A stretch of DNA of 64,000 nucleotides from Acuticoccus sediminis (lineage in GTDB: Bacteria; Pseudomonadota; Alphaproteobacteria; Rhizobiales; Amorphaceae). The stretch covers positions 310,001 through 374,000 of the forward strand of contig NZ_QHHQ01000005.1 in assembly GCF_003258595.1 (NCBI RefSeq), read 5' to 3'. The position numbers and the translations under genes were made by a program. Shown in pieces: positions 1 to 64,000 of this stretch. Position 1 is the first letter of the stretch; the number at the start of each line of letters is the position of its first letter. The notes below the pieces were generated by a model that made no database searches, had not been told where the DNA came from, and saw only the letters and a list, made by a program, of their open reading frames with translations.

Positions 1-755
1 AAAGGTCGCCTTCGCGGTATCGAGCACGCTCTTCAGCTCAGCCTCGGTGAACGGCTTGTCCACACCACGAATGCGATAGTGCCAGCGCACAAGGCTTCCG
101 GTCGTCACCAGACCGGTCTCATCGAGGAAGCGGAGCGGGATCATCACGCGCGGACCGAACGCCAGACCGCCGGACACACGGTCCGGCTCGCGCTCGATGA
201 CCCCGACGACGCGCCCTGTCGCCCGACCGATGGCAAGGTCGTCGCCGACAGCGATGCCGGCGGTGGTCAGCAGCGTGTCCTCCACCAGCAGCGGAACCAG
301 GCCGTCCGGCGCAGCGCCGAATACTGCCGCCTCCGACCGCCCGTTCTCGAGTTCGAGGCTTCCGTAAAGGGGATAGGCGTCGTCGATCGCCTTCAGTTCG
401 ACCAGCATCTGCCGACCGCTCTGCGGCCGCGCCATCGCCCGCAGGGTCGCCACCGTGGACACGCGGCCCTGCTCGGCGAAGAAGGACGCCTCGTCGGGAT
501 TCGCCTGACGGTGCATCAGCGAGAAGCTGACGTCGCCTCCGAGGAGGGACTGTCCCTCCGCCGTGATGCCGCGCACGAGCCCGTAGGCGAGCGAATTGAC
601 CGCCGCGATCGTCGCCGTACCGAGCGCGATGCATGCGAGGAAAACGTAAAAGCCCCGCAGCCCGCCCCGCATCTCACGCAGGGCATATCGCCAGGCGAGC
701 GGAATCGGGATCCGCCGCCCCTCGGGCCGGCGGGGCAGAGAAACCGCCGTGTCGC

Positions 756-759
<4 letters not shown>
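1..759 (-). CDS. ABC transporter permease, FtsX/YbbP type (3' part outside the window)
   Basis: This is the N-terminal 253 codons of a leftward gene that continues beyond base 1. It starts at a GTG whose bases overlap the stop codon of the upstream ATPase gene (GTGA overlap at 756-759), so the two are translationally coupled. The translated start has a basic amphipathic segment (LAWRYALREMRGGLRGF), then a membrane segment (FYVFLACIALGTATIAAV) and a long extracytoplasmic region (GDVSFSLMHRQANPDEASFF). This layout is that of YbbP-like FtsX-family permeases, which work with a LolD/YbbA-type ATPase in lipid or lipoprotein handling and which E. coli carries next to tesA. No tesA-like gene is adjacent here. 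Family call is firm; substrate is unknown. Confidence 0.85.
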
Positions 760-1460
<701 letters not shown>

Positions 1461-2227
1461 GCTGCGTCCTTTCGCCATGGTCGCGCCTTGGCCCGGGATG
1501 GAGCCTCAATCAACGTATGCACCCGACAAGCCAAGGCAATCGCGCATGGTTCCGCCCCGGTGCGGCCAAAGCGCCGCGGTGGGCGTCGCGCCGCCTCCGG
1601 CAACGCCCGGCCTCAAGCCTTGATCCGGCTCGACAATCGCCCTCGACCCGATGTCCCACGACGCATCGATACGGTCCGATGGGACCTCGCGGATTGCCGT
1701 TGCCTCCACGGCAACGCCGACGCCGTCCAGAAATGAGACCATAGGGTCCAGGACATGCAGATTAATGCACCGGCACCAGCAGAACAGCTCTCAGCATACT
1801 CGGACTGTCCCCCGCGCTTCAGGGAAAAGTCAAACGGCGCGGCAGGCATCGCAGCATCCGGGATAGATGCCGATCTTGCCGCAACCGCGGGGGCATCGGC
1901 TACCAAGCTTGGCGGAGTCGTCCGTCCCGTCGACGCGGTTCCGACTGTGCCGCCGATGATCGGAAGCCGGCGTCACCCGGCCTGCGAAACCGCCCACAGC
2001 CGCCGAGCAGCGCGAAGGCGTGGAGTGTCATGGACGACGTTCGGCCAGCCCCGGCGACAGCGCGTTGCGGCCGCCTCCCGGGCCTCGGATCACGGCGGGA
2101 GATGGACCCGGCTGTGGCGATCCAGACACGCCGGGGAAGCGAGCGTCGCTCCGGAGCCGCGCAAACTTTGGCGCGTGTTGAAAAAACGCTCACGCTCAGT
2201 CAGACACTTGATCGAGTGTGAAGGGGA
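1461..2227. other. Intergenic region without a recognisable gene
   Basis: About 770 bp between the leftward YbbA-type ATPase gene and the rightward exported-protein gene. Open frames here on both strands give arginine- and proline-rich translations without any familiar motif. It must hold the promoters of both divergent genes, but I could not pick a convincing -35/-10 pair. The only structured site I see is the palindrome at 2204-2219. Confidence 0.5.
2204..2219. promoter_or_regulatory. Operator-like palindrome before the exported-protein gene
   Basis: ACACTTGATCGAGTGT is symmetric apart from one T/G position around a central GATC. It ends eight bases before the ATG at 2228 and is followed by AAGGGGAA as ribosome site. 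It could be a repressor site or an mRNA hairpin; nothing tells which. Confidence 0.35.
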
Positions 2228-2731
2228 ATGGCCATGGTTCGATTTGCTGCAGCGCTGATCGCTGCCGTCTTGGCATGGCAGGTGCCAGTGGCGCACGCCG
2301 CCGATCTCGCCGCCGAACCGATCCAGCAGGGTCAGCGGTGCAACGTCTTCAGCAACTACTTCATCTGGGGCGACCCGACGAGCTGCCCCAACAAGGGCGT
2401 CCCGGAGTGCACCTCGCAGACCGTCGTCAGCGCCGCGCTCCGCTTCGCCAACCGGGCCGAGCCGGTCTACCGCGTCCCCCGGGTGACCTCCCTCACCCCG
2501 CTCGGCGAGCTGCACCAGCCGGTCTACAACCCGAGCCCGCTGGTCCGCCGCTATTGCGAGGCGACCGTGGTCCTCGACAACGGCGACCAGGCCCGCGCGT
2601 ACTACTTCGTCGAAGAGGACTCGGGCTTCGTTGGCCTCACCTGGAACGTCTACGTCTGCATCGACGGGTACGATCGCTGGCGTGTGTACGACGGCCGTTG
2701 CCGCGTCGCGAAGCCCGCCCCGGCGAACTGA
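2228..2731 (+). CDS. Small exported protein of unknown function
   Basis: The 167-residue product starts with a classic Sec signal peptide (about residues 1-24, cleavage after AHA), so it is probably periplasmic or secreted. The mature part has six cysteines, at about residues 38, 53, 61, 111, 143 and 157, and many aromatic residues, which fits a disulphide-stabilised fold. I recognise no domain. An AAGGGGAA ribosome site sits just upstream. The start could also be the second methionine, MVRF. The long non-coding flanks on both sides suggest it is a single-gene unit. The strong signal peptide and normal composition support a real gene. Confidence 0.75.
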   Translation: MAMVRFAAALIAAVLAWQVPVAHAADLAAEPIQQGQRCNVFSNYFIWGDPTSCPNKGVPECTSQTVVSAALRFANRAEPVYRVPRVTSLTPLGELHQPVYNPSPLVRRYCEATVVLDNGDQARAYYFVEEDSGFVGLTWNVYVCIDGYDRWRVYDGRCRVAKPAPAN

Positions 2732-3969
2732 GACGGAGCCGATTCCGCCGCACAAGCTGAGCCCGGCGGCCCGAAAAGACCGTCGCGCGCCGCGCAATGG
2801 GCCGGCGCGCGGTGGTCACGAGGTCCCACGCCCGGCCCTGCCTCTGTGAATTGAGGCCTTGCGTCTCCGGCACCATCCGCGTCCGGCGCGGCAGTCGCCG
2901 GGACCGCCAGCATCCGGTTACGCCCTCCGACGACCGACACCAGCGTGCTGTCGTCTCGTCATCCCGTCCCGGACTCATCCGTACAGATCTCCGAATGCCG
3001 ATTCCGATGGCGAGCGGAGTGCATGAGGGTCCGACCTCTGACGGGCGCCGGCGCCGGAGCACGTTACGTCGCGTCCCGGTGATGCCAAACGCCGTACCGG
3101 GTTACCGAGCGTCGAAGCGCCGTCGAGTACAGCCCGTGCGCTTTCGTACCGAACGATCGGCTTCAGGCCCGGCAACTCGCTCGGCCATCTGCCGCGGAAG
3201 CGTCGTCGGGCATACGCGCAGCCGTCCCGCGCTCGAGCTTCCGGCATTGAAAGCCGAGCATCGGTGTCGGCGCTTACAGGACAGATCACTCGTTGCGCTC
3301 TCGCCGGTCGAGCTGCGCGCACCTGCTCCTCGAATGAACGACCTTTTTGCCGAGTGACGCCTGCACTCGTGTGAAATCGTTCGCCCGCCGTTGCGAAGCG
3401 CGTCCCTCCTCGCGAACGCCGCTTCAAGCCGATCGCAAGACGGAACCGCCACTTGGCGACCGATCCAACGTGCAGAAAGACTCAGCATCTCTTGCGGAGG
3501 GCACATCGAGTTGCCGCGATCGCCCCCACCATGCGGAGGATGCCTCGAACCGATCGCGACAGAACCTCCCCTCGCGAAAGACGTCTCGTGCCTGTCGCGA
3601 TTGGACCATGCCCCTCGCCAGCGACGCTCGAATGTGGCGCGATCGGTCATCACTTCCCGCAAGCGACGATCCGAACCGATTGCGATCGGTTCTCCCCCCT
3701 CGCGAACCACGCTCCGGAGGATCGCGGTCGGCCGTCCCCAAGGTGCGAGACGGTACCGCCCGAGTGCAGCGGGTCCCTTCCTTGGCCCGCAACGTCCAGG
3801 CCCCTCCGCGGCGGGCTAAGACCCCCGGCGAAAGACGTTCCGGTCCAAACGGGCCAGACACGCACGCCGCGCGTCGGCCATCCTTCCCCGACCGCATGTC
3901 GCCCACGACTGGCGGAACAACGGCAGGCCCATCGCGCCATCCACCTCACCCCGGAGGGCCGGGGCGGCG
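2732..3969. other. 1.2 kb non-coding region containing a degenerate tandem repeat
   Basis: No frame here gives a believable protein. The translations are basic, serine/arginine-rich and change character every 40-odd bases. The first half (2732-3285) shows nothing I can name. The second half holds the repeat array listed separately at 3286-3840. The region separates the exported-protein gene from the convergent hydrolase gene, so it is not needed as a promoter region for either of them. Confidence 0.6.
3286..3840. repeat. Degenerate direct repeat, unit about 38-43 bp
   Basis: A core resembling CCCCTCGCGAAAGACG recurs at 3568, 3611, 3653, 3696 and (diverged) 3736. Weaker matches in the same rhythm lie at about 3286, 3325, 3363, 3406, 3449, 3488 and 3526, and later at about 3785 and 3823. 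Each core is usually preceded by a GCGATCGG-like block (for example near 3595, 3637, 3682 and 3720). The best units at 3568-3711 are 42-43 bases apart. Because 43 is not a multiple of three, each unit shifts frame, which argues against coding. Copies were aligned by eye, so the outer boundaries are uncertain. Confidence 0.6.
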
Positions 3970-4980
3970 TCAGTCGGCGGCGCGGGGGAACAGGATGGGG
4001 TTGAGGAAGGTGGCGAGGTCGGCGTTGGAGCGGACGCGGACGGCCTCGTCGCCGCCGATCAGGTAGCCGTCTCGGTTGGCGCACAGCGCCAGGATCGTCG
4101 CCCGCGTCGCGGCGTTGACCATCGGCAGGGCCGAGAAGTCGTCGCGCACCGTATTGTCCGGCCCCACGGTGAAGCGGCAGTCGGCGATGTGCGTCGGCGC
4201 CCGCCACTGGCGCGAGGCACCGTCCCAGCGGTGACGCGCATCGTAGCGGCGCACGGTGACGTCGGAGCCGCCGGCGCGCAGGTCGTCCGCCAGCGCGCCG
4301 CACGCCTCGGGATCCATGATCGCGTCCTGCTCGCCCCACAGCATCAGGACCGGCGCGCCGGTGGTCGTCGGGTCGGAGAAGCGCGCGACGCAGGGCCCGT
4401 AGAAGGAGACGTGCGCGGCGAACGGCAGCGGCGGGGCGTAGGTCTCGACCACCTGCCGGTAGGCGGCGTAGATCGAGGACATGCCGCCGTAGGAGAAGCC
4501 GATCAGCGCGGTGCGGCCGGCGTCGACGTCGGGCCGGCCGTCGAGCCAGGCGAGCGTCGCGAAGGCGTCGGCGAGCGCCATCGCCTCCGTCGTCGTCATC
4601 AGCCGCTCGATGAAGCCGCCGCCGGCGCGCGGGCCGAAGACGTCGATGACGGCGACGGCAACGCCCTGCCCCGCCAGCTCGCGCGCGTAGCGGCCCTCGC
4701 GGTTGCCGCTGACGCCGCCGGCTCCGTGCAGGAGGATCGCCGCCGGGGCCGGGTTCCCGGCGCTCGCCCCGACGGCGGGGTAGAAGTCGACCGACGCGGC
4801 CTGCGGCGGCGCCTCGCCCCCTGCCGCGTCACTGAGGCTGAAGGGGCTGGAGCTCCGGACCGGGGCGTCGACGGGTCGGACCGCCGCCTCGCTCCAGCGC
4901 CCGCTCGTGTCGAGATCGGCGCTGGCGGCCCCGCCGAGGCCGAAAAGCGCGAGAGTCGCAATCAGGGCATGATTAAGCAT
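3970..4980 (-). CDS. Exported dienelactone-hydrolase-like alpha/beta hydrolase
   Basis: This is a predicted periplasmic serine hydrolase. The chosen ATG (4980) gives a 336-residue protein with a signal peptide (MLNHALIATLALFGLGGAASA); an earlier in-frame ATG at 5040 would put 20 charged residues in front of it and is less likely. The mature protein has the oxyanion-loop motif LLHGAGG (about 83), the nucleophile elbow GFSYGG (Ser about 163), an acid in GEQDA (about 219) and a His in DARHRWD (about 250), a complete triad in the order of the dienelactone hydrolase family. The substrate cannot be predicted. It lies leftward, downstream of a lipoprotein gene on the same strand. Confidence 0.8.
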   Translation of the reverse strand: MLNHALIATLALFGLGGAASADLDTSGRWSEAAVRPVDAPVRSSSPFSLSDAAGGEAPPQAASVDFYPAVGASAGNPAPAAILLHGAGGVSGNREGRYARELAGQGVAVAVIDVFGPRAGGGFIERLMTTTEAMALADAFATLAWLDGRPDVDAGRTALIGFSYGGMSSIYAAYRQVVETYAPPLPFAAHVSFYGPCVARFSDPTTTGAPVLMLWGEQDAIMDPEACGALADDLRAGGSDVTVRRYDARHRWDGASRQWRAPTHIADCRFTVGPDNTVRDDFSALPMVNAATRATILALCANRDGYLIGGDEAVRVRSNADLATFLNPILFPRAAD

Positions 4981-5124
4981 GAGCGCAAATGTCGACCCCG
5001 CCGGGCAGCGATCAAGGCGCCGCCTTGCCGCAGCACTCAACCGGGCCCCCCAGGTGCCGTGCCTCCGTGGGGGCCGCCTGCGCGGCGCACGCGTCCCGCT
5101 TCGGCCCGCCGGGTCGGCTGCTCG

Positions 5125-5580
5125 TCAGAGGCGGCCGAGATTTTCGAGCTCGGGAAAGGGCTGGTAGCTGAGGCCGCGGCCGTTCATCTCGGTGCACTGC
5201 GCGTGGTCCTCGCTGGCGGAGCGGACGCTGCGCGGGCCGAGCTCGAACTGCACGATCTGGCGGCCGGCGTAGCCGCCATAGCCGTTCTTCGCGTTGAGCT
5301 GAACGCATACGATGGTCCGCTCGCGGGTCGAGCTCTCGGCCTGCATGCCGTAGGCGGAGATCTCCGCGTCGCGGATCGAATAGGGGTCGCGGAACTCGTT
5401 GCGGACGTAGCCGATGATCGCCTCTTTCTGCCAGGCGGTCGGCGGACCCTTGATGTAGATCGGCACCTCGACGTAGACGGCCTCCGGCTCCTTCGCCTTG
5501 AAGAGGCCGAGGTCGGCGGTGTTGCAGCCCACAAGGACGAGGCAGAGCGGGGCCGCGGCGATGATGCGAAGGCACGGCAT
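5125..5580 (-). CDS. Small lipoprotein of unknown function
   Basis: The 151-residue product begins with a lipoprotein signal peptide ending in a lipobox (LVGC, Cys about 19), so it should be lipid-anchored in the cell envelope. The mature part is soluble-looking, with a conserved-looking stretch around YVRNEFRDPYSIRDAEIS and two further cysteines (about 92 and 128). I cannot assign a family with certainty. It lies about 145 bp upstream of the hydrolase gene on the same strand and could share its transcript. It may serve a structural envelope role, but that is a guess. Confidence 0.7.
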   Translation of the reverse strand: MPCLRIIAAAPLCLVLVGCNTADLGLFKAKEPEAVYVEVPIYIKGPPTAWQKEAIIGYVRNEFRDPYSIRDAEISAYGMQAESSTRERTIVCVQLNAKNGYGGYAGRQIVQFELGPRSVRSASEDHAQCTEMNGRGLSYQPFPELENLGRL

Positions 5581-5753
5581 GGGAGGTCACCAAAGGCTCA
5601 TCTCACGCCGAGATTGAGTTTTCCTGCCCGAAACAACAACCCAAAGGTGTTGTCCGCAACGGCAGTGCGGGCCGGCCTGCGCTCACTGTGGTGAAGGCGC
5701 AACGAAAGCCGCGCTTTAGTGCATCGACGGCGCCGGGTGCCGCGACGCTCGGC

Positions 5754-6128
5754 TCAGGGGCACTCGTTGTGGTCGACGAAGCGGCGCTTCAGCCAGCCGG
5801 CCAGCGTGGTGTCGCCCCCGAACAGCTTCACCGGGCACCAGCGCGCGCCGAGCGGCAGGTTCGACGGCGTGCACACCGAGAACTCCGCCTGGTGCACCTG
5901 GAAGAGGTCAGCGTTGGCGAGGTTCGGTGCGTCGAGGGCGATGATGTACTCCCCGTTCCAGTCGACCGCGGTGACCACGGCGGACGACGAGGTCGGGCTC
6001 GCCCGCACGTTGAGGGGGTCGGACGGGCCGACGTTCGGCCGGTAGCAGCCCCATCCGGAGGTCGCCGCCGCCGGCGAGGCGATGACGGCTCCGCCGAGGG
6101 CGAGGACGATGGCGGCGGTGATGCGCAT
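5754..6128 (-). CDS. Exported SH3b-domain protein
   Basis: From the ATG at 6128 the 124-residue product has a signal peptide (MRITAAIVLALGGAVIASPAAA). The following LNVRASPTSSSAVV is the hallmark of bacterial SH3 (SH3_3) domains, which often bind peptidoglycan or modulate envelope enzymes. Four later cysteines could form disulphides. A longer frame reaching 6212 would place 28 arginine-rich residues before the signal peptide and is unlikely to be used. It stands alone between the lipoprotein gene and engB, all on the same strand. Confidence 0.75.
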   Translation of the reverse strand: MRITAAIVLALGGAVIASPAAATSGWGCYRPNVGPSDPLNVRASPTSSSAVVTAVDWNGEYIIALDAPNLANADLFQVHQAEFSVCTPSNLPLGARWCPVKLFGGDTTLAGWLKRRFVDHNECP

Positions 6129-6279
6129 GACGCGGGATCCTGAGCGAGACCGCCACAGGCTGACGCGCCCCCTTCCCCGCGTCAACCGGAGCGCGAGGGC
6201 GCGGCCGGTCAACCCTTCTCACAAGCCGGTGCCTGGCTAGCGAGCCCGGTGCCACCAGCTCGCGGCGCGGGAGTGGGGG

Positions 6280-7122
6280 TCAGCCGCGCTCGGCGGCGAG
6301 CGTCGCGATGGCGGCGCGCAGCTCCGCGATGCCGTCGCCCTTGGCCGAGGAGGTCAGCAGCACCTCGGGGTGCGCGGCCGGGCGGCGGCGCAGGGCGTCT
6401 TCCGTGGCCTTGATCGACGCGGCACTGGCGGAACCCGCCTTGTCGCACTTCGTCAGCACCGCCTGGTAGGAGATGGCGGCCTCGTCCATCACCCCCATCG
6501 CCTCGATGTCCACCGGCTTGGGGCCGTGGCGGGCGTCGATGAGGAGGTAGACGCGGGCAAGGTTCGGTCGGCCGCGCAGGTAGTCGAAGACGAGCGCGGT
6601 CCAGGCCGCGACCTCGGCCTTGGGGGCCTTGGCGTAGCCGTAGCCCGGCATGTCGACGACCACGGGCCCGACACCGTCGGACCGCGCGAAGAGGTTGAGC
6701 GCGCGGGTGCGGCCGGGCGTGTTGGACGAGCGGGCGAGCTGCTTCTGCCCGACCAGCGCGTTGAGGAGGGAGGACTTGCCGACGTTGGAGCGGCCGGCGA
6801 AGGCGACTTCCACCGGGCCGGACGCCGGCAGATGCTTGATGGAGTGGCAGGCGCGGGTAAACACCCAGTCCCCGGCGAAGAGGACGCGACCGGCTTCCAG
6901 CGCCTCGGCGGCCTCGGGATCGGGCGCCGCGCCTGCGTCCGGCGCCGCACCGGTTACGTCAGCCGAAAAGCCCGGCTCAGGCTGAGCCTGACCGGGCGCG
7001 TCCTGCGCGCCGGGCGCAGGAGCCGGCGACGCGGGGGGCGTCGCCGGGGTATCGTCGGGCCCGCTCAGGTGGCGCTCTTCTTCTTCTGGCCGCGCCGGAA
7101 GATCGACGCGATGTTGCCCCAC
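6280..7122 (-). CDS. engB: Ribosome-biogenesis GTPase EngB/YihA (start uncertain)
   Basis: EngB (YsxC/YihA) is a GTPase needed for large ribosomal subunit assembly. G1 (GRSNVGKSS), G2 (a TPGRT loop), G3 (DMPGYG), G4 (TKCD) and G5 (SSAKG) are all present, and the core beginning at [12 protein letters not shown] matches other alphaproteobacterial members. The start is unclear. The only ATG/GTG/TTG in frame near the end of yidC is the GTG at 7122, inside yidC, giving 280 residues. A CTG at 7068 overlaps the yidC stop as CTGA and follows AAGAAGAAGAG, giving 262 residues; I consider it the more natural start. Either version begins with a Pro/Ala-rich tail of about 45 residues before the GTPase domain. 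Confidence 0.9.
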
Positions 7123-8906
7123 AGCTCCACCTTCACCCCGTGGCGCCGCATGATCACGTACTGCTGCAGCACCGAGAGCGAGTTGTTCCACGCCCAGTAG
7201 ATCACCAGACCCGCCGGGAAGGAGGCGAGGAGGAAGGTGAAGAAGATCGGCATGATGTTGAAGATCATGGCCTGGGTCGGGTCCGGCGGCGTCGGGTTCA
7301 TCTTCATCTGCAGCCACATCGTGCAGCCCATGATGAGCGGCCAGACGCCGATGTGCAGGAAGCTGCCGACCATCGGGATCATCATCGGGTCGTAGGGCAG
7401 CAGGCCGAAGAGGTTGAAGACCGTCGTCGGATCCGGTGCGCTGAGGTCGTTGATCCAGCCGAAGAAGGGCGCGTGCCGCATCTCGATGGAGACGAAGATG
7501 ACCTTGTAGAGCGAGAAGAAGACGGGGATCTGGATGACGATCGGGATACACCCGGCGAGCGGGTTCACCTTCTCCTTCTTGTACAGCTCCATCATCGCCT
7601 GTTGCTGCTTCACGCGGTCGTCTTTGTACCGCTCCTGCATGTCTTTGATCTTCGGCTGCAGGGCCTTCATCTTCGCCATGGAGGTGTAGGCGCGCTGGGC
7701 CAGCGGGAAGAACAGGAGCTTGACGAGAACCGTCGTGATCAGGATCGCGACGCCGAAGTTGCCGACGACGCTCTGGATCCAGTCCAGCAGATAGAACATC
7801 GGCTTGGTGATGAAGTAGAACCAGCCCCAGTCGATCAGCAGGTTGAAGCGATCGATGCCGAGGGATTCCTCGTAGGACTGGATGAGGCGGGTCTTCTTCG
7901 CGCCGGCGAACACGCGGTTCGTGATGGCGGTCGCCTCGCCCGGCGCGACGGTCACGGCGTCGGCGAGGTAGTCGGCCTGGTAGGCCGGCGTGCCGTTCAG
8001 CGAACGGTAGAGGAAGCGCGGGTTGAACGTCGTGCCCGGGTCCGGGATGACGGTCGTCGCCCAGTACTTGTCGGTGATGCCGAGCCAGCCGGAGTCGGAG
8101 CGGGCGAGGTTCTGCGTCCCCTCCTCCGAAACGGCCTTGTACTTCTCCTGGACGAGGCCCTCCTCGCCGAGGACGCCGATGAAGCCCTCGTGCAGGATGA
8201 AGTAGCCCAGCGTCGGAATGTCGCCCTCACGCCGCACGCGGCTGTAGGGGTGAAGGGCGATCGGCTGATCGGTGTTGTTCTGCACCGTCTGCTCGATCGT
8301 GAACATGTAGTGGTCGTCGACCGAGATGTTGCGGCGGAAGACGACGCCCGCGCCGTTGTCCCATTCGATGGTGACCGGCGTGTCGGTGGTCAGCTTCTCG
8401 CCGGTGACGAGGCTCCACACGGACGCGGAGGTCGGGACGGCGATGTCCTGGCCCGAGGCGGGGACCCAGCCGGTCTCGACGAAATAGGGCTGCGCGGTGC
8501 CGGCGGGGGCCAGCAGCACCACCTCGTCGGACGAGGGGTCCGGCGTGACGTGGTAGTTGCGCAGCTTCAGGTCGTCGAGGCGGCCGCCCGCGAGGTTGAT
8601 CGAGCCGTCGACGCTGGGCGTCGCGATCGGCACGCGCGGCGCGTCGGCCGTGGTGGTGTCGCCGCCGGGCGTCTGCGCCTGCGGGACGTCGGCACCGTCG
8701 GCGCGCGGGGCGGACGGAATGTCGCTGCCGGGCGCGGTGGTACCGGCATTGTCGGTGGCCTGGTCGGTCTGCTGGGCGACGATCTGCTGTTCCTGCTCGG
8801 CCTGACGCTGAGCCTCCATCTGCGGCTGGATGAAGAAGAACTGCCACAAGACGATCACCGCCAGCGACAGGCCGATGGCGAGGAACATGTTGCGATTTTC
8901 GCCCAT
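7065..8906 (-). CDS. yidC: Membrane protein insertase YidC
   Basis: This 613-residue inner-membrane insertase helps integrate and fold membrane proteins with or without SecYEG. It has the Gram-negative layout: an N-terminal membrane anchor ([20 protein letters not shown]), a Gln-rich linker, a large periplasmic beta domain (about residues 90-350) and the conserved C-terminal membrane core with [20 protein letters not shown], the [12 protein letters not shown] cytoplasmic loop and [12 protein letters not shown] near the end. Its ATG overlaps the rnpA stop codon (TAATG at 8904-8908), and its stop overlaps a candidate engB start, so it is a coupled member of the rpmH-rnpA-yidC-engB operon. Confidence 0.98.
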
Positions 8907-9280
8907 TACGCTCTCTTTCGGACCTCTGGTCGGTCGAGTTTCGCGCCCGCTGCGCCGAGCGCCTGTCTGAGCTCTTCGCCGAGGTCGGCGAACGGCTCGC
9001 CGAGTGCCTCCCGGCGTGCCACGATCACATAGTCGGTGGCGCTGTCGAATTCATCATGAATTTCGGACGCAATTGCGCGCAGCCGCCGCTTGATACGGTT
9101 GCGCACCACCGCATTGCCGACTTTCTTCGTAACCGTGAAGCCGACCCGCGGCCCGGACACTGCCTCATTTGCCTCGTCACGTCGACGCGCCTGCAGTGTA
9201 AAACCGGGTTTATGAACTCGAACGCCTTTTGCGACGGCCTTGAACTCGGACCGTCGCTTCAGTCTCGCCGGATTGCTCAG
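8906..9280 (-). CDS. rnpA: Ribonuclease P protein component, probable CTG start
   Basis: This is the protein subunit of RNase P, which binds the RNase P RNA and trims the 5' ends of pre-tRNAs. The family landmarks are [11 protein letters not shown] at the beginning and the RNR-type motif ([18 protein letters not shown]) in the centre. No ATG, GTG or TTG precedes RLKRR after the end of rpmH; the first inside the gene comes too late and would remove the conserved beginning. A CTG at 9278-9280 overlaps the rpmH stop (CTGA) and follows CAAGAAG, giving 124 residues, the normal family length. The alternatives are in-frame starts upstream of or across all of rpmH (GTG 9442 or ATG 9520), as known for Thermus. 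Confidence 0.93.
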
Positions 9281-9414
9281 GCGGACAGCTTCTTGCGGCC
9301 CTTCGCGCGGCGCGCGTTGATCACCGAGCGACCACCCTTGGTGGCCATACGAGCCCGGAAACCGTGCCGACGCTTGCGGACGAGCTTGGAGGGTTGATAG
9401 GTGCGTTTGGTCAT
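9277..9414 (-). CDS. rpmH: 50S ribosomal protein L34
   Basis: This is a 45-residue basic protein, an almost canonical L34 ([19 protein letters not shown] at the start, then [20 protein letters not shown]). The start at 9414 gives exactly the family length, and an AGGCGAGG purine stretch precedes it. It is the first gene of the rpmH-rnpA-yidC-engB operon, about 110 bases downstream of a strong promoter on the same strand. Its stop codon overlaps the probable CTG start of rnpA. Confidence 0.98.
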
Positions 9415-9523
9415 GACCGCCTCGCCTGACGACGGTGGCCACCGCAGCGCCAATCCCCAGCGCGGCCGCATCCCTCCCGTCGGAACAATGAAAAAGGGAG
9501 CGCTCGGCCCCCTGTCTCATGCC

Positions 9524-9552
9524 TCTATATGAACGCCGACCCGCAGTGTCAA
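9524..9552 (-). promoter_or_regulatory. Sigma-70-type promoter of the rpmH operon
   Basis: Read on the minus strand, TTGACA (9552-9547) is followed by exactly 17 bases and then TATAGA (9529-9524). This is a perfect -35 and a five-of-six -10 at ideal spacing. Transcription would begin near 9517, leaving a leader of about 100 bases before rpmH. Confidence 0.8.
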
Positions 9553-9679
9553 CGACACCCCTGCGCGCGAGGGAACCATTCTGTGGTCACGCAACCTTGA
9601 GGCCGGCTCCACCTCGCAACGGGGGGACGACCTCGCTACGTCTACCGGCAGAGCAGGATTTATAGACACCGAAGGGCTG

Positions 9680-10699
9680 ATGGCGCACCCCACCCGGCAA
9701 CACAACGACGGCGCTCTGGACCCCGGCCCCGCGAAAGGCCCGCATCCGGACACCGGGCACGCGACGCCGGCGGATCGGCCCGGGGGACGAACCGGCAAGG
9801 AGACCGTCGCCAGGGATACGGCGGCCGGGGAAACCGTGGCGGCCGGCCCGCCCGACCGGCGACCGTCCGACCGGCCGGCGCCGCCCGCCCCCTCTGGAGC
9901 CCCCTCCCCGGCAGCTTCAGTCCCGGCAGCCCCCCCGGCGGCCGATCGCCCGGCCCGGCTGTCGCTGCGACGGCTGTGGCCCCTGATCCTGCTCGCGGCG
10001 GCGATGGCGGCGTTCTACGCGGCGGGCCTCAACGACTACATTTCGCTCGATGCCATCATCCGCAACAACGAGCGGCTGCGGGAGGCGCTGGAGGACAATC
10101 TCGCCGCCACCGTCGCCGCCTACCTCGGCATCTACGCGCTCGCCGTGGCGGTGTCGTTTCCGGGGGCGAGCCTCATCACCATCGTCGGCGGCTTCCTCTT
10201 CGGCGCCGTCCTCGGCACGGCGCTGACGGTGGTCGCGGCCACCGCGGGCGCGACCGTCATCTTCCTCGCCGCAAAGAGCTCGCTCGGCGGCGTCCTGCGC
10301 GAGCGGGCCGGACGGTTCGCGCAGCGCTTCACCGAAGGCTTCAACGAGAACGCCTTCAACTACCTTCTCTTCCTGCGCCTCGTCCCGCTCTTTCCCTTCT
10401 GGCTCGTCAATGTCGCGCCGGCGATCTTCGACGTGCCGCTGCGCGTCTACGTCATCGCCACCGCCGTCGGGATCATTCCGGGGACCTTCGCCTACACGCT
10501 GGTGGGCGACAGCCTCGGCGGGCTGATCGCAGCGCAGGAGCGGGCCAACCCCGGCTGCGCCGACGCGGGGACGTGCCAGATCGAGCTCGGCGCCCTCCTC
10601 ACGCCCGGCGTCATCGCCGCGATCGTCGCGCTGTCGGTCGCGGCGCTGATCCCGGTGGCGCTGAAGCGCTGGCGCAAGGCGAAGGGGGCGGCCCGTTGA
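9680..10699 (+). CDS. TVP38/TMEM64 (VTT) family membrane protein
   Basis: The 339-residue product has an unstructured Pro/Ala-rich cytoplasmic head (about residues 1-95) followed by a VTT/SNARE-associated-type membrane domain: a first membrane helix (PLILLAAAMAAFYAAGL), the re-entrant motif VSFPGASLITIVGGFLFG, FLRLVPLFPFWLVNVAPA, and a last helix (VIAAIVALSVAALIPVAL). VTT proteins include DedA-like transporters and lipid scramblases; the role here is unknown. The gene ends in a TTGA overlap with a pyridine nucleotide-disulphide oxidoreductase gene. In other proteobacteria these two domains are commonly one fused protein, so the pair very likely acts together at the membrane. Confidence 0.85.
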   Translation: MAHPTRQHNDGALDPGPAKGPHPDTGHATPADRPGGRTGKETVARDTAAGETVAAGPPDRRPSDRPAPPAPSGAPSPAASVPAAPPAADRPARLSLRRLWPLILLAAAMAAFYAAGLNDYISLDAIIRNNERLREALEDNLAATVAAYLGIYALAVAVSFPGASLITIVGGFLFGAVLGTALTVVAATAGATVIFLAAKSSLGGVLRERAGRFAQRFTEGFNENAFNYLLFLRLVPLFPFWLVNVAPAIFDVPLRVYVIATAVGIIPGTFAYTLVGDSLGGLIAAQERANPGCADAGTCQIELGALLTPGVIAAIVALSVAALIPVALKRWRKAKGAAR

Positions 10700-12099
10700 G
10701 CGAGACACCCTACGACATCGCCGTCATCGGCGCCGGCTCCGCCGGGCTCACGGTGGCCGCCGCCGCGGCGACCTTCGGACAGAGCGTCGTCCTCATCGAG
10801 CGCGGCAAGATGGGCGGGGACTGCCTCAACTACGGCTGCGTGCCCTCCAAGGCGCTGATCGCCGCGGCGCGGCACGCCCACGCCGCCCGCGCCGGTGCGG
10901 GCCTCGGCGTCCACGCCGCCCCGTCGGTGGACTACGGCGCCGTGCACCGGCATGTCCATGACGTCATCGACGGCATCGCGCCGCACGATTCGGTGGAGCG
11001 GTTCGAGGGGCTCGGCGTGACCGTGATCCAGGCGAGCGCGCGGTTCACGGGGCCGGACGTGCTCGAGGCGGGCGGACGGACGATCCGGGCGCGACGATTC
11101 GTCGTCGCCACCGGCTCCAGCCCCGTCGTGCCCCCCATCGAGGGCCTCGCCGAGTGCGATCCCCTCACCAACGAGACGCTGTTCGACCTCACCGCCCTCC
11201 CCGCGCGCCTCGCCATCATCGGCGGCGGACCGATCGGCTGCGAGATGGCGCAGGCGATCCACCGCCTCGGCGCCGCGGTGACGGTGGTGGAAGGCGCCAC
11301 CATCCTCTCGAAGGAGGACCCGGAGGCCGCCGACGTCGTGCGCCGCGCGATGACCGCCGAGGGGGTGAACCTGATAGAGGGAGCGACGGTCGCCCGCTGC
11401 ACCCGCTCGGGCGACGAGAAGACGCTGCACCTGTCGGACGGACGCGCCGTCACCGCCGAGGCCATCCTGGTCGCCGTCGGCCGCCGCCCCAACCTCGACC
11501 TCGGCCTCGACGCGGCGGGCGTCGCGGCGACGGCGAAGGGGATCACCGTCGACAGGCGGATGCGCACCTCCAACAAGCGCATCTATGCCATCGGCGACGT
11601 CACCGGCGGGCTGCAGTTCACCCACGTCGCCGGCCACCAGGCGAGCCTCGCGGTGAAGTCGATCGTCTTCCGCATGCCGGTCACGTACGACCCGGCGCTG
11701 ATGCCCCGCTGCACCTACACGAGCCCCGAGCTCGCCCAGGTCGGCCTGACCGAGGCGGAGGCCCGCGCCGCCGACCCGAAGGCCGAGGCCTGGGTCGCCC
11801 CCCTCTCCGGCAACGACCGCGCGCGCGCCGACGCGGCGACCGAGGGCTTCGTGAAGCTCGTCCTCAGCGGGCGCGGCAAGCTCCTCGGCGCGACCGTCGT
11901 CGCCCCGACGGCGGGCGACATCGTCGCCACCTACGCCCTCGCCCTCGCCGCAAAGGTGTCGCCGGCGACGATCGCCTCGTTCACCCCCGCCTACCCGACC
12001 CTCTCCGAAGCCGGCAAACGGGCCGCGACACTTTATTTCGGCAAAAAGCTCGATAAGAAGTGGGTCCGGTCCCTACTCGCCTTTCTGAAGCGCGTGTGA
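10696..12099 (+). CDS. FAD-dependent pyridine nucleotide-disulphide oxidoreductase (LpdA/MerA-like)
   Basis: The 467-residue flavoenzyme starts at a TTG overlapping the stop of the VTT gene. FAD binding is shown by DIAVIGAGSAGLT near the N terminus, the redox-active disulphide by GGDCLNYGCVPSKA (about residues 41-54), NAD(P)H binding by IIGGGPIGCEMA, and the second FAD motif by IYAIGDVTGG. In lipoamide dehydrogenase and glutathione reductase the C-terminal dyad is HPT..E; here the end reads YPTLSE, so the usual catalytic histidine is a tyrosine, as in some MerA-like relatives. It is therefore unlikely to be the E3 subunit of a dehydrogenase complex. Partner: the upstream VTT membrane protein. 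Confidence 0.88.
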   Translation: MSETPYDIAVIGAGSAGLTVAAAAATFGQSVVLIERGKMGGDCLNYGCVPSKALIAAARHAHAARAGAGLGVHAAPSVDYGAVHRHVHDVIDGIAPHDSVERFEGLGVTVIQASARFTGPDVLEAGGRTIRARRFVVATGSSPVVPPIEGLAECDPLTNETLFDLTALPARLAIIGGGPIGCEMAQAIHRLGAAVTVVEGATILSKEDPEAADVVRRAMTAEGVNLIEGATVARCTRSGDEKTLHLSDGRAVTAEAILVAVGRRPNLDLGLDAAGVAATAKGITVDRRMRTSNKRIYAIGDVTGGLQFTHVAGHQASLAVKSIVFRMPVTYDPALMPRCTYTSPELAQVGLTEAEARAADPKAEAWVAPLSGNDRARADAATEGFVKLVLSGRGKLLGATVVAPTAGDIVATYALALAAKVSPATIASFTPAYPTLSEAGKRAATLYFGKKLDKKWVRSLLAFLKRV

Positions 12100-12121
12100 G
12101 ACCTTCCGGCCACGCACATCG

Positions 12122-12158
12122 CTCGGCATTGTGCAATTACCAACAATGAGATGCCGAG
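12122..12158. terminator. Imperfect hairpin between oxidoreductase and histidine kinase genes
   Basis: CTCGGCAT (12122-12129) pairs with ATGCCGAG (12151-12158), with an inner ATTGT/ACAAT pairing. There is no T-run, so it may be a processing or regulatory hairpin rather than a Rho-independent terminator. Confidence 0.4.
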
Positions 12159-12189
12159 ACGGGGCACGCTGGTCTAAGGTGGGCGGGCC

Positions 12190-13635
12190 ATGGCCATGAT
12201 GATGACGAAAACGGAGCGTGTCCCGGCACGCGCATCGTTGGGGACGAAACTTCTCGTCCTGACGATCGTGTTCGTCATGGTGTCGGAAATCTTCATCTTC
12301 GTTCCGTCGATCGCCAACTACCGCAACAACTGGCTGCGCGATGCGCACCGCAACGCCTCCGTCGCGGCCGCGATCATCGCCGAGACGCCGAACGTCCCCG
12401 AAGGCCTCAAGCTGCGCCTTCTGACCGCGACCAACACCATCGCGATCTCCCACCGCGAGGGGAATCGGCGCCGCCTCCTCGCGATGGCGATGCCGCCCAC
12501 CAGCGTCGACCGGCACATCGAGCTCGGCAACGAGACGATCTTCCAGTCCATCGTCTCCGCATTCGACACGCTGTTCGCCCCCAACGGACGCATCATCCGC
12601 GTCACCGCGATGCCGGACGGCCTCGACGAGGAGGTCGACATCATCCTGGAGGAGACGCCGCTGCGGCAGGCGATGCTCGCCTACTCCTGGAACATCCTCG
12701 CCCTGTCGCTCGTCATCTCCATCGTCACGGCGATCCTCGTCTACATGTCGCTGCGCTGGCTCTTCGTGCGGCCGGTCCGCCGCCTCGCCGACGCGATGAT
12801 CGACTTCGCCACCGACCCCGAGGACACGAGCCGCACCATCATCCCCTCCGGCCGCACCGACGAGCTGGGCGAGGCCGAGCGGAGCCTCGCCGCCATGCAG
12901 CACCAGCTCTGCGACACGATGATCGAGCGGCGCCGCCTCGCCGAGCTCGGCATGGCGGTCTCCAAGATCAACCACGACCTCAGGAACCTCCTCGCCTCGG
13001 CGCAGCTCTTCTCCGACCGCCTCGCGATGGTGCAGGACCCGACCGTGCAGCGGTTCGTCCCCAAGCTGGTGCGCGCGCTCGACCGTGCCGTCGGCTACAC
13101 CTCCGGCGTGCTCGCCTACGGGCGCGCGGGCGAGGCGCCGCCGAGCCGCCGTCTCGTCGACCTCCACCATCTCGCCGCCGACGTCGGCGAGATCCTCGGC
13201 CTCGACACGCACCCCAACATCGACTTCCGCATCATCATCGAGCATGAGATCGAGGTCGACGCGGACCCGGACCAGCTCTACCGCGTCCTCATGAACCTGT
13301 GCCGCAACGCCATGGAGGCGCTGGAGTCGAGCGACCACGACAGCGTGGTGCGCCGCCTCGCCATCGCCGCCGAGCGGTCGGGATCGGTCGTTCGCATCGT
13401 CGTCTCCGACACGGGGCCCGGGATTCCCGCCAAGGTGAAGCAGAGCCTCTTCCAGCCGTTCAAGGGCAACGGGCGCCGGGGCGGCACCGGGCTCGGCCTC
13501 GCCATCTCCGCCGAGCTCGTGCGCGCCCACGGCGGCAGCCTGACGCTGATCGACGCGCCCACCGGCGCGAGCTTCGAGATCATCATCCCCGACCGGCCCA
13601 TCGACCTCTCGGTCCGCCGCGCCGCGATCGCCTGA
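12190..13635 (+). CDS. Membrane sensor histidine kinase
   Basis: The 481-residue kinase has two membrane helices (about 18-40 and 166-188) flanking a periplasmic sensor of about 125 residues, then a HAMP linker beginning at FVRPVRRLADAM. The dimerisation and phosphoacceptor region contains KINHDLRN (phospho-accepting His about 262). The ATPase domain has the N box (NLCRNAMEAL, about 370), G1 (SDTGPGIP, about 407) and G2 (GGTGLGLAIS, about 431). No response regulator gene is adjacent, so it is an orphan kinase here. The sensor domain is not one I recognise and the signal is unknown. It ends about 110 bp before a GNAT gene. Confidence 0.9.
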   Translation: MAMMMTKTERVPARASLGTKLLVLTIVFVMVSEIFIFVPSIANYRNNWLRDAHRNASVAAAIIAETPNVPEGLKLRLLTATNTIAISHREGNRRRLLAMAMPPTSVDRHIELGNETIFQSIVSAFDTLFAPNGRIIRVTAMPDGLDEEVDIILEETPLRQAMLAYSWNILALSLVISIVTAILVYMSLRWLFVRPVRRLADAMIDFATDPEDTSRTIIPSGRTDELGEAERSLAAMQHQLCDTMIERRRLAELGMAVSKINHDLRNLLASAQLFSDRLAMVQDPTVQRFVPKLVRALDRAVGYTSGVLAYGRAGEAPPSRRLVDLHHLAADVGEILGLDTHPNIDFRIIIEHEIEVDADPDQLYRVLMNLCRNAMEALESSDHDSVVRRLAIAAERSGSVVRIVVSDTGPGIPAKVKQSLFQPFKGNGRRGGTGLGLAISAELVRAHGGSLTLIDAPTGASFEIIIPDRPIDLSVRRAAIA

Positions 13636-13747
13636 CGTCAGGACGCCGCCGCAGCCGGGCGGCCGCCGGACGCACACCCGAACGTGACCCCCCTGCGCGC
13701 CTCACCCGCTTGACCCCCGCGGCGCGCACGGCCCACCTGCGCCGGCC

Positions 13748-14287
13748 GTGAACCGATACCGCGCCATGCCCCCTGCCGCGTCACCTGCGTCATCCCGAGC
13801 CGAGCCCCGGCCCGTGCCGCCCGAGATCACCTTCGTCCGCCTGCCGGACGTGCCGGCCGGCGAGATCATCGCCCACATGTCCGACCCGCGCGTCGCACGG
13901 CACATGCCGCTCCTCGACTTCGCCTGGGACGAGGCCCGGCTCGCCGGGTTCGTCGCCGCGAAGGAAGCGTGCTGGACGCGCGACGGGCTCGGCCACTGGG
14001 GGATTCTCGCCGGCGGCGCCTATGTCGGCTGGGGTGGCTTCCAGAGGGAGGGCGACGAGTGGGACTACGGGCTCGTCCTCCGGCCGGACCGCTTCGGACT
14101 CGGCCTTCCGGTCACCCGGAAGGCCCTCGCAATCGCCAGGTCCGACGCCAGGATCCCTTACGTGACCTTCCTCCTCCCCCCGTCGCGCAGGCACCTCGGC
14201 GCGCTTAGGCGGATCGGTGCCGCGCCGGTCGGGACGGTCGAGCACGCCGGCGCCCGGTTCCTGAAATTCCGCCTCGACACCCGCTGA
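13748..14287 (+). CDS. GNAT-family acetyltransferase
   Basis: The 179-residue product starts at GTG 13748; MPPAASPAS at 13766 is another possible start. It resembles the RimJ/RimL-type GNAT fold: a DPRVARHMP helix early on, then WGILAGGAYVGWGGFQRE and WDYGLVLRPDRFGLGLPVTRKAL, where the acetyl-CoA-binding loop (normally Q/RxxGxG/A) would fall. The loop here is RFGLGLP, a less regular version. The late segment LGALRRIGAAPVG matches the usual end strand. The substrate is unknown. It stands between the histidine kinase and rplY genes and has no clear operon partner. Confidence 0.7.
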   Translation: MNRYRAMPPAASPASSRAEPRPVPPEITFVRLPDVPAGEIIAHMSDPRVARHMPLLDFAWDEARLAGFVAAKEACWTRDGLGHWGILAGGAYVGWGGFQREGDEWDYGLVLRPDRFGLGLPVTRKALAIARSDARIPYVTFLLPPSRRHLGALRRIGAAPVGTVEHAGARFLKFRLDTR

Positions 14288-14425
14288 CGGCGACCGGCCG
14301 GCAAGGCCGATCCGCGCCGATCCCGGGCGGCGGGAGGGGCTTTGCCAAATCCGGCGCGGGCGCTAGGATCGCCGCCTGACCGTTCGGCGGACGCCCGGCA
14401 TGGCTGCTGGCGCGCCCTCGCCCTC

Positions 14426-14454
14426 TTGTGTTTGCGCTCCGTCAACCTTATACC
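14426..14454 (+). promoter_or_regulatory. Probable promoter of rplY-pth-ychF
   Basis: TTGTGT (14426-14431), a 17-base spacer and TATACC (14449-14454) lie about 100 bases before the rplY start. The -35 is only fair, the -10 good. It would drive rplY and perhaps the closely packed pth and ychF. Confidence 0.45.
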
Positions 14455-14553
14455 CCCCTCGCCCGCACCCCTGGAGGCGGGACGCGCACCTGTGCGCGGA
14501 TGCCGGCGCTGACGACAGCCTCCGGCATCGTTCCAACACCGAAGGAGAGTACG

Positions 14554-15228
14554 ATGGCCGCAGGCTTCGAGCTGAAGGCCGAAGTGCGCGAACGGACGGG
14601 CAAGGGGGCCGCGCGCGCACTGAGGCGAACCGATATGATTCCCGCCGTGATCTACGGCAACAACGAACCGCCGGTCGCGATCGCGATCCCGTGGAAGCCC
14701 ACCTCGATGGCGCTCTACGCAGGCGGCTTCAAGACCCACGTCTGGACGCTCGACGTCGGCGGCAAGAAGGTCCAGGTCCTGGCCCGCGACTACCAGCGCG
14801 ACCCGGTCCGCGAGCGCCTGCTCCACGTCGACTTCCTGCGCGTCACCGCCCGCTCGCGCGTCACCGTGGACGTTCCGGTCGCCATCGTCGGCGAGGACGA
14901 GTGCCCCGGCCTCACCCAGCAGGACGGCGTCCTCAACCTCGTCCACCACACCCTGACCGTCGAAGCCGGCGCCACCGCGATTCCCGAGCACATCGAAGTC
15001 TCGATCGCCGGGCTCGAGATCGGCGCGCACGTCATGTCCGACCAGGTCACCCTGCCGTCCGGCGTGAACTTCACCACCGACGAGCCGTTCCCGATCGCCA
15101 CCATCACCGCGCCGGTCGCCGAGCCGGTCGAGGAGGAGGAGACGGAAGAGGGTGCCGAGGGTGAAGCCGAAGGCGCCGACGAGTCCGCCGAGGGTGGCGA
15201 AGGCGCCGCCGAGAGCGACAGCGAGTAA
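14554..15228 (+). CDS. rplY: 50S ribosomal protein L25/general stress protein Ctc
   Basis: The 224-residue protein is of the long Ctc type: an N-terminal L25 domain that binds 5S rRNA (ELKAEVRERTGKGAARALRR, IPAVIYGN, HVDFLRV) and a C-terminal TL5-like beta domain (GVLNLVHHTLTVEA, IPEHIEVSIAGLEIG). It ends in an acidic Glu/Gly/Ala tail of about 40 residues, common in alphaproteobacterial members. GAAGGAGAG precedes the ATG at the usual spacing. It is followed 18 bases later by pth, an arrangement conserved across many bacteria. Confidence 0.97.
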   Translation: MAAGFELKAEVRERTGKGAARALRRTDMIPAVIYGNNEPPVAIAIPWKPTSMALYAGGFKTHVWTLDVGGKKVQVLARDYQRDPVRERLLHVDFLRVTARSRVTVDVPVAIVGEDECPGLTQQDGVLNLVHHTLTVEAGATAIPEHIEVSIAGLEIGAHVMSDQVTLPSGVNFTTDEPFPIATITAPVAEPVEEEETEEGAEGEAEGADESAEGGEGAAESDSE

Positions 15229-15246
15229 TCGAACCGGGGTTACCCC

Positions 15247-16020
15247 ATGCTGAAGCTCATCGTCGGCCTCGGGAACCCCGGCAAGGAATACGCCATGAAC
15301 CGCCACAACGTGGGGTTCATGGCGGTCGACCGCCTGCACGACCGGTGGAACGGCGCCCCCTGGCGCACCAAGTTCCAGAGCGAGGTCGCCGAAGCCACCA
15401 TCGACGGCACGCGCGTCCTCCTCATGAAGCCGACCACCTTCATGAACCTCTCCGGCCACGCCGTCGCGGAAGCGGCGCGGTTCTACAAGGTCGACCTGTC
15501 GGACATCATCATCGTCCACGACGAGATCGACCTGCCACCGGGCAAGTTCAAGATGAAGACCGGCGGCGGGACCGGCGGCCACAACGGCCTCAAGTCCCTG
15601 TCCTCGCTGCTGAAGGACGGTTACCGCCGCCTTCGCATCGGCGTCGGCCACCCCGGCCGCAAGGAGCTGGTCCCCGGCTACGTCCTCAAGGACTTTCCCA
15701 AGGCCGACCAGGACTGGCTGGAGCCGATGCTGACCGCCTTTGCCGAGGAGGCCCCCCTCCTCGCCACGGGCGACGACGCCAAGTTCGCCTCCAAGGTGCA
15801 TCTGCGCCTCGGCGAAGGCGCCAGGTCCACCGGCGCCGCCCGCCGCGCCGCGCGCTCCGCCGCCCGTGCCGAGGCCGAGAAGGCCGCCGCCGGCAAGGCG
15901 GAGACCGCCGGCGAGGAGACGCCCGCCGCGGCACCGAGCCCGAAACCCGCGCCCGAGCGCGGCACCGACACCACCGCGTCCGGCCCCTTCGCCGCGCTCG
16001 CCAACCTTCTCAGGAAGTAA
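15247..16020 (+). CDS. pth: Peptidyl-tRNA hydrolase
   Basis: Pth frees tRNA from peptidyl-tRNA that drops off stalled ribosomes. The active-site His lies in [16 protein letters not shown] (His about 20) and the conserved Asp in [13 protein letters not shown], followed by [12 protein letters not shown]. The catalytic domain ends at about residue 185. The remaining 70 residues are an Ala/Pro/Glu-rich tail that E. coli Pth lacks; such tails are frequent in this order. It lies between rplY and ychF with gaps of 18 and 3 bases, so the three genes very likely form one operon. Confidence 0.97.
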
Positions 16021-16023
16021 GCC

Positions 16024-17121
<1,098 letters not shown>

Positions 17122-17179
17122 CGGGGCGCGCCTCGGATCGAACCGGCGCCGGGCCGGCGATCCGCGCCCCGGCCCGAAG

Positions 17180-17203
17180 ACGAGGAGGGGTTCCCCTCCT
17201 CGT
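17180..17203 (+). terminator. GC-rich hairpin after ychF
   Basis: ACGAGGAGGGG (17180-17190) and CCCCTCCTCGT (17193-17203) form a perfect 11-base inverted repeat with only TT between them. It has no T-run afterwards, so termination is likely but not certain. Confidence 0.5.
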
Positions 17204-17396
17204 GCTCCTCCCCGTCTCGCCGACGGGCAGAGGTTCGGGACGGACGGCCGCTTGCGCGTCCGGCCGCCGCGACCCTCCTCTCAAGGCTGCTCCGGGCCAC
17301 GACGGCGTCAAGCGGCCGTCCTCGCCATGCTCGCCCTCGCGGGCTGCGCGTGGCTCCGGGCGGCCACTTGACCCCGCCGCAGCCCTTCCGGAGAAA

Positions 17397-17882
17397 TTAG
17401 CCCCTGATCGGGTAATCGAGGGCCCTCAGGCGGTCCAGCGCGCCCTGCAGGATGATCGTCGCCGCCATCTTGTCGATGGATTCGCGGCGCTTGGCGCGTG
17501 ACGTGTCCGTCTCGATCAGCGCCCGCTCCGCCGCCACCGTCGACCACCGCTCGTCCCACGCCACCATCGGCCGCTCCGAGAGCTTGGCCATGTTGCGCGC
17601 GAAGTCGCGCGTCGACTGCGCCCGCGGGCCGGACGTGCCGTCCATGTTGAGCGGCAGGCCGACGACGAAGGCGGTCACGTTGTAGCGCGTGGCGAGGTCG
17701 AGGAGCGCGGTCGAGTCCGCCTTGAACTTGGTGCGGCGGATCGTGTGCAGCGGGGTCGCGATGCGCCAGCCCTCGTCGGACACCGCGATGCCGATGGTCT
17801 TCGTCCCGAAGTCGAGGCCGAACAGCGCGCCCCTCAGGTGGCCGATGTCCTCGATCGGGGTGAACGGTCCCGGCGCCGTCAT
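17397..17882 (-). CDS. ruvX: Holliday-junction-resolvase-like protein / pre-16S rRNA nuclease RuvX (YqgF)
   Basis: The 161-residue product of the YqgF/RuvX family has an RNase H-like fold and matures the 5' end of 16S rRNA. The first acidic site lies in [15 protein letters not shown], the second in [12 protein letters not shown], and the third in [16 protein letters not shown]. It is slightly longer at the N terminus than the E. coli protein. Its ATG overlaps the stop of the deacetylase-like gene upstream (ATGA), so it is translated as the last gene of the leftward glycosyltransferase run. Confidence 0.93.
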
Positions 17883-18589
17883 GACGCGAACAGCCGGGCC
17901 GCGTCGGTCCAGACCGCCCCGGGGTGCCTTGCCACCAGACTTGCGAACCGCGCCACGAAATCGACCACAGCATCCGTCTCCACCGCGTGATGCGTCAGAA
18001 GACCGATCGGGCCGCCGACCGCAAGCCCCCGTGTCACCATCGCCGCCAGCGCCTCGTCAGGCGCGAGCGAGCGGTCGCCGCGCCAGGCGATCGGGTCGAT
18101 GTGCGTGTCGACCCGCCGGATCGGCTCGAACGCCTCCCCCTCGCCGAACCGCGACACGCCGCGGTAGCCCGCGTCCCGCAGCGCGGCGGCGAGATCGGGG
18201 CGCATCCGGTTCCAGGGCGGCACCATCACGGGAACGAAGCTCGGCCCCTCGAGGCGGGCACGCAGGGCGACCAGCTCCTCGACGATCTCCTCCAGCGGAC
18301 GGGCATCGCCCAGCTCCGCCTTCTTGCCCGAGGCCTGGTGGTTGCGGTGCGCCGCGCCGTGTTGCACCACGTCGACCCGCCGCTCGCACCACGCGAGGAG
18401 ATGGGAGTGGACGTCGGCCGGGATCACCGCGAGCGCGACCCTGGCGCCGGTGCGCTCGGCGAGGGCCACCATGCGTTCCAGCCGCGGGCCGATCACCACC
18501 GCGTCGTCGTCGCGCCACCAGACCTCGACCCGGCGGCCGGTGTCGGCGGCGGCGTCGAACGCCCGCTCCAGAAGCCTCAGCGCCTGCAT
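17879..18589 (-). CDS. Polysaccharide-deacetylase-like protein
   Basis: The 236-residue product has the layout of a NodB-like (CE4) deacetylase. A WWRDDDAV stretch carries the acidic metal/catalytic residues, HGAAHRNHQ matches the metal-binding His region, PPWNRM is the motif-3 proline segment, and LLTHHAVE sits near the end. In characterised members such enzymes remove acetyl groups from polysaccharides. It has no signal peptide, so it would act in the cytoplasm or on a lipid-linked intermediate. The start at 18589 overlaps the end of the preceding glycosyltransferase gene by 13 bases. The surrounding genes suggest a role in making a surface glycan. Confidence 0.78.
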
Positions 18590-19773
18590 GCGGCCTCCGC
18601 GACGAGGATGTCCGCCGACCGGGCGGCACCGTCGAGGTCGATCTCGGGGCGGGCGGGCGGCGGGGCGGCCATGGCGCTCGCAACCGCCCCGGCGAGGCGC
18701 GACGCCGTCAGGTCCCGCTCGGCGATCACCGCCGCGAGACCCCTCGCGGCGAGGGCGCGGGCGCGGTCGGTCTGCTCGGTCTCGTCGTGCGCCGCGAACG
18801 GCACGAAGATGGCCCGGACGCCCGCCGCCAGGACGTCGAGCGCGGTGTTGTAGCCGGCCTGGCTGATCGAGATCGCCGCGCGGCCGAGAAGCGCCCGGAA
18901 GTCCGGCCGGTTCGGCTCCAGGAGGACGTTGCCCGGCGCCGCGGCCCGCCACTCCGGCAGCAGCGGCATGAGGCCCCGGGGGACGAGGATGCGCCATTGG
19001 AGCGAGGGACCCTGCGCCGCCGCACCGATGGCCGCCTCCACCAGTGCCCGGCCGACCGCACCGCCGCCGCAGGAGACGATCGCCTCCCCCGCGCCGTCGG
19101 TGCCGCCGTCGTCGGGCGCGGCCGTGCTGTGGACGAAGCCGGTGTAGCGGATCATGTCCTCGATGGCGGCCGCGGCGGGGAAGCTGTCGGCCAGCGTCAC
19201 GAACCGCGGGTCGGCGTGGACCAGCACGATGTCGAGGGTGGCGCGGGCGAGGTCCGTCATCGCGGCGGCCTTGCCGGCGGACTTCTTCACAAGGACGTCG
19301 CGCACGGACGCGGCGACCAGCGGGCGCGGCACCGGAAGCGCCTCGAGGACGGGAAGGATCTCGGCCGCGAAGGCGCGCCGTCCGAGTGGGAAGGTCTCGA
19401 GGAGCAGGATGTCCGGGCGGACCGTGTCCACGACCTGCGCAAACGCCGCGGCGCGGCTCGCCGCGATGTCGCGGTAGGCGACGCCGCCGGCGGTCGCGAT
19501 GGTGGCGAAGGTGGCGTCCGTCGCCACCACCGGCTCGAGCCGGGCGACGCGGAGGCCGTGAAGATCGAGCGTCGGCGGCGGCGTCGCGCCGAGGACGAGG
19601 GTGACCTCGGTCCCGCGCGCCGCAAGCGCGTGCGCGATCGCCGCCGCGCGCACGGTGTGTCCGGTGCCGAGAAGGTGCTGGACCCAGATGACGGCACGGG
19701 TCGCCCCGCCGCCGACCGCGCCGGGCCGTGTTGCTGCGGGCGGTGCTGCTGCGGGCGGTGTCGCTCCGGTCAT
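18577..19773 (-). CDS. MurG-like (GT28-type) glycosyltransferase
   Basis: The 398-residue product has the GT-B layout. After an Ala/Pro-rich N-terminal stretch comes WVQHLLGTGHTVRAAAIAHALAARG, the acceptor-domain glycine loop, and the C-terminal donor domain has VSCGGGAVGRALVE and AGYNTALDVLAAGVRAIFVPF, resembling the MurG nucleotide-sugar site. Sugar and acceptor are unknown. Its ATG overlaps the stop of the next gene upstream (ATGA at 19770-19773). It is the fourth glycosyltransferase in order of transcription of the leftward cluster, followed by the deacetylase-like gene. Confidence 0.8.
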   Translation of the reverse strand: MTGATPPAAAPPAATRPGAVGGGATRAVIWVQHLLGTGHTVRAAAIAHALAARGTEVTLVLGATPPPTLDLHGLRVARLEPVVATDATFATIATAGGVAYRDIAASRAAAFAQVVDTVRPDILLLETFPLGRRAFAAEILPVLEALPVPRPLVAASVRDVLVKKSAGKAAAMTDLARATLDIVLVHADPRFVTLADSFPAAAAIEDMIRYTGFVHSTAAPDDGGTDGAGEAIVSCGGGAVGRALVEAAIGAAAQGPSLQWRILVPRGLMPLLPEWRAAAPGNVLLEPNRPDFRALLGRAAISISQAGYNTALDVLAAGVRAIFVPFAAHDETEQTDRARALAARGLAAVIAERDLTASRLAGAVASAMAAPPPARPEIDLDGAARSADILVAEAACRR

Positions 19774-20846
19774 GGGCGCGCGCCCACCATCGCCGCCCGC
19801 TTCATCAGCTCCGTGAGACGCGAGAGGCCGGCGGCGAGGTCGTTCGCGGCCGCGAACGCGGCGGCGTTGCGGGACATCGCCGCGAGCCGCGCCGGATCGT
19901 CGAGGAGCGACAGGACCGCCCCGGCGATGGCGTCCGGGTCGCCGGGGTCGACGAGGATGCCGGTCTCGCCGTCCCTGACGATGTCCACCACGCCGGGCGA
20001 GCGGCCGCCGACCACCGGCAATCCCGCCGCCTGCGCCTCCAGGAACGCGAAACCGAAGGGCTCGTCGATCGCCGGCCACACGAAGAGGGACGAACGGGCG
20101 AAGAGGTCGGCGAGCGCCTCCTGGTCGAGGAGGCCGCAGAAGGTCCCGGGGGGGAACAGCGGCTCGAGCGCGTCCCGCTCCGGGCCCTCGCCCGCGAGGG
20201 TGAGGGTCGCGCCGGGCCGGGCGGCGCGGATCCTGGCGTAGGCGTCGGCGAGGACGCGCACGCTGTCGGCCTTGCGCCCCGGCCGCAGCATCGCCGCGCA
20301 GGCGAGGGTTTCGGGGACGCGCCCGGCCGAAGCGCGGAAGGGAGCGACGTCCACGAAGGGCGGCACGCGCATCACCTTGTCCGGCGCGAAGGCGGACAGC
20401 GCCGCCGCGTCGTGCTCCGTCACCGCGCCGAGCGCGCCGGCGATCGACAGCGCCCGGTCGGCGAGGGCGAAGCCCCGCGCCCAGGGGCCCCTCGCCCGCT
20501 TCTCGGCGCGGCTCGCCTCGACGATGGCGTAGGGGCAGCCGAACAGCCGGGCGAGCGGCGGCCCGAGGAGATCTGGCGCCTTGTGGTAGTTGTGGTAGGT
20601 GAGGATCGCGTCGGGCGCGAGCCCGCGCAGCCACGTGTCGGCGATGCGCCCCACCTCGGCGGACGCCTCGGCCTCCACCGCGGCGAGATCGTCGGGCGTG
20701 CGGCACCATGTGCGCAGCGTCGAGGGCAGCACGACATCATGGCCGCCGGCCTCCAGCGCCGCGCGGATCAGTCTCGCGAAGGTGCGGTCGCCCGAAGGCA
20801 CCGGGTGGTCCGGCGGCTTCATCGGCGTCAGAAGCGCGATCCGCAT
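19770..20846 (-). CDS. GT4-family glycosyltransferase
   Basis: The 358-residue GT-B enzyme is recognisable by DRTFARLIRAALEAGGHDV in the acceptor half and by DEPFGFAFLEAQAAGLPVV, the E-x7-E donor-binding signature of family GT4. The start at 20846 overlaps the preceding gene's stop (TGATG). GT4 enzymes retain the anomeric configuration and use nucleotide sugars; the sugar cannot be told. It acts presumably on the cytoplasmic side of the inner membrane together with its three glycosyltransferase neighbours. Confidence 0.83.
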   Translation of the reverse strand: MRIALLTPMKPPDHPVPSGDRTFARLIRAALEAGGHDVVLPSTLRTWCRTPDDLAAVEAEASAEVGRIADTWLRGLAPDAILTYHNYHKAPDLLGPPLARLFGCPYAIVEASRAEKRARGPWARGFALADRALSIAGALGAVTEHDAAALSAFAPDKVMRVPPFVDVAPFRASAGRVPETLACAAMLRPGRKADSVRVLADAYARIRAARPGATLTLAGEGPERDALEPLFPPGTFCGLLDQEALADLFARSSLFVWPAIDEPFGFAFLEAQAAGLPVVGGRSPGVVDIVRDGETGILVDPGDPDAIAGAVLSLLDDPARLAAMSRNAAAFAAANDLAAGLSRLTELMKRAAMVGARP

Positions 20847-22060
20847 CAGGCCGCCTGGCGGGCCGACATCGTCTGTGTGAGGCGCGCGGCGATGTGGTCG
20901 AGGCCGGGGTCCGGCGAGAAATGCGACGTGACGCGGGCGGCCCCGGCCTGGCCGAGCCGGGTGCGCGTCTCCGGCGACGCCGCGAGGTCGGCGAGCGCCT
21001 TGCCGAGCGCCGCGGCGTCGCGCGGCGGGACCAGGATGCCCGTCTCCGCGGTGACGATCTCCGGCACGGCCGAGACCTCGGTCGAGACCACCGGCAGCCC
21101 CATCGCCATCGCCTCCATGATGACGTTGGGGAGACCGTCCCGGTCGCCGTTCCTGGCGATGCGGCTCGCCAGCACGAAGACGTCGGCCCGCCTGTAGGCC
21201 GCCACGACGTCCTCGCGCGGCAGCGCGCCGAGGAAGGCGATGCGGTCGGCGATCCCGAGCCGTTCGGCGAGCCCGGTGAGGTCCTTCACCAGGCCGCCGC
21301 CGCCGACATGCTCGAACCGCCAGTCGACGTCGAGCCTCGCGAGTGCCCTGAAGACGTCGTCGAGGCCCTTCTTCTCCACCGCGCGGCAGACCGAGAGGAT
21401 GCGCAGCGGCCCCTCTCCGCGCTTCGCCTCGGGATGGAACAGCGAAAGGTCGAGGCCGTGGTAGACGAGGTCCACGCTCCGGCCCCTCGGCGCCAGGCGG
21501 TCGAGGACGTCGCGGTTCGCGGCGGTACAGGTGGTGCCCCACTCCGCGTCGGCGATCTTCTCCCGCAGGTCCCACTCCGGCGTCGTGTAGATGTCCTTGG
21601 CGTGGGCCGAGAAGGCGTAGGGCACGCCCGTCATCAGCGAGGCGTAGCGGGCGACCGAGGCCGGGGTGTGGAGGTAGTGGACGTAGATCGCCCCCGTCCC
21701 TTCCGGGAGTTCCGCGGCGAGGACGGCGGCCTGCCCCCAGCGGCGCCGGCGGCTCGCCGAGGGATCGCGCTCCAGGTCGCGGCGGTAGGCGGCCTCGGCG
21801 CGGGCATAGCCGGGGAGACCCTCGGCGATGCGCCGCGCGGCCCTCACGCGGGCGGGGTCGTCCTTCAGGTACTCCGGCAGGTAGAGCACCGGCGCGGTGA
21901 TCTGCCGGTGCACCTCGTGGACCGCGCTCTCCGTCGGGTGGCGCAGCGACACGATGGTGAGGTCGATCCCGCGGCGCTGGAGGCCGAGGATCTCCTGGGC
22001 GATGAAGGTTTCCGACAGGCGCGGATAGCCCTTCACCACGACGGCGACGCGACCTCCCAT
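20846..22060 (-). CDS. GT4-family glycosyltransferase, colanic-acid/WcaL type
   Basis: From the ATG at 22060 the product has 404 residues; a longer frame to 22156 would only add sequence encoded opposite its neighbour's end. The beginning VVVKGYPRLSETFIAQEILGL is typical of exopolysaccharide GT4 enzymes, and the donor site is NGDRDGLPNVIMEAMAMGLPVV. HYLHTPASVARYASLMTGVPYAFSAHAKDIY also matches this branch. Its start overlaps the previous gene's stop (TGATG). It is one of four tandem glycosyltransferases, so it likely adds one sugar in an exported glycan. Confidence 0.85.
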   Translation of the reverse strand: MGGRVAVVVKGYPRLSETFIAQEILGLQRRGIDLTIVSLRHPTESAVHEVHRQITAPVLYLPEYLKDDPARVRAARRIAEGLPGYARAEAAYRRDLERDPSASRRRRWGQAAVLAAELPEGTGAIYVHYLHTPASVARYASLMTGVPYAFSAHAKDIYTTPEWDLREKIADAEWGTTCTAANRDVLDRLAPRGRSVDLVYHGLDLSLFHPEAKRGEGPLRILSVCRAVEKKGLDDVFRALARLDVDWRFEHVGGGGLVKDLTGLAERLGIADRIAFLGALPREDVVAAYRRADVFVLASRIARNGDRDGLPNVIMEAMAMGLPVVSTEVSAVPEIVTAETGILVPPRDAAALGKALADLAASPETRTRLGQAGAARVTSHFSPDPGLDHIAARLTQTMSARQAA

Positions 22061-23283
22061 CAGCGCACGAGGCTCAGGCGGCTGTAGTGGGGCATGCGCG
22101 TCTTGCGGTGGGACAGGATCTCCTCGGTCCGCGCATTGATGGTTTCGAGGCCGCACAGAAGCTCGTCGAAGCCTGCGGCGGAGGGGGGCTGGCGTTCAGG
22201 CAGCTCGGCGAGCGCGTCGACCATTCGCTCCACGTTGGGGTAGTCGTCGATGGGAAGGCACGTGAGAAGTCCTGCCGCCTCCGCCTTGCGGGCACGGATC
22301 GCCTGCTCGCGCCGGGGCACGACACGCGGCACCAGCAGCGTCGGTTTGTCGAACGACAGGATCTCGCAGAAGATGTTGTAGCCGCCCATGCCGACGATCG
22401 CGGTCGCCTCGTTCATCAGCTTCTCGATCACCGGGGTGAAGCGGATGACGTGGACGTCGCGCAGCGCCTCGGCGCGGGCCTTGAACTCGGCCTGCTTCTC
22501 CGTCGGCATGAAGGGGCCGAGGACGACGAGGGCGGGGAAGAGCGGTCGCTCGTGCGCCTCGTAGGCGCGCAGCACCCAGTCGACGAGCTCCATCCCGTCG
22601 CCGCCGCCGCCGGGCGTCACGAGGATGAAGGGCTCCTCGTCGAACGGGTTCAGCTCGGCGGTGGAGTCCCCGTTGGGCAGCTCCCGCTTCAGGTAGCCGG
22701 TGTACAGCATCTTGTCGCGCACGCCGTCGGGGACGCAGACGCCCTCCAGCGGGTCGTGCACCTCGGCTTTGCCGTAGACCCAGATCTCGTCGTAGAGCTC
22801 CTCGAGCGCCGCGACGGCGTGCTTGCGCTCCCACTCGTCGGCGAGGCTCGCCGGGTCGTCCATGACGTCGCGCAGGCCGAGGACGAGGCGGCAGCGACGC
22901 TCCTTCAGCATCTCGAGCGTGGGCTGCACCTCGCCGCGCAGGCCGAGCGGCTCCTTGTCGACGATGACGATGTCGGGATCGAAGACGTCGGCCGTGTGCT
23001 CGATGATCGACGCGCGCAGGCGCAGCATCTCCTCGATCCCGAGCGAAAGGGAATGTGATGAGTAGGCGCCGTCGCGGAGCTTGATTACGCCCGGCACGCG
23101 CACGAAATCCACCCGCGACCGGAAATCGAAGCTGCCAATGATCGGGGATCCGGACAGGATGATGACGGACAGCGTATCCATGGCACCGACCATGGAATGC
23201 GCGATCGCCCGGCAACGTCGCAAGTGTCCCAACCCGAACGAATCGTGCGAATAGATCAGGATGCGGGGATGATTGTTCGGCAT
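22060..23283 (-). CDS. Predicted glycosyltransferase, GT28-like, first gene of the leftward cluster
   Basis: The 407-residue product starts with ILIYSHDSFGLGHLRRCRAIAHSM, the GLGH loop of GT28-type and related glycosyltransferases. Its C-terminal half has GMGGYNIFCEILSFDKPTLLVPR, a typical donor-binding segment for such enzymes. The spacing of 207 bp to the divergent ABC transporter gene indicates a shared control region. Every gene after it (three glycosyltransferases, deacetylase-like protein, ruvX) overlaps its predecessor, which makes this the leader of a six-gene transcript. Donor and acceptor are unknown. Confidence 0.82.
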   Translation of the reverse strand: MPNNHPRILIYSHDSFGLGHLRRCRAIAHSMVGAMDTLSVIILSGSPIIGSFDFRSRVDFVRVPGVIKLRDGAYSSHSLSLGIEEMLRLRASIIEHTADVFDPDIVIVDKEPLGLRGEVQPTLEMLKERRCRLVLGLRDVMDDPASLADEWERKHAVAALEELYDEIWVYGKAEVHDPLEGVCVPDGVRDKMLYTGYLKRELPNGDSTAELNPFDEEPFILVTPGGGGDGMELVDWVLRAYEAHERPLFPALVVLGPFMPTEKQAEFKARAEALRDVHVIRFTPVIEKLMNEATAIVGMGGYNIFCEILSFDKPTLLVPRVVPRREQAIRARKAEAAGLLTCLPIDDYPNVERMVDALAELPERQPPSAAGFDELLCGLETINARTEEILSHRKTRMPHYSRLSLVR

Positions 23284-23430
23284 GGACCCCTCGACCCGGA
23301 CCGCGGCCGATGCTCGGCAACTGTCTGTATATCAGAGCTATGCGTCAGGGACGCCAGTGACGCAACATCAACGGGGGACGAGCGGCCGGCGTAGGGATAC
23401 TGTCGACGGCCGAGCGTGGCCCATCTGCTT

Positions 23431-23457
23431 CGCAATCGCGGCTTTTTTGCGATTGCG
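23431..23457 (+). promoter_or_regulatory. Hairpin in the leader of the ABC transporter operon
   Basis: CGCAATCGC (23431-23439) and GCGATTGCG (23449-23457) form a perfect 9-base stem around GGCTTTTTT, 33 bases before the ATG. It may be a leader hairpin or a protein-binding palindrome. The T-run lies in the loop, not after the stem, so it is not a normal terminator. Confidence 0.45.
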
Positions 23458-23490
23458 GCGGATCGGGACAATGATAAGCTAAAGGGCACG

Positions 23491-26112
23491 ATGGAACGAA
23501 ACCTCTTCGGCTTTATTTGGCGCTATTCCAAGCGTCAGCAGATCGTCATCCTCGCGCTGACGGTATGCTCGTTCCCCATCCTCTACATGACACTGGAACT
23601 GCCGAAGTGGATCGTCAATGACGCGATCTCCGGCACCGATTTCCCCAAGATGTTCTGGGGTTTCGAACTGGGGCAGATCCCCTACCTGATCGCCCTCTGC
23701 GCCTGCTTCCTCTTCCTCGTGGTCGCCAACAACGGCGTCAAGTACACCCTCAACATCTACAAGGGCATCGCCGGCGAACGCATGCTGCGGCGCCTGCGCT
23801 TCATGCTCTACAACTCCATCCTGCGGTTCCGGCTCCCGCGGTTCCGCAGGGTGTCGGGCGGCGAGCTGATCCCGATGATCACCGCCGAGGTGGAGGACGT
23901 CGGCGTCTTCATCGGCGAGGCGATCGCGACCCCCGCCTTCCAGGGCGGCACGCTCCTCGTCTACACGGTCTTCATCTTCGCCCAGGACCCCTTCCTGGGC
24001 GCCGCCGCGATCTCGCTCTACCCGATCCAGGGCTACATCATCCCGAAGCTGCAGAAGCGGGTGATCCAGCTCTCGCGCGAGCGCATCATCAATATCCGCG
24101 CCATCTCCGAACGCATCAACGAGACGGTGAGCGCGGCCGCCGACATCCATGCCAACGACACGTCCCGCTGGCACATGGCGGACCTGTCGGACCGACTGTT
24201 CCTCAACTATCGGATCCGGCTGGCGATTTTCCGCCGCAAGTACATGATTAAGTTCATCAATAATTTCATGAACCAGCTGCCGCCGTTCTTCTTCTATTCG
24301 GTCGGCGGCTACCTCGTGATCCAGGGCAACCTGTCCTTCGGTGCGCTCGTCGCGGTGCTGGCGGCCTACAAGGACCTCGCCTCGCCGTGGAAGGAGCTGC
24401 TCGACTGGTATCAGACCCTCGCCGGCGTGAAGGTGAAGTACGAGACCGTCGTCGAGAACTTCGACGTCGACGACGCGATGCCGCCGGAGCGGATCAAAGG
24501 TGAGCCCGACGGCCCGATCGAGCTCACCAGCCTCGACCTCGCCCTCAACTCCGTCTCGGCGAGCGGCGGCGGCAGCGGGCAGGAGATCATCGACGTCACG
24601 CTGGAGGTGGAGTACGGCAACCGCCTCGCGGTCTACGGCGCCGACGGCTCGGGCCGGACCGAGCTCGTCATGAGCCTGTGCGGCCTGCTGAGCCCCATGG
24701 CCGGGCGCAGCACCATCGGCGGCCGCCGCTTCGACGACCTGCCGCATCAGACCATCGCCCGGCACATCTCCTACGTCGGCTCCGACCCCTACCTCTTCAA
24801 CGAGACGATCCGCTCCAACATCGTCTACGGCCTCAGGACCGACCCGATCGAGGAGGACGGCGACCACCTCGCGGACCTGCGCCAGGTCGAGGCCTCGCTC
24901 ACCGGCAACTCGCTGCACGACATCTCCGCGACGTGGGAGGATCTCAGCCGCGCCGGCGTCGACGCGCAGGACGAGTTCGACGACATGCTGATCGAGCTCG
25001 TCCAGCTCGTCGGGCTGGAGGCCGACCTCTACCGGCTCGGCCTCGCGTCCTACTCGTTCGAGAACCGCGACCCCGGATTCGACGAGAAGATCCTGAAGGC
25101 CCGGGCCGACGTCGTGCGCCGCGTCCAGGAGGACAAGAGCTGGAAGGGCCTCGTCGCCCTGTGGGACCGGGACGGCTTCAACCACTCCGCGACGATCGGC
25201 GAGAACGTGCTCTACGGCGTCCCCAAGACCGTCGGCACGCCGGTGTGGTCGGCCGCGTCGGACCCGGCGGTCATGAACGCGCTCGTCAAGGCGGGCATCG
25301 CCGACCGGCTCGTCGGCATGGGCGCCGATGTCGCAGCCACCATGATCGAGCTGTTTTCCGACACCGGCGCCGATGCCTCGCTGATCGGCGACTACTCGTT
25401 CCTGTCGGCGGAGGAGATCCCGCAGTTCACCGAGCGCCTGCGCCGCCACAAGGCGGGAGAGGACCTCTCCAAGGCGGACCGGGCGAGCTTCGTGGGGCTG
25501 GCGTTCCGGATCATTCCGGGCCGTCACCGCATTGTCACGCTGACGGAGCAAGACGAGCAGCAGATGGTCGAGGCCCGCGGCGTCATCCACGAGACGCTGA
25601 AGGACGACCCGAACTACGCCCTATTCGACGCCAACACAGTGATCGCCCCCCTGTCCATCGAAGAGAACATCCTGTTCGGCAAGCCGCGCGTCGACCGCCG
25701 CGGCGCCTCGGACAAGATCGACGCGCTGCTGCGCGACACCACCCGTGCGCTGGGCCTGCGCGAGCCCATCGCCAGGGCCGGCCTCAACTTCAACGTCGGC
25801 ATTGCCGGCGGCCGGCTCTCGTCCGGACAGCGCCGCCGCGTCGGCCTGATCCGCGCGCTCGTCAAGAAACCCGAAATTCTCATCCTCGACAGCGTGGTCG
25901 ACGGGGACCGTCAGCTCCTCTCGCGCGTTCTGGGTGCAGTACAGTCGAGCACAGTCGTCGTCGGGACCACGGATCCGAAGGTCGCTGAAGCCATGGAATC
26001 GGTCGCAGTCATGCGTGATGGCAGGTTGGTTGCACGCGGTCGATGGGATAGCGTGAAGAACATCGCCGTCTACGGCGAAGATGACGAAGCTCGGGAGAAG
26101 GAGGCGTCATGA
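23491..26112 (+). CDS. ABC exporter-like protein with an expanded, altered nucleotide-binding domain
   Basis: This 873-residue protein has an exporter-type membrane domain (about residues 1-320) fused to an ATPase domain of about 530 residues, more than twice the usual size. Walker A is GADGSGRT (383-390), with Arg for Lys; the signature is LSSGQRRR (776-783); Walker B is ILILDS (796-801), with Ser in place of the catalytic Glu; and the H-loop region reads VVVGTTDP, with no His. The Q-loop region (HISYVGSDPYLFNETIRSN) at about 425 is followed by some 320 extra residues before the signature, containing two further ENVLYG/ENILFG segments. The start at 23491 follows AAAGGG. The gene overlaps the next by ATGA. 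Export of a glycan is inferred from the divergent glycosyltransferases only. Confidence 0.85.
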   Translation: MERNLFGFIWRYSKRQQIVILALTVCSFPILYMTLELPKWIVNDAISGTDFPKMFWGFELGQIPYLIALCACFLFLVVANNGVKYTLNIYKGIAGERMLRRLRFMLYNSILRFRLPRFRRVSGGELIPMITAEVEDVGVFIGEAIATPAFQGGTLLVYTVFIFAQDPFLGAAAISLYPIQGYIIPKLQKRVIQLSRERIINIRAISERINETVSAAADIHANDTSRWHMADLSDRLFLNYRIRLAIFRRKYMIKFINNFMNQLPPFFFYSVGGYLVIQGNLSFGALVAVLAAYKDLASPWKELLDWYQTLAGVKVKYETVVENFDVDDAMPPERIKGEPDGPIELTSLDLALNSVSASGGGSGQEIIDVTLEVEYGNRLAVYGADGSGRTELVMSLCGLLSPMAGRSTIGGRRFDDLPHQTIARHISYVGSDPYLFNETIRSNIVYGLRTDPIEEDGDHLADLRQVEASLTGNSLHDISATWEDLSRAGVDAQDEFDDMLIELVQLVGLEADLYRLGLASYSFENRDPGFDEKILKARADVVRRVQEDKSWKGLVALWDRDGFNHSATIGENVLYGVPKTVGTPVWSAASDPAVMNALVKAGIADRLVGMGADVAATMIELFSDTGADASLIGDYSFLSAEEIPQFTERLRRHKAGEDLSKADRASFVGLAFRIIPGRHRIVTLTEQDEQQMVEARGVIHETLKDDPNYALFDANTVIAPLSIEENILFGKPRVDRRGASDKIDALLRDTTRALGLREPIARAGLNFNVGIAGGRLSSGQRRRVGLIRALVKKPEILILDSVVDGDRQLLSRVLGAVQSSTVVVGTTDPKVAEAMESVAVMRDGRLVARGRWDSVKNIAVYGEDDEAREKEAS

Positions 26113-26567
26113 GCATCGACACGGACGCCGCCGCGCTCCGCAAGATCCCGCTGTTCCGCGGGATCGAAGACCAAAAGCTCCGACTCCTGGCCTTCATGTC
26201 CGAGCGCGTGCGGTTCGACGAAGGCGAAAACCTCGTCGAAGAAGGCGACTTCGGCGACGTCGCCTACATCATCCTCTCCGGCCGGGCCGATGTCCTGGTC
26301 GGCTCCCCCAGCGGGGAACAACTGGTGGCCACCGTCTCGGAGAACGACTTCGTCGGCGAAATCGCTCTCCTGATCGACGTGCCCCGAACCGCCACCGTAC
26401 GAGCGACATCCGACGTCGTCGCGCTGGCGGTCACCAAGGAACACTTCTTCAAGCTCCTCAGCAACTTCCCGGACATGGCGCTGGAGGTGATGCGGGCCCT
26501 GGCCCATCGTCTGGAGCGAACGACCCGCGAATTCGGCCGCCTGCGCGCCGCGGTTGCCAACACGTGA
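26109..26567 (+). CDS. Cyclic-nucleotide-binding-domain protein
   Basis: The 152-residue protein consists almost only of a cNMP-binding (CAP_ED) beta barrel: PLFRGIEDQKLRLLAFM at the start, FDEGENLVEEGDFGDVAYIILSGRADV in the barrel, and the phosphate-binding cassette FVGEIALLIDVPRTATVRA (about residues 81-99), with the Glu and Arg that contact the ribose and cyclic phosphate. It has no DNA-binding domain, so it probably acts by protein contact. It overlaps both neighbours (ATGA with the ABC gene, GTGA with the hydrolase gene), so the three products should be made together. The ligand (cAMP, cGMP or other) is not decided by sequence. Confidence 0.9.
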   Translation: MSIDTDAAALRKIPLFRGIEDQKLRLLAFMSERVRFDEGENLVEEGDFGDVAYIILSGRADVLVGSPSGEQLVATVSENDFVGEIALLIDVPRTATVRATSDVVALAVTKEHFFKLLSNFPDMALEVMRALAHRLERTTREFGRLRAAVANT

Positions 26568-27439
26568 CGAAGCGCAACCCCGACACGCTCTCGCTGACCA
26601 TCTGGGGCGCCCGCGGCTCGATCCCGGCGCCCGGCCCGCACACCCTGCGCTACGGCGGCGAGACGACGTGTCTGGAGATCCGCGCCGGATCGCATGTCCT
26701 CCTGATCGACTGCGGCTCCGGGGCGCGAAGCTGCGGCGCCGCCTTCGCCCAGGAGGGCATCGAGCAGCTCGACGTCCTGTTCACGCACACGCACATGGAC
26801 CACCTGTGCGGGCTGCCGTTCTTCTGCTCCGCCTACGACCCCAACTGCGCCGTCAGCCTGTGGGCCGGCCACATCCCCCCCGGCGGCACGCTGGAGGAGA
26901 TCGTCGAGCGGATGATGAGCCCGCCGATCTTCCCCGTCGCGACCTCGGCGCTGCGCAACACGGTGTTCCGCTCCTTCCGCGCCCGCCAGACCTTCACCCT
27001 CGACTCCGGCCTTTCGATCGCCTCGACCCGGCTGAACCACCCCGGCAACGGCTGCGGCTACCGGATCGAGTGGGGCGGCTCCTCGATCGCGATCATCACC
27101 GACCACGAGCACGGCGACGACATGATCGACGACGCCATCGCCGAGTTCGTGACCGGCGCCGACCTCATGATCTACGACGCGATGTACCTCGAGGAGGAAT
27201 ACCCGAAGTACGTCGGCTGGGGCCATTCGACGCCGACGCAGGCGCTCGACCTCGCCGCCCGCGCGGGTGTCGCGATCCCGATGATCTTCCACCACGACCC
27301 GTCCCGCAGCGACGACGCGCTCGACATGGTGGCGCGCGAGGTCGCGACGCAGCTCCCCGGCGCCCAGGTGGCCACCCAGGGGCAGACGATCCACCTGACG
27401 AACGGCAAGGTCGAGATCGGCACCAGCCGCGCCGCCTGA
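26564..27439 (+). CDS. Metallo-beta-lactamase-fold hydrolase
   Basis: The 291-residue product starts at a GTG overlapping the cNMP gene's stop. The metal-binding motif is THTHMDHLCG (HxHxDH, about residues 65-74). Later metal ligands are likely in LNHPGNGCGYRIEWG and ITDHEHGDD, with a final HHDPSRSDD. The opening LTIWGARGSIPAPGP...YGGETTC is typical of the RNase Z/PhnP-like branch, which includes phosphodiesterases. Because it is encoded with a cyclic-nucleotide sensor, a phosphodiesterase acting on a cyclic nucleotide or phosphodiester is attractive, but this is inference. It has no signal peptide, so it is probably cytoplasmic. Confidence 0.87.
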   Translation: MTKRNPDTLSLTIWGARGSIPAPGPHTLRYGGETTCLEIRAGSHVLLIDCGSGARSCGAAFAQEGIEQLDVLFTHTHMDHLCGLPFFCSAYDPNCAVSLWAGHIPPGGTLEEIVERMMSPPIFPVATSALRNTVFRSFRARQTFTLDSGLSIASTRLNHPGNGCGYRIEWGGSSIAIITDHEHGDDMIDDAIAEFVTGADLMIYDAMYLEEEYPKYVGWGHSTPTQALDLAARAGVAIPMIFHHDPSRSDDALDMVAREVATQLPGAQVATQGQTIHLTNGKVEIGTSRAA

Positions 27440-27478
27440 GCGCCGCCCTCCGCCTCGACGCCGCTCGCAGGCGCCCCC

Positions 27479-27532
27479 TCGCCTCGCTGGCGGCCCTCCA
27501 CTCGCTGGCGCCCCTCGTCTCGCTGGCGGCCC
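27479..27532. repeat. 18-bp tandem repeat, three copies
   Basis: Three adjacent 18-base units start at 27479, 27497 and 27515, each containing CTCGCTGGCG(G)CCC. They lie in the short gap after the metallo-beta-lactamase-fold gene. The period is a multiple of three, but no gene reads through. Confidence 0.7.
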
Positions 27533-27645
27533 TGCCCGCGCCGCCACGCGCCACGGCACGGCGCGGCGGATCGTCAGACGACCCTTGCGGGCCCGCCGGA
27601 GCTTCGGGCAAACATCGTTTCATAAAATTCGCAAAGGAACGATCG

Positions 27646-28407
27646 ATGAAGCTCTCCGAAGCCCCTGCCGCGGTCGTCACGGGAGGCGCCTCCGGTCTCG
27701 GCGCGGCCACGGCGCGCCGTCTCGCCGCCGAGGGCGCCAAGGTCGCCCTCTTCGACCTCAACGACGGCACCGAGGTCGCCCGGGAGATCGGCGGCACCTA
27801 CCACAAGGCGGACGTGACGAGCGAGGAGAGCCTCAAGGCGGCCTTCGCCGAGGCCCGCGCCGCGCACGGCCAGGAGCGCATCCTCGTCAACTGCGCGGGG
27901 ATCGCGCCGGCGGCCAAGACGATCTCGCGCGGCGAGCTCCACTCCTTCGAACTCTACGCCAAGACCATCGACATCAACCTGATCGGCACCTTCCGCGCGT
28001 CCGCGCTGTCGGCGATCGGCATGACCGGGCTCGACCCGATCACGGCGGACGGCGAGCGGGGCGTCATCATCATGACGGCGTCGGTGGCCGCGTTCGACGG
28101 CCAGGTCGGCCAGGTCGCCTACGCCGCGTCGAAGGGCGGCGTCGCGGCCCTGACGCTGCCGCTGGCGCGCGAGATGAGCCAGTTCGGCATCCGCGTCGCC
28201 ACGATCGCGCCCGGCATCTTCGAGACGCCGATGCTGAAGGGCCTGCCGGAGAAGGCGCAGGCCTCCCTCGGCGAGCAGGTCCCCTTCCCCAAGCGCCTCG
28301 GCAAGCCGGAGGAATATGCGGACCTCGCCAAATTCATCGTCGAGAGCCCGATCCTGAACGGCGAGGTGATCCGCCTCGACGGCGCCATCCGCATGGCCCC
28401 CCGCTGA
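27646..28407 (+). CDS. Short-chain dehydrogenase, 3-hydroxyacyl-CoA dehydrogenase type II-like
   Basis: The 253-residue SDR has the NAD motif TGGASGLG (about residues 13-20), NCAG (from about 83), and the catalytic Ser and Tyr/Lys in MTASVAAFDGQVGQVAYAASKGG (YAASK). The arrangement and AFDGQVGQVAY resemble HSD17B10-type 3-hydroxyacyl-CoA or 2-methyl-3-hydroxybutyryl-CoA dehydrogenases, which act in fatty acid or isoleucine breakdown. AAAGGAA lies before the ATG. The next gene downstream encodes an acyl-CoA dehydrogenase, a natural partner in beta-oxidation, although a cluster of hairpins lies between. Confidence 0.88.
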   Translation: MKLSEAPAAVVTGGASGLGAATARRLAAEGAKVALFDLNDGTEVAREIGGTYHKADVTSEESLKAAFAEARAAHGQERILVNCAGIAPAAKTISRGELHSFELYAKTIDINLIGTFRASALSAIGMTGLDPITADGERGVIIMTASVAAFDGQVGQVAYAASKGGVAALTLPLAREMSQFGIRVATIAPGIFETPMLKGLPEKAQASLGEQVPFPKRLGKPEEYADLAKFIVESPILNGEVIRLDGAIRMAPR

Positions 28408-28426
28408 CGGATTGCTGACGCTCCGA

Positions 28427-28494
28427 GGGCTGCGGGCTCGTCAAGGGCGCACGCAGTGCGGGCGAAGCCTTCACCCTTGACGAGGTCGCAGCCC
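28427..28494. repeat. Long inverted repeat (19 of 21 pairs)
   Basis: GGGCTGCG and CTCGTCAAGGG (arm 28427-28447) pair with CCCTTGACGAG and CGCAGCCC (arm 28474-28494), with two mismatches and a 26-base loop that itself contains a small CGCAC/GTGCG stem. It is the first of three hairpins in the gap between the SDR and acyl-CoA dehydrogenase genes. It could end the SDR transcript or be a dispersed palindromic element. Confidence 0.65.
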
Positions 28495-28597
28495 GACCCA
28501 GCCTGGACAGGGGTTTGAGGGGGACCCGGAGCGCAGGGCGCAGCCCGAGCACCGGACGCCCCGTCAAACCCTGCCCGCCGGCGAGGCGGAGGGGAGC

Positions 28598-28620
28598 GCG
28601 AGGGGAGGAACGCCCCTCGC
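28598..28620. repeat. Perfect 8-bp hairpin in the same intergenic region
   Basis: GCGAGGGG (28598-28605) and CCCCTCGC (28613-28620) flank a 7-base loop. Together with an imperfect CAGGG(G)TTTGA / TCAAACCCTG pairing (about 28507-28517 and 28563-28573) and the long inverted repeat before it, it fills most of the 306-bp gap at 28408-28713. No gene is seen in that gap. Confidence 0.5.
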
Positions 28621-28713
28621 CTTGAGCTAGGATGCCGGCGCGCAGCGCCGTCCGCACCCGCGGCGGACCCGCCCGCCACCACAGCAAGACGACAGAACAA
28701 AGAGGAACGCCCC

Positions 28714-29862
28714 ATGCTGCTCAACGACGACGCGCGGATGATCGCCGACGCCGCGGCCCGGATCGCGGAGGAGCACATCGCCCCCAACGCCGTCGCGCTC
28801 GACCGCGGCGCCGCGGGCTCGCGCGAGGCCTTCCTCGCCAACCTGAAGCGCCTCGCCGAGAACGGCTTCATGGCGGTCAACGTCCCGGCCGCGTACGGCG
28901 GCACGGAAGCCGGCGCCGCCGCGTTCGCCCTCACCGTCGAGGCGCTCGGCAAGGCGTGCGCCGCCACAGGGGTGACCGTCTCGGTCACCAACATGGTCGG
29001 CGAGGTCATCGCCGCCGTCGGCTCGGAGGAGCAGAAGGAGACCTACCTCCCCCGCCTTGCCGACGGCACCTATCCGGCCGGCGCCTTCTGCCTCACCGAA
29101 TCCGGGGCCGGCTCCGACCCCGCGGGGCTGAAGACCCGGGCGGAGATGTCCGGCAACGAGTGGGTGCTGAACGGCAGCAAGCTCTACATCACCTCCGCCG
29201 CCTACGCCGGGCTCTTCGTGGTGTGGGCCGTCACCGACCCTGCGGCACCGAAGGGCAAGGGCATCTCCGCCTTCCTGGTGGAGGCCGGCACCCCGGGCCT
29301 CGTCATCGGCCGCGAGGAGGACAAGCTGGGCCAGCGCGGCTCGGCCACCAACGAGGTCCACTTCGAGGACTGCCGCATCCCAGCCGGCGCGCTGCTGGGC
29401 CCCCTGAACGGCGGCTTCCGCATCGCCGCGAGCGAGCTCGCGGGCGGGCGCATCGGCATCGCCTCGCTCGCCCTCGGCATCGCCCGCGCGGCGACGGACG
29501 CGGCCATCGCCTACATCAGGGAGCGGGAACAGTTCGGCAAGCCCATTGCCGCGATGCAGGGCCCGCAGTGGATGCTCGCTGATACCGAGACCGAGCTCGA
29601 GGCGGCGCGCCTCCTGATCCTCAACGCGGCCGCGCTGAAGGATGCGGGCGAGCCGTTCGGCAAGGCGGCCTCGATGGCCAAGCTCTACGCCAGCGAGGCG
29701 GCGCAGCGCGCAACTTACGTGGCCCTGCAGCTCCACGGCGGCGCGGGCTACATCAAGGACCACTCGGTCGAGCGCTACGCGCGCGACGTGCGCATCACGA
29801 CGATCTACGAAGGCACCAGCGAGATTCAACGTATGATCATCGCGCGGGAGATCCTGGCCTGA
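28714..29862 (+). CDS. Acyl-CoA dehydrogenase
   Basis: The 382-residue flavoprotein oxidises acyl-CoA to enoyl-CoA, passing electrons to ETF. The family signatures are present: FCLTESGAGSD (about residues 128-138), REQFGKPIAAMQGPQWMLAD, and LHGGAGYIKDHSVERYARD...IYEGTSEIQRMIIAREI near the end, where the catalytic glutamate lies in YEGTSE. Length is typical. The short- or branched-chain group is likely, but the acyl preference cannot be read. AAAGAGGAA precedes the ATG. The SDR gene upstream and an enoyl-CoA hydratase at 41735 would supply other beta-oxidation steps. Confidence 0.95.
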   Translation: MLLNDDARMIADAAARIAEEHIAPNAVALDRGAAGSREAFLANLKRLAENGFMAVNVPAAYGGTEAGAAAFALTVEALGKACAATGVTVSVTNMVGEVIAAVGSEEQKETYLPRLADGTYPAGAFCLTESGAGSDPAGLKTRAEMSGNEWVLNGSKLYITSAAYAGLFVVWAVTDPAAPKGKGISAFLVEAGTPGLVIGREEDKLGQRGSATNEVHFEDCRIPAGALLGPLNGGFRIAASELAGGRIGIASLALGIARAATDAAIAYIREREQFGKPIAAMQGPQWMLADTETELEAARLLILNAAALKDAGEPFGKAASMAKLYASEAAQRATYVALQLHGGAGYIKDHSVERYARDVRITTIYEGTSEIQRMIIAREILA

Positions 29863-29879
29863 CCCTGTCGGCCGCCCCG

Positions 29880-29895
29880 CCGGAGGAAGCTCCGG
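29880..29895 (+). terminator. Hairpin after the acyl-CoA dehydrogenase gene
   Basis: CCGGAG and CTCCGG flank a GAAG loop 18 bases after the stop codon, with further pairing of the flanking GCCG/CGGC bases. There is no T-run. Confidence 0.4.
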
Positions 29896-30027
29896 ACGGC
29901 CGGCGGCATAAGCGCAGGGCGCCTCACCGTTGCAACATCACCACACCCGGCGGACGGCGTGCCCTTCGAGGGCTCACGAGAAGTTGAGGAAGGCCGTCCG
30001 CGCCTTGAGATCGGGCGTTAATTCCGC

Positions 30028-30044
30028 ATCAACAGTGAGTTGAT
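30028..30044. promoter_or_regulatory. Operator-like inverted repeat before the L,D-transpeptidase gene
   Basis: ATCAAC and GTTGAT flank AGTGA, 50 bases before the start codon. The symmetry is perfect over six bases each side. It may be a repressor or activator site; no cognate factor is adjacent. Confidence 0.35.
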
Positions 30045-30093
30045 CATGGCGCGACGCCGCGTGCCGTGACCTGCCGGAAAAGGGATACGGATA

Positions 30094-30765
30094 ATGCCGA
30101 GTGACTTCATGAATCGCAGGACGTTCCTCGTCCTGGGGACGACCAGTGCAGCCGCTGCCCTTTCGGGCTGCGTGAGCGGCGAGTCGTTCCAGTCGGCCGC
30201 ACTCGGCTACCGCCCCGTTCCCCAGCTCGGCTCGCCCGACCGCGAGGAGTTCCGCCTGCCGCCGGTCGAGTACAGCACCATCCCGGTCGAGTTCCGGCGC
30301 CAGTTCGTGTCGCATTCGGGCAAGTACTCTCCCGGCACCATCGTCGTCGACACGGCAGGCCGGCATCTCTTCCTGATCGTCGACAGCACCACGGCGATCC
30401 GCTACGGCATCGGCGTCGGGCGCGAGGGCTTCTCGTGGGGCGGCCGCGCCAAGATCGGCCGCAAGGCCAAGTGGCCGACGTGGACGCCGCCGTCGCGCAT
30501 GATCCAGCGCCAGCCGGAGCTGCGCCGGTGGGCCGGCGGCATGCCCGGCGGTCCGGCCAACCCGCTCGGCGCGCGCGCCATGTACCTCTACAGCGGCGGT
30601 CGCGACACGCTCTACCGCCTGCACGGCACCAACGACCCGTCCTCCATCGGCAAGGCGATGTCCTCCGGCTGCATCCGCATGCTGAACCGCGATGCGATCG
30701 ACCTCTACGAGCGCGTCTCGGTGGGCACGCCCGTCGTGGTCGTCCAGGGCGGCGCGCTGGTCTGA
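30094..30765 (+). CDS. L,D-transpeptidase (YkuD/ErfK family), exported
   Basis: The 223-residue product has a twin-arginine-like start (MNRRTFLVLG) and a lipobox-like ALSGC at about residues 25-29, so it is probably exported and perhaps lipid-anchored. The YkuD catalytic motif is complete: HGTNDPSSIGKAMSSGCIRM, with the catalytic Cys about residue 189. Such enzymes form 3-3 crosslinks in peptidoglycan or attach proteins to it. A second start codon at 30109 is equally possible and would put the two arginines nearer the N terminus. It ends 21 bases before the pyruvyl-transferase-like gene. Confidence 0.9.
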   Translation: MPSDFMNRRTFLVLGTTSAAAALSGCVSGESFQSAALGYRPVPQLGSPDREEFRLPPVEYSTIPVEFRRQFVSHSGKYSPGTIVVDTAGRHLFLIVDSTTAIRYGIGVGREGFSWGGRAKIGRKAKWPTWTPPSRMIQRQPELRRWAGGMPGGPANPLGARAMYLYSGGRDTLYRLHGTNDPSSIGKAMSSGCIRMLNRDAIDLYERVSVGTPVVVVQGGALV

Positions 30766-30786
30766 CGCTGCCCGGAGCGTAGCGCC

Positions 30787-31755
30787 ATGGCACGAGTCGC
30801 GCTCCTGAGCGACACCTCGGGGTCGCTCCATCCCGGAAGCCGGCTCGCGTCGACCAACATCGACCGCCTCTTCGCCGAGGCGGGCCACACGATCGCCGCC
30901 CGCACGCCGTTCCTGCGCACGCCGACGAAGGCGGACGAGGCGCGGTTCGGCGACGTCGACGCCATCGTGCTGCACGGCGAGGGCGGCATCCACCACACCG
31001 ACGCACGCCCCAAGGTGCGCCGCCTGCTGGAGGCGGCGGTCGCCATGAAGGCCGAGCGCGGCTGCCCGCTGATCCTCATCAACGCCACCGTGGCCGCGCT
31101 CGACGAGGCCTCGCTGCGGGCGCTGGCGGCGTTCGACCTCGTGGTGGTGCGCGACGGGGAGAGCGCGGACTACCTCGCCCCGCACATCGGCCGGCCGCGG
31201 ATGGTGCCGGACCTGTCGCTGGCGATGCCGTACGAGCCGCCGGCCGGCCCCCGCACGGGCACCCTCGTCATCGACTCGGTGGAGCCGGCGATCGACCTGC
31301 GCCTCGCCGAGGTCGCCGCGGCGGAGGGGCTGCCGCTCCTCAGGATGGACCCGCGCGTCCTCGCAGGCCCGCTCTACCGCATCCGCAAGCTGCCCTTCGT
31401 GCGCGACCGGCTCGCCCGGAAAAGCCGCCCGCAGGACGTGCTGGCGCGCGTCGCCGCGGCGGAGCGGGTGCTCACCGGGCGCTTCCACGGGCTGATGTTC
31501 TCGATCCTCGCGCGGCGGCCGTTCCGCGCCATCCAGTCCAACACCGGCAAGATCCGCAGCGCCATCGTCGATGCGCTGGGCAGCGACGAGCGCCACATCA
31601 CCGCCAGCGAGGCGCTCTCCATGGACCCCGCCGTGCTCGCCGCCGTCCCGGACTTCACCGCGACCGAGCGCACGGCGATCGCCGCCTACCTCGAACGCGC
31701 GCAGACCGGGGCGAAGGCGATGATGGACGACATCGCCGCCCTCGTCCGGCGCTGA
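30787..31755 (+). CDS. Polysaccharide-pyruvyl-transferase family protein
   Basis: The 322-residue protein resembles the polysaccharide pyruvyl transferase fold (CsaB/WcaK type): an N-terminal glycine-containing half with DAIVLHGEGGIHH and VVVRDGESADYL, and a C-terminal half with VLTGRFHGLMFSILARRPFRAIQSN, the GRxHxLxxA family signature. Members transfer pyruvate from PEP to sugars of surface polymers. It could modify the glycan made by the 17-27 kb cluster or another polymer. It is convergent with the next gene (gap of 3 bases) and follows the L,D-transpeptidase gene, so both may be expressed together in envelope assembly. Confidence 0.8.
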   Translation: MARVALLSDTSGSLHPGSRLASTNIDRLFAEAGHTIAARTPFLRTPTKADEARFGDVDAIVLHGEGGIHHTDARPKVRRLLEAAVAMKAERGCPLILINATVAALDEASLRALAAFDLVVVRDGESADYLAPHIGRPRMVPDLSLAMPYEPPAGPRTGTLVIDSVEPAIDLRLAEVAAAEGLPLLRMDPRVLAGPLYRIRKLPFVRDRLARKSRPQDVLARVAAAERVLTGRFHGLMFSILARRPFRAIQSNTGKIRSAIVDALGSDERHITASEALSMDPAVLAAVPDFTATERTAIAAYLERAQTGAKAMMDDIAALVRR

Positions 31756-31758
31756 CGC

Positions 31759-32109
31759 CTACTCGGGCGTCGCGGCGGGCGTGCCGAGCGCGAAGGTCTG
31801 GACCAGCTCGCCGTCGGAGACGCGGCGCACCTCCACCCGCGGCGTCGCCCCGCCGATGGTGAAGGCGATCGTGCCGTCGCCCATCGAGACCGAGACGAGG
31901 TCGGCCGGCGACACCGCGATGGCCACAGCCTCCGAATTGGGCCGCGCGCTGTTGGCGGAAAGACGGTAGAACACCGCGATGGCGACGGCGGCGAAGCCGA
32001 TCACCATGACCCCGGAAGACACCATCAGAAGGCGTACCAGTTTGCGACGGACCCGCTCCACCGCCGGATCCAGCGGCTCCTCGACCTCTTCGACCTCAGG
32101 TGACGACAC
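31759..32109 (-). CDS. Small single-span membrane protein of unknown function
   Basis: The 116-residue product has an acidic N terminus (about residues 1-25), one membrane helix (LLMVSSGVMVIGFAAVAIAVFY, about 27-48) and a beta-rich C-terminal part. I recognise no domain. It is divergent from rluD with only about 45 bases between their starts; I believe this pairing is seen elsewhere in the order, but this is from memory. Good composition and a clear membrane helix support a real gene. Confidence 0.7.
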   Translation of the reverse strand: MSSPEVEEVEEPLDPAVERVRRKLVRLLMVSSGVMVIGFAAVAIAVFYRLSANSARPNSEAVAIAVSPADLVSVSMGDGTIAFTIGGATPRVEVRRVSDGELVQTFALGTPAATPE

Positions 32110-32155
32110 CAGTGCTCCTGCAGACGATGGCGATTTCGCCGACGGCGATCTCGCG

Positions 32156-33115
32156 TTGGAAGACGGCGAGACCTACACCATGGAAGCGAGCGGGCGCGCC
32201 GATGCGCTCCTCGCCGCCGCCTCTGGATTGAGCCGCACCCGCGTGCAGGCGCTGATAAAGTCGGGCGCCGCAAAACTCAACGGCCAAGCGCTCCTCGACC
32301 CGTCCACGCGCCTGTCGCCAGATGACGCGGTGACGCTCGTCGTCCCCCCGCCGGCACCCGCCGAACCGCTCCCCGAGGCGATCCCGCTCGACGTCCTCTA
32401 CGAGGACGACGCGGTCCTCGTCCTCGACAAGCCGGCAGGGATGGTGGTCCATCCGGCCGCGGGTCATGCGTCCGGGACGCTCGTCAACGCGCTGCTGGCG
32501 CACTGCGCGGGGTCGCTGTCGGGGATCGGCGGGGTGGCGCGGCCGGGGATCGTCCACCGCCTCGACAAGGACACGTCCGGCGTCATGGTGGTCGCGAAGT
32601 CGGACGCGGCGCACCAGTCGCTGGCGGCGCAGTTCGCCGACCATGGACGCACCGGCCCGCTGCGGCGCCGCTACCGCGCCTTCGCCTGGGGCACGCCGGA
32701 GCCGCCCTACGGCGTCATCGACAAGCCGCTGGCGCGCCACCCCACCGACCGCCAGCGCTTCGCCGTGCGGGCGAGCGGCAAGGAGGCGATCACGCACTAC
32801 CGCACCCTGCGCACCCTCGGCCCGGTGTCGGAGATGGAGCTGGAGCTGGAGACCGGCCGCACGCACCAGATCCGCGTGCACATGACCGCGATCGGCACGC
32901 CCCTGGTGGGCGATCCGGTCTACGGCGCCGGCTTCGCCACCAAGGCGAACCGCCTCCCGCCCGCCGCGAAGGCCGCCGCGCAGGCGCTCGGCCGGCAGGC
33001 GCTCCACGCCGCGCACCTCACCTTCGCCCACCCGCTGACCGGCGAGGTGATGAGCTTCGATTCGCCCCTCCCCCCCGACCTCGCATCGTTCGCCGACGTG
33101 CTCGCCGCGGCATGA
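32156..33115 (+). CDS. rluD: Ribosomal large-subunit pseudouridine synthase D
   Basis: The 319-residue enzyme of the RluA/RluD family modifies uridines in helix 69 of 23S rRNA. The N-terminal S4 domain contains RADALLAAASGLSRTRVQALIKSG. The catalytic domain has VLVLDKPAGMVVHPAAGH and the signature HRLDKDTSGVMVVAK with the catalytic Asp, and later GRTHQIRVH. The start is uncertain: TTG 32156 keeps the residues normally preceding the S4 helix, ATG 32180 shortens them, and an ATG at 31979 would read back across the divergent gene. I prefer TTG 32156. RluA-type relatives cannot be fully excluded. Confidence 0.92.
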   Translation: MEDGETYTMEASGRADALLAAASGLSRTRVQALIKSGAAKLNGQALLDPSTRLSPDDAVTLVVPPPAPAEPLPEAIPLDVLYEDDAVLVLDKPAGMVVHPAAGHASGTLVNALLAHCAGSLSGIGGVARPGIVHRLDKDTSGVMVVAKSDAAHQSLAAQFADHGRTGPLRRRYRAFAWGTPEPPYGVIDKPLARHPTDRQRFAVRASGKEAITHYRTLRTLGPVSEMELELETGRTHQIRVHMTAIGTPLVGDPVYGAGFATKANRLPPAAKAAAQALGRQALHAAHLTFAHPLTGEVMSFDSPLPPDLASFADVLAAA

Positions 33116-33226
33116 GCGGCGGACGGTGGAGGACCAGCGGCGAAAGGCAGCAGCGCCACGGTGTCGCCCAACATTGGCCGCGCGCAACCGTCCACTAGTT
33201 CTCCACGCGTGATTCGGGAGAGTGGG

Positions 33227-34729
33227 ATGCAGCGTGCGATCGTCATTGGAGCCGGCTTCGGGGGTCTCGCCCTCGCCATCAGGCTGCAATCGGCCGGAAT
33301 CGCCACGACGCTGCTGGAGGCGCGGGACAAGCCCGGCGGCCGCGCCTATGTCTACGAGGACGCCGGCTTCACCTTCGACGCCGGCCCCACCGTCCTCACC
33401 GACCCGACCTGCCTCGAGGAACTCTTCTCCCTCACCGGCCGGACGATGGACGAGTACGTCTCGCTGGTCCCCGTCTCGCCCTTCTACCAGCTCCGCTGGC
33501 AGGACGGCACGGTGTTCGACTACGTCAACAACCAGGACCAGCTCGACCGGCAGATCCACGACATCAACCCCAGGGACGTGGAGGGCTACGCGCGCTTCCT
33601 CGCCTACTCGAAGGCGCTGCTGGAGGAGGGCTACGTCAAGCTGGGCGCCTCCCCGTTCCTGTCCATGGGCTCGATGCTGCGCGTCGCCCCGCAGCTCGTC
33701 CGGCTGAAGAGCTACCGGACACTCTACGCGCGCGTCGCGAACTTCATCGAGGACGAGCGGTTGCGCCAGGCGTTCTCGTTCCACACGCTCCTCGTCGGCG
33801 GCAACCCGTTCGCCACCAGCGCGATCTACGGGCTGATCCACGCGCTGGAGCGGCGCTGGGGGGTCTGGTTCGCCGAGGGGGGCACCGGGGCGCTGATCGC
33901 GGCGCTGGTGCAGCTCTTCGAGGAGCTGGGCGGCACCATGCGCCTCTCCGCCCCCGTCCGGCGGATCGAGACGGAGGGCGAGCGGGTCACCGGCGTGCGC
34001 CTTGCCACGGGCGAGCGGCTCCGAGCCGACCTCGTCGCCAGCAACGCCGACGTCATGCACACCTACAAGACGCTGCTGGGAGAGACCGCGCGGGGTCAGG
34101 CCGAGACGCGGCGGCTCTCCGGCAAGCGCTACTCGAACTCGCTGTTCGTGGTCTATTTCGGCCTCGACCGGGACGTGCCGAGCGACCTGCCGCACCACAC
34201 GATCCTGTTCGGCCCGCGCTACCGGGAGCTGATCGACGAGATCTTCACCGGTCCCGGCCTGCCAGAGGACGTCTCGCTCTACCTCCACGCGCCGACGAAG
34301 ACGGACCCGTCGATGGCGCCGGAGGGGATGAGCGCCTACTACGTGCTGGCCCCGGTGCCGCACCTCGGCGCGGCGCCGATCGACTGGGACGAGGTCGGCC
34401 CGCTCTACCGCGACGCGATCCTCGCCGAGGTCGAGCGGCGGGCGATCCCGCGGCTGCGCGAGACCATGGTGACGTGCCGCACCTTCACGCCGGCGGATTT
34501 CTCGCGCGAACTCAACGCGCACCTCGGCTCGGCCTTCTCGCTGGAGCCGATCCTGACGCAGTCCGCCTTCTTCCGCTGCCACAACCGGGACGACGTCTAC
34601 TCCAACCTCTACTTCGTCGGGGCGGGGACGCATCCGGGCGCGGGCGTGCCGGGCGTCGTCGGCTCGGCGAAGGCGACGGCGCGGCTCATCGTCGGCGACG
34701 CCGTGCCGATGCCGCTCGCCGCCGAATGA
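33227..34729 (+). CDS. crtI: Phytoene desaturase
   Basis: The 500-residue FAD enzyme desaturates 15-cis-phytoene, usually to neurosporene or lycopene. The FAD motif is IVIGAGFGGLALAIRLQSAGI at the very start, followed by EARDKPGGRAYVYEDAGFTFDAGPTV. The C-terminal family motif is NLYFVGAGTHPGAGVPGVVGSAKATA. The ATG at 33227 puts the FAD fold right at the N terminus; GGGAGAGTGGG lies before it. The crtB start overlaps its stop (ATGA), so the two early carotenoid genes are coupled. crtY is found only at the far end of the window. Confidence 0.96.
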   Translation: MQRAIVIGAGFGGLALAIRLQSAGIATTLLEARDKPGGRAYVYEDAGFTFDAGPTVLTDPTCLEELFSLTGRTMDEYVSLVPVSPFYQLRWQDGTVFDYVNNQDQLDRQIHDINPRDVEGYARFLAYSKALLEEGYVKLGASPFLSMGSMLRVAPQLVRLKSYRTLYARVANFIEDERLRQAFSFHTLLVGGNPFATSAIYGLIHALERRWGVWFAEGGTGALIAALVQLFEELGGTMRLSAPVRRIETEGERVTGVRLATGERLRADLVASNADVMHTYKTLLGETARGQAETRRLSGKRYSNSLFVVYFGLDRDVPSDLPHHTILFGPRYRELIDEIFTGPGLPEDVSLYLHAPTKTDPSMAPEGMSAYYVLAPVPHLGAAPIDWDEVGPLYRDAILAEVERRAIPRLRETMVTCRTFTPADFSRELNAHLGSAFSLEPILTQSAFFRCHNRDDVYSNLYFVGAGTHPGAGVPGVVGSAKATARLIVGDAVPMPLAAE

Positions 34730-35664
34730 GCGACGCGGCGGCCGCCCGCGCGACCATCGCCCGGGGCTCGCGCAGCTTCGCGGCCGCCTCGACGCTGATG
34801 CCGCGCGCCCTGCGCGACGACGTCGCCCGCCTCTACGCCTGGTGCCGCCACGCCGACGACGTCATCGACGGGCAGGTGCTGGGTCACGGGGAGCGGCCGG
34901 TCGACGACCCGGCCGCGCGCCTCGCCGAGCTGCGCCGGGCGACCGACGAGGCGCTCGCCGGCCGTGCGTCCTCGCCCGTGTTCGCCGGGTTCGCCGAGGT
35001 CGCGCAGCGGCATGCGATCCCCCGCGCGCTGGCCCACGACCACCTCGACGGCTTCGCGATGGACGTCGAGGGGCGAACGTATGAGACCCTCGATGACCTC
35101 GCCGCCTACTGCTACGGGGTCGCCGGCGTGGTGGGGGTGATGATGGCGCTCGTGATGGGCGTCGCGCCCGGCGAGGACGACACCCTGGACCGCGCCTCGG
35201 ACCTCGGCCTCGCCTTCCAGATGACCAACATCGCGCGGGACGTGGTTGCGGACGCCGCGGTGGGCCGGATCTACCTGCCGTCGGACTGGCTCGCGGAGGC
35301 GGGCGTGCCGGCCTCCCCCGGCGCGCTCGGCCATCCCGGCCACGCCGGAGAGGTCCACCGCGTCGCCGTCCGCCTCGTGCGGGCGGCGGAGCCCTACTAC
35401 CGCTCCGCCCGCGCCGGGCTGATGCACCTTCCGTTGCGCGCCCGCTGGGCCGTGGCGGCGGCGAGCGGGGTGTACCGCGAGATCGGCGTCCGGCGGCAAG
35501 CCGCGGGGCCGGAGGGTCTCGCCGAGCGTGTCGGCACCAGCGGTTCGGAAAAGTTCCGCCTGATTGCCGGTGCCCTCGGGCCCGCGATCAGCCCGCCCCG
35601 GGCGTCCATCCCGCGCGACGGCCTCTGGACCCGCCCCCGCCGGCACCCGTCGCCGGCCACCTGA
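34726..35664 (+). CDS. crtB: Phytoene synthase
   Basis: The 312-residue product condenses two geranylgeranyl diphosphates to phytoene. The first Asp-rich motif appears as CRHADDVIDG (about residues 41-50), the second as FQMTNIARDVVADAAVGRIYLP (about 165-185), both binding Mg-diphosphate. AYCYGVAGVVGVMMALVMG is the conserved helix between them. The start overlaps the crtI stop. It is convergent with recF, with 54 bp between the stops, in which I see no clear terminator. Confidence 0.96.
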   Translation: MSDAAAARATIARGSRSFAAASTLMPRALRDDVARLYAWCRHADDVIDGQVLGHGERPVDDPAARLAELRRATDEALAGRASSPVFAGFAEVAQRHAIPRALAHDHLDGFAMDVEGRTYETLDDLAAYCYGVAGVVGVMMALVMGVAPGEDDTLDRASDLGLAFQMTNIARDVVADAAVGRIYLPSDWLAEAGVPASPGALGHPGHAGEVHRVAVRLVRAAEPYYRSARAGLMHLPLRARWAVAAASGVYREIGVRRQAAGPEGLAERVGTSGSEKFRLIAGALGPAISPPRASIPRDGLWTRPRRHPSPAT

Positions 35665-35718
35665 CGCCTCGACCGCCGTGCGGCCGCGTCCATCGCGGTG
35701 GCGGAGCACAGGGGCCGC

Positions 35719-36849
35719 TCAGGCGTCGTTCTGTGGCGTGATCGTCCCCGCCTCGACGCGGAAGCGGTCGGCGCGGTCCCCGAGCGCGGTGAAGAGCGAA
35801 TCGTCGGTGCCGGTCATGAAGGTCTGCGCGCCGAGCCCGTCCAGCGTGTCGTAGAGCGCGGCGCGCCGGCCGGGATCGAGGTGCGCCGCCACTTCGTCGA
35901 GGAGGAGGATCGGCGTCTCGCCGGTGACGCGGGTGACGAGCGCCGCGTGGCCGAGGACGATGCCGATCAGGAGCGCCTTCTGCTCCCCCGTCGAGGCGAG
36001 CGCCGCCGGCATGTCCTTCTCGACATGCGTCACCGACATGTCGACGCGGTGCGGCCCGGAGAGCGTCCGCCCCGCCGCCCTGTCGCGCGTCCGCCCGTCG
36101 CGCAGGCGCCGCGCGAAGGCGGCCCCGTCCGCATCCCCCTCGTCGCCGTTCAGCGCGAGGACCGCCTGCGGGAAATCGCCGCCGGCGGCCGCCCGCACGG
36201 CCTGCGCCGCGTTGAGCTTGACGATCAGTTCGACCCGCGCGGCGGCCATCGCGGCGCCGTGCTCGGCCATCTCGCGCTCCACCGCCTCGTACCAGGAGGG
36301 ATCCGAGACGCCGTCCTCGAACATCTTGTTGCGCTGGCGCATGGCGCGCTCGTACGCGTTGGCGCGGCGGCCGTGGTAGGGAAAGAGCGCGAGGGCCAGC
36401 CGGTCGAGGAAGCGCCGGCGGTCGGAGGTGCCGCCGCTGAAGAGGCCGTCCATCGCCGGGGTGAGCCACAGGATCCGGGCGACGCGGGTGAGGTCGTCGG
36501 GCCGCGCGTCGGCGCCGTCGATCCGCACCAGCCGGCTTCCCTCCCCCTGGAGGCCAGTGCCGATGGCGCTCTCCTCCCCGCCCTTGTCGACCCGCGCGGA
36601 CACCGCCCAGCCGGTCTCGAACGGCGCGCCCTGGCGGACCATCTCGGCATAGGTCGCGCGGCGCAGCCCGCGCCCCGGCGAGAGCAGCGAGATCGCTTCG
36701 AGAACGTTGGTCTTGCCCGACCCGTTGGGTCCCGCGAGCACGACATGGTCGCGCGAGGTGGTGAGGCGGGCCTCGGTGTAGTTGCGGAAATTGGAGAGGC
36801 CGATGCGCGTCAGGCGGACGCGTGCGGGCGGCGGCTCCGGGAGTGCCAC
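35719..36849 (-). CDS. recF: DNA replication and repair protein RecF
   Basis: This 376-residue ABC/SMC-like ATPase acts in gap repair by loading RecA with RecO and RecR. The start LTRIGLSNFRNY is typical. Walker A is GPNGSGKTNVLEAI, the signature is ASTGEQKALL, and Walker B is PILLLDEVAAHLD. Length fits. It lies 16 bases after dnaN on the same strand, so dnaN-recF are likely one transcript, as in many bacteria, while dnaA is separated from them by a terminator. Confidence 0.97.
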   Translation of the reverse strand: MALPEPPPARVRLTRIGLSNFRNYTEARLTTSRDHVVLAGPNGSGKTNVLEAISLLSPGRGLRRATYAEMVRQGAPFETGWAVSARVDKGGEESAIGTGLQGEGSRLVRIDGADARPDDLTRVARILWLTPAMDGLFSGGTSDRRRFLDRLALALFPYHGRRANAYERAMRQRNKMFEDGVSDPSWYEAVEREMAEHGAAMAAARVELIVKLNAAQAVRAAAGGDFPQAVLALNGDEGDADGAAFARRLRDGRTRDRAAGRTLSGPHRVDMSVTHVEKDMPAALASTGEQKALLIGIVLGHAALVTRVTGETPILLLDEVAAHLDPGRRAALYDTLDGLGAQTFMTGTDDSLFTALGDRADRFRVEAGTITPQNDA

Positions 36850-36865
36850 GCGGATCGGCGCGTCC

Positions 36866-37984
36866 TCAGACGCGCATCGGCATCAGCACGTAAAGGGTCT
36901 TCTCCGCGTCACCGTCGTGGATCAGCGTCGGCGAGCCGGGATCGGCGAGCGCGAACGTCGCGTTCTCGGAGGAGAGCTGGCTCGTGATGTCGAGCAGGTA
37001 TTTCGAGTTGAAGCCGATATCGAGCGGCTCGCTGTCAAAGTCGACCACCAGCTCGTCCGTCGCGGTGCCCGAATCCGGGTTGATGACGGAGAGGGTCAGC
37101 GCGCCGTCCGTCAGCGACAGCTTCACCGCGCGGCCCCGCTCCGAGGAGACGGTGGAGACGCGGTCGACGGCGGAGGCGAAGTCCAGCCGGTCGACGTGCA
37201 TGATCTTGGTGTTGTTCTTCGGGATCACCCGGTCATAGTCCGGGAAGGTGCCGTCGATGAGCTTGGACGTCAGCACGACGTTGGCGAAGGACACCCGGAT
37301 CTTGGTGTCGGACAGTTCGACCGTGAGCTCGACCTCGGGATTGTCCATCAGGCGCTGCAGCTCGCCGACGGTCTTGCGAGGTACGATGACGCCGGGCATC
37401 CCGGCGGCGCCGTCCGGCGCCTCGATCTGCGCCTGGGCGAGGCGGTGCCCGTCGGTCGCGACGGCGCGGAACATGGTCCCGTGGGGCGTGTCGACGGTGT
37501 GGAAGTAGATGCCGTTCAGGTAGTAGCGCGTCTCCTCCGTGGAGATCGCGAACTGCGTCCGGTCGATCAGCCACTTGAAGTCGGCGGCCTTCAGCTTGAA
37601 CGAGTTGGTGAACTCCCCGCCGGAAATGTCCGGATAGTCGCTCTCGGGCAGCATCTGCAGGGCGAAGCGGGAGCGGCCGGCGGTGAGGGTCATGGTCGAC
37701 CCGTCCGGGTTGGTCTCCAGCGCGATGCGGGCGCCTTCGGGGATCTTGCGCACGATGTCGTGCAGCATGTGGGCCGGGACGGTGATGGCGCCGGGCTGCT
37801 CGACCCCGGCCTCCACGGTCTCGACGAGCTCGAGGTCGAGGTCGGTGGCCTTCAGCGTCAGGGACGCCCCATCGGCCCGGATGAGCACGTTTGACAGAAT
37901 GGGGATCGTGTTGCGGCGCTCAACGACCCGCTGGACGTGGCTGAGGGGCTTCAACAGATGGGCCCGTTCGAGGGTCGCACGCAT
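36866..37984 (-). CDS. dnaN: DNA polymerase III sliding clamp (beta subunit)
   Basis: The 372-residue clamp encircles DNA and holds the polymerase. The beginning MRATLERAHLLKPLSHVQRVVERRNTIPIL is in the standard form, and the last residues MPMRV match the family's C-terminal end. Three repeated clamp domains fill the length. The ATG at 37984 is chosen by the family's N terminus; a longer reading to 38101 would add 39 residues unlike any clamp. It begins 222 bases after the end of dnaA and downstream of the dnaA terminator, so it must have its own promoter in that gap. Confidence 0.98.
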   Translation of the reverse strand: MRATLERAHLLKPLSHVQRVVERRNTIPILSNVLIRADGASLTLKATDLDLELVETVEAGVEQPGAITVPAHMLHDIVRKIPEGARIALETNPDGSTMTLTAGRSRFALQMLPESDYPDISGGEFTNSFKLKAADFKWLIDRTQFAISTEETRYYLNGIYFHTVDTPHGTMFRAVATDGHRLAQAQIEAPDGAAGMPGVIVPRKTVGELQRLMDNPEVELTVELSDTKIRVSFANVVLTSKLIDGTFPDYDRVIPKNNTKIMHVDRLDFASAVDRVSTVSSERGRAVKLSLTDGALTLSVINPDSGTATDELVVDFDSEPLDIGFNSKYLLDITSQLSSENATFALADPGSPTLIHDGDAEKTLYVLMPMRV

Positions 37985-38152
37985 ACCGGGAGTCCGTCGG
38001 AAAGGCGCGGGGATACCCGCTGGGAGGGTACGTTGACCAGATGGTGGCCGTGGTTGCAAGACTTGGCACCCGGCAACGCGTCTGCGGCACCATCGGTCCA
38101 CAAATTGCCGAGAATGTCAGCCCCCCGAAGGGCACTGATCCCCGCTCGGGGC

Positions 38153-38182
38153 AAAAAAAGAGGCCCGGAGGGATCCGGGCCT
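38153..38182 (-). terminator. Rho-independent terminator of dnaA
   Basis: Read leftward, AGGCCCGGA (38182-38174) and TCCGGGCCT (38169-38161) form a perfect 9-bp stem with a TCCC loop, followed by CTTTTTTTG (38160-38152 region). It starts 25 bases after the dnaA stop. It separates dnaA from dnaN-recF. Confidence 0.9.
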
Positions 38183-38206
38183 TCACTGATACGGAACGCT
38201 GGTGTC

Positions 38207-39676
38207 TTACTGGTCGAGGAGACGCTTCAAGGTCTCGATGTCCTCGGCCATCTGGGTGTCCTTCGTGATCAGGTCCTCGACCTTGCGGACCGCATGCAGG
38301 ACGGTCGTGTGGTCGCGGTTGCCGAAGCGGCGGCCGATCTCCGGCAGGGAGCGCGGCGTCAGTGTCTTGGACAGATACATCGCGATCTGCCGCGGGCGCA
38401 CGATCACCTTGGTGCGGCGCGCCGAAACGAGGTCCTGCCGCGACACATTGAAGTGCTGCGACGTGACGCGCTGGATGTCCTCGATCTTGGGCTTCTTGCT
38501 CTCACGGGCGCGAAGCAGATCACGCAGCGCGTTTTCGGCCATCTTGAGGTCGATCGGCGCCGAGGTCAGCTGGTTGTGGGCGACGAGGCGGTTCACCGCA
38601 CCGTCGAGGTCGCGCCCGTTGGTCGTGATCGAGCGGGCGACGAAGTCGATGACCTCCTCCGGGAAGTTGAGGTCGTCGAACATCTCGCGCTGGGCCGCGA
38701 TCCGCTGCTCGAGGATCGCCTTGCGCATGCCGTAGTCCGGCGGCGTCAGTTCCACGAGGAGACCGCCGCTGAGGCGCGAGCGGACCCGCGCATCGAGACC
38801 CTCCAAATCGGCCGGAGCCCGATCGGCGGCGATCACCACCTGGCGCTGGCTGTCGACGAGGGTCGTCAGGGTATGCCCGAACTCTTCCTGCACCTTGGCG
38901 CCATTCAGGAACTGGATGTCGTCGATGAGCAGGACGTCGATATCACGCAGGATGTCTTTGAACGAGATCGTCGTGCGGTTCATCACCGCGGAGACGAAGC
39001 GGTACATGAAGTGCTCGGCCGTCAGGTACAGCGTGCGGCGAGCCGGGTTGACGGTCCCCGTCGCGGAGGCGATCGCCTGCAACAGGTGCGTCTTGCCGAG
39101 CCCGACGGCGCCGGTGACGAAGAGCGGGTTGTAGGCGGCCCGTTCACCGGGCTGCGCAAAGGCGACCTTCTTGGCCACCGCGACCGCGAGCTGGTTCGAC
39201 GGCCCCTCGACGAGGCTCTCGAACGTGTATCGCTGCTCCAAGGTCGAGCCCTCGAGGCCGCCAGCCGAGTTCGGCGGAACTTGAGGGCCGTCGATCTGAC
39301 GGCGCGGGGCGGCCGACCCGCTGGTCTGATCGACGGTGTTGGGGGCACCCGCGGCGGGACCGCTGCGGCGGGTGGGAGCCGATTTGGGGCGCAGGGAGCT
39401 GCGCACCTTGAAGCGCACTTCGCCGATCCCCGGGCGCAGGGCGCGCCAGCGCTGGACGATGTCCGTCGCATAGTGCGTCTGCACCCAGTGGCGAATGAAC
39501 GACGTCGGAGTCGAAAGGTCGACCACCTTCTCCGACGCGCTCTCGAACTCGATCCGCTCGAACCACGACGTGTAGATGTCTTCGCCGTGGACGGACCGAA
39601 GCTCACACTTAATCTGAGACCAAATATCGCTATCGTTGCTTTGAGTCGTTCCGGCCGATGCTTGGGTTGGCTCCAT
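38207..39676 (-). CDS. dnaA: Chromosomal replication initiator DnaA
   Basis: The 489-residue initiator binds DnaA boxes and opens the origin. Domain I begins with DIWSQIKCELRSVHGEDIYTSWF; domain II is a Pro/Ser-rich linker (about 95-150); domain III has Walker A GAVGLGKT (189-196) and Walker B LLIDDIQFL (about 249-257); domain IV has the binding signature RDHTTVLHA near the C terminus. The start at 39676 is fixed by domain I. A GANTC site (GACTC, 39781-39785) lies in the upstream gap, which would fit CcrM-type methylation control in this class. A rhodanese gene precedes it on the same strand. Confidence 0.98.
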   Translation of the reverse strand: MEPTQASAGTTQSNDSDIWSQIKCELRSVHGEDIYTSWFERIEFESASEKVVDLSTPTSFIRHWVQTHYATDIVQRWRALRPGIGEVRFKVRSSLRPKSAPTRRSGPAAGAPNTVDQTSGSAAPRRQIDGPQVPPNSAGGLEGSTLEQRYTFESLVEGPSNQLAVAVAKKVAFAQPGERAAYNPLFVTGAVGLGKTHLLQAIASATGTVNPARRTLYLTAEHFMYRFVSAVMNRTTISFKDILRDIDVLLIDDIQFLNGAKVQEEFGHTLTTLVDSQRQVVIAADRAPADLEGLDARVRSRLSGGLLVELTPPDYGMRKAILEQRIAAQREMFDDLNFPEEVIDFVARSITTNGRDLDGAVNRLVAHNQLTSAPIDLKMAENALRDLLRARESKKPKIEDIQRVTSQHFNVSRQDLVSARRTKVIVRPRQIAMYLSKTLTPRSLPEIGRRFGNRDHTTVLHAVRKVEDLITKDTQMAEDIETLKRLLDQ

Positions 39677-39812
39677 CGTTCGCACTACTCCTGAAGGTCC
39701 CGTGTATGAATTTCTTGCCCGGACACCGCTTGAACTCGGCACAAACCCTCCCCGCCGGGCGCCCGGGTGCGCTCCGCAAGGACTCGACTGACGACGCGTG
39801 GGTCTTTGGTCG

Positions 39813-40253
39813 TTAATTCTGCCGCCACGGAAGCCCGGAGGCTTTCCACCCGGCGACAGTTCCACGGTGCCCGTGTGCGTCCGGCGGCCCTTCGAAGCCA
39901 TCGGTCACGTTGAAGCACCTTTCGTAGCCGAGAGCGCTCATCAGCCTCGCGGCGGCGAGGCTGCGCGCCCCGCTGCGACAGATGAAGTACAGCGCTGTCG
40001 ACTTGTCAGGGCAGGCGCTCTGGAGCGTCTGGCCGAAATCGTCCGAGACCGCCATCGTCGGGAACACCTGCCACTCGAGGAGGACGGGCTCACGCGACGG
40101 GGTCGAGCTGACGTCGGGCAGACCGACATAGGCCCATTCGGCCTTCGTCCGGACGTCGACCAGACGAGCCGACGGGTCCGCCGTCAGCTCCTGGAACGTC
40201 TCCGCCGGCGTGACCTCGGCAATGGGTGAATGTTCGCTCTGCATCATGGACAA
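39813..40253 (-). CDS. Rhodanese-like sulfurtransferase
   Basis: The 146-residue single-domain protein has the rhodanese layout: ARLVDVRTKAEWAYVGLP at about residues 28-46 and the catalytic loop YFICRSGARSLAAA (Cys about residue 91). It could carry persulfide sulfur or serve as a redox sensor in the cytoplasm; there is no signal peptide. The GGAGGAGGA ribosome site is preceded directly by a 7-bp hairpin. It sits between rpsT and dnaA on the same strand, so it may be transcribed into dnaA. Confidence 0.9.
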   Translation of the reverse strand: MSMMQSEHSPIAEVTPAETFQELTADPSARLVDVRTKAEWAYVGLPDVSSTPSREPVLLEWQVFPTMAVSDDFGQTLQSACPDKSTALYFICRSGARSLAAARLMSALGYERCFNVTDGFEGPPDAHGHRGTVAGWKASGLPWRQN

Positions 40254-41342
40254 TATTCCTCCTCCGGGCGAACAGTCGCCCGGTTTTGGGTACCGGAAGC
40301 CTTCTTAAAGGGATCGCTACAGGAACGCGAACCGTGGCTAAGCCGGACCGGTGACGCAAAAAGCAGATGCGATACCGCAACCTGAAATTGCATTCACCGA
40401 CATGCCCATGACCCTCTTCGACGTTAACTGCCCAGTTTCGCGGACGACCTGGGCTTGTCTATTTCCAACGGGGTTCGTTGCCCCGTCGGCTGATTAACTT
40501 CTCGCACGAGGGGACAGCGAGGGCAAGCACCTCGGCGCAGCAGAATCCGACGAATTGTTTAGCAAATCCGCACCTGCCGGCGCTTTTGCATAGCGGCCTT
40601 CGAAAAACGCGTGGCACGCAAAGGGGTTCGCAATCAGGCGTGAATTTGTACCCGATCGGAAATTTTTTTGGTTGACCGGCTGACGGAATCGGCGGGTGGA
40701 GCCGTTAACTTCGCTGGCAAAAAATCACACGGACATCGCTAAAATTTGTCACGTCGATGGCCAACTTTTCTTCTTTAGGTTGCGACCCTCTCACACCCGA
40801 CACCGTAGGGGCGATGGGAATTTTCCCATCTCTCCGTCCGACCGGTCACGGAAACCATATCCGGTGAAACTGAGATTTACATGACGGAACCGTGACATGT
40901 TGTCAGCTCCCGGGACCACCGGACGTTCGCTTTGTCCCCAGCTGACACGTCCGGACAGGCGGCTGCCGCGCCGTCCGCAAAGGTTGCCGGCTAACCACCG
41001 GAGGGAGTGGAAACGGGCATCCGGTTGCGGACAAAAATGACCGAACCCAAGGTTGGGATGCGCTGGCGGCCACTCGGGGGACATGATTCTGTCCACAGGG
41101 CCCGGTCGGGCTAACCCCTCGAACAATGTCCGAAACCGGAGTTTGGTTCCGCGGGGTACCGCTCAAAATTGAGGCAGAACGGTGGCTGCCGTCCCCCGCA
41201 AACAATTTCGCCGGCGAAGCGAATGCTCCGTCCGGCGGAATGTCATCGAGCGAGGATGTTTGCTGGCCCCGGCGTCGGCGGGCGGCCGACCGGACCGCCG
41301 GACAGGGCCGCCGAGCGTGACCACCCGGCAGAGCGTCTCAGC
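40254..41342. other. AT-richer gap between rpsT and the rhodanese/dnaA genes; weak oriC candidate
   Basis: This 1.1 kb stretch has no believable gene and is visibly richer in A and T than its surroundings, mostly at about 40540-40880. It has TTAAC three times (40424, 40494, 40705), resembling CtrA half-sites, GANTC sites at 40543, 40686 and 41085, and one DnaA-box-like CTGTCCACA (41089-41097), two bases away from the best box. These are features expected of an alphaproteobacterial origin, but in many relatives the origin is near hemE. No clear cluster of DnaA boxes is visible. Confidence 0.3.
40264..40283 (-). promoter_or_regulatory. Hairpin directly before the rhodanese ribosome site
   Basis: CCGGGCG (40264-40270) and CGCCCGG (40277-40283) form a perfect 7-bp stem with a 6-base loop. 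On the transcribed strand it is followed at once by the AGGAGGA ribosome site of the rhodanese gene. On the plus strand it is followed by TTTTGGG, but there is no rightward gene to terminate. Confidence 0.5.
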
Positions 41343-41606
41343 TCAGGCGATCGCCTTCACGCGGCTCGCGAGGCGCGAGATCTTCCGGGAGGCGGTGTTC
41401 TTGTGAAGGATGCCCTTCTGGGCGGCGCGCATGATCTCGGGCTGCGCGGCCTGGAAGGCCTCCTGCGCGGCGCCCTTGTCGCCGGCCTTGATCGCGTCCT
41501 CGAGCCTGCGGACGAACGTGCGCATGCGCGAGCGGCGGGCACCGTTGATCTCCGTCCGCTTCTTCAGCTTGCGGACCATCTTCTGTGCGGACTTCGTGTT
41601 AGCCAT
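41343..41606 (-). CDS. rpsT: 30S ribosomal protein S20
   Basis: This 87-residue basic protein is of standard length: [20 protein letters not shown] at the start, [17 protein letters not shown] in the centre, and [18 protein letters not shown] at the end. It binds 16S rRNA in the small subunit. The start at 41606 is fixed by MANTKSA. It lies near dnaA, as in many members of this order. The enoyl-CoA hydratase gene upstream on the same strand ends 128 bases before it. Confidence 0.98.
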
Positions 41607-41734
41607 GTACTCTTCCAATGACGGCGAGCGGGCGCCGGGGGGCGCGTCCCGCACCGCATCCGCTCGCTCGCATGACAAGATTGAAGCGCGCGCCTATCGC
41701 TTCAAGAGGCACACGTCAAGTCTTTTGCTCTTTT

Positions 41735-42511
41735 TCAGCGGTTCCGGAAGGAGGGTTTGCGCTTCTCCACGAAGGCCGCCATGCCCTCTTTTTGATCGTC
41801 CGTGGCGAAGAGTCCATGGAAAATCCGCCGTTCGAACCGACAACCCTCAGACAAGGTCGTCTCGAAGGCGCGATTGACGCTCTCCTTGCCGGCGAGCACC
41901 GACGGGAGCGAGCGCGAGGCGATGGTCGCCGCCGCCTTCTTCGCCTCGTCCATCAGCTCCGCCGCCGGGACGACGCGCGAGACGAGGCCGGACCGCTCCG
42001 CCTCCTCCGCGCTCATCATCCGCCCGGTCAGCACCATGTCCATCGCCTTGGCCTTGCCGATGGCGCGCGTCAGGCGCTGCGTCCCGCCGACGCCGGGGAT
42101 GACACCGAGGTTGATTTCCGGCTGGCCGAACTTCGCCGTGTCCGCCGCGATGATGAAGTCGCACATCATGGCGATCTCGCAGCCGCCGCCGAGTGCGAAG
42201 CCCTGCACCGCCGCGATCACCGGCTTGCGCATCGTCCCGACACGGTCCCACTTCGCCAGGAAGTCGTCGCCGAACGCGTCCCAGAAGGACTTGGTCGCCA
42301 TCTCGGTGATGTCGGCGCCGGCGGCGAAGGCCTTCTCCGAGCCGGTGATGATCATGCAGCCGATGGCCGGGTCGGCGTCGAACGCGCCGAGGGCGTCGAC
42401 CAGCTCGTCGACCAGCTGCGCGCTGAGGGCGTTGAGCGCCTTCGGGCGGTTGAGGGTGACGATGCCCACGGCGCCGTCGGTCTCGGTCAGGATCGTTTCG
42501 TATTCGGCCAC
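41735..42511 (-). CDS. Enoyl-CoA hydratase
   Basis: The 258-residue crotonase-fold enzyme hydrates trans-2-enoyl-CoA in beta-oxidation. [11 protein letters not shown] forms the first oxyanion-hole loop, and [42 protein letters not shown] carries both catalytic glutamates (in GGGCE and GQPE), matching short-chain mitochondrial-type hydratase. I choose GTG 42511 because GAGGA stands before it; a longer reading to 42607 adds 32 unlike residues. It is divergent from zapE. Confidence 0.95.
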
Positions 42512-42652
42512 GCCGTCCTCCCAGTTGAACCGGGCACGACCGGTACCACTCCCCCGCCGCGGGGCAAGGCTTTTGGCGTACCGCACTTTCTGGCAAGACG
42601 GATCCACCCACCAGACAGCGCCTCCTTAATTAACTGCGGACGACATATCCTG

Positions 42653-43762
42653 ATGACCAACCGCGTGACCCAACGCTACGAGGCTCTCGTCGCCGAAGGC
42701 GAGGTGCAGCACGACCCCGCGCAGCTCGCCGTGGCCGCGGCCCTCGACGACGTGGCGAGCGACCTCTCGGCCCAGGAGGGCGGCGTCGGCGGTTTCTTCC
42801 GGCGCCGGCTCGGCCGCACACCGCGCGCGGTGAAGGGACTCTATGTCTGGGGCGAGGTGGGGCGCGGCAAGACGATGCTGATGGACCTCTTCTTCGACAC
42901 CATCGACGTCGAGAAGAAGCGCCGCATGCACTTCAACGACTTCATGGCGGAGGCGCACGGAAGGATCGCCGCCCTGCGCAAGGAGAAGGCCGACGACGCG
43001 GTCCAGAAAGCGGCCGACGACATGGCCGAGGAGGCGCGCGTCCTCGCCTTCGACGAGTTCGCCGTGACCGACATCGCCGACGCGATGATCCTCGCCCGCC
43101 TCTTCCGCCAGCTCTTCGCGCGCGGGGTCACTCTGGTCGCGACCTCCAACGTGGCGCCGAACGACCTTTATAGAGACGGCCTCAACCGCCAGCTCTTCGT
43201 CCCCTTCATCCACCTCCTGCGCGAGTACGTCGACGTCGTCCGCCTCGACGCAGACGTCGACTACCGGCTCGACCGGCTGAAGGACTTCCGGGTCTGGTTC
43301 GGCCCGGGCGACGAGGGCTTCGAGCGGCTGTGGCAGACGCTCCTCGGCGAGCGCACCGCCGAGCCGGCCACCGTCAAGGTCGCCTCGCGCTCGCTGGCGG
43401 TGCCGCGGGCGGCCGGCGGCATGGCGCGCTTCACCTTCGCCGAGCTCGTCGAGGCGCCCCGCAGCGCCAACGACTACATCGCCCTCGCCAAGCGCTTCCA
43501 CACCATCTTTCTGGAGGATGTCCCGGTGCTGTCGCCGGCGCGGCGGGAGACCTCGCGGCGCTTCATCAACCTCGTCGACGTCCTCTACGACCAGAAGGTC
43601 CGGCTGATCGTCACGGCGGCTGCCGAGCCGGACGCGCTGTTCGACGCCGGCGAGGACGGTGGCCGCTACGAGGGCTTCGCCTTCGCCCGCACCGCCTCGC
43701 GCCTCCACGAGATGCGCTCGGCGAGCTACCTGTCTGACCTCGAATCGACTCCCCTCACCTGA
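42653..43762 (+). CDS. zapE: Cell-division ATPase ZapE (AFG1 family)
   Basis: The 369-residue P-loop ATPase of the AFG1/LACE1 family is ZapE in E. coli, where it acts on FtsZ rings under stress or low oxygen. Walker A is GLYVWGEVGRGKTMLMD (about residues 62-78), Walker B is RVLAFDEFAVTDIADA, and the sensor region is VTLVATSNVAPNDLY, followed by FVPFIHLL. ATG at 42653 gives a normal N terminus (RYEALVAEGEVQHDPAQ). It stands alone before mdh. Confidence 0.94.
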   Translation: MTNRVTQRYEALVAEGEVQHDPAQLAVAAALDDVASDLSAQEGGVGGFFRRRLGRTPRAVKGLYVWGEVGRGKTMLMDLFFDTIDVEKKRRMHFNDFMAEAHGRIAALRKEKADDAVQKAADDMAEEARVLAFDEFAVTDIADAMILARLFRQLFARGVTLVATSNVAPNDLYRDGLNRQLFVPFIHLLREYVDVVRLDADVDYRLDRLKDFRVWFGPGDEGFERLWQTLLGERTAEPATVKVASRSLAVPRAAGGMARFTFAELVEAPRSANDYIALAKRFHTIFLEDVPVLSPARRETSRRFINLVDVLYDQKVRLIVTAAAEPDALFDAGEDGGRYEGFAFARTASRLHEMRSASYLSDLESTPLT

Positions 43763-43784
43763 CCCCCCGCCCGCCGCACGGTGA

Positions 43785-45402
<1,618 letters not shown>

Positions 45403-45765
45403 TTTCCCCGCATCCGACGGCGCACCGCCTCGGACAAGTCGGCGCAGCCCATCGCGCGGCCTCCCATTGATATCAAAGTGATATTCCGGACGTCGCCGGG
45501 CCTGCGAGGCGCCGGCACCGTTTCGTGAGCCCTGCCGTGCACGCCGGAGTGTTGCAATTGGGCCGCACCTTGGTCCACCTATCGCGGTTCGCACGGCGGC
45601 CTCCGAGGCGCCGGGCGGACATGAGCGACCGAGTGACGGGCGGCCGGGCGCCGCGATCCGACCATGGACGATCGCGGCACCTCCGGGCGGGACATGCGTG
45701 AAACGGGTCCCGGTCGGGAGACGGGTCCGCGCTCGGTGACGACATCGAGTTGATGGATAGGATCC
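45403..45765. other. Gap between the two paralogous exported-protein genes
   Basis: 363 bp without a recognisable gene. It contains the palindrome at 45470-45484 and presumably the promoter of the second paralogue. Nothing else stands out. Confidence 0.5.
45470..45484. promoter_or_regulatory. Palindrome ATATCA-AAG-TGATAT
   Basis: A perfect six-base inverted repeat around AAG in otherwise very GC-rich DNA, about 280 bases before the next start codon. An operator site is possible, but the distance is long. Confidence 0.35.
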
Positions 45766-46356
45766 ATGTACACAGCGTTGCGTACGGCAGCCGCGGTCCT
45801 GGTGATCGCGACCGCTTCGACATCCCTCCCGGCCCGCGCGGCCGACACCTGGAACGCCACGGCGGAGACCGACGATACGCCGGCGGCCTACATCCGCGTA
45901 CCGGGTGAAAACGAATGGCCGGACCTCAGTGTCCACACCGTGGACGACGGGCAGCGGTCGACCGCCTTCCCCGAAACGCCGCCGCCGCCGCCGCCGCCCG
46001 AGACGATCAAGCTGGTCGTGACGTGCGACTCGGCCCAGACCCTCGCGATCCACGTGACCGGCGTCTCCTATGCCGAGCCCCGCATCATCGGCGGCCTGCA
46101 GTTCGACGTCGACGGGCACGTGATGACGCGCATCGCCTCGCTTGAGTTCTCCGACCACGACAAGGCCTGGTTCCCGGTCACCAAGGTGACGCGGCAGGAC
46201 GAGTTGATGGAGCGCCTGCGCAAGGGAATGACGCTGAAGGCGTCGGTCATCGGCAACGCCGCCGACGGGCGTGTGGTGGACGTTCCGCTCGCCGGCTCCC
46301 ACGCGGCCATCAACGCCGCGACCGCCCAGTGCGACGCGACGGACGCGGGCGCCTGA
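45766..46356 (+). CDS. Exported protein, IalB-like, with a poly-proline linker
   Basis: The 196-residue product starts with a signal peptide (about residues 1-26, ending ARAAD). A run of seven prolines (about residues 72-78) separates a short variable head from a domain with VVTCDSAQ, ASLEFSDHDKAWFPVTKVTRQDELMERLRKG and VPLAGSHAAINAA. This domain aligns along its length with the product of 44908-45402, so the two are tandem paralogues. The likeness to IalB-type proteins is weak and by eye. It is probably periplasmic. Confidence 0.75.
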   Translation: MYTALRTAAAVLVIATASTSLPARAADTWNATAETDDTPAAYIRVPGENEWPDLSVHTVDDGQRSTAFPETPPPPPPPETIKLVVTCDSAQTLAIHVTGVSYAEPRIIGGLQFDVDGHVMTRIASLEFSDHDKAWFPVTKVTRQDELMERLRKGMTLKASVIGNAADGRVVDVPLAGSHAAINAATAQCDATDAGA

Positions 46357-46437
46357 GCGCCGACGCATTTCCTCCGCGCTCTCCGGCGCTATGATCCGGC
46401 GAGCGCCCTCCCCGTTTCCGACCGAAGGCACGCCCCG

Positions 46438-46968
46438 ATGGACTGGTCGCCGGTACCCGAGATCCGCACCGCGCGGCTCGTCCTCGACGCCCCCCGCCTG
46501 ACCGACAAGGCCGCGGTCATTAGCTATGCGGGCGACCTTTCGGTGAGCCGCTGGCTGGTGCGCGTGCCGCATCCCTACACCGCCGCCGATGCGGACGTCT
46601 TCCTCGGCGACATCGCCCCCGCCCACGCGTGCTTCGCCGTGCGCGAGGCGGCGGGCGGCCCCCTCGCCGGCATCGTCGGCATCTCCCCGGTGGGGGCGGA
46701 CGGGGGGCTCCTCGGCTACTGGTTCGGCCCGCCCTTCTGGGGCCGGGGCTACGCGACCGAGGCGGCCGCGGCGGTCGTCGCCCATGCCTTCGGCACTCTC
46801 GGCCTCGGCCGGCTCCAGTCCGGCTACCTTGCGGGAAACGTTGCCTCCTGCCGCGTTCTGGAGAAGCTCGGCTTCACCGTCACGGGCACTTCCGTGAAGT
46901 GGAATGTTGCGCTCGAGGCGGAATGCGAGCACATCGACATGTGCTTGGCCGCTCCATTCGCCCCTTGA
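46438..46968 (+). CDS. RimJ/RimL-type GNAT acetyltransferase
   Basis: The 176-residue protein is a clear member of the RimJ/RimL branch: [15 protein letters not shown] at the start, [23 protein letters not shown] with the acetyl-CoA-binding loop (WGRGYATE), and [18 protein letters not shown] near the end. Such enzymes acetylate N termini or small molecules; the substrate here is unknown. It begins 81 bases after the second exported-protein gene and ends 80 bases before sucC, so it may be transcribed with either. Confidence 0.85.
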
Positions 46969-47048
46969 GCGTGGACGACGACCGAAAGTCTGGTATCAGG
47001 GGCGACAGCGAAGCAGCGCCATCGACGTCGACGCGACCCGAGGATCTC

Positions 47049-48239
47049 ATGAACATTCACGAATATCAGGCCAAACAGCTGTTGAAGACCTATGGCGCTC
47101 CGGTCGCCGAAGGTGTCGCGATCACCAGCGCCGACGAGGCTGCCGCCGCTGCCGCGAAGCTCCCTGGACCCCTCTACGTGGTGAAGAGCCAGATCCACGC
47201 CGGTGGCCGCGGCAAGGGCAAGTTCAAGGAGCTCGGCCCCGACTCCAAGGGCGGCGTGCGCCTCGCCAAGTCGATCGACGAGGTGGTCGCCAACGCCAAG
47301 GAGATGCTCGGCAACACGCTGGTCACGAAGCAGACCGGCCCCGCCGGCAAGCAGGTGAACCGCCTCTACATCGAGGACGGCGCCGACATCGCCCGCGAGC
47401 TCTACCTCTCCATCCTGGTCGACCGTTCGGCCGGCGGCGTCGCCTTCGTGGTGTCGACCGAGGGCGGCATGGACATCGAGGCCGTCGCCGAGGAGACGCC
47501 GGACAAGATCGTCACCGTGAACATCGACCCGGTCGCGGGCGTGACGGACACGGACGTCGCCAAGATCCAGCAGGCCCTCGCGCTCGAGGAGCCGGCCAAG
47601 GGTGAGATGGCGACCCTCGCCCGCCAGCTCTACAAGGCATTCACCGAGAAGGACATGAGCCTCCTCGAGATCAACCCGCTCATCGTGATGGAGAACGGCC
47701 ACATCCGCGTTCTCGACGCGAAGGTCTCGTTCGACGGCAACGCGATGTTCCGTCACCCCGAGGTGGCCGAGCTCCGCGACCTCACCGAGGAGGACGCCAA
47801 GGAGATCGAGGCGTCCAAGTACGACCTCGCCTACGTCGCGCTCGACGGCACCATCGGCTGCATGGTCAACGGCGCCGGCCTCGCCATGGCGACGATGGAC
47901 ATCATCAAGCTCTACGGCGAAGAGCCCGCCAACTTCCTCGACGTCGGCGGCGGCGCCTCGAAGGAGAAGGTGACGGCGGCGTTCAAGATCATCACCGCCG
48001 ACCCGAACGTGAAGGGCATCCTGGTCAACATCTTCGGCGGCATCATGCGCTGCGACGTCATCGCCGAGGGCGTGATCGCCGCGGTGAAGGAAGTCGGCCT
48101 GAAGGTGCCGCTGGTGGTGCGCCTCGAGGGCACCAACGTCGCGCAGGGCAAGGCGCTGCTGGACGGCTCGGGCCTCGCCATCACCTCCGCCGACGACCTC
48201 GACGACGCCGCGCAGAAGATCGTCGCCGCCGTCAAGTAA
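47049..48239 (+). CDS. sucC: Succinyl-CoA ligase (ADP-forming) beta subunit
   Basis: The 396-residue subunit forms succinate from succinyl-CoA with SucD. It begins [19 protein letters not shown] and has the ATP-grasp segments [16 protein letters not shown] and LEINPLIV, and the C-terminal CoA-ligase part [18 protein letters not shown] and [11 protein letters not shown]. Length is normal. A strong terminator follows 55 bases after the stop codon and no sucD gene follows, although the two are usually coupled. SucD must be encoded elsewhere if this is the working copy. Confidence 0.97.
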
Positions 48240-48293
48240 GCCCCGCGCCGCGCCTCGCGGAGGCTGAGCGGCGCAAGAGCTTCAACCGCACCG

Positions 48294-48328
48294 AGGCGGC
48301 CGCGTACGACGCGGCCGCCTTTTCTTTT
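48294..48328 (+). terminator. Rho-independent terminator after sucC
   Basis: AGGCGGCCGCGT (48294-48305) and ACGCGGCCGCCT (48309-48320) form a perfect 12-bp stem with a three-base loop, followed by TTTCTTTT. This is the strongest rightward terminator in the window. Confidence 0.92.
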
Positions 48329-48401
48329 GCCGGTCCGGCAGCCGGACCGGCGCCGCTGGAGAGAGCGCGATCGGGGGATCGGCCGGCCGCACAAACGGAA
48401 A

Positions 48402-48421
48402 GGCCCCGGAAAACCGGGGCC
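48402..48421 (-). terminator. Terminator of the leftward glutamine-amidotransferase gene
   Basis: GGCCCCGG (48402-48409) and CCGGGGCC (48414-48421) form a perfect 8-bp stem around a four-base loop. Leftward it is followed by TTTCCGTTT. It stands 65 bases past the gene's stop, back to back with the sucC terminator. Confidence 0.75.
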
Positions 48422-48485
48422 GGAGCGGTTGCGGCGATGAATGGGGCGGCCGGCCCGCGCGGGACGGCCAGCGCCTCGTGCGGCG

Positions 48486-49325
48486 TCAGGCGATGGCGCA
48501 GCGGCGCGGATTGGTCTCCGTTCCCGGAGGCGCATCGGACGCCTCGGTATCGCGGACCGTGGACTGGGTAGCCCTTGCCGAGCCGCTGGCGAGCCAGAGG
48601 TCGAGGAAGTTGTGGAGCCATGCGCGGACGGGACCGTCGTAGACGGCACGCCCGGCGAAGTGGTCGCCGCGCTGCCGGGCGCCGGGGAGCTTCATCCGCT
48701 CGGCCGCGCGCGTCGTCCAGCGGTGCATCATCGCGAGCGTGAGCTCGGGGTGGAACTGGATGCCGTAGGCGTTCCTGCCGACGCGGAAGGCCTGCTCCTC
48801 GTAGTGGTGGCCGGAGGCGAGGAGGTCGGTGCCGCGCGGGGTCTTGAAGCCCTCGCGATGCCACTGGTAGACCTTCCTCGGCCACTCCATCAGCGCCTCG
48901 CCGGAGGCCGTGGGCGTGATGTCGTAGTAGCCGATCTCCACCTGCCCTTCCGGGTGGGGGCCGACGGTGCCGCCGATCGTCTTGGCGAGCATCTGGCCGC
49001 CGAGGCAGATGCCCAGGAAGGGCGTCCCCTCGCGCAGCGGCACGTTGATGAAGTCGATCTCTTTCTTGACGAACGCGTCGGTGTCGTTGGCGCTCATCGG
49101 GCCGCCGAAGATGAGCACGCCGGCGTGCTCCTCGGTCGTCTCCGGAAGCTGGTCGCCCAGGGCCGGGCGGCGGATGTCGAGCTTGTATCCTCGGGCGACG
49201 AGCGCCTGGCCGACGCGTCCCGGCGTCGAGTGCGCCTGGTGCAGAACGGTGAGGATGGGGCGTTCGGCCGGCGGAGCGGCCATGGGTCGAGACTGGTCCG
49301 TGTCGTGCGAATGTTCAGACGCCAT
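48486..49325 (-). CDS. Class I glutamine-amidotransferase-like protein
   Basis: The 279-residue protein resembles the GMP-synthase-like GATase1 group: [13 protein letters not shown] (oxyanion region), the nucleophile elbow [17 protein letters not shown] (Cys about residue 107), and the His-Glu pair in [10 protein letters not shown] (about 187-196). These residues make a complete Cys-His-Glu triad. There is no synthetase domain, so it either supplies ammonia to a partner or acts as a gamma-glutamyl hydrolase. The last about 40 residues are unstructured-looking. It diverges from nothing nearby and is followed by a terminator. Confidence 0.88.
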
Positions 49326-49357
49326 GGCTTGATGCTACCAGACCTATATTGCCGACG

Positions 49358-49837
49358 CTACTGGCCTTTTTGCTGCTTCTCCTCGATCTCCTTGCGCAAC
49401 GTCACCCGGTCACGCGAGGAGACTCCGATCAGCTCGGCCACACGCCAGACAATGTTATCTTCGAACTCGGAAACAACCCCGTCGGCGTACACCATTTCCC
49501 ACATCATCATCACAACCTGTCGCCGGCCTTCCTCGTCGAGCTCGCGCTTCAGGATCGAGGTGAAGCTGTAGAGGTCGACCGCCTCGTCGTCGCGGCGCGT
49601 GGCCTCCTCGATGAGGTCACTGGTCTCGGCCTCGGACAGCTCGTAGTGCGAGCGCAGCACCTCGCTGAGGCGCGTCTTCTCCTCGTCGGTGACGATGCCG
49701 TCGATGGCGATGATGTGGACGAGGATCGCCGCCACCGACAGGCGCGGGTCGGCGACGGAGAAGCCCTCTTCCGCTGTGTCGGCGTGCGTCAGGCGCCCGA
49801 GCCAATCCGCTAACGATTGAAGCATGATGGTCCCCAT
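49358..49837 (-). CDS. TerB-family protein
   Basis: The 159-residue, all-helical protein belongs to the TerB/DjlA-N-like family. AAILVHIIAIDGIVTDEEKTRL and MMMWEMVYADGVVSEFEDNIVWRVAELIGV are its two characteristic helical repeats, each with a D/E-rich metal-binding loop (DGIVTDEE, DGVVSEFE). TerB proteins are named for tellurite resistance but mostly serve as general scaffold proteins. The start may be the ATG at 49825 instead. It lies 32 bases upstream of the amidotransferase gene and could share a transcript with it. Confidence 0.88.
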   Translation of the reverse strand: MGTIMLQSLADWLGRLTHADTAEEGFSVADPRLSVAAILVHIIAIDGIVTDEEKTRLSEVLRSHYELSEAETSDLIEEATRRDDEAVDLYSFTSILKRELDEEGRRQVVMMMWEMVYADGVVSEFEDNIVWRVAELIGVSSRDRVTLRKEIEEKQQKGQ

Positions 49838-50044
49838 CCTCTTGGTCGGTGGGAAGATGCCCGTCCTGTCGTGGCACCTTCCTGGAACGAAAATCTATAA
49901 CGCACGTGGCTATCAAATGTTCGTTGGATTCGCGCGAGGCAACAGCGGCGCGAAAGAGCGTTGCCTATGTCGAGTGGCGCGCGGCCGCCCGAACAACGAA
50001 GAACGGGAGAAAGGCGGCTGGCGGCAACCTCAGAGGAGAGATCC

Positions 50045-50557
50045 ATGATGCGTTATGCCCTGGCTGCCCTCGCAGCCTTCCTGACGGTCCCCGCCTTCGC
50101 GGGCGAGCAGTACGTCAACGCGACCGGGTTCGCGAATTCGGGCTACGACGTCGTCGCCTACTTCGACCTGAAACAGGCCCCCGTAGGGTCCCCGCAGCCG
50201 GCCGCAGTGCCGGGGTCGAAGGCCTTCACCGCCGAGTACAACGGCTCCACCTTTGCCTTCGCGAACGCAGACAACCTCGCAAGGTTCCAGGAGGATCCGG
50301 CGAAGTACGCGCCGCAGTACGACGGCCACTGCGCCTACGGCGTCGCCCAGGGCGGCAAGGTGCCCGGCAATCCCGACCTGTGGCGGATCGTCGACGGGAA
50401 GCTCTACCTGAACATCACCCCCAACGTCGTCACCTTCTGGGAGGAGGACATCGGCGGCAACCTCGAGAAGTCCGAGCACAACTGGCCCGGCATCGAGGCG
50501 CAGCCCGCGTCGGAGATGGCGATCCCGAAGTTCAGCCCGGCCGCGCCGAAGAGCTGA
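50045..50557 (+). CDS. Exported YHS-domain protein
   Basis: From the ATG at 50045 the product has 170 residues with a signal peptide (MMRYALAALAAFLTVPAFA). The mature part is a YHS-domain relative of a kind common in alphaproteobacteria: GYDVVAYFDLKQAPVGSP, FAFANADNLARFQEDPAKYAPQYDGHCAYGVA and LWRIVDGKLYLNITPNV. YHS domains often bind metal or copper; GHCAYG may supply ligands. Its role is uncertain. GAGGAGA precedes the ATG. An upstream in-frame start at 49961 would bury the signal peptide. Confidence 0.87.
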   Translation: MMRYALAALAAFLTVPAFAGEQYVNATGFANSGYDVVAYFDLKQAPVGSPQPAAVPGSKAFTAEYNGSTFAFANADNLARFQEDPAKYAPQYDGHCAYGVAQGGKVPGNPDLWRIVDGKLYLNITPNVVTFWEEDIGGNLEKSEHNWPGIEAQPASEMAIPKFSPAAPKS

Positions 50558-50632
50558 CCGCCCCGCCGCCCGGCCGGTCCGCCGGTCGGGCCTCGCGGCA
50601 CGCTTCCGGGGCGCCTCCCCTGCGCGCCCGCC

Positions 50633-51340
50633 TCAGTGGACGCGGGCGGGGGCGAAGGCGTCGAACGGCTCCAGGCCGGCGTCCGTGAGGGCGCCCGCCA
50701 GGGCCGCGATGCGCTCCGGGCTGCGGGAGAGGAGCGTCGCGCGGTCCGGCTCGTCGGTGATCGGGTCCCGCGCGACCACGCCGAGGCCCAGCCAGTCCGG
50801 CACCGCGCGGCGCCAGCGCTCGACGATGTCGGGCCCGTAGAGGCGCCAGTGGCCGTACTTGTCCTCCCGCGCGTAGCCGTACTCCTTGGTGCGCGCGACG
50901 CGCAGGAGATCGGGCACGGAGAGGAAGACCACGCCCTCGTCCGCCGTGATGCGGCCGAGCTCGCCGAGCGCGGCCATGTCGTCCTCCACATGCTCCAGCA
51001 CATGGTTGGCGATGACGAGGTCGTAGCTCGCGGCCGGCCTCGCGATGTCGGCCATGTCGAGGTGGTTCGGACCGTTGAATTCCGAGATCTCAAAGTGGGC
51101 GAACGGCTCGCGCGGGGCGCAGGTGTCCGGGCTGAACTGAAGGACCCGCGACCCGGCCAGCACCGGGACGATGGCGTCGAACACGGTGCGGAAGGCGCGG
51201 TGCCGCTCCAGGGCGCCGCAGCCGGCGCACCGCGGCATCGTGCCGTTCGGCGACAGCCGCCCGTTCGGTCCCAGCGTTAACGACGTACCCAGACAGATCG
51301 GGCAAGCAGTCGGAACCGGGCTCGAAGCTTTTGACGCCAT
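50633..51340 (-). CDS. SAM-dependent methyltransferase with N-terminal zinc ribbon
   Basis: The 235-residue product has a CPIC...CAGC zinc-binding pair (about residues 13-43), then ERHRAFRTV, then a class I methyltransferase fold. The SAM loop is VLQFSPDTC, a weak form, and the post-motif is YDLVIANHVLEHVEDDMAALGELGRI, which is very typical. The conserved ECGRxRH-like segment suggests modification of a polysaccharide or small molecule rather than DNA, but the substrate is open. It is divergent from the CoxG-like gene with 51 bases between. Confidence 0.83.
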   Translation of the reverse strand: MASKASSPVPTACPICLGTSLTLGPNGRLSPNGTMPRCAGCGALERHRAFRTVFDAIVPVLAGSRVLQFSPDTCAPREPFAHFEISEFNGPNHLDMADIARPAASYDLVIANHVLEHVEDDMAALGELGRITADEGVVFLSVPDLLRVARTKEYGYAREDKYGHWRLYGPDIVERWRRAVPDWLGLGVVARDPITDEPDRATLLSRSPERIAALAGALTDAGLEPFDAFAPARVH

Positions 51341-51391
51341 TGGGGCCGTCCTTTATTGATTGCGCACGACGATGCCGGGTGGAGCGCACGC

Positions 51392-52186
51392 GTGGAATTT
51401 TCGGGTGAAAGGGTCATCGGTGCCAGTCAGTGGCGCGTCTACGATGCACTCCACGATCCGGTCGTTCTGCGCCAGGCGATCCCCGGGATCCAGACCCTCA
51501 ATAAAGTCGACAGCAACACCTTCGACCTTTCCGCGACCTTGAAGGTCGGCCCCTTCCGGCCGACCCTCAGTGGAGTTGTGCAGCTTTATAACCAGGATCC
51601 GCCGTCGGGCTACTCCCTGCGCGGCCAGGCCGACAGCGCCAACGGCACCGCGGCCGGCAGCGCCCACGTCGCGCTCGCCGCGATCGACGAGGACGCCACC
51701 AACCTCGCCTATCACGTGACCCTCGAGCTCGAGGGTCCGCTCGCCAGCGTCGAGGTGCTGCGCCTCGAGACCACGGCACGCACGCTGACGGCGGAGTTCT
51801 TCTCCCGACTGCAGACCCTGCTCGACGGCGACACGGTCGACGAGCCGAAGACACCGGAGGTCGAGCCCGTGGCCGAGCCGGAGCGCATCCCCTCCAGACC
51901 CGTCGCCTACGAGGTGAAGACGCTGGAGCCGACCACCGCCGCCACCGACGCCACCGGCGGCTTCGTCGACGCGGCTCCCACGCAGGACGAGGCGGAGGTC
52001 GCGGAGCCGACCGCCAGCCACACCGCGACACCGGGCGCGCGGCGCCTCGAGACGGACGTATACTCCGTCCCCGCGCGCCGCCCGCGCCTGCAGGAGCCGA
52101 GCGAGTCGCAGGGCGGGATCGGGCGCTGGATCGGCGTCGCCATCGGCCTGCTGCTCATCGCCGCCCTCCTCAACAACAATTTCTGA
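51392..52186 (+). CDS. CoxG-like SRPBCC protein with a C-terminal membrane anchor
   Basis: The 264-residue product (GTG start at 51392) begins with EFSGERVIGASQWRVYDALHDPVVLRQAIPG, the hallmark of CoxG/carbon-monoxide-dehydrogenase subunit G proteins (SRPBCC fold, about residues 1-150). Then follows a long flexible Glu/Pro/Thr-rich linker and a C-terminal membrane helix (WIGVAIGLLLIAALL). CoxG attaches molybdenum-type dehydrogenases to the membrane in carboxydotrophs. No coxLMS genes are present here, so it may serve another enzyme. A start at 51356 is also in frame but has a worse fit. Confidence 0.87.
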   Translation: MEFSGERVIGASQWRVYDALHDPVVLRQAIPGIQTLNKVDSNTFDLSATLKVGPFRPTLSGVVQLYNQDPPSGYSLRGQADSANGTAAGSAHVALAAIDEDATNLAYHVTLELEGPLASVEVLRLETTARTLTAEFFSRLQTLLDGDTVDEPKTPEVEPVAEPERIPSRPVAYEVKTLEPTTAATDATGGFVDAAPTQDEAEVAEPTASHTATPGARRLETDVYSVPARRPRLQEPSESQGGIGRWIGVAIGLLLIAALLNNNF

Positions 52187-52301
52187 GGCGTAAGCCCAGC
52201 GTTTCCGCCGCGTCCCCGGCCATCATGCCGCCGCGACAGCGCGCCGACGCAACCCTGTCCCCCGGTCCGCCGTTTCCCCTGCAACATCAGGAGACACGGA
52301 T

Positions 52302-52793
52302 ATGACCGACGCACAGACCCTGAAGGACAAGTTCTGGGAGACGCTGGACCACAGCCGCTTCGTCATGCTCGGCCTCAACGGCGTCGACGAGACGCACAGC
52401 CAGCCGATGACGGCGCAGTTCGACGACGACCTGCCGAACCGCATCTACTTCTACACCAACCGGCAGAACCGCCTCGTCCAGTCGCTGTCGGCGACGCATG
52501 CGGGCGTGATCAACTTCTCGGCCAAGGGGCACGACCTCTTCGCCTGCATCCACGGCACGCTCAGCATCGATAACGACCCGGCGGTGATCGACAGGTTCTG
52601 GTCGCCCGCGGTGGGGGCGTGGTTCGACAAGGGCCGCGAGGATCCCGACCTCACGCTGCTGCGCTTCGACCTCGGCCCGGCGCAGATCTGGAAGGCAGGC
52701 ACCGGCGAGTTCCTGCACTACATGACCGCCGCGCTGCTCGGCCGCAACGTGCAGGACGCGGCGAAGAGCGACGTGGTCGAGACCACCTTCTGA
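52302..52793 (+). CDS. Pyridoxamine-phosphate-oxidase-like flavin protein (general stress protein 26 type)
   Basis: The 163-residue protein has the split-barrel flavin-binding fold of the PNPOx group. FWETLDHSRFVMLGLNG at the start, MTAQFDDDLPNRIYFYTNRQNRLVQSL in the middle and TLLRFDLGPAQIWKAGTGEFLHY at the end match general stress protein 26 relatives. These bind FMN, FAD or F420 and are linked to stress protection. It lacks the PNPOx substrate residues, as far as I can see. Start at 52302 follows CAGGAGA. It is convergent with the cupin gene. Confidence 0.87.
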   Translation: MTDAQTLKDKFWETLDHSRFVMLGLNGVDETHSQPMTAQFDDDLPNRIYFYTNRQNRLVQSLSATHAGVINFSAKGHDLFACIHGTLSIDNDPAVIDRFWSPAVGAWFDKGREDPDLTLLRFDLGPAQIWKAGTGEFLHYMTAALLGRNVQDAAKSDVVETTF

Positions 52794-52879
52794 TCCCCGG
52801 CGACGACGCCGCGGGCGGCGCAGCCGCCGCCGCGCCATGCCGCAACTAACGCCCGGAGCCGCCCTGCGGCGCCGGGCGT

Positions 52880-52983
52880 CTTGCGTCATTGGGGCGACGT
52901 CCGGTCCGCCCTGCGTAACGCGGGACGCGTTGCGGTCCGGCTTGCGTGACGCGGGCCGCGCATCTTGCGTGATTTGGGCCGCG
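52880..52983. repeat. Four copies of a 20-bp motif
   Basis: A motif of the form CYTGCGTNAYNYGGGNCGCG occurs at 52880, 52910, 52941 and 52964. The first two steps are 30 and 31 bases, the last is 23. It lies between two convergent genes, so a promoter role for those is unlikely. Confidence 0.65.
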
Positions 52984-53005
52984 ATGCGGCTCGTGGCACC
53001 GGCCG

Positions 53006-53401
53006 TCAGACGAGCTCGGTCTCGAAGTCGGCGGGCAGGACCACCTCCAGCACCTCGCAGTCGTCCGAGTAGTCCACCAGGCGGTGGCGGATCTTCGGCG
53101 GCTGCATCCAGGCGGAGCCCGCCACCATCTTGACCGGCTCGTGGCCCTCCATCTCCGCGACGACCCAGCCCTTCAGCACGTAGACCATCTGGAATTCGAC
53201 GTCGTGGGTGTGCCAGACGCGCACCTCGTCCGTGCAGGGCGGGTGGAAGCGGATGACGTGCGCGGTCGCCCGTCCGGCCGATCCCCGCGCCATGCCGAGG
53301 TCGCGGTAGGATGCGTACGGGCGCAGCCCTTCCTTGAAGGCGGTGTCGGCGAGGTGGGTGTGGACGAAAGTCTGGTCGCTGGGGGCGTCGGTGACGGCCA
53401 T
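53006..53401 (-). CDS. Cupin-domain protein
   Basis: The 131-residue single-domain cupin has the first metal motif in VWHTHDVEFQMVYVLKGWV (HxHxxEFxxVYVLKG) and the second around PPKIRHRLVDYSDDCEVLEV, which together bind a divalent metal. Function among cupins ranges widely (dioxygenase, isomerase, binding protein), so no reaction is assigned. I start it at 53401 (MAVTDAPS), since GGGAGGATC precedes it; further upstream starts would run into the acnA terminator area. It is convergent with the flavin-protein gene. Confidence 0.86.
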   Translation of the reverse strand: MAVTDAPSDQTFVHTHLADTAFKEGLRPYASYRDLGMARGSAGRATAHVIRFHPPCTDEVRVWHTHDVEFQMVYVLKGWVVAEMEGHEPVKMVAGSAWMQPPKIRHRLVDYSDDCEVLEVVLPADFETELV

Positions 53402-53480
53402 GAGTGATCCTCCCGTTATCTGTTCTGGGAGGATCATTAGACACCACCGGCGCACCGGCGGACATACGAGCGGACAGACA

Positions 53481-53503
53481 AAAGGGGCCCTGAGGCCCCT
53501 TTT
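53481..53503 (-). terminator. Terminator of acnA
   Basis: AAAGGGGCC (53481-53489) and GGCCCCTTT (53494-53502) form a 9-bp stem around a CTGA loop, with T-tracts at both ends. It lies 69 bases after the leftward acnA gene and could also stop rightward reading. Confidence 0.85.
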
Positions 53504-53571
53504 CGCCGCCCCGGGGGAGCGGCATTCGCGCTGTGAGGCGGAGCGGCCGAGGGCCGCCCCTTCCGCGAGGC

Positions 53572-56343
<2,772 letters not shown>

Positions 56344-56444
56344 GGCGGCCCCCTTCATTGGAACGATTTGCAACTTGCCGCTACAAACGCCCAATCGACG
56401 CCATGATCAAGCGGCAGCGGCCCACTCGATACAATTAGCGCGCC

Positions 56445-57140
56445 ATGCTGTCTCTAGAAGTTGACGGACTCGACGTCGAACGGGGCGGTCGGCGGGTTCT
56501 CAAGGACATAAGCCTCCGCGTCGCCGGATGCCAGGCGATGGCGGTGGTCGGCGCGAACGGCGCCGGCAAGTCGACCCTGCTGCGCACCGTCGCCGGGCTG
56601 ATTCGCCCGCGTTCCGGCACCATCCGGCTGTCCGGCGTCGACGGCCCGCCGTTCCGGGCGATGCATCTCGTCGCACACCAGAATGCGATCAAGCTGCCGC
56701 TAACCGCCGACCAGAACGTGCGATTCTGGATCCGCACGCTCGACGCCCCGGACATCGGCGACTGGTCCGGCAACGCGGCCGAAGCCGCCGGTGCTGTGGA
56801 TATCGATGCCTCGATAGAGAGCGCGCTCGACCGCGTCGGTCTGCTGACGCTGATCGACACGCCCGCGCAGCTCTTCAGCCAGGGGCAACGGCGCCGCCTG
56901 GCGCTCGCGCGGCTCGTGGCGGTGCGCCGGCCGGTCTGGCTGCTCGACGAGCCGACCGCCGGGCTCGACGCCGCATCGCGCGCGGCGTTTGCCGCGCTGA
57001 TGGCCGAGCACGTCGCCGGCGGCGGCATGATCCTCGCCGCGACGCACGAGCCGCTCGGTATCGACACCGTGACACTCGACCTCACCTCGGCCGCCGCGCC
57101 GTCCGAAGACGCCGCCCCGGCCGTGGCGGAGGCGGAATGA
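56445..57140 (+). CDS. ccmA: Haem exporter ATPase CcmA
   Basis: The 231-residue ATPase of the CcmAB complex releases holo-CcmE during cytochrome c maturation. Walker A is GANGAGKST (about residues 35-43), the signature is FSQGQRRRLALARL (about 144), typical for CcmA, and Walker B is VWLLDEPTAGLD (about 163). It is the first gene of the ccmABCDG run. It overlaps ccmB by ATGA. The C terminus has an extra Ala/Glu-rich tail of about 20 residues. Confidence 0.95.
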   Translation: MLSLEVDGLDVERGGRRVLKDISLRVAGCQAMAVVGANGAGKSTLLRTVAGLIRPRSGTIRLSGVDGPPFRAMHLVAHQNAIKLPLTADQNVRFWIRTLDAPDIGDWSGNAAEAAGAVDIDASIESALDRVGLLTLIDTPAQLFSQGQRRRLALARLVAVRRPVWLLDEPTAGLDAASRAAFAALMAEHVAGGGMILAATHEPLGIDTVTLDLTSAAAPSEDAAPAVAEAE

Positions 57141-57796
57141 GGCTGCTCGCGCTCTACATGCGCGACGTGCGCCTCGCGTGGAGCGCGGGCGGCGGCGGCG
57201 GCGTCGGGGTCATCTTCTATCTGGCGGTGACGGCGGTCGCGCCGTTCGCGCTGGGGCCGGACCTTCCTCTGCTGGCGCGCATCGGCCCGGCGCTCCTGTG
57301 GATCGCGATGCTGCTGGCGCTGCTCCTGGGCCTCGAGCGGCTGTTCCAGGCCGACCACGAGGACGGGACGCTCGACCAGCTCCGCCTCGCCGACACGCCG
57401 CTCGTCCTGGTGGTCCTCGCCAAGGCGGCGGCGCACTGGACGGCGGCCGCCCTCCCCCTCATCGCCGCGACGCCGCTCGCGGGCATCCTCCTCAACCTTC
57501 CTCCGGGCCTGCTGGCTGTGACGCTCGCGAGCCTCGTCCTCGGCACGCCGGCGCTGGCGCTGATCGGAGCCGTCGGCGCGGCGCTCGCCGTGACGCTGCG
57601 GCGCGCCGGGGTGCTGATCGCCGTGCTGGTGCTGCCGCTGTCGATCCCGGTGGTGATCTTCGGCGTCGGCGCCGTGGAGGCCGCGGCGGCGGGCCGGGCC
57701 GTGGGCCCGCCCTTCGCGCTCCTCGGCGCGACGACGCTCCTCTTCGCGGTGCTCGGCCCCATCGCCGCGGCGGCGGCGCTGCGCGAGGCCGACTGA
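57137..57796 (+). CDS. ccmB: Haem exporter membrane protein CcmB
   Basis: The 219-residue membrane protein has six hydrophobic stretches, beginning MRLLALYMRDVRLAW. The segments LFQADHEDGTLDQLRL (the conserved cytoplasmic loop) and LVLGTPALALIGAVGAAL are typical. It partners with CcmA; its start overlaps the ccmA stop. A gap of 132 bases separates it from ccmC. Confidence 0.95.
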   Translation: MRLLALYMRDVRLAWSAGGGGGVGVIFYLAVTAVAPFALGPDLPLLARIGPALLWIAMLLALLLGLERLFQADHEDGTLDQLRLADTPLVLVVLAKAAAHWTAAALPLIAATPLAGILLNLPPGLLAVTLASLVLGTPALALIGAVGAALAVTLRRAGVLIAVLVLPLSIPVVIFGVGAVEAAAAGRAVGPPFALLGATTLLFAVLGPIAAAAALREAD

Positions 57797-57928
57797 CCGC
57801 GCGCCGGCCCGGCCCGCCGCGGCGAAACGCGGTCGCGGCCGTCCGCGGCGGACTGGCGCATGCGATGCTTTCGGACGGACTTTGAAAGCCGAGTTGGACG
57901 AATTACGATCAGCGCCACAGGAGTGGTC

Positions 57929-58684
57929 ATGTCCGTCGTAAGTGAAGGGGCTGCGAAGCGGCCGTCGATCATCAACCCCGGCCGTTTCGCCGGGATCGCC
58001 GACCGCGCGGTGCCGATCCTCGGCGTGGCGACGGTGCTGGCGCTGGCCGTCGGCCTGTACCTAGCGCTCTGGGCCTCGCCGGAGGACTACCAGCAGGGCT
58101 CGACGGTGCGGATCATGTATATCCACGCGCCGTCCGCCTACATCTCGCTGATGGCCTACCTCGTGATGTGCTCCGCCTCGCTGGGCACCCTCGTGTGGCG
58201 CCACCCGCTGGCCGACGTCGCGGCGCGCTGCGCGGCGCCGATCGGCGCAGTCTTCACCGTCGCGACGCTGGCGACGGGCGCCATCTGGGGCAAGCCCATG
58301 TGGGGCGCCTGGTGGGTGTGGGACGCCCGCCTCACCTCGATGCTCATCCTCTTCTTCATGTACCTCGGCCTCATCGCCCTGGTGCGGGCGATCGACGAGC
58401 CGGTGCGCGCCGCGCGGATCACCGCCATCGCCACGCTGATCGGCTTCGTGAACATCCCGATCATCAAGTTCTCGGTCGACTGGTGGAACACGCTCCACCA
58501 GGGCGCCAGCGTCATCCGGCTCGACGGTCCGGCGATGCCGGCCTCGATGCTGACGCCGCTGCTGGTGATGGCGCTCGCCTTCACCCTCCTCTTCATGACG
58601 CTGCATCTCGCGGCGATGCGCACGGAGCTGATCCGCCGCCGCGCCCGCTCGCTGCGGCTTCGCACCGCCCGGAGTGCCGGTTGA
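57929..58684 (+). CDS. ccmC: Haem-handling membrane protein CcmC
   Basis: This 251-residue membrane protein loads haem on CcmE. The tryptophan-rich haem-binding segment is WGKPMWGAWWVWDARLTSML (about residues 116-135). Histidines in YIHAP (about 70) and in WWNTLHQGAS (about 190) are the expected haem ligands. CAGGAG is positioned for ATG 57929; a longer reading from 57860 is less likely. It overlaps ccmD by one base (TGATG). Confidence 0.97.
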   Translation: MSVVSEGAAKRPSIINPGRFAGIADRAVPILGVATVLALAVGLYLALWASPEDYQQGSTVRIMYIHAPSAYISLMAYLVMCSASLGTLVWRHPLADVAARCAAPIGAVFTVATLATGAIWGKPMWGAWWVWDARLTSMLILFFMYLGLIALVRAIDEPVRAARITAIATLIGFVNIPIIKFSVDWWNTLHQGASVIRLDGPAMPASMLTPLLVMALAFTLLFMTLHLAAMRTELIRRRARSLRLRTARSAG

Positions 58685-58839
58685 TGGGCCAGTACGCCCC
58701 GTACGTGATATCCGCCTACGCCATCGTCTTCAGCGCCATCCTCGGCCTCGTCCTGTGGGCGGTGCTGAGCCGGATCGCGGCGAAGCGCGACCTCGCGCGT
58801 GCCGAGCGCTCGGCCGAGAGGATCGGCCGTGCGCGCTAG
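58684..58839 (+). CDS. ccmD: Haem exporter small subunit CcmD
   Basis: The 51-residue product has one membrane helix (APYVISAYAIVFSAILGLVLW) and a basic cytoplasmic tail (SRIAAKRDLARAERSAER), the CcmD layout. It supports release of holo-CcmE from CcmABC. It begins on the last base of the ccmC stop and overlaps the next start by 11 bases. Its identity rests mostly on this position and shape. Confidence 0.9.
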   Translation: MGQYAPYVISAYAIVFSAILGLVLWAVLSRIAAKRDLARAERSAERIGRAR

Positions 58840-59395
58840 CCGCCTCCTCCTCGCCGTCCCCCTGCTGGTATTCGCCGGGCTCGCGGCCGTCTTCGCGCTG
58901 CGCGTCGGTGACGGGGAGGACCGCTCGGTCATCCCCTCGGCACTGATCGGCCGCGACGCGCCGGCGACGACGTTCGCCGCCCTACTCCCGGACGCGGCCG
59001 GCGTCGACCCGGCCACCTTCAAGGGCAAGGTGACGCTGGTGAACATCTTCGCGTCGTGGTGCGGGCCATGCCGGATCGAGCATCCGCTGCTGGTGGAGCT
59101 CGCCAGGACGCCGGGCCTGACGGTGGTCGGGATCGACTACAAGGACAAGCCGGAGGACGCGAAGCGCTTCCTCGCCGAGCTCGGCGATCCCTACGACGCG
59201 GTCGGCGTCGACCCGGACGGGCGCGGCGCCATCGAGTGGGGCCTCACCGGCGTTCCGGAAAGCTTCCTGATCGGCCCCGAGGGCCGGGTCCGCGCCAAGC
59301 ACGTGGGCCCGCTCACCGAGGAGGCGCTCTCCGGCTCCTTCGGCAACATGATGACACGCCTCATCAGCGAACACGGCGAGGCGGCGGGGTCGTGA
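58829..59395 (+). CDS. ccmG: Thiol:disulphide interchange protein CcmG/DsbE
   Basis: The 188-residue, membrane-anchored periplasmic thioredoxin keeps apocytochrome cysteines reduced. The N-terminal anchor is LLLAVPLLVFAGLAAVFAL, the active site is FASWCGPCRIEHP, and GVPESFLIGPEGRV supplies the cis-proline region. The GTG at 58829 overlaps ccmD and follows GAGAGGA. It overlaps the NUDIX gene by GTGA. ccmE, ccmF and ccmH are not in the window and must be located elsewhere. Confidence 0.95.
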   Translation: MRASRLLLAVPLLVFAGLAAVFALRVGDGEDRSVIPSALIGRDAPATTFAALLPDAAGVDPATFKGKVTLVNIFASWCGPCRIEHPLLVELARTPGLTVVGIDYKDKPEDAKRFLAELGDPYDAVGVDPDGRGAIEWGLTGVPESFLIGPEGRVRAKHVGPLTEEALSGSFGNMMTRLISEHGEAAGS

Positions 59396-59907
59396 CGCCG
59401 TCCTTCTCCCGCCGTGTTCCCGACGGGGACACGGTCGTCCGCGACGTGTGCGACACCTGCGGCTTCATCGCCTACCAGAACCCGAAGATCGTCGCCGGCG
59501 CCGTGGTGCGCTACGGCACGCGCATCCTCCTCTGCAAACGCAACATCGAGCCGGCGCGCGGGCGCTGGACGCTCCCCGCGGGGTACCTCGAGAATGGCGA
59601 GTCGCCCGTCGAGGGCGCGCTGCGGGAGGCCTTCGAGGAGGCGACCGCGCCGATCGTCATCGACTCGCTGCTGGCGATCTACACCATCCGCAGATTGTCG
59701 CAGGTCCAGCTCATCTACCGGGCGCACCTCGACGCGCCCGTCTTTGCCCCCGGGCCGGAGAGCCAGGCGGTCGCGCTCTTCGAGCCGGACGAAATTCCTT
59801 ATGAAGACATAGCTTTTCCGACCGTGCGGTGGGCGCTGGCCCACGAGCGCGAACCCGGCGGGCCGTTCGTGAACCCGGAAATCGTGGACCCGAAGGGCCC
59901 AGAATAA
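59392..59907 (+). CDS. NUDIX hydrolase
   Basis: The 171-residue product starts with a short CDTCGF zinc-ribbon-like motif (only two Cys), then the NUDIX fold. The box reads GYLENGESPVEGALREAFEE, followed by ATA where the normal box has a glycine, so it is slightly irregular at its end, while the metal-binding REAFEE core is intact. It hydrolyses some nucleoside-diphosphate derivative; the substrate is open. It overlaps ccmG (GTGA), so it is expressed with the ccm genes, but a role in cytochrome maturation is not implied. Confidence 0.9.
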   Translation: MTPSFSRRVPDGDTVVRDVCDTCGFIAYQNPKIVAGAVVRYGTRILLCKRNIEPARGRWTLPAGYLENGESPVEGALREAFEEATAPIVIDSLLAIYTIRRLSQVQLIYRAHLDAPVFAPGPESQAVALFEPDEIPYEDIAFPTVRWALAHEREPGGPFVNPEIVDPKGPE

Positions 59908-60080
59908 CCGCCAATCACGACTTTCCACCTCTTCTGTCACCTTGCGTTGATTGGAAAGGAGCGCCGCCGCAGTCTAAACATGGCGTGTTGGGCGTCTGGA
60001 TGACGCGGCGCCCCTGAATCAACGTCCGCCTCTGACGACCTCACGTTCGGTGTGCCCGGAACGGACCATGGAGCGATCGC

Positions 60081-60899
60081 ATGCAGCGTGTGCCCTACCG
60101 CAAGCAGGCCACCTATTTTCTGTCGACATTGGTGTCGGCTCTCGTCCTTCTCGGCATCGCGACCCTGACGGCCCGGGCGGAGGAGAAGTCACCCAAGGCC
60201 GTTCTGGAGCTCTTCACCAGCCAGGGCTGCTCGTCCTGCCCGTCGGCGGACAAGCTGATCGCCCAGTACGCCCGACGTGACGACGTCCTCGCGATGACGC
60301 TGCCGGTGAAGCTGTGGGACTATCTCGGCTGGTCCGACACGCTGGCGACCGAGATCAACACCAAGCGGCAGATGGCGTATTCGGTGGCGCGCGGCGACCG
60401 CGACGTCTACACGCCCCAGCTCGTCATCAACGGCGAGACGGCGATGCTCGGCAGCGACAAGGACGCGATCGACCAGGAAGTCGCGACGTCCGACCTCCCC
60501 CTCCCCATCGACCTGTCCCTCAACAACGGCGTGCTGGAGATCGACCTCGGCGACGCCGAGATCGACGCCGAGAGCGCCACGATCTGGCTGATGGTGCTCG
60601 ACGACCGGGTCCACGTCCCCGTCAGCGCGGGCGAGAACCGCGGCCGCAAGCTCGACTACTACAACGTGGTGCGCGACATGCGCCCGGTCGGCATCTGGAA
60701 GGGTCAGCCGATCAAGCTCGAGCTGCCGCTGTCGGACGTGGAGAAGCACGCGACGTCGGGCTGCGTCGTGATCGCCCAGGTCGACACGTTCAAGGGTCCC
60801 GGCCGGATCGTCGGCGCGGCGCAGCTCCACCAGATCTTTCCCGCCCGCACCATAGGCTCCGCGGACGGCAGCTTCCCCTACAAGCCCGGCATCCGCTGA
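60081..60899 (+). CDS. Exported DUF1223 thioredoxin-like protein
   Basis: The 272-residue product has an N-terminal signal segment (LVSALVLLGIATLTARA) and the DUF1223 signature VLELFTSQGCSSCPSADKLI (CSSC, about residues 51-54), followed by TLPVKLWDYLGWSDTLA and VYTPQLVINGE. The fold is thioredoxin-like, and the CxxC pair suggests a redox role in the periplasm, but no member's reaction is known to me. It stands alone; GGAGCG precedes the ATG. Confidence 0.9.
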   Translation: MQRVPYRKQATYFLSTLVSALVLLGIATLTARAEEKSPKAVLELFTSQGCSSCPSADKLIAQYARRDDVLAMTLPVKLWDYLGWSDTLATEINTKRQMAYSVARGDRDVYTPQLVINGETAMLGSDKDAIDQEVATSDLPLPIDLSLNNGVLEIDLGDAEIDAESATIWLMVLDDRVHVPVSAGENRGRKLDYYNVVRDMRPVGIWKGQPIKLELPLSDVEKHATSGCVVIAQVDTFKGPGRIVGAAQLHQIFPARTIGSADGSFPYKPGIR

Positions 60900-60942
60900 C
60901 GCCGCACGGTCCGGGGACGGCGCGGCGCCCGCGGACCGGCGC

Positions 60943-61383
60943 CTATTCGGCTTCCGCCCGGCCGCCCACGATGGCGAAGACGAAGCCGAGGACGATGCCG
61001 TAGACGATGTTGAACGCGAAGCTCATCGCGACCAGCACCGGATTGTTGGCATCCTGCAGGAAGATCTCGTGGCCCGTCAGCGGGGCGAAGACGACCATCA
61101 TCGCGAGCCACGTCAGGATCCCGAACGTCAGTCCCTCGAGGAAGGCGCTCCCCGGCAGGACCGGCTGGATCAGCGCGAAGATCACGCCGTAGACGACGAC
61201 GCCCAGGAACGCGTGGGCGGCCCAGGCCGCCTCGACCGTCTGCGGCATGCCGATACGGGCATTAAAGCTTTGAATTTGCGCCAGAAGCGGGAACTGCGGC
61301 AGGTCGGCCAGCTGGCCGTTGAGATAGATCAGACCTGACGCAACCAGTGTCGCGATCACGGCTGCAAAGATCGCGCGTGCCAT
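60943..61383 (-). CDS. Four-helix membrane protein of unknown function
   Basis: The 146-residue product has four hydrophobic stretches: IFAAVIATLVASGLIYL, AHAFLGVVVYGVIFALI, LTFGILTWLAMMVVFA and VAMSFAFNIVYGIVLGFVFA. I know of similar small membrane proteins without function. It is convergent with the DUF1223 gene and divergent from the Crp/Fnr gene (187 bp apart). The start at 61383 fits the first helix directly. Confidence 0.75.
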   Translation of the reverse strand: MARAIFAAVIATLVASGLIYLNGQLADLPQFPLLAQIQSFNARIGMPQTVEAAWAAHAFLGVVVYGVIFALIQPVLPGSAFLEGLTFGILTWLAMMVVFAPLTGHEIFLQDANNPVLVAMSFAFNIVYGIVLGFVFAIVGGRAEAE

Positions 61384-61569
61384 ATAGCCTCCCACGCCGA
61401 TGATTCGGCTTTGCCTTTCTCGCTGATCGCGCAGCGCATCATTATTGTCCAGCCGGACTTGCGGACGTGGCCTGTGACAGGTTGCATCTGTTGTGCGACT
61501 GCCTTCATACACAATGGCGCGTGTCCCGCCGACGCCGTCCGGCTCGACAAACAGGAAGATTGATGAACA

Positions 61570-62301
61570 GTGCCCGATAGCTGTTTGGTCGCCAAGCTGG
61601 GTCGGTTTGCCGCGTTGTCGGAGGCCGACGAGCTGATGCTCGCGGCGCTGGAGAAAGAGGAACGCGAGTATCGCAAGGACGAGATCGTGATCCGTTCCGG
61701 CGGCTCGGTCACGGAACTCTACGTCGTCAAGTCGGGTTGGCTCGCCTCTTATTCGTTGCTGGACGATGGACGTCGGCAGATCTTGCGATTGTTCTATCCC
61801 GGGGACATCGTGGACCTGTCGGAGATCGCGTTGGTGGTGTCGCGGCATGACATCAAGTGCCTGACGGCGACGGTCCTTTGCCCATTTCCAAAGGCCGGGC
61901 TGGAGCCAGTGTTCACCCACTCGCCGCGGCTTACGGCGCTCCTTTTCTCCATGACCGTGCGCGAGAACGCGACGCTGCTCGACCGGATCCGCGCCATCGG
62001 CCGGTTCAGCGCCTACGAGCGGGTGTGCTATCTCATCCTCGAGATCGCCTTCCGGCTCGACGCGACGGACGAGAACTCGGCGAGCCGCGACTTCCGCGTG
62101 CCGCTGACGCAGAGCGACATTGCCGACTTGCTCGGCCTCACCAACGTCTACGTCTCCAAGACGATGTCGCGGATCGAGAACGACGGGCTGATCAGCCGTG
62201 ACGGCAACCGCATCAGGATCCTCAAGCTCCGGACGATGGCGGAGCTCTGCAACTTCAACGGCGACCCGCACATCGATTCGAGCTGGTTTCCGGTCAAGTG
62301 A
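61570..62301 (+). CDS. Crp/Fnr-family transcription regulator
   Basis: The 243-residue regulator has an N-terminal cNMP-type barrel (about residues 15-130: YRKDEIVIRSGGSVTELYVVKSGWLAS, then FYPGDIVDLSEIAL) and a C-terminal HTH_Crp domain (PLTQSDIADLLGLTNVYVSKTMSRIENDGLI). Cys residues at about 6, 98, 106 and 152 do not match the four-Cys FNR pattern, so oxygen sensing by an iron-sulphur cluster is not evident, and the cassette has none of the key cAMP residues. The effector is unknown. It stands 39 bases before a carotenoid-type glycosyltransferase gene and so may regulate it. Confidence 0.88.
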   Translation: MPDSCLVAKLGRFAALSEADELMLAALEKEEREYRKDEIVIRSGGSVTELYVVKSGWLASYSLLDDGRRQILRLFYPGDIVDLSEIALVVSRHDIKCLTATVLCPFPKAGLEPVFTHSPRLTALLFSMTVRENATLLDRIRAIGRFSAYERVCYLILEIAFRLDATDENSASRDFRVPLTQSDIADLLGLTNVYVSKTMSRIENDGLISRDGNRIRILKLRTMAELCNFNGDPHIDSSWFPVK

Positions 62302-62340
62302 TGCGCTGAGGCGCGCATCCGCGGCCGCGCGGGTGGCGCC

Positions 62341-63573
62341 GTGAGGGTCGTCTTCGCCAGCCACGGCTCGCTCGGCGACCTTGTGCCGTTCCTGGAGATC
62401 GGCAAGGCGCTCGCGGCCCGCGGCCACACCGCGACGGTGGCGACCCATCCGGCGCATCGCGCCAGCGTCGCCGCCGCCGGGCTCGGCTTCGCGCCGATGC
62501 GCCCGGACCGGCCGGACGATCCCGCCTTCCACGCCCGCTTCATGCACCCGCGCCGCGGCCCCGCCTTCGCCTACACCAGGTATCTCGGCCCGGCGGTCGC
62601 GGCGAGCGACGCCGACCTTTCCGCCGCGGTGGCGGGCGCCGACGTCCTCGTCAGCGTGACGCTCGCACTCGCCGCGCCGATCGTCGCCGCGCGCACGGGG
62701 GTGCCGTGGCTCTCCGCGGCGTTCCAGCCGGCGATGCTCTACAGCGCGCTCGACCCGCCCCGCCTCGCGATGCTCCCCCTCGTGCGCGGCTGGCCGCAGT
62801 ACAACGCGCGCGTGCTCGCCTACGCCGAGAAGGGCGTCGAGGCCTGGGCCGCGCCGCTTCGCGCCTACCGCGCCGCCGCCGGCCTCGGCGACTACCCCGC
62901 CCACCCCGCCTTCCGTGGCCAGCATTCGCCCGATGGCGTGCTGGCGCTCTACTCCCCCCTCTTCGGCCCGGTGCCGGCGGACGCGCCGCGCGGCACCGTC
63001 CAGACCGGACAGGTGCTGCAGACCGGCAGCCCGCCGCTCGATCCGCGGATCGCCGACTTCCTGGCGGACGGCGAGCCGCCCGTGGTCTTCACCCTCGGCT
63101 CCGCCTCCGCCCACGTCGCCCGCCGCTTCTTCGAGGACAGCGCCCGCGCCGCGCGCCGCCTCGGCGTGCGTGCCCTCCTCCTCGCCGGGGGCGCGGGCGC
63201 AGGTCGCGATCTGCCGTCCGATCCGGCGCTCATGGTCGCGGGAAGCGCGCCCTACCAGGCCGTCTTCCCGCATGCGGCAGCGGTGGTGCACCAGGGCGGA
63301 ATCGGCACGATCGCGCTCGCGATGGCGGCCGGCGTGCCGATGGTCGCCGTTCCCTTCTCCCACGACCAGCCCGACAATGCGGCCCGCGCGGCCCGGGCGG
63401 GCGTGGCGCGGGTCGTGCCTCGCTGGCGCTACCGTCTCTCCGCTGCGCCGATCCTCCGACAGGTCCTGGACGACGGCGGGATGCGGGCGACCAGCGCCCG
63501 TCTCGCCCCGCTGATCGCAGCCGAGAACGGCGCGGAGCGGGCGGCGGACGCGATTATCGCCGCCGCGCGCTGA
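62341..63573 (+). CDS. UGT-like (GT1) glycosyltransferase, possible carotenoid glycosyltransferase
   Basis: The 410-residue GT-B enzyme has FASHGSLGDLVPFLEIGKALAARGH at the start and the GT1 donor signature HQGGIGTIALAMAAGVPMVAVPFSHDQPDNA near residues 320-350. This resembles CrtX-type zeaxanthin glucosyltransferases and macrolide/sterol glycosyltransferases. The adjacent crtY gene makes a carotenoid acceptor plausible, but this is context only. It starts at GTG 62341. Its stop touches the crtY stop directly (TGATCA at 63571-63576). Confidence 0.82.
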   Translation: MRVVFASHGSLGDLVPFLEIGKALAARGHTATVATHPAHRASVAAAGLGFAPMRPDRPDDPAFHARFMHPRRGPAFAYTRYLGPAVAASDADLSAAVAGADVLVSVTLALAAPIVAARTGVPWLSAAFQPAMLYSALDPPRLAMLPLVRGWPQYNARVLAYAEKGVEAWAAPLRAYRAAAGLGDYPAHPAFRGQHSPDGVLALYSPLFGPVPADAPRGTVQTGQVLQTGSPPLDPRIADFLADGEPPVVFTLGSASAHVARRFFEDSARAARRLGVRALLLAGGAGAGRDLPSDPALMVAGSAPYQAVFPHAAAVVHQGGIGTIALAMAAGVPMVAVPFSHDQPDNAARAARAGVARVVPRWRYRLSAAPILRQVLDDGGMRATSARLAPLIAAENGAERAADAIIAAAR

Positions 63574-64000
63574 TCAGCCGGCGGAGCGCTCCGGCAGGGC
63601 GCGGAGCGCGCCGGCGACCGGCACCGGCGGCTTGCCGAGGAGCACCCGCAGCCGGTCGGACCGGCGCATGCGGCCGGCGTAGAAGCGCTCGATGAGGGGC
63701 TGCGGCAGGCGGTGAAAGCGCTCGAGGACGAGGTGCCGGTCCTCCGGCCGGCCGGCGAGGAAGAGCATCCGGTTCAGGAGCCGCTCGTACGCCGTCCGTG
63801 CGACATGCCGGCGCACCAGGTCGCCGACCCGCTCCGAGACGCGCGCGGTGGTGACCGGTCCCGGCATCGCCCCCAGCATCAGCGCCGTCTCCACGGCGAC
63901 GGGGAGCGAATAGCTCGTCACCGGATGGAAGAGGCCCGCCCGCAGTCCGATCGGGACCGCCCCGCCATCCGGCGCCGCGTCCACCCACAGGGCGCGCGCG
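63574..64000 (-). CDS. crtY: Lycopene beta-cyclase, C-terminal part (5' part outside the window)
   Basis: The last 141 codons of a leftward gene whose start is beyond base 64000. The ending matches CrtY: GLRAGLFHPVTSYSLPVAVETALML (GLFHPxTxYS is the family signature), RLPQPLIERFYAGRM and GKPPVPVAGALRALP. CrtY closes both ends of lycopene to give beta-carotene. crtI and crtB, the earlier steps, are at 33227-35664. Its stop is back to back with that of the glycosyltransferase gene. Confidence 0.93.
   Translation of the reverse strand, partial: ARALWVDAAPDGGAVPIGLRAGLFHPVTSYSLPVAVETALMLGAMPGPVTTARVSERVGDLVRRHVARTAYERLLNRMLFLAGRPEDRHLVLERFHRLPQPLIERFYAGRMRRSDRLRVLLGKPPVPVAGALRALPERSAG

Follow-up and report, generated by a model that had tools for sequence, protein, structure and literature searches.

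An ABC exporter-like protein with a threefold post-Q-loop segment, an eroded ATPase site and a cyclic-nucleotide-binding partner

What does an ABC exporter half do when its ATPase site has decayed and its nucleotide-binding domain has grown by a long insert? An ATPase is the defining feature of ABC transporters, and the question is raised by a gene of Acuticoccus sediminis (RefSeq assembly GCF_003258595.1) in a stretch of 64,000 nucleotides of contig NZ_QHHQ01000005.1 (positions 310,001 to 374,000, forward strand), which we call the window. We put it at about an even chance that the product is a surface polysaccharide exporter or flippase of the S. meliloti PPP (putative phazolicin-protecting polysaccharide) type and a cyclic-nucleotide-linked ABC protein whose ATPase domain has been rebuilt.

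The gene and its membrane part are the following.
23491..26112, + strand: ABC exporter half, 873 aa, single frame, ATG at 23491, stop at 26112, coding 23491-26109
23491..24465, + strand: transmembrane domain, residues about 1-325, the most conserved part

An alternative GTG start lies at 23416. Pfam places ABC_membrane at residues 61-290 (54.7 bits, cut-off 28) and splits ABC_tran into two stretches (67.8 bits, cut-off 25); at E<=1 no other family was matched. The domain order is that of ABC exporters such as MsbA, CydC, P-glycoprotein and TmrAB. The protein stayed under cut-off in the best 25 of 153 NCBIfam families, the top two scores being those of CydC (123.3 bits, cut-off 329.05) and MsbA (122.7, cut-off 602). 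Mean column entropy is 1.38 in the transmembrane domain (residues 10-310) versus 2.14 in the core of the nucleotide-binding domain (340-438), and the former is a typical ABC-exporter domain and is strongly constrained. When the full-length model was searched with Foldseek, ABC exporters came out on top (E about 1e-15), and the matches listed include P-glycoprotein, BSEP, TmrAB and Sav1866. Their query-normalised TM-scores are low (0.15-0.26 among the matches listed), the membrane domain being poorly modelled (mean pLDDT 70.5), and we therefore draw no claim from the domain arrangement of this model.

The family was matched in 127 of 385 sampled genomes of its class, the own genome included, which is a third. 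It occurs in many soil and marine bacteria. The alignment used below holds 59 full-length sequences, the window protein and 58 homologues, unweighted and with close relatives included; the membrane-domain-only sequences L002, L003, L064 and L068 were left out, as was L015, a partial protein at a contig end. From each search up to 30 top-scoring loci were taken, so that the set leans to closer relatives. Two membrane-domain-only relatives in the Acuticoccus genome have unrelated surroundings (for one of them, L073, the neighbour listing is empty). Among the open-access papers listed we found none on this ABC family or on a tripled post-Q-loop segment, and no experiment on the protein; the accessible parts of PMC6858071, PMC10945364 and PMC5539429 concern other genes.

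The insert and its three repeats

The segment from N443 to G773 spans 331 residues. Nine canonical exporters encoded by this genome have 42-47 there, so that relative to ABC exporters the protein adds about 285-290 residues, together with two more post-Q-loop copies and eroded catalytic residues. A preliminary description of the gene had proposed some 320 extra residues; the large insert is there, and that size was too high. Homologues have comparable extra length, with an N-to-G spacing of 312-411 (median 339, 59 sequences). The insert is built as follows.
24805..25044, + strand: repeat 1 (R1), residues 439-518, TIRSNIVYG to GLEADLYRLGL, from profile alignments
25066..25323, + strand: repeat 2 (R2), residues 526-611, the Arg538 helix, a strand, TIGENVLYG and helices to GIADRLVGMG
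25324..25533, + strand: helical bundle between R2 and R3, residues 612-681, from profile comparison and model
25534..25785, + strand: repeat 3 (R3), residues 682-765, the Arg696 helix, a strand, SIEENILFG and helices into the signature

The preliminary description had placed the three motifs at residues 439-447, 568-576 and 721-730, each with its ending stretch, and this numbering is exact. Aligning the family profile with itself, as that description had proposed, bears the repeats out. With hhalign on the 59-sequence alignment, R2 and R3 match at a probability of 99.1% (E 4.6e-19), R1 and R2 at 93.9%, and R1 and R3 at 87.4%; for each of the three pairs, none of 150 column shuffles attained the observed score. 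When non-overlapping window pairs were ranked, the top 18 of 378 were all repeat pairs. The control gap23 matched S2 at 99%, the two overlapping by design, and is left out of the evidence. The asparagines Asn443, Asn572 and Asn726 are each invariant (59/59). Among 503 stretches of 9 residues along the ATPase half, the R2 motif ranks first in conservation and that of R3 seventh. R2 and R3 also have in common an arginine in the upstream helix (R538 in 59 and R696 in 58 of the 59 sequences), and this shared helix and the strand after it make the two an extended tandem duplication.

Compared with the canonical Q-loop-to-signature segment, R1 (97.8% over 32 columns) and R3 (96.0% over 67 columns, reaching the signature) are clear matches and R2 is a weaker one (61% over 24 columns); for residues 612-681 no similarity to that segment was found. 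Modelled by itself, the insert gives a confident structure (pLDDT 88.2, pTM 0.86), and R2 and R3 have an identical order of helix, strand, short helix, strand, helix and helix, although a Foldseek search of this model against the PDB gave no match at E<=0.001. Its top rows, nuclear receptor domains at E 0.7, are noise. The earlier idea of a triplicated helical subdomain thus stands for the Q-loop/helical segment, which occurs three times, and goes further than the data for three whole canonical subdomains, as the insert has no PDB match at E<=0.001. The demonstrable repeat unit is the TI..NI.YG segment plus the next one or two helices, in R1, R2 and R3. An unrelated enzyme inside the insert is unsupported, since ABC_membrane and ABC_tran are the only Pfam matches at E<=1 and the repeats explain much of the insert.

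Erosion of the ATPase site

The residues of the ATPase site lie on both sides of the insert.
24637..24660, + strand: Walker A GADGSGRT, residues 383-390, Arg389 at the Lys position
24769..24798, + strand: Q-loop region SYVGSDPYLF, residues 427-436, Ser431 for Gln
25807..25842, + strand: signature region GGRLSSGQRRRV, residues 773-784
25876..25893, + strand: Walker B ILILDS, residues 796-801, Ser801 at the Glu position, Asp800 kept
25957..25974, + strand: H-loop region VVGTTD, residues 823-828, Thr827 for His

The loss of the Walker A lysine, the Walker B glutamate and the H-loop histidine had been described before and is confirmed; the Q-loop glutamine, absent from that description, is lost as well, so that Asp800 is the only one of five catalytic residues retained. 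Across the 59 sequences the lysine is kept in 21, the Q-loop glutamine in 6, the Walker B aspartate in 18, the glutamate in 29 and the histidine in 17. No sequence has all five, and lysine, aspartate, glutamate and histidine occur together in two. Judged from these residues, the nucleotide-binding domain appears to have largely abandoned ATP hydrolysis, and the family-wide erosion makes the earlier suggestion of a non-hydrolysing or regulatory ABC protein plausible. As the Walker B glutamate is kept in 29 and the Walker A lysine in 21 of 59, some lineages may still hydrolyse ATP, and as an ABC-like core persists, ATP may still be bound.

These same counts of Glu801 and Lys389 speak for a polysaccharide exporter of the usual ATP-driven kind in which odd residues, such as Arg for Lys, are tolerated. 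Its insert would dock glycosyltransferases, which are what the divergent genes encode, and the cyclic-nucleotide-binding protein would be a modest regulator. We think this improbable, as Walker A, at rank 238 of 503, is conserved no better than the middle of the ATPase domain, and in the S. meliloti counterpart all five catalytic residues are missing.

It is also unlikely, in our judgement, that the protein pairs, as the catalytically weak member, with an unlinked canonical half in a heterodimeric exporter; that half would provide the functional ATP site, and the insert would do no more than modulate assembly. One degenerate and one working site are known in CFTR and several relatives, according to the accessible text of PMC3434365, and the Acuticoccus genome has eleven further ABC_membrane matches from which a partner might come. 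However, a second frame that combines hydrophobic stretches with a canonical ATP domain was found in one of 27 wide loci (L084, by a rough hydrophobicity rule), and 125 of the 127 matched genomes have one match at E<=1e-100 (two candidates scored per genome). Moreover, the signature, which serves the site of the partner, and the Q-loop vary too.

A linked cyclic-nucleotide-binding domain and a probable polysaccharide locus

The preliminary description had mentioned neither a cyclic-nucleotide partner nor a polysaccharide locus. Two genes follow the ABC gene and a row of glycan genes diverges from it.
26109..26567, + strand: cyclic-nucleotide-binding protein, 152 aa, cNMP_binding at 34-119, motif FVGEIALLIDVPRTATV, start overlapping the ABC stop codon
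26564..27439, + strand: metallo-beta-lactamase-fold (MBL) hydrolase (Lactamase_B_2), 291 aa, third in the row
22060..23283, - strand: glycosyltransferase (Glyco_tran_28_C), first gene of the divergent glycan row
20846..22156, - strand: group-4-like glycosyltransferase (ORF ends), 49% to an S. meliloti glycosyltransferase family 4 gene
19770..21575, - strand: second group-4-like glycosyltransferase (ORF ends), gene probably shorter at the 5' side, 41% to SMb21252 as counted
18577..20709, - strand: second family-28-like glycosyltransferase (ORF ends), gene probably shorter at the 5' side, 39% to SMb21265 as counted
17879..18997, - strand: polysaccharide deacetylase-like (ORF ends), 34% to an annotated S. 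meliloti polysaccharide deacetylase

A cNMP domain is linked to the ABC gene in all 59 cases: 51 of them (the window included) have it in a neighbouring gene on the fetched flank, and in 8 it is fused to the ABC C-terminus. L027 and L029, where the cNMP match lies outside the ABC gene, were counted as separate; L059 was counted as fused (from its extended locus, L108) and left out of the 58 rows in which the phosphate-binding motif was scored. There the glycine and the arginine are present in 58/58, the glutamate in 53/58 and an aspartate in 4/58. The glutamate and the arginine of this motif have a phosphate-binding role, and the window protein carries the GE...PR form (PF00027). An independent Crp-type regulator is disfavoured, as the protein has 152 aa with cNMP as its only Pfam match and as 8 of the 59 exporters carry the domain as a fusion.

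A sensor this well conserved beside an eroded ATPase site would also fit a protein that transports nothing and instead serves as a signalling scaffold in the membrane, sensing cyclic nucleotide and turning on polysaccharide synthesis, with the ABC fold as a hinge; the existence of the four membrane-domain-only relatives named above agrees with this. We consider it very unlikely, because conservation is highest in the transmembrane domain, which retains exporter-family similarity, and because, when ABC exporters were searched for, another exporter half adjoined in just one of 27 wide loci.

A nucleotide cyclase was detected in 8 of the 27 wide loci and in the other 19 none was; six cyclases from five of these loci went into the search model, and those loci match by construction, as do the five wide-locus sequences behind the MBL search model. 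Away from the locus, the Acuticoccus genome encodes a 48% homologue of the L009 cyclase, to which the cyclase of the S. meliloti cluster is distantly related (29% over 157 residues).

Eight window genes have counterparts in the PPP cluster at 34-54% identity (four glycosyltransferases, the deacetylase, the MBL hydrolase, the ABC protein and the cNMP protein), and the locus matches that cluster. S. meliloti locus tags were inferred by counting from SMb21248 in the accessible part of PMC5498481. A homologue of the divergent glycosyltransferase is present in 14 of 22 wide loci and missing in 8. Beside the window ABC gene we saw no counterpart of the S. meliloti peptide-type importer, nucleotide-sugar dehydrogenase, lyase or cyclase, the dehydrogenase and the lyase being judged without a model search.

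According to the accessible text of PMC10128002, the cluster smb21252-smb21271 is needed for a putative surface polysaccharide, and mutants in smb21252 and smb21265 are sensitised to phazolicin. That text gives the number of PPP genes as nine and leaves the membership of the ABC gene unstated. The cyaA it describes is smc00339, distinct from the cluster cyclase, and the single cyaA mutant shows little change (MIC 0.74 versus 1.47). In the S. meliloti 1021 reference the ABC gene appears as two overlapping frames, and as the work in PMC10128002, from its accessible text, was on Sm1021, the cluster phenotype may not depend on the ABC gene.

A possible mode of action

In ABC exporters the segment after the Q-loop is part of the surface that docks the transmembrane coupling helices. 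The multiplication of this segment to three may have produced a repeat-built platform in the nucleotide-binding domain that docks coupling helices or the sensor. The cNMP subunit, encoded next door or fused C-terminally, would bind cAMP or cGMP and would set the state of the transmembrane domain via this platform, control possibly running from sensor to membrane. The transmembrane domain would be the inner-membrane exporter or flippase for a surface polysaccharide. Taken together, this suggests a polysaccharide exporter gated by a signal molecule, unlike the way ABC transporters usually run. In its boldest form, which we regard as rather unlikely, the family would be a cyclic-nucleotide-operated ABC transporter that has dropped hydrolysis as power stroke or gate and uses the tripled F508-type segment as a lever by which the cAMP/cGMP subunit releases or flips polysaccharide.

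The repeated segment presumably corresponds to the F508-bearing stretch of CFTR NBD1. CFTR (ABCC7) has one such segment per nucleotide-binding domain and is controlled by phosphorylation, and it is not known to have a cNMP domain. One of its sites is non-hydrolytic, as that of the window protein may be; it is a gated channel, and for the window protein there is no evidence of a channel. The F508 stretch lies at the interface with intracellular loop 4, as given in the accessible text of PMC3434365. HetC of Nostoc is a precedent for coupling, as it is an ABC exporter whose fused cNMP-type domain is functionally required, in the accessible text of PMC10986499. The domain is N-terminal there and C-terminal in the eight fusions of the window family. 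HetC binds ppGpp, cAMP giving no significant protection, its catalytic glutamate is required and it has a peptidase domain; the same accessible text mentions no tripled segment (PMC10986499). For a C39 peptidase domain the window ABC protein gave no Pfam match at E<=1.

In this family selection is tight on the membrane part and the docking segment, while it lets the ATPase residues drift. Whether something other than ATP hydrolysis can drive or gate an ABC transmembrane domain is a question that the family puts to a natural test, and, on the alignment we assume, the segment hit in cystic fibrosis occurs in it naturally in three copies. The family may also connect cyclic-nucleotide signalling with a surface polysaccharide believed to protect rhizobia from an antimicrobial peptide.

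The repeated segment of the ABC exporter

Two adjacent genes of the window are central here:
23491-26112, plus strand: ABC exporter half, 873 residues (reading frame)
26109-26567, next gene after the ABC gene: lone cyclic-nucleotide-binding (cNMP) domain protein (domain match)

Pfam places ABC_membrane at residues 61-290 of the 873-residue protein and splits ABC_tran into two stretches. The stretch that begins at the first motif's Asn and ends at the Gly preceding the signature is 331 residues long; it measures 42-47 residues in nine of the genome's eleven other ABC_membrane loci, the canonical exporters that passed a motif filter. The preliminary description had located in this insert three Q-loop-type segments (R1, R2 and R3, with the motifs TIRSNIVYG, TIGENVLYG and LSIEENILFG), and its motif positions proved exact. 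Our alignment comprised 59 full-length sequences (the window protein plus 58 homologues with 31-53% identity to it) and left aside five partial or membrane-only hits. Asn443, Asn572 and Asn726, one in each motif, are identical in 59/59.

The threefold occurrence was borne out by this invariance and by profile comparison (R1, residues 418-530; R2, 526-640; R3, 682-785). R2-R3 matched with 99.1% probability over 82 columns, R1-R2 with 93.9% and R1-R3 with 87.4%, and for each pair 0/150 column shuffles reached the observed score. When 378 non-overlapping pairs of 100-residue windows from the whole protein were compared, the top 18 were all pairs among the R1, R2 and R3 regions. Against the canonical exporter segment, R1 scored 97.8% and R3 96.0%, but R2 only 61% (24 columns), with control comparisons below 3%. 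R2 and R3 also have a strand in common and, upstream, a helix whose Arg is near-invariant (R538 in 59/59, R696 in 58/59). An AlphaFold model of residues 522-775 alone (pLDDT 88.2, pTM 0.86) has the identical order of elements twice, and a structure search found no PDB counterpart of it at E<=0.001.

In ABC exporters, the post-Q-loop segment runs into the helical subdomain, and the equivalent stretch of CFTR NBD1 includes F508. According to PMC3434365, F508 sits at the interface with intracellular loop 4. By homology, the tripled element is thus predicted to be part of a docking surface for coupling helices, and R2 and R3 would putatively dock something.

State of the ATPase site

The catalytic residues are eroded throughout the family. 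The Walker A Lys is retained in 21/59 sequences (Arg in 25, Ala in 10), the Q-loop Gln in 6/59, the Walker B Asp in 18/59 (Asn in 30), the Walker B Glu in 29/59 and the H-loop His in 17/59. Lys, Asp, Glu and His occur together in two of the 59, and all five residues in none. Among 503 nine-residue windows (residues 340-850, 59 sequences, close relatives at full weight), the R2 motif ranks 1 in conservation, R3 7 and R1 30, versus 190 for Walker B and 238 for Walker A. Column entropy is 1.38 in the more conserved membrane domain versus 2.14 in the ATPase core. Together, the ranks, entropies and eroded residues suggest that selection maintains the repeats and the membrane domain, not the hydrolysis site, and the family-wide evidence strengthens the earlier suspicion of a non-hydrolysing ABC protein. 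However, nearly half of the sequences keep the Glu and a third keep the Lys. It is possible that a canonical partner half pairs with the window protein, but a second exporter half was found in only 1/27 wide loci, a count of linked halves only.

Cyclic-nucleotide-binding partner and distribution

The nearest solved structures to the window cNMP protein are domains of cGMP- and cAMP-dependent kinases. A cNMP domain accompanies all 59 ABC proteins, as a gene in the fetched flank (51/59) or fused at the ABC C terminus (8/59). Its phosphate-binding residues are Gly in 58/58, Arg in 58/58, Glu in 53/58 and Asp in 4/58. HetC, a published exporter that requires a cNMP-type domain, offers a precedent for such a need, although the ligand found for it was ppGpp (PMC10986499). 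With search models built partly from the loci then counted, a nucleotide cyclase was found in 8/27 wide loci and a metallo-beta-lactamase-fold (MBL) hydrolase in 9/27; the model search found no cyclase in the window. On another contig of the same genome (G000:C8:23233-24513, unlinked to the ABC gene), a 48% homologue of the cyclase of homologue locus L009 spans residues 20-447 of 450. In L009, L010, L011 and L013, this type of cyclase sits downstream of the ABC, cNMP and MBL genes.

Counting the own genome, 127/385 genomes of the class sample had a match at E<=1e-100, as did 22/299 of the phylum sample at E<=1e-60. Of these 22, 21 belong to the same class and the other, from outside the class, is a membrane-domain-only hit. 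Among plasmid records, 345 match at E<=1e-30 and 262 of these cover at least 80% of the protein; we take the ten commonest genera listed to be alphaproteobacterial, and twelve further genera lie beyond them. Four relatives (28-42% identity, 316-339 amino acids after trimming) consist of the membrane domain, with no ATP-binding domain in frame: L064, L068 and two from the own genome in unrelated surroundings (L002, G000:C1:1154525-1155439; L003, G000:C15:22764-23642). In residues 1-330, 43 alignment columns have one residue in at least 58/59 sequences, and many are charged in the window protein (K84, E96, R100, R101, R103, E125, E133, R198, R203, R243).

The glycan locus and its Sinorhizobium meliloti counterpart

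Divergent from the ABC gene, on the minus strand, lie four glycosyltransferase-like genes and one deacetylase-like gene. The first glycosyltransferase has a homologue in 14/22 wide loci, adjacent in some but not all. Eight window genes match (34-54%) genes of a stretch of S. meliloti pSymB, annotated in strain R28 as glycosyltransferase, deacetylase, MBL hydrolase, nucleotide-sugar dehydrogenase, cyclase and lyase, and further as peptide-type importer, three glycosyltransferases, methyltransferase, ABC and cNMP. Its cyclase is only distantly related to that of L009 (29% over 157 residues). R28 carries the ABC counterpart as a single 903-amino-acid frame, while the 1021 reference sequence splits it into two frames that overlap (L094, 11962-14713).

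We inferred SMb tags by counting annotated R28 genes, starting at two that PMC5498481 names, the aminotransferase SMb21248 and the sulfotransferase SMb21249, and granting one tag to a gene absent from the list between Q1M62_09010 and Q1M62_09020. By this count, the ABC gene is SMb21267, SMb21252 is a glycosyltransferase and SMb21265 a 'glycosyltransferase family protein', the last two agreeing with the naming in PMC10128002. That study reports nine genes in the range smb21252-smb21271 as required for an uncharacterised surface polysaccharide, provisionally named PPP (putative "phazolicin-protecting polysaccharide"). The phazolicin MIC was 0.18 ug/mL for smb21252 and smb21265 mutants versus 1.47 ug/mL, an increase in sensitivity of about eightfold. 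Insertions in the adenylate cyclase gene cyaA (smc00339, distinct from the PPP-cluster cyclase) were depleted in the same screen, and the single mutant was little changed (PMC10128002).

L090, L112 and L114 carry an annotated peptide-type importer (ATPase of about 580-630 amino acids, substrate-binding protein, two permeases) close to the ABC gene or to its glycan genes; L093 has the ATPase and substrate-binding protein alone inside the stretch, and none was seen near the window ABC gene. At 61570-63573 of the window, a Crp-like frame (243 amino acids) comes immediately before one that resembles a glycosyltransferase (410 amino acids), as judged by eye.

In our reading, the window ABC protein would export or flip a PPP-type polysaccharide, and its constant partner domain would link it to cyclic nucleotide.
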